IMG/VR virus record: IMGVR_UViG_3300017788_000218 | Coordinates: 1-20,908 of that record | Length of the DNA stretch: 20,908 nt | DNA from: a virus | Strand: one strand, 5' to 3' | Shown: positions 1 to 20,908 of the stretch, piece after piece | How positions within the stretch are numbered: the first letter of the stretch is position 1 | Layout of the letters: the number at the start of each line of letters is the position of its first letter | Program-made: the position numbers and the translations under genes | The notes under the pieces: generated by a model | Told to the model about the DNA's origin: nothing | What the model saw: the letters and a program-made list of their open reading frames with translations, nothing else | Databases searched by the model: none

Positions 1-1970
1 GTAAAATATTTAGAATTTTTAGACTTCCAATCGTCGAAACTAATTCGTGTTCTGTTTACCAGAGGATCGTTGTGAAACTGCGCACGAATTCCTAATCCTG
101 TTACATCATCATATCGATTAAAACTAGTCGAACCGTTAGCACCAGAATCTAATATAGTATATGACTGTGTGGCCGCAGCATTAATATCGACTCCAGAAGT
201 ATTAGTAGGACCAATCATGCGGAATGTATTTGAATTTCTTTGATATGATGTAGAACTAATTCGATAAACACCATTTAATGAGGTCACATCGGCTCCGCTG
301 ACAGTGATCTGCATCTTAGGATAGATTCCTAACGTTTGACAGGTATTCAGACCGGTTAACGTTACTACATATTCTGCGCTACCGCTAGTGGATGCAATAG
401 TAGAAACCGCTGATATTATATCTACTCCACGCTTAAACAATGCAAATGTGTGAGTCCCTTGTCCAATACCGTTAAACACTAATGGACTAGTGTCAGCATA
501 TGCGTCTTTTGGATTTGTGTATATCCTAAATGTGTCAGGAGAAAGAACATTAACAAATAAAAATTTTCCAGTGTTTGGTGTTACGGCCGTGCTATATTGA
601 GGTAATTGTCCTCCATTGACAGCAAACCATGTTGATGAGTTCGAATTGACCTGAGGTAGTGAACCTCCAGCGCTGGTTCCCACATAGGCTATCATATCTC
701 CAGTTACTAGTCCATGTTTGAGCATAGTAATAACGCTGGTTGAAATGTTAATGTCTAATTGAGTGATTTCTCTTCTGACAGTTCCCTCATGGAATGGTTC
801 CGAGGGAAGAAAGAAACCTGTTCCGTAGCTTAGACCAGTATAGGTTAGAGCCGAAGCGTTGGTATTTGAGACGTTAATGGTATAAGTTCCATTTCCGCCC
901 ACACCAGTGCCGTATGCTATGATGATAGTTCCCGGTGGTAGAGTTCCGCCGGTAACCTGCATACCAATAGTAATAACGCCGCTGGTCATCGCACTAACAG
1001 TTAATGTTGTTGTGCTGGTAGTGGCAGTGAATACCGCTCCGATGCCTGCTAGGGTGATACGATCGTCAATGTTTCCAGCACCAGTAGTCATAGACACCGG
1101 ACTAAAATCTAATTTTAAATTAGCCAAACTGTTAACTAGATAGAATGTACTATTTTGAGGGAAACCGTGTTGTTGTTCAGTATAAGCTGTTAATGAGCTT
1201 GGATTATTACCGTTAGTTACCAGCATGCCATTAGTATTTGCTGCGGTATTGTCAAGAACCACTTGGGATCCTACGTAGAATCTACCAGAAGTTACGTTAA
1301 TATATGGTGTGATCAACTCTACAGGTGCAGATGCAGTTCCTGGTTGAACCGCTCTAGCTTCGTATGTAAAGCTGAGATCAGTAGTTCTTTTGACAATAAA
1401 TGTTCCCTCTGCTGTAGCACTATCAACACCACGCACATCGATGGGAGTGCCAGTTACTAGACCGTGTGCTGTAGAAGTACTGACTGTAACGAGCTTAGTA
1501 CCACCAGTAGTTATAGATATGATCCCGCTTAGTGGCACATCTCCTGCAATAGAATGAAAAGCAGGAACATCATTGACTTTTTCTAAGGTTTCCCACTTAG
1601 TTGCTTGAAGACCATATTCAAAGTCAGTGTCGATTAATGTATTTGGTTGACTGACACGAAATTTAGAAACAGGATCGGTATATGTTGGGCTGGGTTCAAA
1701 TATTTGAGAATCCTGCTCAATAAAAATTTGCAATGTGTCGTCGTCGTCCATTGCTGAACAATCGTATTGAAGCACGAAAGTAGTTTCGTTAGCTGACGGA
1801 TTAAAATTACTGCTTAATATTTTTTTGCTGGTATCAGCAAAATTAAACAGAATTACGTTATCCGTTGTATTAGTGATCAATAAAACACGCTTAGGCGAGA
1901 TATTACCATCTGCTATTATGGAATTAGATCCCGGATTGAATCTATAATTAAAAACTAGTGACTTAGCCAT
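1..1970 (-). CDS. large virion structural protein, partial (runs off left edge)
   Basis: The frame opens with ATG at 1968-1970 and stays open for 656 codons to the window edge, so the C-terminus is missing. It begins MAKSLVFNYRFNPGSNS. An AGGA ribosome-binding site lies about a dozen bases upstream, and an ATAAATA motif overlaps the stop of the previous gene. The protein is rich in Thr, Ser, Asn and Gly and predicted beta-strands, with no signal peptide or membrane segment. Around residues 165-235 it has an FCCH-like module (short strands around TAHGLVTGTPIDVRGVDS), and a second related segment around 'KHGLVTGDMIAY'. Such modules occur in phage tail and fibre proteins, and similar proteins are known in T4-like cyanophages. 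It is probably a virion surface or tail-associated protein. The exact role is unknown. Confidence 0.8.
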   Translation of the reverse strand, partial: MAKSLVFNYRFNPGSNSIIADGNISPKRVLLITNTTDNVILFNFADTSKKILSSNFNPSANETTFVLQYDCSAMDDDDTLQIFIEQDSQIFEPSPTYTDPVSKFRVSQPNTLIDTDFEYGLQATKWETLEKVNDVPAFHSIAGDVPLSGIISITTGGTKLVTVSTSTAHGLVTGTPIDVRGVDSATAEGTFIVKRTTDLSFTYEARAVQPGTASAPVELITPYINVTSGRFYVGSQVVLDNTAANTNGMLVTNGNNPSSLTAYTEQQHGFPQNSTFYLVNSLANLKLDFSPVSMTTGAGNIDDRITLAGIGAVFTATTSTTTLTVSAMTSGVITIGMQVTGGTLPPGTIIIAYGTGVGGNGTYTINVSNTNASALTYTGLSYGTGFFLPSEPFHEGTVRREITQLDINISTSVITMLKHGLVTGDMIAYVGTSAGGSLPQVNSNSSTWFAVNGGQLPQYSTAVTPNTGKFLFVNVLSPDTFRIYTNPKDAYADTSPLVFNGIGQGTHTFALFKRGVDIISAVSTIASTSGSAEYVVTLTGLNTCQTLGIYPKMQITVSGADVTSLNGVYRISSTSYQRNSNTFRMIGPTNTSGVDINAAATQSYTILDSGANGSTSFNRYDDVTGLGIRAQFHNDPLVNRTRISFDDWKSKNSKYF

Positions 1971-1989
1971 TTATTTCTATCCTTTTTTA

Positions 1990-1996
1990 TATTTAT
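1990..1996 (-). promoter_or_regulatory. T4-like late promoter motif (ATAAATA)
   Basis: On the minus strand the sequence reads GGATAAATATAA, close to the T4 late promoter element TATAAATA. It lies about 20 bases before the ATG at 1970. The TAA stop of the upstream 1115-residue gene (1993-1995) is part of the motif. Promoter activity is inferred. Confidence 0.55.
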
Positions 1997-4900
1997 CCGC
2001 CCAGTGCAATGGAATATGCAATTGCGTTTACATTTGTCTGTGTATTGTTTGTATCTACATAAGATTTTACCGCTGCTTCGGTGGGGACTGCTGCGTTCGA
2101 ATTACCGCTAAAGGTAATATCTGATGAAAATTCATTAATAATTTCGCCTAGTTGAGCACCAATCGCTCCTAGTCTTAAACTAGTCAGACCACTAAGATCA
2201 AATGCGCTGGCATTTAATGTTGCCTTACCAGTTGCTTGATCAACTTTAAAATAATCACCAACTCTAAAATTACCATCTTGATCAGTGGTTACATAATAAA
2301 CACGACCCGGATAGGTCTCGATAACTTCATTGGGTTGTGATGCTGCCTGACTAGGAATGCCTGGGTAATTAGTTGTACTAATTCCGCCAGTGCCTATACT
2401 TAAGAAATCATGCCCAGTTAGTCTAACTGTGCTGAATCTATATCTTAATTCTATTGCAGAAGCATCAGCACTTGCCGTTAATTTTTCTAATGTTGTAAGT
2501 ATTATCGCATAACCTGCGGGTTTATAACCGCTAATTCCTGCAGAATAATCAACTACGGTTTGTATAATATATGGATTTGCATCTCCTGCGATAGTAATAC
2601 TTCCTCCTGGACGAGGTTGTGCAGTAATTCCAGATATAACTAACACATATCCTTTTTGACCCGTCACTCCACCTGCAGCAATAACCGCTGTAACTCCAGA
2701 CCCATTAGAAATCGTTTCGCCTGCTTGAAATGTATTAGATACTGCTTTGTAATAAACTCTACTAACACCTTCTTGGACATTTAAAACTGTACCAGTAGCA
2801 CCAGAAGTCGCTCCTGTTATTGTTTGGCCTGCACTAAAAGATCCACCGAGTATACTTTGATATGTGATAAGGCCGCCATATAAAGCCCCAGTGACCGGAG
2901 TCTCTTGATCATCATATCCTTCTGACGATGATCCATAAGTTCCATAACTGTTATTGCCGTTTAATGCACGTATTTGGCCGCCGTCTGATGATGCATAACC
3001 AAATACACAATAATAAGTAAACACCGAAACTAATTCTGCTTTAGCAGCATGTCTAACCCAAACTCCAACACCTCCATCATTAATACAAGTAAGGTTACTT
3101 AATACCATAGATTTGTTACCGGTATTATGAACACCTCCATCGATTAATGCAGCGATACCTGCAGTTGAAAATGTTGTGACATCTTGTATATATGGACTCT
3201 TAGTAGTAACTGGACTGTCAGGATTCAATGAAAAGAATACTCCGCCGATAGTGGCAGCTTCGATGCTGGTTGGAGTTCCGACACTCTTGACAAATCCGTT
3301 CATTCCAGTGCAATTTAAATCTTTTACCATTGATGCATTACTCATCAAAAACATGGTTGATCTACTATTGAGCGTAGATCCGTCTGTGCTTATTCCTGCC
3401 GCGGCTGTTACAGTTGTGGTTCTTACACCATCTCCCACAATAGCAACATTAGCAGGTACTATGATTGGTAATTGTTCATTATAGGTACCACTTTTAACAT
3501 AAATTGTAGCAGGGCCTGTTACTTGTGTACAGGCATATCTAATAGATGCAAATGCACGATTCACAGTTCTTCCATTATTACTATTGTTACCTTCTGGCGT
3601 AACATAGTAAACATTAGCTGTTTGATTATTGTTTTCGTAGCTGGGAATTCCGGCAGAAGAAACAATCAGCATCTGTCCATTAGTTCCGATAGGCAATCTG
3701 GCCACAGCGCCCACAGAGTTTCTAAAGTATGTGTCCCCAGTATTGGTTAAAACAGGACCCAAGTCTCCAGTCTGTGCTACTAATTGCCATGATGCAGGTG
3801 AAGTAACAGGATCTTGTCCTATATTATCGCTGACTACTGAAATATAAGAACTTTGCAGATATGAAACGACATCCTCTAATTCATACTCTGTATTTGAGTC
3901 CCAAGGACCCATCCATTTCATTCCTGCAACCAGTAGTTCCCAATAGGTAGAATTTGGCGGCTCGATATTAGAAGCATTGTTTGATGTATGCCTTAGTATA
4001 CAAAGGTATGCTCTTCCTCCATATCTCACAACCTCGCCCGGACGATATTCTGTAGTATCTGCATATGCTCCGGCAAATCTTAGTCCGTCGACAAATTTGG
4101 TCCAGTATGTTGCATTTGTTGGTAATTCACTGCTAGTAGTTAAAATGTTTATATATACATGACCGCCGTATCTGACCAAGTCTCCTGCTACATATGCTTG
4201 AGCCGGAGAAGAACTCCAAACTCCCTGAAATTGAAATCCTTTGGCAAAGAGGTCCCATTTAGTATTGTCTGACGGATTTTGAGATGTTGCAACGTCAACT
4301 TTGGCCGCGTAAATGCTACCCCCATAGTCGACTAATTCTCCGGGCTTATATGTACTTCCCGAACTGTATGTGCCGGCATATGTGTAACCTTTAACTAATA
4401 CCTCCCAAAAAGTTGCATTAGTTGGTGCGTTACCTGTGGTTGTCTGTAAAGATCTATATTGATAGCCACCGTACTGTACAATTTCACCGATATTATAAGT
4501 TGTGCCGCCAGCATATGTTCCGGAAGGTTTCAATCCATAATTTAAAACTTCCCAGAAAGTAGTATCGCTAGGAGCATTGCCGGTCGAATCTTGTTTAGCT
4601 ACGTATGTGTAACCGCCAAAGGAAACAATATCTCCTTTTCTATATGCAGTTGCACCGCTATATTCGCCTCTAAATTGTATGCCTGTGGTAATAGGAGTCC
4701 AATATGTAGGATCAGTTGGAAGATTTCCTGTAGTTGACAATACAGCCACATATGAATTTGAACCGTAAGTTACAACGTCGCCTGGCTGGTACAAAGTTGC
4801 TCCGTTGTATGCACCTTCGAATTGTAAACCGGATGCAAACAGAGACCAATTAGCGGGCTCAAATGTCGATATGCTTGTATGATGCGTAGTACAAATATAA

Positions 4901-5340
4901 AGTTGTCCGCCATAACTAACAACATCATTTATTTTGTATCTGGTTGTGCTGGACCACGAACCTGCAAATGCGATACCGTCAACTAAGATTTCCCAATTGG
5001 CAGAGTTTTGTTCTAATCCTAGAGCAGCGGTGGCCGCAGATGTATGACCATTGATACAAATATATGAACGACCGCCATATCTAACAACGTCACTAATTTT
5101 ATAGTATGTGCTAGTTGCCCATGCTTGTGCCCATTGAATACCGTCGTTCATTATTTGCCATCTATTAGCAGCTAGATCAGTATAAAAACCTCCGGCTACC
5201 GTAGCTGAAGAAGTATGACTGGCTATACAGACATAGGACTTGCCGCCGTATCTTATGATATCATCTCTTACGTATGCGGTAGAAACTGCCCATGTATTTT
5301 TCCATACAAAACGCAATCTACCTAATTTAAACTCTGCCAT
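1993..5340 (-). CDS. fibre/spike-like protein with ten CBM5/12-like repeats and a beta-helix domain
   Basis: This is a 1115-residue protein starting at ATG 5340, with GAGGATT as ribosome-binding site. Residues 11-525 hold ten tandem repeats of about 49-58 residues. The pattern is W/Y-x(5-6)-Y-x(2)-GD-x-V-x-YGG-x-x-Y, then a Trp near the end of each unit, which matches the aromatic scaffold of CBM5/12 (chitin-binding type) modules. Residues about 575-790 begin NVYYVTPEGNNSNNG and contain TIYVKSGTYNEQLPI and IVGDGVRTTTV, typical of a pectate-lyase-like right-handed beta-helix in phage fibres and spikes. The C-terminal part (VYYVTTDQDGNFRVGDYF onward) resembles C-termini of cyanophage virion proteins. 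No catalytic residues are assigned. The likely role is host-surface glycan binding as a fibre or spike. This is an inference from domain layout; the polysaccharide is unknown. Confidence 0.85.
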   Translation of the reverse strand: MAEFKLGRLRFVWKNTWAVSTAYVRDDIIRYGGKSYVCIASHTSSATVAGGFYTDLAANRWQIMNDGIQWAQAWATSTYYKISDVVRYGGRSYICINGHTSAATAALGLEQNSANWEILVDGIAFAGSWSSTTRYKINDVVSYGGQLYICTTHHTSISTFEPANWSLFASGLQFEGAYNGATLYQPGDVVTYGSNSYVAVLSTTGNLPTDPTYWTPITTGIQFRGEYSGATAYRKGDIVSFGGYTYVAKQDSTGNAPSDTTFWEVLNYGLKPSGTYAGGTTYNIGEIVQYGGYQYRSLQTTTGNAPTNATFWEVLVKGYTYAGTYSSGSTYKPGELVDYGGSIYAAKVDVATSQNPSDNTKWDLFAKGFQFQGVWSSSPAQAYVAGDLVRYGGHVYINILTTSSELPTNATYWTKFVDGLRFAGAYADTTEYRPGEVVRYGGRAYLCILRHTSNNASNIEPPNSTYWELLVAGMKWMGPWDSNTEYELEDVVSYLQSSYISVVSDNIGQDPVTSPASWQLVAQTGDLGPVLTNTGDTYFRNSVGAVARLPIGTNGQMLIVSSAGIPSYENNNQTANVYYVTPEGNNSNNGRTVNRAFASIRYACTQVTGPATIYVKSGTYNEQLPIIVPANVAIVGDGVRTTTVTAAAGISTDGSTLNSRSTMFLMSNASMVKDLNCTGMNGFVKSVGTPTSIEAATIGGVFFSLNPDSPVTTKSPYIQDVTTFSTAGIAALIDGGVHNTGNKSMVLSNLTCINDGGVGVWVRHAAKAELVSVFTYYCVFGYASSDGGQIRALNGNNSYGTYGSSSEGYDDQETPVTGALYGGLITYQSILGGSFSAGQTITGATSGATGTVLNVQEGVSRVYYKAVSNTFQAGETISNGSGVTAVIAAGGVTGQKGYVLVISGITAQPRPGGSITIAGDANPYIIQTVVDYSAGISGYKPAGYAIILTTLEKLTASADASAIELRYRFSTVRLTGHDFLSIGTGGISTTNYPGIPSQAASQPNEVIETYPGRVYYVTTDQDGNFRVGDYFKVDQATGKATLNASAFDLSGLTSLRLGAIGAQLGEIINEFSSDITFSGNSNAAVPTEAAVKSYVDTNNTQTNVNAIAYSIALGG
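3766..5310 (-). repeat. ten tandem CBM5/12-like protein repeats
   Basis: This region encodes residues 11-525 of the fibre-like protein. Approximate unit boundaries are residues 11-68, 69-123, 124-172, 173-221, 222-270, 271-319, 320-369, 370-420, 421-474 and 475-525. Most units carry a GD/GE-x-V-x-Y/F-GG core, but unit 10 has lost the GG (YLQSSY). Units 4-7 are the most regular at 49-50 residues. Units 1, 2 and 9 carry longer loops before the final Trp. Confidence 0.8.
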
Positions 5341-5365
5341 GATTAATCCTCGAAATTAATTTTAT

Positions 5366-5372
5366 TATTTAT
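5366..5372 (-). promoter_or_regulatory. T4-like late promoter motif (ATAAATA)
   Basis: The minus strand reads AAAATAAATAATAAAA just after the stop of the 122-residue gene and about 25 bases before the ATG at 5340. It resembles the T4 late element TATAAATA. Function is inferred. Confidence 0.5.
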
Positions 5373-5373
5373 T

Positions 5374-5742
5374 TTACACATCTATCAGACTATAATCGTA
5401 TTTTTTATTAATACGTGCAACCAACTCGCCGTTTTCATTGATATAATAGTAAATGTTACGCTCATCCCATTTATATTGATCAAAATAAAAGTTTGCGTAT
5501 GGTCTTGATTTATCTTCCAATGTTCCATCAAAAAAATCTACACCAAATTCAAAATCGTTAAAATTCTGATCGAACGGTCCTGCTACGTTAACCGGAACGA
5601 TGTCGTCGCCTAATACCTGGTCTACTTTGGTTAGATAAATTGACCCTTCTTCGTCTCTTCTTAACGCATAAAAGTATCTAATATTACCGGATCCTAATAC
5701 CGAGCTTAGATCCGGTGCGCCTACATAATATGTTTGACTCAT
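5374..5742 (-). CDS. conserved T4-like phage virion protein, 122 aa
   Basis: This small protein of 122 residues begins MSQTYYVGAPDLSSVLGSG. An AAGGAAA ribosome-binding site sits before the ATG. It is acidic and rich in Tyr, Phe and Asp, with segments RYFYALRRDEEGSIYLTKV and KWDERNIYYYINENGELVAR that look like antiparallel beta-strands. There is no signal peptide and no membrane segment. Proteins of this size and pattern occur beside fibre and structural genes in T4-like cyanophages, as far as I recall, and are listed as virion proteins of unknown role. It lies 12 bases after the 109-residue gene and probably shares its transcript. The function is not known. Confidence 0.8.
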   Translation of the reverse strand: MSQTYYVGAPDLSSVLGSGNIRYFYALRRDEEGSIYLTKVDQVLGDDIVPVNVAGPFDQNFNDFEFGVDFFDGTLEDKSRPYANFYFDQYKWDERNIYYYINENGELVARINKKYDYSLIDV

Positions 5743-5754
5743 GATTCTTTTTCC

Positions 5755-6084
5755 TTATGTAATCTCTACGTAACTTACAACAACGTCGACAGAATCAGGT
5801 TTGCTGCTGACTACTTTCATTTCATTTTGTGTAGTTAATATTAATTTTTCTCCTCCGTTTAACGCTCTTAACGTTTGAAAAGGAGGAATAATTGTTTCCT
5901 TGATAAAATAAGCAGTTGTACTAGCAGTATCTGTCATTAGCACACTAACCTGAACAGCTTCTTCTAATAAATTAGTCATACTAAAACCGATAATGGTAAC
6001 TCTAGCGGCAGCGCCTGTCTGTATAACCTGCGTAGGAACAGTTCCTACTTCTGGTACAACTGTATTTCTGAAATTAGTTGCCAT
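5755..6084 (-). CDS. small beta-sandwich virion protein, 109 aa
   Basis: This 109-residue protein begins MATNFRNTVVPEVGTVP. AGGAT lies upstream of the ATG, only 6 bases after the stop of the 503-residue gene. The alternating hydrophobic pattern (ARVTIIGFSMTNL, VQVSVLMTD, AYFIKETIIPPFQTL, GGEKLILTTQNEMKVVSS, SVDVVVSYVEIT) suggests a compact beta-sandwich. Similar small proteins are common beside structural genes in marine T4-like phages, with no proven role. The same layout, including a P-x(2)-(E/Q)TL turn followed by a gain-of-strand segment, recurs in the N-terminal part of the 187-residue protein here, so the two may be distant relatives. A structural role in the virion is inferred. Confidence 0.8.
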   Translation of the reverse strand: MATNFRNTVVPEVGTVPTQVIQTGAAARVTIIGFSMTNLLEEAVQVSVLMTDTASTTAYFIKETIIPPFQTLRALNGGEKLILTTQNEMKVVSSKPDSVDVVVSYVEIT

Positions 6085-6090
6085 TATTTT

Positions 6091-7602
6091 TTATCCTAAT
6101 TGTATAACTTTTTCTATAGCAATTTCTCTAGCGATTGCTTCTGTAATAGCACCTTCAGCACCTGCTGGATTTGTCCATGTTGCTCCGTTCCATACTTCGA
6201 CTGCCTGTGATTCGGTATTGTATCTGGTCATTCCGATTACAGCATACGCTGTCGGTCTCTGACCGCTAGTTCCTGCCGGCATGACAAAGCCAGAAGTGCC
6301 TTCAAATTTAAAATAACCGTTATTAGTTGATTGTAGTATACTTACAGCATCTGTTATGATATTAGTAACGGTATTACCATTAAAAGCAAAATTTGCGATA
6401 CGAACTTGACCACTTCCGTTAGCTTCTATTCTAATATCTTCATTAGTAACTGCGCTAGTAATAGTATTATTATCTAGCAATAAATTTCCAACTTGGAGTC
6501 TGCTATTAATATTAAATCTTGATGAATTTATATCGGCAACCAAGAAATTATTTGCATAAAATCTTATAGTATTGTCGTTGGCTCCTGGGGTAAGTTCCGC
6601 TGTGATTCTGGTATCGCCGTCGAGATCTTGTACTCCGGATAAGTTAAACCAATCAGTACCATCATATCCCTCATATCGATTTAGATCGGTATTATATCTA
6701 AGCATTCCGAACGTAGCTGCGATTGGTCGTTGTCCAGTTGTACCTCGGGGAAGAGTGATTGCTTGAGTAGTATTAAATCTTACAACTCCGGTTCCGTTAG
6801 GTTGGAATACGATGTCTTCATTGTTATCCCATGTAGAGATAACATTCTCATTAATATCTATTTTTTCTAATCTAATAGCGCCAGAACCATTAGCTCTTAA
6901 TTCTAAATTCGAATTAGAAGTGATAGTTCTAATAACATTATCAAATATTTCTATATCTGACAAATTAGCTTTGTAAGCATATAAATTATTCCATCTTAGA
7001 GATGGTAAACCAAGATTATAAGTGTCGCTGGTTACTGGTCTTAGATCGCTAGTAATGCCGGCATTAATCGAAATGGTATCTGTAGGATCGTCACCAATTG
7101 TGATATTTCCACCAATTGTAATATCACCATCTGCTGTAATATTACCCGAGGTATAAAGATCTCCGTAGATATTAGCCCTAGATAATATCTCAACGGTACC
7201 TGTTCCGTTTGGTCTAAATTCTAAATTTGAGTTTGAAACAGATGTAGAAATTTGATTATTTTGTATCTGTATGTCATCGATCTGTATCTTAGATTGATAT
7301 ACCGTAAAATCATTTCCTGCGGGCAAAAATGATAATATATTGGTATTAGAACTTATATTTCCGTTAGAAATAGTAACACCGGATACTTCGAGTTCATTGA
7401 TTACTTCAATATTAGTCGTTCTAGTGGTTCCGGCAACATCTAAATCGTATTGAGGATTGTTCGTGTTTATACCAACCCTAGGAGATGGGTTAGTGGGCGA
7501 TGCCACTTTTAGGAATAGAAGGTCAGTCTCAAAAGCCAGATCTACTCCATTACGAAGTAAATTCGCCTTTAAGAGAGGACCGGAAATGCGACCAACAGCC
7601 AT
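6091..7602 (-). CDS. fibre-like virion protein, 503 aa (paralogue of the 496-aa protein)
   Basis: This 503-residue protein begins MAVGRISGPLLKANLLRNG. GAGGAGA precedes the ATG and a 136-base leader lies upstream. Residues 155-210 carry an IGDDPTDTISIN segment and a YNLGLPSLRWNNLY motif, both mirrored in the neighbouring 496-residue protein. At least four units of the type N-x-I-x-T-x-x-(S/N)-N-x-(L/I)-x-(L/F/I)-x-(P/A)-NG-(T/S)-G-x-(V/I) occur near residues 115-138, 222-244, 252-274 and 378-401. Two modules with G-T-(T/S)-G-Q-R-P followed by R-Y-N-T and then W occur at about 287-320 and 444-478. These patterns are typical of trimeric phage fibre or spike shafts. The C-terminus ends in a predicted short helix. 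Its role as a fibre component is inferred; the receptor is unknown. Confidence 0.85.
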   Translation of the reverse strand: MAVGRISGPLLKANLLRNGVDLAFETDLLFLKVASPTNPSPRVGINTNNPQYDLDVAGTTRTTNIEVINELEVSGVTISNGNISSNTNILSFLPAGNDFTVYQSKIQIDDIQIQNNQISTSVSNSNLEFRPNGTGTVEILSRANIYGDLYTSGNITADGDITIGGNITIGDDPTDTISINAGITSDLRPVTSDTYNLGLPSLRWNNLYAYKANLSDIEIFDNVIRTITSNSNLELRANGSGAIRLEKIDINENVISTWDNNEDIVFQPNGTGVVRFNTTQAITLPRGTTGQRPIAATFGMLRYNTDLNRYEGYDGTDWFNLSGVQDLDGDTRITAELTPGANDNTIRFYANNFLVADINSSRFNINSRLQVGNLLLDNNTITSAVTNEDIRIEANGSGQVRIANFAFNGNTVTNIITDAVSILQSTNNGYFKFEGTSGFVMPAGTSGQRPTAYAVIGMTRYNTESQAVEVWNGATWTNPAGAEGAITEAIAREIAIEKVIQLG

Positions 7603-7738
7603 TAGCTCTCCTCAATACCCCGTGTTTCACGGTTAACCACCTTTGCATCCGATTTACGGCTCTTTGCGGGTTTACCACAGTTTAATAATACAGATGTTTG
7701 GTCTACGCCTGTACTTGTTTATTTATTCAAAATTGGAT
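7603..7738 (-). promoter_or_regulatory. 136-base leader with late-promoter motif and hairpin
   Basis: This is the longest non-coding stretch in the window, between the 496- and 503-residue genes. At its upstream end (7720-7726) is ATAAATA in the context TTGAATAAATAAACA. The resulting 5' leader would be about 100 bases long. A perfect 5-bp hairpin with a 3-base loop (CCGTG-TTT-CACGG on the plus strand) lies at 7620-7632, just upstream of the ribosome-binding site. A near direct repeat, GGTTAACCAC and GGTTTACCAC, is at 7631-7640 and 7669-7678. I see no gene, tRNA or other RNA fold that I can name. Confidence 0.5.
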
Positions 7739-9229
7739 TTAACCGAAGATGACTGTGTAAAGATCGATGATTTCGTCTAGTTGATTTTGGGTGACTTCTT
7801 CACCTGCTCCGACGGCGAGGCCGTAAGCAGTTCCAGTGAATATTTCTAAATTGCCAGTTTCGGTATTATATCTAAAGTCACCAATTTGAGTTCCGGGGGG
7901 AGGAGTTGAAATTGTAGGACCGGCCGGTATAACAACCCCGTTATTTCCTGAAAATCTGTAATACCCTTCACCAGTAAATCCAAAAAATAAGTTTCCTAGA
8001 TTACTGGTCATGCGATCACCACTGACGCTTAGTCCTGCTATTTGAACTGTTCCTGTTCCGGATGATGCTAAAAATAAATTAGAATTTAGTTGTGAAAGAG
8101 AAATTTTACTTTCTGACGAATCCAATAATATATTGTCGTTGATTAAAATCCTGTCGGCCAAAAATACATTTTCCGAAATAGCAACTTTTTCTTGTCCAGA
8201 TACAACAAACCGCAATGTGTCACTGTCTGACGACCTAATAGCATCTGTAAAGACTCGTGTATTAAAATCTGAATCAGCAACACCACTAAATTGTATTTTT
8301 GCTGTAGTAAATCCTTCAAAATTTTGATTATTGGTATTATATCTTATTTCGCCCATGCCAAGGCTTGGTCTATTTGCAGTAGTTCCTGTTGGTAATGATA
8401 TAGATCTTGTACCAGAAAACAAAACATTTGGTGTTATATCGATATTGTTGTTTATTGAGCGTATGGAATTATTAATGAATAGCAGTCCTTCTGTTCTAAC
8501 TCCCCCTGTTCCGCTTCCTGATAATTCTAAATTGCTGTTTGATATAGTGGTTTTAATTAAATTTTGATCAATTAAAATATTTTCTAAATCGATGCTATTC
8601 GTTAGGTAAAGATTTAGCCATCTTTTCGAAGATGTGCCTAAATTATAGATTCCGTTAGTGTTTGGTTTTAAATCTTGATTAAAAACAGGATTGATTTCAA
8701 CAATGTCGTTCGGATCTCCGCCGATGTCGATTTTTCCACCAACTGATAAGTTTCCATCAATAATAATATCTCCGGTGAGGAAAATATCATTATTAATGTT
8801 TGTGTTTCCAATAAAATCAACAGTATTTCCTGCTCCGGAATCTAATATGATATCAGTATTAGATGTTTTAGATCCGATAACATTTCCATCAAAGTATAGA
8901 TCATCTACTTCATTTCTATCAAACAGAATAGTTGATGATTGACCTCCTGTTGCTGATAGATACAAAGGTCCGATAATCGTAGATATAGAATTATTTTCGA
9001 TGATAATGTTAGGTATAGACACTCTGTCTGCAATTAAATTTACAGTTCTTGTGTCTTGGTTTATTTCAAGAGTTCTAGTAAACGCATCGGTGTTAATACC
9101 TACACCACCGATGCCACTATTAAGATCTACGTCTAGATAGAGATGGTCAGTATCAAATGAAAGATCCACTCCTGATCTTAACAGATCGGAGGCCAACATT
9201 TGCCCGGATATTCTTCCTAGATCTGCCAT
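7739..9229 (-). CDS. fibre-like virion protein, 496 aa (paralogue of the 503-aa protein)
   Basis: This 496-residue protein begins MADLGRISGQMLASDLLRSG, with AAGGAGCG before the ATG. Its N-terminus aligns by eye with that of the next gene (GRISG-x-(M/L)-L, LLR-x-GVDL-(S/A)-F-(D/E)-TD, VGINT). Residues 159-208 (IGGDPNDIVEIN through YNLGTSSKRWLNLY) match residues 157-208 of the paralogue. It has the same asparagine-rich strand repeats, for example SNSNLELSGSGTGGV at 230-244. It also has two R-Y-N-T modules, the first with GTTANRP at 282-288 and RYNT at 296-299. It appears to be a tandem duplicate of the 503-residue gene that has since diverged. A role in a trimeric fibre or tail decoration is inferred from repeat style and position. 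Confidence 0.85.
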   Translation of the reverse strand: MADLGRISGQMLASDLLRSGVDLSFDTDHLYLDVDLNSGIGGVGINTDAFTRTLEINQDTRTVNLIADRVSIPNIIIENNSISTIIGPLYLSATGGQSSTILFDRNEVDDLYFDGNVIGSKTSNTDIILDSGAGNTVDFIGNTNINNDIFLTGDIIIDGNLSVGGKIDIGGDPNDIVEINPVFNQDLKPNTNGIYNLGTSSKRWLNLYLTNSIDLENILIDQNLIKTTISNSNLELSGSGTGGVRTEGLLFINNSIRSINNNIDITPNVLFSGTRSISLPTGTTANRPSLGMGEIRYNTNNQNFEGFTTAKIQFSGVADSDFNTRVFTDAIRSSDSDTLRFVVSGQEKVAISENVFLADRILINDNILLDSSESKISLSQLNSNLFLASSGTGTVQIAGLSVSGDRMTSNLGNLFFGFTGEGYYRFSGNNGVVIPAGPTISTPPPGTQIGDFRYNTETGNLEIFTGTAYGLAVGAGEEVTQNQLDEIIDLYTVIFG

Positions 9230-9244
9230 GACGCTCCTTTTAGA

Positions 9245-9251
9245 TATTTAT
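9245..9251 (-). promoter_or_regulatory. T4-like late promoter motif (ATAAATA)
   Basis: The minus strand reads CCATAAATATCTAAAAGGAG ahead of the 496-residue gene. The motif is 7 bases after the stop of the 172-residue gene and about 15 bases before the ATG at 9229. It resembles the T4 late element TATAAATA. Function is inferred. Confidence 0.55.
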
Positions 9252-9257
9252 GGAAAT

Positions 9258-9776
9258 TTATTGATCAAACCCGTAGTAGACCGTGACTTCTTTTCCAAAA
9301 GGAACAGCTGATAAAAAATTAAGATATGTTCCGGACGGATAACCCCCCGGATTCGTAACAATTGTAAAATTTGATGTTGAAATCTGGATGACATTTTCAA
9401 CTAATACGATAATATTATCAGCACTAGCAGGAACGAATGTCAAAGGTCCAAATTTAGTTTCTGTGGCATTTCCCGGACCTAACGTTTGTTTGGTAATTGT
9501 ACTAGGACCTTTTAATCTGATTGGTTTCCAGACCCCATCGTGATATACTTCGAGACCTATCGATGTCGTTGCAGGATTTGCACCTGCGCCTGAACTAGTG
9601 TTATATCTAATCATTCCGTTGGTCAAAACAGCGACCTCGGGTCTTTGGGCAGTTGTACCTTTAGGTGGACGCAGGCTATTTGTAGAATCAATCGTTATTC
9701 TACCAGACGGGTATTGGATATATGCATTATCGCTAACGCTAAATTTAGAAATGTTTTTTGTTTTTAAGAATTTCAT
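9258..9776 (-). CDS. short fibre-like virion protein, 172 aa
   Basis: This 172-residue protein begins MKFLKTKNISKFSVSDNAY. Its ATG overlaps the TGA of the upstream gene (ATGA at 9773-9776), so the two are probably translationally coupled. The N-terminal half has one GTTAQRP...RYNT...W module (about residues 40-93), the same type as in the 496- and 503-residue proteins. The C-terminal half has a GNATETKFGPLTFVPASADN segment, followed by predicted strands and a YPSGTYLNFLSAVPFG turn. This resembles a small beta-domain with a 'G-(D/N)-G/A-T-x-T-x-F' opening that is frequent in phage tail-fibre proteins. It is likely a fibre-associated or adaptor protein; this is inferred. Confidence 0.8.
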   Translation of the reverse strand: MKFLKTKNISKFSVSDNAYIQYPSGRITIDSTNSLRPPKGTTAQRPEVAVLTNGMIRYNTSSGAGANPATTSIGLEVYHDGVWKPIRLKGPSTITKQTLGPGNATETKFGPLTFVPASADNIIVLVENVIQISTSNFTIVTNPGGYPSGTYLNFLSAVPFGKEVTVYYGFDQ

Positions 9777-10336
9777 ACAGTTAATGTGCTCACGGTTGCT
9801 GCTAGATATCCCGTTGCTGCTGTACCACCCGACGTATAACCAGAAAATGAAGTTGAATTTACATTGATAGTAAATGTATTTGCATTTGAAACTAACACAA
9901 CTTGATAAATGTTACCATTAACCTGAGTCATTCCCGAAACTCCGGATATACTGATAAAATTTCCTTCTTCTAGTTGATGATTGTTGGCTGTTACAACTGC
10001 CTGTGTTGCCTGAGTAATATTAGATATAGATATAGATCGATTATCTCCGGTCGCTGTTGCTAGTATAGAATCCCCATTGTCTAACACTACTCGCTCTGTA
10101 TCAAAAAATAGTGTTTCACCGGCAGGAACATTTAAGTTTTTGATAATTGTGTTACTAAAACCTTTCGCTCTTCCAGATTTGATTAGATGTACTGCTAACG
10201 ATATAGCTCTAACTGATTCATCTGCAGGATCAGGCGTGGCCGTATTACAGAATACCATAGTTGTAATTGCGTTGGTGTTTGTGCTAGAGTATATTGTTTG
10301 ATCAAATCCAGCCAATAATAATGTTGATTGTATCAT
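9773..10336 (-). CDS. virion protein with FCCH-like C-terminal module, 187 aa
   Basis: This 187-residue protein begins MIQSTLLLAGFDQTIYSS. Residues 1-105 look like a beta-sandwich (MVFCNTATPD, NLNVPAGETLFFDTERVVL, GDSILATATGD) of the kind seen in small phage structural proteins. Residues about 105-180 read SISNITQATQAVVTANNH, then HQLEEGNFISISGVSGM and ANTFTINVNSTSFSGY. This is the pattern of a ubiquitin-activating-enzyme FCCH-like domain found repeatedly in phage tail and virion proteins, where it has nothing to do with ubiquitin. The gene follows the 335-residue gene by 11 bases and overlaps the next gene by 4 bases. The ribosome-binding site is weak (GGAAA). A virion or tail role is inferred. 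Confidence 0.8.
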   Translation of the reverse strand: MIQSTLLLAGFDQTIYSSTNTNAITTMVFCNTATPDPADESVRAISLAVHLIKSGRAKGFSNTIIKNLNVPAGETLFFDTERVVLDNGDSILATATGDNRSISISNITQATQAVVTANNHQLEEGNFISISGVSGMTQVNGNIYQVVLVSNANTFTINVNSTSFSGYTSGGTAATGYLAATVSTLTV

Positions 10337-10347
10337 TTAATTTTCCA

Positions 10348-11355
10348 TTAGAAGAGCATGCTCCAGAGCAAGGCCCTATTCTTATTTGTTAGTTCACTAG
10401 AATCTGTAGAATTTACAAAATAAATTCCCGAATCGCCTGTTCCGGGTGCAGACGCATATAAAATGTTATTTCCAGAAACTGAAGATGGTGTAGATATTTG
10501 AACACCCATCTGTATTGGCGAATCAATGACAATTTTACCTGTACCGTTAGCATCAAGTATTAAATCATCGTTGGTATTTTTAGCAGAAATTTTTCTATCA
10601 GAAAGTTCGATACCGAATAGTGTAAAATTATTATCAAACAGTGTTGCTCTAATATTACCGTCTACCTGCATTAAAATTCTACTAGGGCCACCACCAAAAT
10701 CAGCAGCATGGATAGCAGAGTCTGCTGCGATAACTCTTGTATCATCGTCTCTTAAAAGATAGGCAGGATTGTTTATCACCGCATAATTAACATATTTGAC
10801 ATTAGCTAAAACATCATCGGCTAATGTCGGAGTAACTGTTGACGCCGGCGGGTTCGCTGGATTTGCCATTGTTAACAGTATTTCATTGAGATAGTCGGTG
10901 GTTCCCGTAATTTTAACAAGACCGGCTCCTGCTCCAATAAGTGTTAAATCTCCGCCATCGATGCCGGGGTCAGTTCTAATGTATCTAACTTTCAACCCAC
11001 TATCTGCAAAGTTAGAAATACCAGCAGCATCTCGTTTTGAAATTTCAAAAGTATCAGTGGCTTCGTTGAATAAAAATGATGCTTTAGGATTAACGACAGG
11101 TCCGTTAGCTCCCCGATCTATTTCTATGCCAGAATACTGTAGCGATACTCCATTGCTCGCTTCACCTACATTTAATATTATAACATTGTCTTTTATTTCA
11201 AGATTTTCTGCTTCAACAGTCACAGTTGTACCGTCAACTATTAAATTTCCTGTTACTCTAACTTCGCCAACAGAGTCTCCGGTGTCGAGTCTAATGACTC
11301 CCCCTGTGATCGCTTTAATTGTATAATTGCCGTTTGTTTGTACAACCTGTGACAT
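10348..11355 (-). CDS. fibre-like virion structural protein, 335 aa
   Basis: This 335-residue protein begins MSQVVQTNGNYTIKAITGG. Residues about 28-60 (VRVTGNLIVDGTTVTV, EAENLEIKDNVIILNVGE) form a beta-strand pattern often seen at the N-terminal part of T4-like fibre and tail-decoration proteins. Near residues 255-282 there is one TNDDLILDANGTGKIVI unit, the same strand repeat found in the 496- and 503-residue proteins. The C-terminal part (GNNILYASAPGTGDSGIYFV, NKNRALLWSMLF) looks globular. There is no signal peptide. The ribosome-binding site is weak (AAGAGATAAG). The shared repeat suggests that it belongs to the same fibre assembly. The function is inferred, and no specific T4 counterpart can be named. 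Confidence 0.8.
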   Translation of the reverse strand: MSQVVQTNGNYTIKAITGGVIRLDTGDSVGEVRVTGNLIVDGTTVTVEAENLEIKDNVIILNVGEASNGVSLQYSGIEIDRGANGPVVNPKASFLFNEATDTFEISKRDAAGISNFADSGLKVRYIRTDPGIDGGDLTLIGAGAGLVKITGTTDYLNEILLTMANPANPPASTVTPTLADDVLANVKYVNYAVINNPAYLLRDDDTRVIAADSAIHAADFGGGPSRILMQVDGNIRATLFDNNFTLFGIELSDRKISAKNTNDDLILDANGTGKIVIDSPIQMGVQISTPSSVSGNNILYASAPGTGDSGIYFVNSTDSSELTNKNRALLWSMLF

Positions 11356-11365
11356 ATCTTATCTC

Positions 11366-11746
11366 TTAAATCGCAGTTAATACAATATAATCATTTGAGC
11401 TATCGTTTTCCAAAACCCAGGTGTACCGATTACCGCTAAAATCTGTAGCAACACGCTTGGTAATTTTTGCAATATTAACAGAAGTTCCTCCGTTTCCGCC
11501 AATCCAACCAAACATTCTCATTTCGCCGGCGGCACTAGGTGTTCCATTCTTAAGGACTGCAACTGACGTTACTGTCGGAGTACCAACTCGCGCAACAACA
11601 AAAGTCTTTGCACCGCGTTGTTTAACAACAATGCCGTCTGTGCGTAATTGTGTATCGTATAGATCTAATCTAATACCAGCGTTTGCACCGGTGTAAATAC
11701 CTCTTACGTCGGCGCCGTTTCTATCTTTAGTTAATGGACGTCCCAT
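11366..11746 (-). CDS. conserved phage virion protein, 126 aa
   Basis: This 126-residue protein begins MGRPLTKDRNGADVRGIYTG. A clear AAGGAG ribosome-binding site sits before the ATG. It is basic at the N-terminus and beta-rich (KTFVVARVGTPTVTSVAVL, EMRMFGWIGGNGG, RYTWVLENDSSNDYIVLTAI). There is no membrane segment or enzyme motif. It heads the string of virion genes and is preceded by an 88-base leader with a late-promoter-like motif, so it probably starts its own transcript and may be well expressed. Proteins with the 'MGRPLxKDRNG' start are, to my recollection, found as uncharacterised virion proteins in marine T4-like phages. The role is unknown. Confidence 0.78.
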   Translation of the reverse strand: MGRPLTKDRNGADVRGIYTGANAGIRLDLYDTQLRTDGIVVKQRGAKTFVVARVGTPTVTSVAVLKNGTPSAAGEMRMFGWIGGNGGTSVNIAKITKRVATDFSGNRYTWVLENDSSNDYIVLTAI

Positions 11747-11834
11747 TTGTTTTCTCCTTATGTTGACGTTCTAGGTCTACGCTGCGGGTTACAGCATAAG
11801 TTCGCTACAAGCGATACATATTTAGACAAAGTAT
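11747..11834 (-). promoter_or_regulatory. 88-base leader with late-promoter motifs and two hairpins
   Basis: This leader lies upstream of the 126-residue gene. Its upstream edge holds GGATAAATACTTTG (ATAAATA at 11832-11838, overlapping the stop of the previous gene at 11835-11837), followed by a second related string TCTAAATATG. Two short perfect hairpins follow: TCGCT-ACA-AGCGA on the plus strand at 11802-11814, and GCTG-CGGGTTA-CAGC at 11781-11795. It shares a 9-mer and an 8-mer with the leader at 7603-7738. No coding potential is seen. Confidence 0.5.
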
Positions 11835-12104
11835 TTATCCTCTACTTAACAACGATATAAGTTCAACTTTTTCGACCATAGAAATTATTCTATTAATCGA
11901 ACCTATCTCTTTTTGAGCATCCTCTAAATATTTTTTCTTTTTTGATTGTCTATAGAATACTAGTGCTATAGAATAATTTTGAATATGTGTTTCTAAGATG
12001 TTTTCAATTTGATCAACATCATGTCGAAACATAGGAAATCGTTTACGCCAAAGCTTAATTTGTTCTCTTAATTTAGGAAAATCTCGTTCTGATTCTATCT
12101 GCAT
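11835..12104 (-). CDS. small helical protein downstream of gp23, 89 aa
   Basis: This gene encodes 89 residues beginning MQIESERDFPKLREQIKLW. The frame is open further upstream to a TTG at 12212. That would run through the gp23 terminator hairpin and overlap gp23 by 35 bases, so I chose the first ATG after the terminator. GTG at 12107 is an alternative, and no good ribosome-binding site is visible at either. The protein is predicted to be almost all alpha-helix and is strongly charged, with a basic run (YRQSKKKKYLEDAQKEIGS) in the middle. It has no motif that I recognise. Short helical proteins of unknown function follow gp23 in several T4-like marine phages, to my recollection. A head-related role would be speculation. 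Confidence 0.65.
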   Translation of the reverse strand: MQIESERDFPKLREQIKLWRKRFPMFRHDVDQIENILETHIQNYSIALVFYRQSKKKKYLEDAQKEIGSINRIISMVEKVELISLLSRG

Positions 12105-12125
12105 CACACGGATATTTAAGTCAAA

Positions 12126-12151
12126 CAAAAAGGGCCATATGGCCCTTTTTG
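12126..12151 (-). terminator. intrinsic terminator after gp23
   Basis: This is a perfect 26-base inverted repeat with arms CAAAAAGGGCCAT and ATGGCCCTTTTTG. It begins 27 bases after the gp23 stop codon. On the minus strand the GC-rich part of the stem is followed by TTTTTGTTTGA, a T-rich tail as expected of a rho-independent terminator. The symmetric arms mean it could also act in the other direction, but no plus-strand gene is present. Confidence 0.85.
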
Positions 12152-12177
12152 AAACATATAAACTGTTTTTTTTTTGA

Positions 12178-13347
12178 TTAGCTAAACTTAACGTTTCCGC
12201 TATTGATGTCAACTTTTCCTAGATAATCAGCTGCATTACCTAGAGAAGAAGCAACGTTTGTTAACTCAACATAACCGTATCTGGTCATGAAGCTAACAAC
12301 TGGCTCAAACGTCGATGGATCAAGAACAACACCGCTGCTCATCAATGGAATATATGGGCAGTAGAATGCTGGTGCGTCAGATTCGCTAGAACCTTTGTAA
12401 CCAATTAGAACTGCTGTGTTATCAGCAGCATAACCATCAACATAAACACGCATTGCGCTGTTCAATGTACCAACAAACTTGGTGTTTGTAGGTGCTTCGA
12501 ATGTGCCTTCTGTTGTTCTTGCGAAAGCAGAAGTTGTAGCACTCTGAAGAATTGTTAGTGCAAATGGGCTAACAACTGCGTAGTTACCAGCACCACGACG
12601 TGTACGCTGAGCGATCAAGTTAGCAACACGGTTGATTTGAACAGCAAGAGCAGCATGCTCGTCGCCAACAAATGTAGCAGTACCAGATACAGCAGCCTGG
12701 TTGTATGTTTCAGTTGCCGATCCAGCCAATGTGCGTAGAGATTGTAGAACCTCTTGATCGATTTCAGCTGTGATTTCTTGTGCAAGAGCAGCCATGATTT
12801 CTGCTTCGATGTCAATGCCTTGTTGGGCTTGTGCATCTTGTGCAGCCTCAAATGTCCAACGAGCAGACAATTTACGTGTCTTAGCTTCGACTGTTTGCTT
12901 GAGGATCTGGATGCTCATTCTGCGTCCAGCAACGCCTTCTAGTGCAGCAGTTGATGCTGGTTTACCATTTGGATCAGTACCTGTACCGGAGTAGCTAGTA
13001 GCGATCTTGAATGGGCTAAATGCCTCCTCACCTGCAGTGATGTTGTCGTTAGCATCGCTGTAACGAACACGCAATGTATGGATTTGTCCAACTGGTCCAG
13101 TCATTGGCTGAACACCAACTAATTCATTAGCGATGACCGTAGGCATCACACGTCTGATCACTGGAAGGATCACACGATTTAGGGTTGCAACGTTACCGGC
13201 AGAAGTAGCACCAGCAGTGGCACTCTCAGACAAATACTTGCGGGTATTTTCTAAAGTAGTGGCCATTACTGAACGACGAGTTCCTTGTAGGCCTTCTAAT
13301 AGTGCCTCTTTGGTTTCCTGCCAGCGTGACTCGAGTAGTTCTGACAT
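12178..13347 (-). CDS. gp23: major capsid protein gp23
   Basis: This 389-residue protein is the T4-type major head protein, which forms the hexameric capsid lattice. AAGGAG lies at the ideal distance before the ATG. Family marks include NRVILPVIRRVMP (57-69), GVQPMTGPVGQI (78-89), EAKTRKLSARWTFEAAQD with a long helix after it (about 165-205), RVYVDGYA and GYKG in the C-terminal half, and PVVSFMTRYGY near the end. The first 41 residues look like a helical propeptide ending in L-S-E (39-41), which fits the L/I-x-E site cut by the gp21 protease; cutting there would leave about 348 residues. It is much shorter than T4 gp23 (521 residues). The gene follows gp22 by 11 bases and is followed by a strong terminator. 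Confidence 0.97.
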   Translation of the reverse strand: MSELLESRWQETKEALLEGLQGTRRSVMATTLENTRKYLSESATAGATSAGNVATLNRVILPVIRRVMPTVIANELVGVQPMTGPVGQIHTLRVRYSDANDNITAGEEAFSPFKIATSYSGTGTDPNGKPASTAALEGVAGRRMSIQILKQTVEAKTRKLSARWTFEAAQDAQAQQGIDIEAEIMAALAQEITAEIDQEVLQSLRTLAGSATETYNQAAVSGTATFVGDEHAALAVQINRVANLIAQRTRRGAGNYAVVSPFALTILQSATTSAFARTTEGTFEAPTNTKFVGTLNSAMRVYVDGYAADNTAVLIGYKGSSESDAPAFYCPYIPLMSSGVVLDPSTFEPVVSFMTRYGYVELTNVASSLGNAADYLGKVDINSGNVKFS

Positions 13348-13358
13348 ATTAGTTCTCC

Positions 13359-14447
13359 TTAAACTTTAAGTCCCGCAAGCTTGCGGATTGTGAAAATTTC
13401 AGCGCCTTTTTCCCCGCTGACTGGTTGTGCCTGTTTATCGCCTGTAATTTCTTTGCCTTCTACTAGTGCCTTCTTTTTTGGAGCTTCGCCGGCCATTACA
13501 GCTGGAAGATACTTATCGTACGCTCCTCTTAACTTATCGGTTGCTACTGATTCTAGCAACTCATTCATTACTGTTTTCTTGTCGCCGCCAAGTGGCCCTA
13601 AAAGTTCACTCATAATTTCCTTTCGGGTTGCGAGATTTCGTGCAATACGAATTTCTCTTTCCTTGCTTTCGACGATCTTTTGATGCTCTGCAACAATTTT
13701 TGCAGCCTCTTCAAGTTCAACTTCTTTCTGCTGAACTACTTTTAATAGTTTTGCAGTTTCAGATTTTTCGTTGAGATGGCTTGCAGCATATTCGCTAGCA
13801 AAACTTTCAAAAATTCTACGACCGAAGTCATTTTTACGTGCAGATTCGATGTCTTCTTTCAGTTGACCAATCTCAGTACGCAGTGTTTTTTCAACTGCTT
13901 CTTTGACTAATTCTGCTGAACGAGAAACAAATTGCTTTTTAACCTGATCAAATTTAGCTTTGCTTTCGCGAACTAATTTAACTTTGGTTTCTGCTAGATC
14001 TTTCTTATCGGTGTGGAACTCTGCTATTTCTTTGGCTAGAGCGTCAACAATGAAAGATTCTAGTGTCGCAACATTGTCTGCTACACGCTTGCGATCTTCG
14101 TGAAGTTCTGATAATTCATTTTTAAGTTTCTGTAGAACGAATGATTCCATTTTGGCAGCATCGTCTTTCATTTTCTTAACATACTTGGCTTTTGCTTCGA
14201 TAAGACCTTGACGATCTTCAGCCAGTTCAGATAGCTCAGCCTGTAAACGATCTTCCAACATCTTTTCAACTGCTTCTACCATTGTTGTTTTATCGTGTTC
14301 ATACTTCTGAGCAAATTCTTCACGCAGTTCTGCGGTGACTTGATCTCGGTTTTCTTGAATCTTGGATTGCCAAGCTGTTTCAATTTCCGATTTCATTTCT
14401 TCGGAAATCACATTGTTTTCAAAAAGTTGTTTTACAAAATCTAGCAT
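13359..14447 (-). CDS. gp22: prohead core scaffold protein gp22
   Basis: This 362-residue protein begins MLDFVKQLFENNVISEEM and has AGGAG before the ATG. Nearly the whole length from about residue 20 to 275 is highly charged and has heptad-like helix patterns (for example KYVKKMKDDAAKMESFVLQ and QKEVELEEAAKIVAEHQKI), as expected of a coiled-coil scaffold. The C-terminus ends FTIRKLAGLKV. In T4, gp22 forms the inner prohead core and is destroyed by the gp21 protease before DNA packaging. Its place between gp21 and gp23 is the conserved T4 order. It is longer than T4 gp22 (269 residues). Its identity rests on position, size and composition rather than on a signature motif. Confidence 0.9.
   Translation of the reverse strand: MLDFVKQLFENNVISEEMKSEIETAWQSKIQENRDQVTAELREEFAQKYEHDKTTMVEAVEKMLEDRLQAELSELAEDRQGLIEAKAKYVKKMKDDAAKMESFVLQKLKNELSELHEDRKRVADNVATLESFIVDALAKEIAEFHTDKKDLAETKVKLVRESKAKFDQVKKQFVSRSAELVKEAVEKTLRTEIGQLKEDIESARKNDFGRRIFESFASEYAASHLNEKSETAKLLKVVQQKEVELEEAAKIVAEHQKIVESKEREIRIARNLATRKEIMSELLGPLGGDKKTVMNELLESVATDKLRGAYDKYLPAVMAGEAPKKKALVEGKEITGDKQAQPVSGEKGAEIFTIRKLAGLKV
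13373..13386. repeat. 14-base perfect palindrome at the gp22/gp23 junction
   Basis: CCGCAAGCTTGCGG lies in the last codons of gp22 (encoding within IRKLAG), 26 bases upstream of the gp23 ATG and just before its ribosome-binding site. It could form a small RNA hairpin or cruciform. It may also simply reflect the codons of a conserved C-terminus. Confidence 0.4.
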
Positions 14448-14462
14448 GTGATTCTCCTACTG

Positions 14463-15095
14463 TTATTTGAGTCCCAAGATAATCTTCTTGAGACTTTCTG
14501 CTATGTATTTCTGTGCCTTTGGATCGCCTTGAACTTCCCTTGCTATATTAAAAGATCTATAACCGCCTGTTTGATTCATAATGTGTTCGTAAACTGGTGT
14601 AGGGTAAGCACCGGGAGCGGATGGTTGAGCTACAATGTCAACCGTGATAATTTCAAAATCACTTACTTTTCCGCTGCCGTCTTCTGCAACGTTACCGGAA
14701 CCTCTGCTTGATACGCCTAGTTTGACTCCGCTCTCCAACATGGTTGAAATTAGCTGTCCCATAGGAGTTGGTAGAATCTTTAATTTTCCATAACCATTTG
14801 GACCATCCATCCACATTCTTGTTAACATGTGGCTGACCCGATCCAAATTAATGCGTAGATCCGCAGGATGATCAACTTCCCCTAGCACTGAGTATCCACC
14901 GGCTATCTGTTCATTAACGGTTTTGACAGCCCGACCGATTTCGGAAACAGGATAAATTCTCTGATTTGCATTCTTAATGTCGCCCTGGATGCAGATGCCA
15001 TTAAGATGCAGAGACTTTTTTCCAGCTTCTTCGACAGATTCGAGAACTAGACCCGCCTGATCAAAACTCAGATGCTCACTAAGGTAATTTTTCAC
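14463..15095 (-). CDS. gp21: prohead maturation protease gp21
   Basis: This 210-residue protein starts with GTG at 15093-15095. An in-frame TAG directly precedes it, and GGAG lies about 9 bases upstream, so the start is well supported. It is a T4-type prohead serine protease of the herpesvirus-assemblin-like fold. Visible marks are NQRIYP (44-49), the histidine in GEVDHP (His76), the serine in GVSSRG (Ser129 or Ser130) and the later D-x-V-x-x-PSAP box (153-161), in the same order as in T4 gp21. It is expected to assemble inside the prohead, activate itself, digest gp22 and core proteins, and trim gp23. Genes on both sides are its expected substrates. Length is close to T4 gp21 (212 residues). 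Confidence 0.96.
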   Translation of the reverse strand: MKNYLSEHLSFDQAGLVLESVEEAGKKSLHLNGICIQGDIKNANQRIYPVSEIGRAVKTVNEQIAGGYSVLGEVDHPADLRINLDRVSHMLTRMWMDGPNGYGKLKILPTPMGQLISTMLESGVKLGVSSRGSGNVAEDGSGKVSDFEIITVDIVAQPSAPGAYPTPVYEHIMNQTGGYRSFNIAREVQGDPKAQKYIAESLKKIILGLK

Positions 15096-15108
15096 CTATA
15101 GGCTCCGA

Positions 15109-15912
15109 TTACTTGTTACGAAACAAACTTGTTGAGTTTGTTCCGCCTTGTTCTGCTGCGCCTTTCTTTTCAGCGCCATGTCCTGGCTCTTTGGTACTAA
15201 ATGCACCACCTGCTTTGCCTCCAGGAACATTAATGTTACCGGTATTCATCTGTTGTGGTTTATTATTTGCTAAACCGCCTGCGGTTCCTTTATCTGAACC
15301 TTCGCCGCCTTTTACGATATTAGCAGTTGTACCGCCCATATCATTCTTTCCTGCTACCGGAGTTTTTGTGTTTGCGCCTGCTGCTTCGCCCGCGCCTTTC
15401 TTTTCGGCACCATGACCTGCTGGAACTTTTTCTACATATTCGCGCACTGTTGCCATTTCTGGTTCAAATGCATCTTTCATTTTCATGTCTGGCATGTCGC
15501 CCATGTCATCGCCGCCCATGTCATCGCCGCCAACTTCTGCTGCCAGCTCGTCAAATTTTGCCATTAATTCATCAAAAGCATCTACCACATCTTGTTTAGT
15601 AGCTGGTTCATCTGACCTTTCTTCGCCTTCTTCGTCGCCTTCTTCTCCCTTGTCTTCAAGATCTCCCATTAGATCGTCGGTAGGGTCGGCTTCTTCGTCA
15701 TCGTCTGCTTCAATAACTTCAAAATTTTCTTCTACTTCTTCGTCCTCTTCCTCTTCCTCATCGGAAGATTCTTCGATTTCGGTTTCGATCAATTCTTCAT
15801 AAATTTCACGAGATTTTGCTACTACGTACTCATGAAAAAGCTCTTCGGCTTTTGCTTGATCGTCATTAACTAGGTGCTCGAGCATCTGCTCAAGTGTGGT
15901 TTTATCTGCCAT
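15109..15912 (-). CDS. very acidic prohead core-like protein, 267 aa
   Basis: This 267-residue protein begins MADKTTLEQMLEHLVNDDQ, with AAGGAGAT before the ATG. Residues 1-42 are helical. Residues 43-103 are an extreme Asp/Glu tract. Residues 104-165 are helical again, with a GGDDMGGDDMGDM stretch. Residues 165-267 are Gly-rich and low in complexity, with GHGAEKKGA repeated at 166-174 and 244-252. It sits directly upstream of gp21, where T4 and its relatives place the small prohead core proteins gp67 and gp68. Such proteins are acidic core components cut up by gp21. I think this is a functional equivalent, but sequence identity to gp67 or gp68 cannot be shown by eye. A late-promoter-like string TTAAATAAAT lies 35-50 bases upstream. 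Confidence 0.8.
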   Translation of the reverse strand: MADKTTLEQMLEHLVNDDQAKAEELFHEYVVAKSREIYEELIETEIEESSDEEEEEDEEVEENFEVIEADDDEEADPTDDLMGDLEDKGEEGDEEGEERSDEPATKQDVVDAFDELMAKFDELAAEVGGDDMGGDDMGDMPDMKMKDAFEPEMATVREYVEKVPAGHGAEKKGAGEAAGANTKTPVAGKNDMGGTTANIVKGGEGSDKGTAGGLANNKPQQMNTGNINVPGGKAGGAFSTKEPGHGAEKKGAAEQGGTNSTSLFRNK

Positions 15913-15945
15913 TTGAGATCTCCTTATCGATAATTAGGCTGTCGA

Positions 15946-15960
15946 TTTATTTAATACTAT
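15946..15960 (-). promoter_or_regulatory. possible late promoter upstream of the core-like gene
   Basis: The minus strand reads GTATTAAATAAATCG in the 89-base gap between the transferase-like and core-like genes. It is an imperfect match to the T4 late element TATAAATA. The distance to the ATG at 15912 leaves room for a short leader containing AAGGAGAT. Confidence 0.35.
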
Positions 15961-16001
15961 TATTATAAAACGGTGGAATATTCGTCTTTTTTGACTGTTT
16001 T

Positions 16002-16625
16002 TTAACTTTTTTGAAAAGTTATGTTAAATCTTGCTGCGAAATCATTATAATTTATATTTCTGTAATTATTTATTCCCATTGTAAAACAAGGAGGGGTCAT
16101 AAATTTTTTACCCACGACTCTATAGAACATGGTGTCTTTATATTCTCTAAAAACTTTTTCTGTTTGACTTACCCAATTTCCAAAAAATGTCGGAACTTCG
16201 CTGCTTTTCTTATAGTTAAAAGTATCTGCATAAACATTATTAAATTTGCCGTCAACACCTTCAAAGTCAAAACCTAAAATGAATATTTCTTTATGTCCAA
16301 ACTTTGCAGCTAACCACAAGGCTGTGGGTCCGGAACTCCAGCCTTTGTGGGTATCAAAAAAATTAATATAAGGAGTATCAATAATTCCTTTATTAGGATT
16401 AGTCCAAACCGTATGATTTTTATGATATCCTGATTCGATGATTTCGTTGGCCATTTTAACATCCACTGCCACTAAATGATCTACAGATGTCTCTCGATAT
16501 AATGCATTACATCCGTAGAGATACCCGTGAGATTTTAAATCTTCAACTTGTATATGTAATCTACTTTTGCCGTTACCTAGTACGAAGGCAGACTTACTGG
16601 GCTGGTTCTGCGGGTGGTTGGCCAT
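16002..16625 (-). CDS. DUF115/sialyltransferase-like Rossmann protein inside head module
   Basis: This gene encodes 207 residues from ATG 16625. A TTG at 16640 would add five residues. It overlaps the end of the 80-residue gene by 32 bases in another frame. Residues 12-21 read SAFVLGNGKS, a glycine-rich loop after a beta-strand. It is followed by YGCNALYRE (37-45), DHLVAVDVKM (49-58) and SSGPTALWLAAKFG with IFILGFDF (97-121). This order of a G-(N/S)-G-x-S loop, a C/V-N box, a strand with VAVD, and SGxxAL-x-A...LGFDF is shared by DUF115/MptE-like proteins and resembles GT42-type sialyltransferases. No membrane segment or signal peptide is seen. It may act on a sugar or nucleotide substrate; the reaction is unknown. 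Its position between portal and core genes is unusual for an enzyme. Confidence 0.75.
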   Translation of the reverse strand: MANHPQNQPSKSAFVLGNGKSRLHIQVEDLKSHGYLYGCNALYRETSVDHLVAVDVKMANEIIESGYHKNHTVWTNPNKGIIDTPYINFFDTHKGWSSGPTALWLAAKFGHKEIFILGFDFEGVDGKFNNVYADTFNYKKSSEVPTFFGNWVSQTEKVFREYKDTMFYRVVGKKFMTPPCFTMGINNYRNINYNDFAARFNITFQKS

Positions 16626-16836
16626 ACATTTGTCTAACAAAGCCTAGTTCTGATTCTTTTTCGGCTTCATGGGCTTCACTCTGCATCCTTAACATGTTGA
16701 TTTGTCGTAAAGTTAGTTTAACTTTTCGAGTATCATCTCGATCTACTATTGAAATGTCGTTAGAAGATTCATATCTTCGATCGATACTATAATCACTGTT
16801 TTTATCGTTAAAATAAAAAAACTCTAATAATTTCAT
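16594..16836 (-). CDS. small protein downstream of the portal gene (gp67-like position), 80 aa
   Basis: This 80-residue protein begins MKLLEFFYFNDKNSDYSID. The middle holds a DDTRKVKLTLRQINMLRMQS segment and a charged helix EAHEAEKESELGFVRQMYG. The end is Pro/Ala/Gln-rich. Small proteins of this type, with a 'DDTRK-x-(K/R)-LTL' stretch, sit just after gp20 in T4-like marine phages as far as I recall, in the place of T4 gene 67, a prohead core protein. Equivalence is inferred from place and size only. No ribosome-binding site is visible. An ATAAATA motif lies only about 7 bases before the ATG, so a transcript started there would have almost no leader. Confidence 0.75.
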   Translation of the reverse strand: MKLLEFFYFNDKNSDYSIDRRYESSNDISIVDRDDTRKVKLTLRQINMLRMQSEAHEAEKESELGFVRQMYGQPPAEPAQ

Positions 16837-16843
16837 AGTCTAA

Positions 16844-16850
16844 TATTTAT
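16844..16850 (-). promoter_or_regulatory. T4-like late promoter motif (ATAAATA) after gp20
   Basis: The minus strand reads ATCGATAAATATTAGACTATG, with the start codon of the 80-residue gene at its end. The motif is 7 bases after the gp20 stop codon. It matches the T4 late element TATAAATA in 7 of 8 positions. The very short distance to the ATG is odd. Confidence 0.5.
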
Positions 16851-16857
16851 CGATATG

Positions 16858-18558
16858 TTATTGTGCAGGAGGAATTGAGTCATCGGTTGTTTCTGCTTCG
16901 GGTTCAGCAGGTGCTTCCATGCCCTCTGGAGCTTCTGCTGATTGGGCAGACATATCGGATTCTAATCCGCCCGGAGTGATTCCCATAGATCTCATATCGC
17001 TGGCGGCATCAATGTTTGATGTTAGTTTCGCTCCATTTTCTTCTTTCCACAAGCGCTCATTTTCTGTAATTTCCTCTTGGGTAAGTCCTAAGAATCTCTT
17101 AAGAGCGAACCGCTTAGATACATAAGGAACTTCCTGTAATGCGGCAAAACTTTGTATTCTGGCATTATCGAGTTCTGATTGACGATATGCGGCAAAGTTT
17201 TGAGGTGGATTAAATTTTAATTCAAAAAGGCTATTATCGATATTAATGCCTTGTTTGTGCATCCAGAGCTTAAATTCTAGATCAAATTCTTCGATCATTA
17301 AACTTTGTAATCTCTTGCAATACTCATTAAAACGCAATTCTTGAATGTATGCTGTTCCTACTTTTCCGTCAGTGAATGCCATCTGGCTGTCGTCTGGTCC
17401 TGTCGGCAAATAACTGCTAGGAATACGCAGAGCGCGGAATAATTTGTTTGTGAAATATTTTAAATCGTCGATCTCACCGAGGTTAGTACCGCCGGGCAAT
17501 GTTTCAACTTTTGATCCGCGACCTTCTGCTGTTTGTGGGAAAAAATAATCTTCATTGATACTTAACGGATTATAACTAGCATCAATTACTGATGTCCCAC
17601 CGCCTGTTGAACTAGGAATCCTACGCTGATGTATTTCGTTTTTAACTCGTTCAACAAATCCCATAGCCATGTGTGCTGGCATATTACCTACATCGATATA
17701 GAAAATTCTGCGCTCAGGAGCACGTTGTATACGATAGATAATAATGGCATCTTCAAGCAATTCTTTCTGCTTGTAGACTTTGAATACTGATTCTAATAAG
17801 CTGTTTCCAAAAGGATAGTTATTATCTAAACCCTCACTTAGACTAATGTGTATGACATTTTTTGCATTTATCGCCACTTCGTTTACTTGTGTCGAAAACC
17901 GAGTTCCTGTTGCTTGCGGGGTGGTTCCTACCATACCTCGCCCTAAGGCGCCACCGCTAACATAACTGGCCGTGCCTTGGGGACTGGTATGTGTGTTTGG
18001 ATGTATAGTTGTTGCCACAAGTTCTTTAAAATTAAAATTAAAGTCTTGGATCACATACTGCTCAGGCTCTTTACCTTCACTTTCATTTACAATTACCTTG
18101 CTTACTTTTGCAGGATCAACGTAATACCATTTTAAAGTTTCTGGATCTTTGACAAAAAAGCAATCACCGTATTTGAATGTATTTCTTACTATTTTAAATA
18201 CTCTATTTTCAAATTGCTGCGTTTTATTCCACTTTTGTAAACTCTCTTTTAATATCTTAACTTCAGTAGCGGTCGGTTGACCTTTAAAAAATATCTGAAA
18301 TGCTGTGCTATTTTCTTTATTTTTTTGGCTACAAAATTCTGCAAGGATATCAAGAGCAGCATTAATTTCGCTGTCCATATCCATGGTGTTATATTGCATA
18401 TAACGCTCAACACGATTAGGAGTACCGGCATAAACATCGGGTAGATAATTTGAATAGTTAGTTCTAGCAGGACCAGGTTTGCCGCCATTACCTAGAGGAC
18501 TAAATTGGCCTCTGTTGTTTTCTATTTTAACAGGCGTGAAATACTTTTTCCAAGACAT
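16858..18558 (-). CDS. gp20: portal vertex protein gp20
   Basis: This 566-residue protein begins MSWKKYFTPVKIENNRGQF. It is the T4-type portal, a dodecameric ring at one capsid vertex through which DNA is packaged and to which the tail joins. Marks include YNTMDMDSEINAALDILAEF (56-75), FKYGDCFFV (128-136), YPFGNSLLE (248-256), the strongly conserved IQRAPERRIFYIDVGN (277-292), and EGRGSKVETLPGGTNLGEIDD (345-365). The C-terminal 50 residues are Ala/Pro/Glu-rich. It starts 6 bases after the tape-measure-like gene; a GGGGG stretch about 13 bases upstream is the only ribosome-binding candidate. Its length is close to that of T4 gp20 (524) and cyanophage portals. The T4 order gp20, core, gp21, gp22, gp23 follows. 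Confidence 0.97.
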   Translation of the reverse strand: MSWKKYFTPVKIENNRGQFSPLGNGGKPGPARTNYSNYLPDVYAGTPNRVERYMQYNTMDMDSEINAALDILAEFCSQKNKENSTAFQIFFKGQPTATEVKILKESLQKWNKTQQFENRVFKIVRNTFKYGDCFFVKDPETLKWYYVDPAKVSKVIVNESEGKEPEQYVIQDFNFNFKELVATTIHPNTHTSPQGTASYVSGGALGRGMVGTTPQATGTRFSTQVNEVAINAKNVIHISLSEGLDNNYPFGNSLLESVFKVYKQKELLEDAIIIYRIQRAPERRIFYIDVGNMPAHMAMGFVERVKNEIHQRRIPSSTGGGTSVIDASYNPLSINEDYFFPQTAEGRGSKVETLPGGTNLGEIDDLKYFTNKLFRALRIPSSYLPTGPDDSQMAFTDGKVGTAYIQELRFNEYCKRLQSLMIEEFDLEFKLWMHKQGINIDNSLFELKFNPPQNFAAYRQSELDNARIQSFAALQEVPYVSKRFALKRFLGLTQEEITENERLWKEENGAKLTSNIDAASDMRSMGITPGGLESDMSAQSAEAPEGMEAPAEPEAETTDDSIPPAQ

Positions 18559-18564
18559 TTAATG

Positions 18565-20908
18565 TTATGCCCCCATTACCATTCCGGGAGATTGGAAAAC
18601 ATCATTTCCTAGACTACGCTGTACCGCTAATTGTCTATCGTTGAGGTCTCGCACACCCTTGTTTATATGTATAAGTTGATCCATCTTCGTATTTAAGTTA
18701 GCCAGCAGAGTTTCTGCAGATTCTTGGGGTTTGATCTGCTGTCTTTCTTGTTGTTGTCTTTGTTCAGCTTCTTTTTCTGCATTAGCTCTTGCTTCAGCTT
18801 CACGGGTCGCTTGTTGCTCAATTTCTTGTCTAGTGGGTTCAGTTCTAGCTGTGGCACTTCCATAATGTTGTTTATGAGCGTATTCAGCAACTGCTTCGGG
18901 GCTCATGTTTCCTAAATCTACGGGCCCAGTAGCTGATTGTGATGCCGTCGCTCCACCGCTTGCTCCGCCACCTCCTCCGCCACCTCCTCCGCCACCTCCT
19001 CCGCCACCTCCTCCGCCACCTCCCGAGAATGTTGGCATGCTAATATTTGGAAGAGCAAATGCCTTACCAAATTCACCCCTTTCTAACGCCTTTCGTTCAT
19101 CTTCTTTTTCTCTGGCTCTACGAGCATCTTCGGCCCTGTTTCGTTCTCTGTTTGCGGCCATATCATCTCGCATTTTCCTCGCTAAATTTGCTCTTCCTTC
19201 TAATAGCTCAGTTCTTTCTGCCTCTAACGCTGCTTTTTCTTCTGGTGTGGCACTCTCTAAAAAAGGTAAAAAATCTTTAAGTCCATACCATAATTTTTTC
19301 AAATTTAAACCAAGTTCTTGTATATAGCTCCATAAAAACTTAAATCCATCACCGACTACTCCCATATCAACCCCTAATTTTCTTGCATATTCTTTTATGC
19401 CGACAAAAACAGCAGTCAGCACACCAACGATCGCTATAAGTTTAATCATCGGTAAGGCCATAGCCATATATTTGACTAGATTTGCTATAAGTGCCGGGAT
19501 AAGACTTAAAAATGCCGGTATTACCTTAAAAGCAATAACCGATCCTACTGCTGCTAACACAGGCAACCAATTATCTTGTAAAAATTGTTTGACATGCAAC
19601 AATGCCGGAAGAACGTATTCTCGAATTACTCCCCCAAGGTAAGTAAACACCGGAACTAGCATTGTGTAGGCTACACCGGCTGCTTCGATCAGTCCCTTGA
19701 CTAACCATTCTAATGTAGGAATAACGACTTTTAATATTACATCAGCAAGGAAAACAACCGCAGGAACGATATAGTTAGTAAAGATTGGTATAATAAAATC
19801 TACCATCTTTTGCAGGAGTCCCATCATCTGATTTAGCGCACCTATGTTAGAAGCTAACGTCATTTGTATTCCGTTAGTCAATGCCGCTAATTGCTGCTTC
19901 ATTTCTTCCATTGCTGCTGCCTGACCGTCGGTATTATTAGTAGCATTATTTTGTGCCGCCGCTCCTTGAACTAGTGCATTTTTGCCTATTTGTGCAGCAG
20001 CGGTAAATTGTTTTGTCTGGGTCGCGAAATCAGCACTGAATCTTCCGATATCTTTGTATTGTAATTGCGCAGCTTGACCTTCTCTTCGCAGAGTTTCGTT
20101 TAACCGATTCCTTTCTTCTAAAGATATCTGTTCTCCTCTCTGAGTTTTGGCTGCAAAATCTGCCATCATTGCTGCCGATTCCGGCATCATACTCATGAAT
20201 TTTCTACTTTCTTCTGTTGTAGCAGACCCCGTGGCTATGATGTCTTTGGCTACATTTTGTAACGGACCAGGCAAACCGATAACAGTATTTCTAACACTTG
20301 CTGCCGCTTTTTCATCTAATCCAGCAATGGCTGCTTGATATTGAGCATCATTCATAAGTTCTTCCATTTGCTGTTGTTTTGTACTTCTTTCCTCACCAGT
20401 TACTTTGGCCATTAAATCTAATTCTTTGAGATATTTTTTGCTTCCTTCGATTAATTGGGCGTTAGTCATGTTTTGATTTCTTCCGCCTAACATAACTACT
20501 TTTGTATAATTGGCTAAACCCTTGTTAACTTCTGCAGTAGAAAACCCCAAAGCATATAAATCTTTGCTACTAGTTCTTAGACCCCTGGAAATTTCTGCAA
20601 ATCTTTTCGCACCTGTTTCTGTATTTCCTCCTAATAGTCGTAATGCAGGAGCACTTTCTTTCATTAATTGAGCATAATCTTTCATTGTCATACCGGCAGC
20701 AGAAGCAGCTCCAGCAAATTGACTAATACTTCCTGCAAATGTTGCGCCCGATTGGGATGCTAATTGAAAAGCACCTGTAGTTTTTTCTACAGCCGAGGCA
20801 ATTGCACCGAATACACCTGCTAATAATCCGCCAACAACAGGGATCATATTCATAGCACCAGCTGCCCCTGATAAACTATCATCTAGATTGGCCAATGCGT
20901 TAGTTGCA
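18565..20908 (-). CDS. tape-measure-like protein, partial at 5' end
   Basis: At least 780 residues are present. The frame is open to the window edge (upstream codons Ala-Thr-Asn-Ala before the TTG at 20893-20895), so the true start is probably outside the window. Residues about 1-340 are helical, rich in Ala, Gln and Met, and include IPVVGGLLAGVFGAI and QSGATFAGSISQFAGAAS. Roughly residues 345-505 contain several long hydrophobic helices (for example DFIIPIFTNYIVPAVVFL and LIAIVGVLTAVFVGI). A charged coil (EAERTELLEGRANLARKMR), a 20-glycine tract and a Gln/Glu/Arg-rich helical tail follow. This layout is typical of tail tape-measure proteins and related tail proteins with membrane-active segments. 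T4 gp29 lies elsewhere, so this could instead be a different tail or injected protein. The end is 6 bases before gp20. Confidence 0.75.
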   Translation of the reverse strand, partial: ATNALANLDDSLSGAAGAMNMIPVVGGLLAGVFGAIASAVEKTTGAFQLASQSGATFAGSISQFAGAASAAGMTMKDYAQLMKESAPALRLLGGNTETGAKRFAEISRGLRTSSKDLYALGFSTAEVNKGLANYTKVVMLGGRNQNMTNAQLIEGSKKYLKELDLMAKVTGEERSTKQQQMEELMNDAQYQAAIAGLDEKAAASVRNTVIGLPGPLQNVAKDIIATGSATTEESRKFMSMMPESAAMMADFAAKTQRGEQISLEERNRLNETLRREGQAAQLQYKDIGRFSADFATQTKQFTAAAQIGKNALVQGAAAQNNATNNTDGQAAAMEEMKQQLAALTNGIQMTLASNIGALNQMMGLLQKMVDFIIPIFTNYIVPAVVFLADVILKVVIPTLEWLVKGLIEAAGVAYTMLVPVFTYLGGVIREYVLPALLHVKQFLQDNWLPVLAAVGSVIAFKVIPAFLSLIPALIANLVKYMAMALPMIKLIAIVGVLTAVFVGIKEYARKLGVDMGVVGDGFKFLWSYIQELGLNLKKLWYGLKDFLPFLESATPEEKAALEAERTELLEGRANLARKMRDDMAANRERNRAEDARRAREKEDERKALERGEFGKAFALPNISMPTFSGGGGGGGGGGGGGGGGGGGGASGGATASQSATGPVDLGNMSPEAVAEYAHKQHYGSATARTEPTRQEIEQQATREAEARANAEKEAEQRQQQERQQIKPQESAETLLANLNTKMDQLIHINKGVRDLNDRQLAVQRSLGNDVFQSPGMVMGA
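18964..19023 (-). repeat. 12-base tandem repeat, 5 exact copies, coding Gly20
   Basis: The plus-strand unit TCCGCCACCTCC is repeated five times without error. On the minus strand the unit reads GGAGGTGGCGGA and encodes four glycines, so the block encodes twenty. It is in frame and lies between the charged coil and the C-terminal helix of the tape-measure-like protein. A tract this regular is prone to copy-number change by slippage. Confidence 0.95.

Follow-up and report, generated by a model that had tools for sequence, protein, structure and literature searches.

The Maf glycosyltransferases of bacteria glycosylate flagellin subunits before these are assembled, and we propose them as the analogue for a comparable modification of a phage head protein. 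Maf enzymes accept both CMP-Neu5Ac and CMP-Kdo and modify Ser/Thr residues of flagellin (PMC11339370). The GT42 sialyltransferases employ a histidine as the catalytic base, i.e., His188 in Cst-II and His202 in Cst-I (PMC4202792). Mycobacteriophages encode glycosyltransferases that attach sugars to their own capsid and tail proteins (Freeman 2023, as cited in PMC12619734). That system, experimentally tested and from different phages, resembles the situation considered here in that a phage's own virion proteins receive sugars, whereas the protein described below is known from its sequence and predicted fold. Phage virion glycosylation is thus known; our search of the open-licence literature found no description of the present gene or of its head-operon position, and a GT42/Maf-fold gene in such a slot may not have been described before.

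The window analyzed here is a complete IMG/VR record, a virus fragment of 20,908 bases, the head module of which is listed in Table 1. On the minus strand, the gene order is gp20, the 80-aa gene, the 207-aa gene, the acidic core-like gene, gp21, the gp22-like gene, and gp23. The cultured phages with the most similar portals are the jumbo phages Phosso, PA5oct, and Atu_ph07, followed by the RaK2 group (~45 to 51% identity). A sequence-only reading of this DNA had pointed to the 207-aa gene as a DUF115/sialyltransferase-like Rossmann protein lodged in the prohead module, and its description of the ORF, the GNGKS and IFILGFDF motifs (residues 17 to 21 and 114 to 121), and the overlap with the upstream neighbor was borne out by the ORF coordinates and translation. 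An in-frame TTG is present at 16640, upstream of the ATG. A gene start that overlaps the stop of the upstream gene is also seen in 47 of 67 relatives. As to that neighbor, previously termed gp67-like, its position agrees with the name; the 80-aa protein matches only phrog_13986, of unstated function, so the label is a positional one. The ATAAATA at 16844 precedes the 80-aa gene and hence the pair, which is presumably cotranscribed.

Table 1. Features of the head module in the window
Feature	Position	Strand	Remarks
Major capsid protein (MCP) gp23	12178..13347	(-)	PF07068, 3e-99
gp22-like scaffold	13359..14447	(-)	phrog_10922
Prohead protease gp21	14463..15095	(-)	PF03420, 5e-23
Acidic core-like prohead-module protein	15109..15912	(-)	Counterpart by position of PA5oct and RaK2 virion structural protein
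Gene with predicted GT42/DUF115 fold	16002..16625	(-)	207 aa, ATG at 16625
32-base overlap of 207-aa gene and upstream gene	16594..16625	(-)	ORF coordinates
80-aa protein	16594..16836	(-)	phrog_13986, no function assigned; counterpart by position of PA5oct virion structural protein
ATAAATA, T4-late-promoter-like	16844..16850	(-)	Directly 5' of 80-aa gene
Portal protein gp20	16858..18558	(-)	PF07230, 2.1e-109

ATAAATA occurs seven times in the window (1990, 5366, 7720, 9245, 11832, 16067, and 16844), in each case on the coding strand and in most cases immediately 5' of a gene, a count not above chance (expected 9.3). Elsewhere in the window, a minus-strand gene at 1993 to 5340 encodes a 1,115-aa tail-fibre-like protein. 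In it, six family 5/12 carbohydrate-binding modules (PF02839, E = 5e-51) precede a pectinesterase/pectate-lyase-like region, and the protein may be a sugar-binding adhesin. A 776-aa protein (18565 to 20895), in the same place as a tape-measure-like structural gene of RaK2, contains >20 consecutive glycines, the coding sequence of which is a near-perfect short repeat (18950 to 19023, minus strand) and possibly a slippage site.

The position of the 207-aa gene was surveyed in 80 IMG/VR loci picked solely by the similarity of their portal to that of the window. A homologue occupied the same slot in 75 of them, the module was intact and the slot empty in two (L054 and L063), and the contig ended before the slot in three (L022, L060, and L076); the loci being chosen by similarity, these counts are not population frequencies. 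A second set of loci around L063 added both carriers and noncarriers. Relatives were gathered by portal similarity and, separately, by homologue alignment, the latter giving at least 592 candidate IMG/VR stretches that encode a relative of the 207-aa protein. Each carrier tested had a single copy. The prohead-module location noticed in one contig is therefore a stable trait of a lineage and not an accident of that contig. The carriers make up a large set of uncultured, mostly very large aquatic T4-like phages. Five homologues were located in contigs of bacterial metagenome-assembled genomes (MAGs; L148 to L152), in bins assigned to Neomarinimicrobiota, SAR86, Rickettsiales, and Betaproteobacteria that carry a phage head module. 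A phage portal gene lies upstream in all five, so that we regard these as phage contigs and reject an origin from cellular genomes.

Where close pairs allowed measurement, dN/dS was about 0.02 to 0.10, indicative of purifying selection on the gene. Together with conservation in dozens of contigs, this shows that the 207-aa ORF is not a chance one. Distances between the 207-aa proteins followed those between the portals (r = 0.90; none of 2,000 permutations gave a value as high), so the gene has been largely inherited with the module. A FastTree phylogeny was built from 112 distinct portals, of which 80 belonged to carriers and 32 to noncarriers (four cultured outgroups among them); presence was clustered on it, with 8 changes versus a mean of 28 for shuffled labels. 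Several absences were nested within carriers (L054, L063, L258, L210 plus L213, and L219), a pattern which, with the deepest forks weakly supported, suggests that the gene was gained once or a few times and then lost repeatedly. In two contigs with no gene in the slot (356 and 328 kb), the rest of the contig held no copy either. In all, 34 loci lacked the gene with the module otherwise present; these included PA5oct and RaK2, whose genes for the portal, small, core, protease, and capsid proteins directly follow one another. According to the PA5oct record, its portal, small, core, and protease proteins have been detected in virions by mass spectrometry. The 207-aa protein is thus not a regular prohead component of the T4 gp67/gp68 type, one of the outcomes that would have spoken against the sequence-only reading. 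These clean, nested losses, which leave the remaining module genes in place, indicate that the gene is dispensable, and they contradict an essential core role.

AlphaFold2, supplied with an alignment of 53 homologues (A1), gave a confident model of the 207-aa protein, with a pLDDT of 89.5 and a pTM of 0.88. The predicted fold is glycosyltransferase-like, so that the other outcome named as refuting the sequence-only reading, a fold of neither Rossmann nor GT type, did not occur either. In Foldseek searches against the PDB, all seven matches with E < 1e-3 were chains of GT42 sialyltransferases (1.6e-4, to 1ro7, to 8.6e-4), followed by an MptE-type HPPK. By VIA-align, the best match was the Maf glycosyltransferase 5mu5 (PF01973), with Z = 13.2 and an rmsd of 4.3 over 178 aligned residues, i.e., nearly the whole model. 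Next came Cst-I (Z = 11.2, rmsd 4.0, 185 aligned), the MptE-type HPPK 8sd5 (Z = 10.9, rmsd 3.3, 143 aligned), and Cst-II (Z = 10.8, rmsd 3.8, 171 aligned), the GT42 sialyltransferases overall scoring 10 to 11; SteA (Z = 9.3) and thiamin pyrophosphokinase (Z = 8.8) followed. HPPK and the thiamin pyrophosphokinases share the core Rossmann-like fold (Z 7 to 11) but align over fewer residues (117 to 143). Similar predicted folds are found in BFVD for other uncultured phages (best TM, 0.70). On this model, assignment to the GT42/DUF115/Maf fold superfamily is secure. The Z scores of Maf, Cst-I, and HPPK are close, so the fold alone leaves the chemistry undecided.

Profile searches placed the protein less sharply. 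Its only Pfam match was MptE-like PF01973 (E = 0.003; 17.7 bits versus a cut-off of 34.6), with the sequence support limited to the G-x-D region, and 16 of the 53 relatives gave a weak match to the same family. PF06002 (CST-I) was not matched by the window protein; it was by 21 of the 53 relatives, below the gathering cut-off (best E, 7e-4). The best PDB sequence matches of the A1 profile were GT42 enzymes (E, 0.006 to 0.05), and hhalign to a bacterial GT42-like protein, itself matching Cst-II at 1.5e-18, gave E = 1.4e-4 at a probability of 52%, with GNGxS and CN aligned to each other in the two. The superfamily resemblance proposed from the sequence therefore held at the level of fold, including that of the Maf/HPPK central domain, while formal membership of GT42 or DUF115 did not. 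The protein is likewise distinct from the Maf glycosyltransferases proper: Maf-like proteins measure ~630 to 900 aa with extra domains and act on flagellin, whereas the present protein, encoded among phage head genes, consists of one domain of 207 aa, with a putative head protein as acceptor and sequence similarity below the Pfam cut-off. Phmmer matches to designed ankyrin proteins were dismissed as chance hits on a G-x-T-AL-AA stretch.

Thirty-nine columns of A1 are invariant, comprising GNGxSR (17 to 22), CNxxYR (39 to 44), VD (54 to 55), GWSSGPT (95 to 101), GFD (118 to 120), NN (129 to 130), and GNWxxQT (149 to 155), with VDxxM, GWSSGPTxL, NY, and TxxGNWxxQT as wider motif forms. The invariant polar residues are N18, N40, D55, S97, S98, D120, and N150. 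The lysine of GNGKS is not kept among the 53 homologues, so that this loop is better described as GNGxSR and its identification as a P-loop is rejected. G17, N18, and G19 together with C39 and N40 align to GT42, with which the protein has the GNG loop and CN motif in common. The aspartate of VD pairs, in a weak profile alignment, with the I-D motif of Maf-like proteins; Asn51 of Cst-II presumably lies at about the same point, where the alignment is uncertain. GT42 differs in having a longer stretch between CN and G-x-D and in its base histidine. No invariant histidine was found in the 53 homologues (best column, 41 of 53), leaving His188/His202 with no invariant equivalent. The invariant GNW falls in the region of the GT42 histidine; the exact pairing is uncertain because a PF06002 survey of 398 genomes of one phylum yielded a single member and hence no full GT42 profile that would place the residue facing His188. 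GNG and CN, then, are retained and the catalytic histidine is not: either the enzyme would use another base (e.g., D55 or D120) or it would not be a GT42-type catalyst. The strict conservation of the motifs, which would line a ligand pocket by analogy with the related families, argues for a function at that site.

The family is already in databases as phrog_30607, with no function assigned there; this profile matches the 207-aa protein at E = 1.6e-31 and also all 53 relatives. True sequence homologues occur in HTVC008M (AGE60341) and Mosig (QOI69104), with 33 to 38% identity to HTVC008M. They have most of the same invariants, GNGxSR, CNxxYR, AVD, GW, NN, and NW being kept in the diverged pelagiphage homologues, but are ~60 to 75 aa longer and lie outside the head module, near gp32, gp59, and UvsY/UvsW, some beside carbamoyltransferase or phytanoyl-CoA dioxygenase genes. 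The Pelagibacter phage HTVC008M encodes three such members (L196:752-1309, L196:4180-4983, and L197:27489-28319), all annotated as hypothetical.

The 207-aa protein is very likely an enzyme of some kind and probably a glycosyltransferase; a head protein as its acceptor is put forward tentatively. We tentatively favor the reading that it is a probably active member of the GT42/DUF115/Maf superfamily with an accessory role, a glycosyltransferase that would modify a head protein with a host donor. In late expression, it would be translated together with the 80-aa head-module protein. The sugar would come from an activated donor that the host makes, most plausibly one that is CMP-linked and acidic, such as CMP-Kdo or a CMP-nonulosonic acid. 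The acceptor would be made simultaneously; most simply, it would be a head protein, sugared before the prohead assembles or while it does so. Most Gram-negative hosts make CMP-Kdo. The sialic acid synthase NeuB was not recognized in any of 17 relatives. For CMP-sugar synthetase (PF02348), 24 contigs gave no match above the cut-off and one below it; these contigs are incomplete. A phage-encoded donor pathway is on these grounds weakly rejected, and the donor would be host-made. In a 400-kb relative (L270, the contig of L228), CTP_transf_3 was matched below threshold (E = 1e-4); this may be a nucleotidyltransferase. GT42 enzymes transfer CMP-linked acidic sugars to glycans, and Maf transfers them to Ser/Thr of a structural protein that self-assembles. 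The fold common to GT42 and Maf, taken with the fixed slot among head genes, makes head-protein glycosylation the simplest account, and we count in its favor that both flanking proteins correspond by position to PA5oct virion proteins; position alone does not prove the acceptor. In its most specific form, a minimal single-domain Maf-like enzyme with GNWxxQT but no base histidine, O-glycosylating prohead or capsid subunits with host CMP-Kdo or CMP-nonulosonic acid in an aquatic jumbo T4-like lineage, we consider the proposal unlikely.

Two observations count against a head protein as acceptor: the HTVC008M (three copies) and Mosig homologues outside head modules, and the Ser/Thr/Tyr/Asn/Lys residues of the portal, small, core, protease, gp22, and MCP proteins, which showed no signal of co-loss with the gene in seven sister comparisons of low power (forward counts similar to reverse). 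Both favor a glycosyltransferase of the same superfamily that would act on a host glycan or another nonvirion substrate, its gene having been inserted once and kept for good late-operon expression. We regard this as somewhat unlikely, given that the lineage copy has kept to one slot across wide divergence and that the overlap between its start and the stop of the upstream gene recurs in most relatives. Also counting against the favored reading are the missing invariant histidine, the sub-cut-off Pfam matches, the HPPK/thiamin pyrophosphokinase/SteA folds at Z 9 to 11, and the negative searches for NeuB and for a CMP-sugar synthetase above cut-off. A further candidate, from the HPPK (MptE)/thiamin pyrophosphokinase branch, is a diphosphokinase or another enzyme that uses nucleotides, with a small molecule as substrate. 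It would fit the fold scores of that branch, the MptE-like match as the sole Pfam hit, and the invariant D55 and D120, which could bind metal. It is distinctly unlikely, since the GNG...CN arrangement is of GT42 type, GT42 leads by Foldseek E value and Maf by VIA Z, and a metabolic enzyme would have no need of the head operon. The embedding among head genes, the related fold of SteA, a cell division regulator, and the absent base histidine would also suit a noncatalytic prohead or scaffold component reusing the fold; we hold this very unlikely because the invariants are polar motifs located in loops, as is typical of the ligand pocket in this fold, and because the gene is cleanly lost from intact modules and absent from PA5oct and RaK2.

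To our knowledge, the mycobacteriophage glycosyltransferases are unrelated to the 207-aa protein. If the reading of a head-modifying glycosyltransferase is true, the glycosyltransferase superfamily would have a very small, single-domain member whose catalytic site is altered. Whether or not head proteins are sugared, the gene is a clear lineage marker, and the natural gain/loss pairs make its function testable. Its fixed slot among head genes hints at self-decoration of virions with sugars: widespread large aquatic phages would modify their capsid at assembly, as bacteria do flagellin, and sugared head proteins would have a bearing on virion stability, the sticking of particles, and recognition by hosts and grazers.
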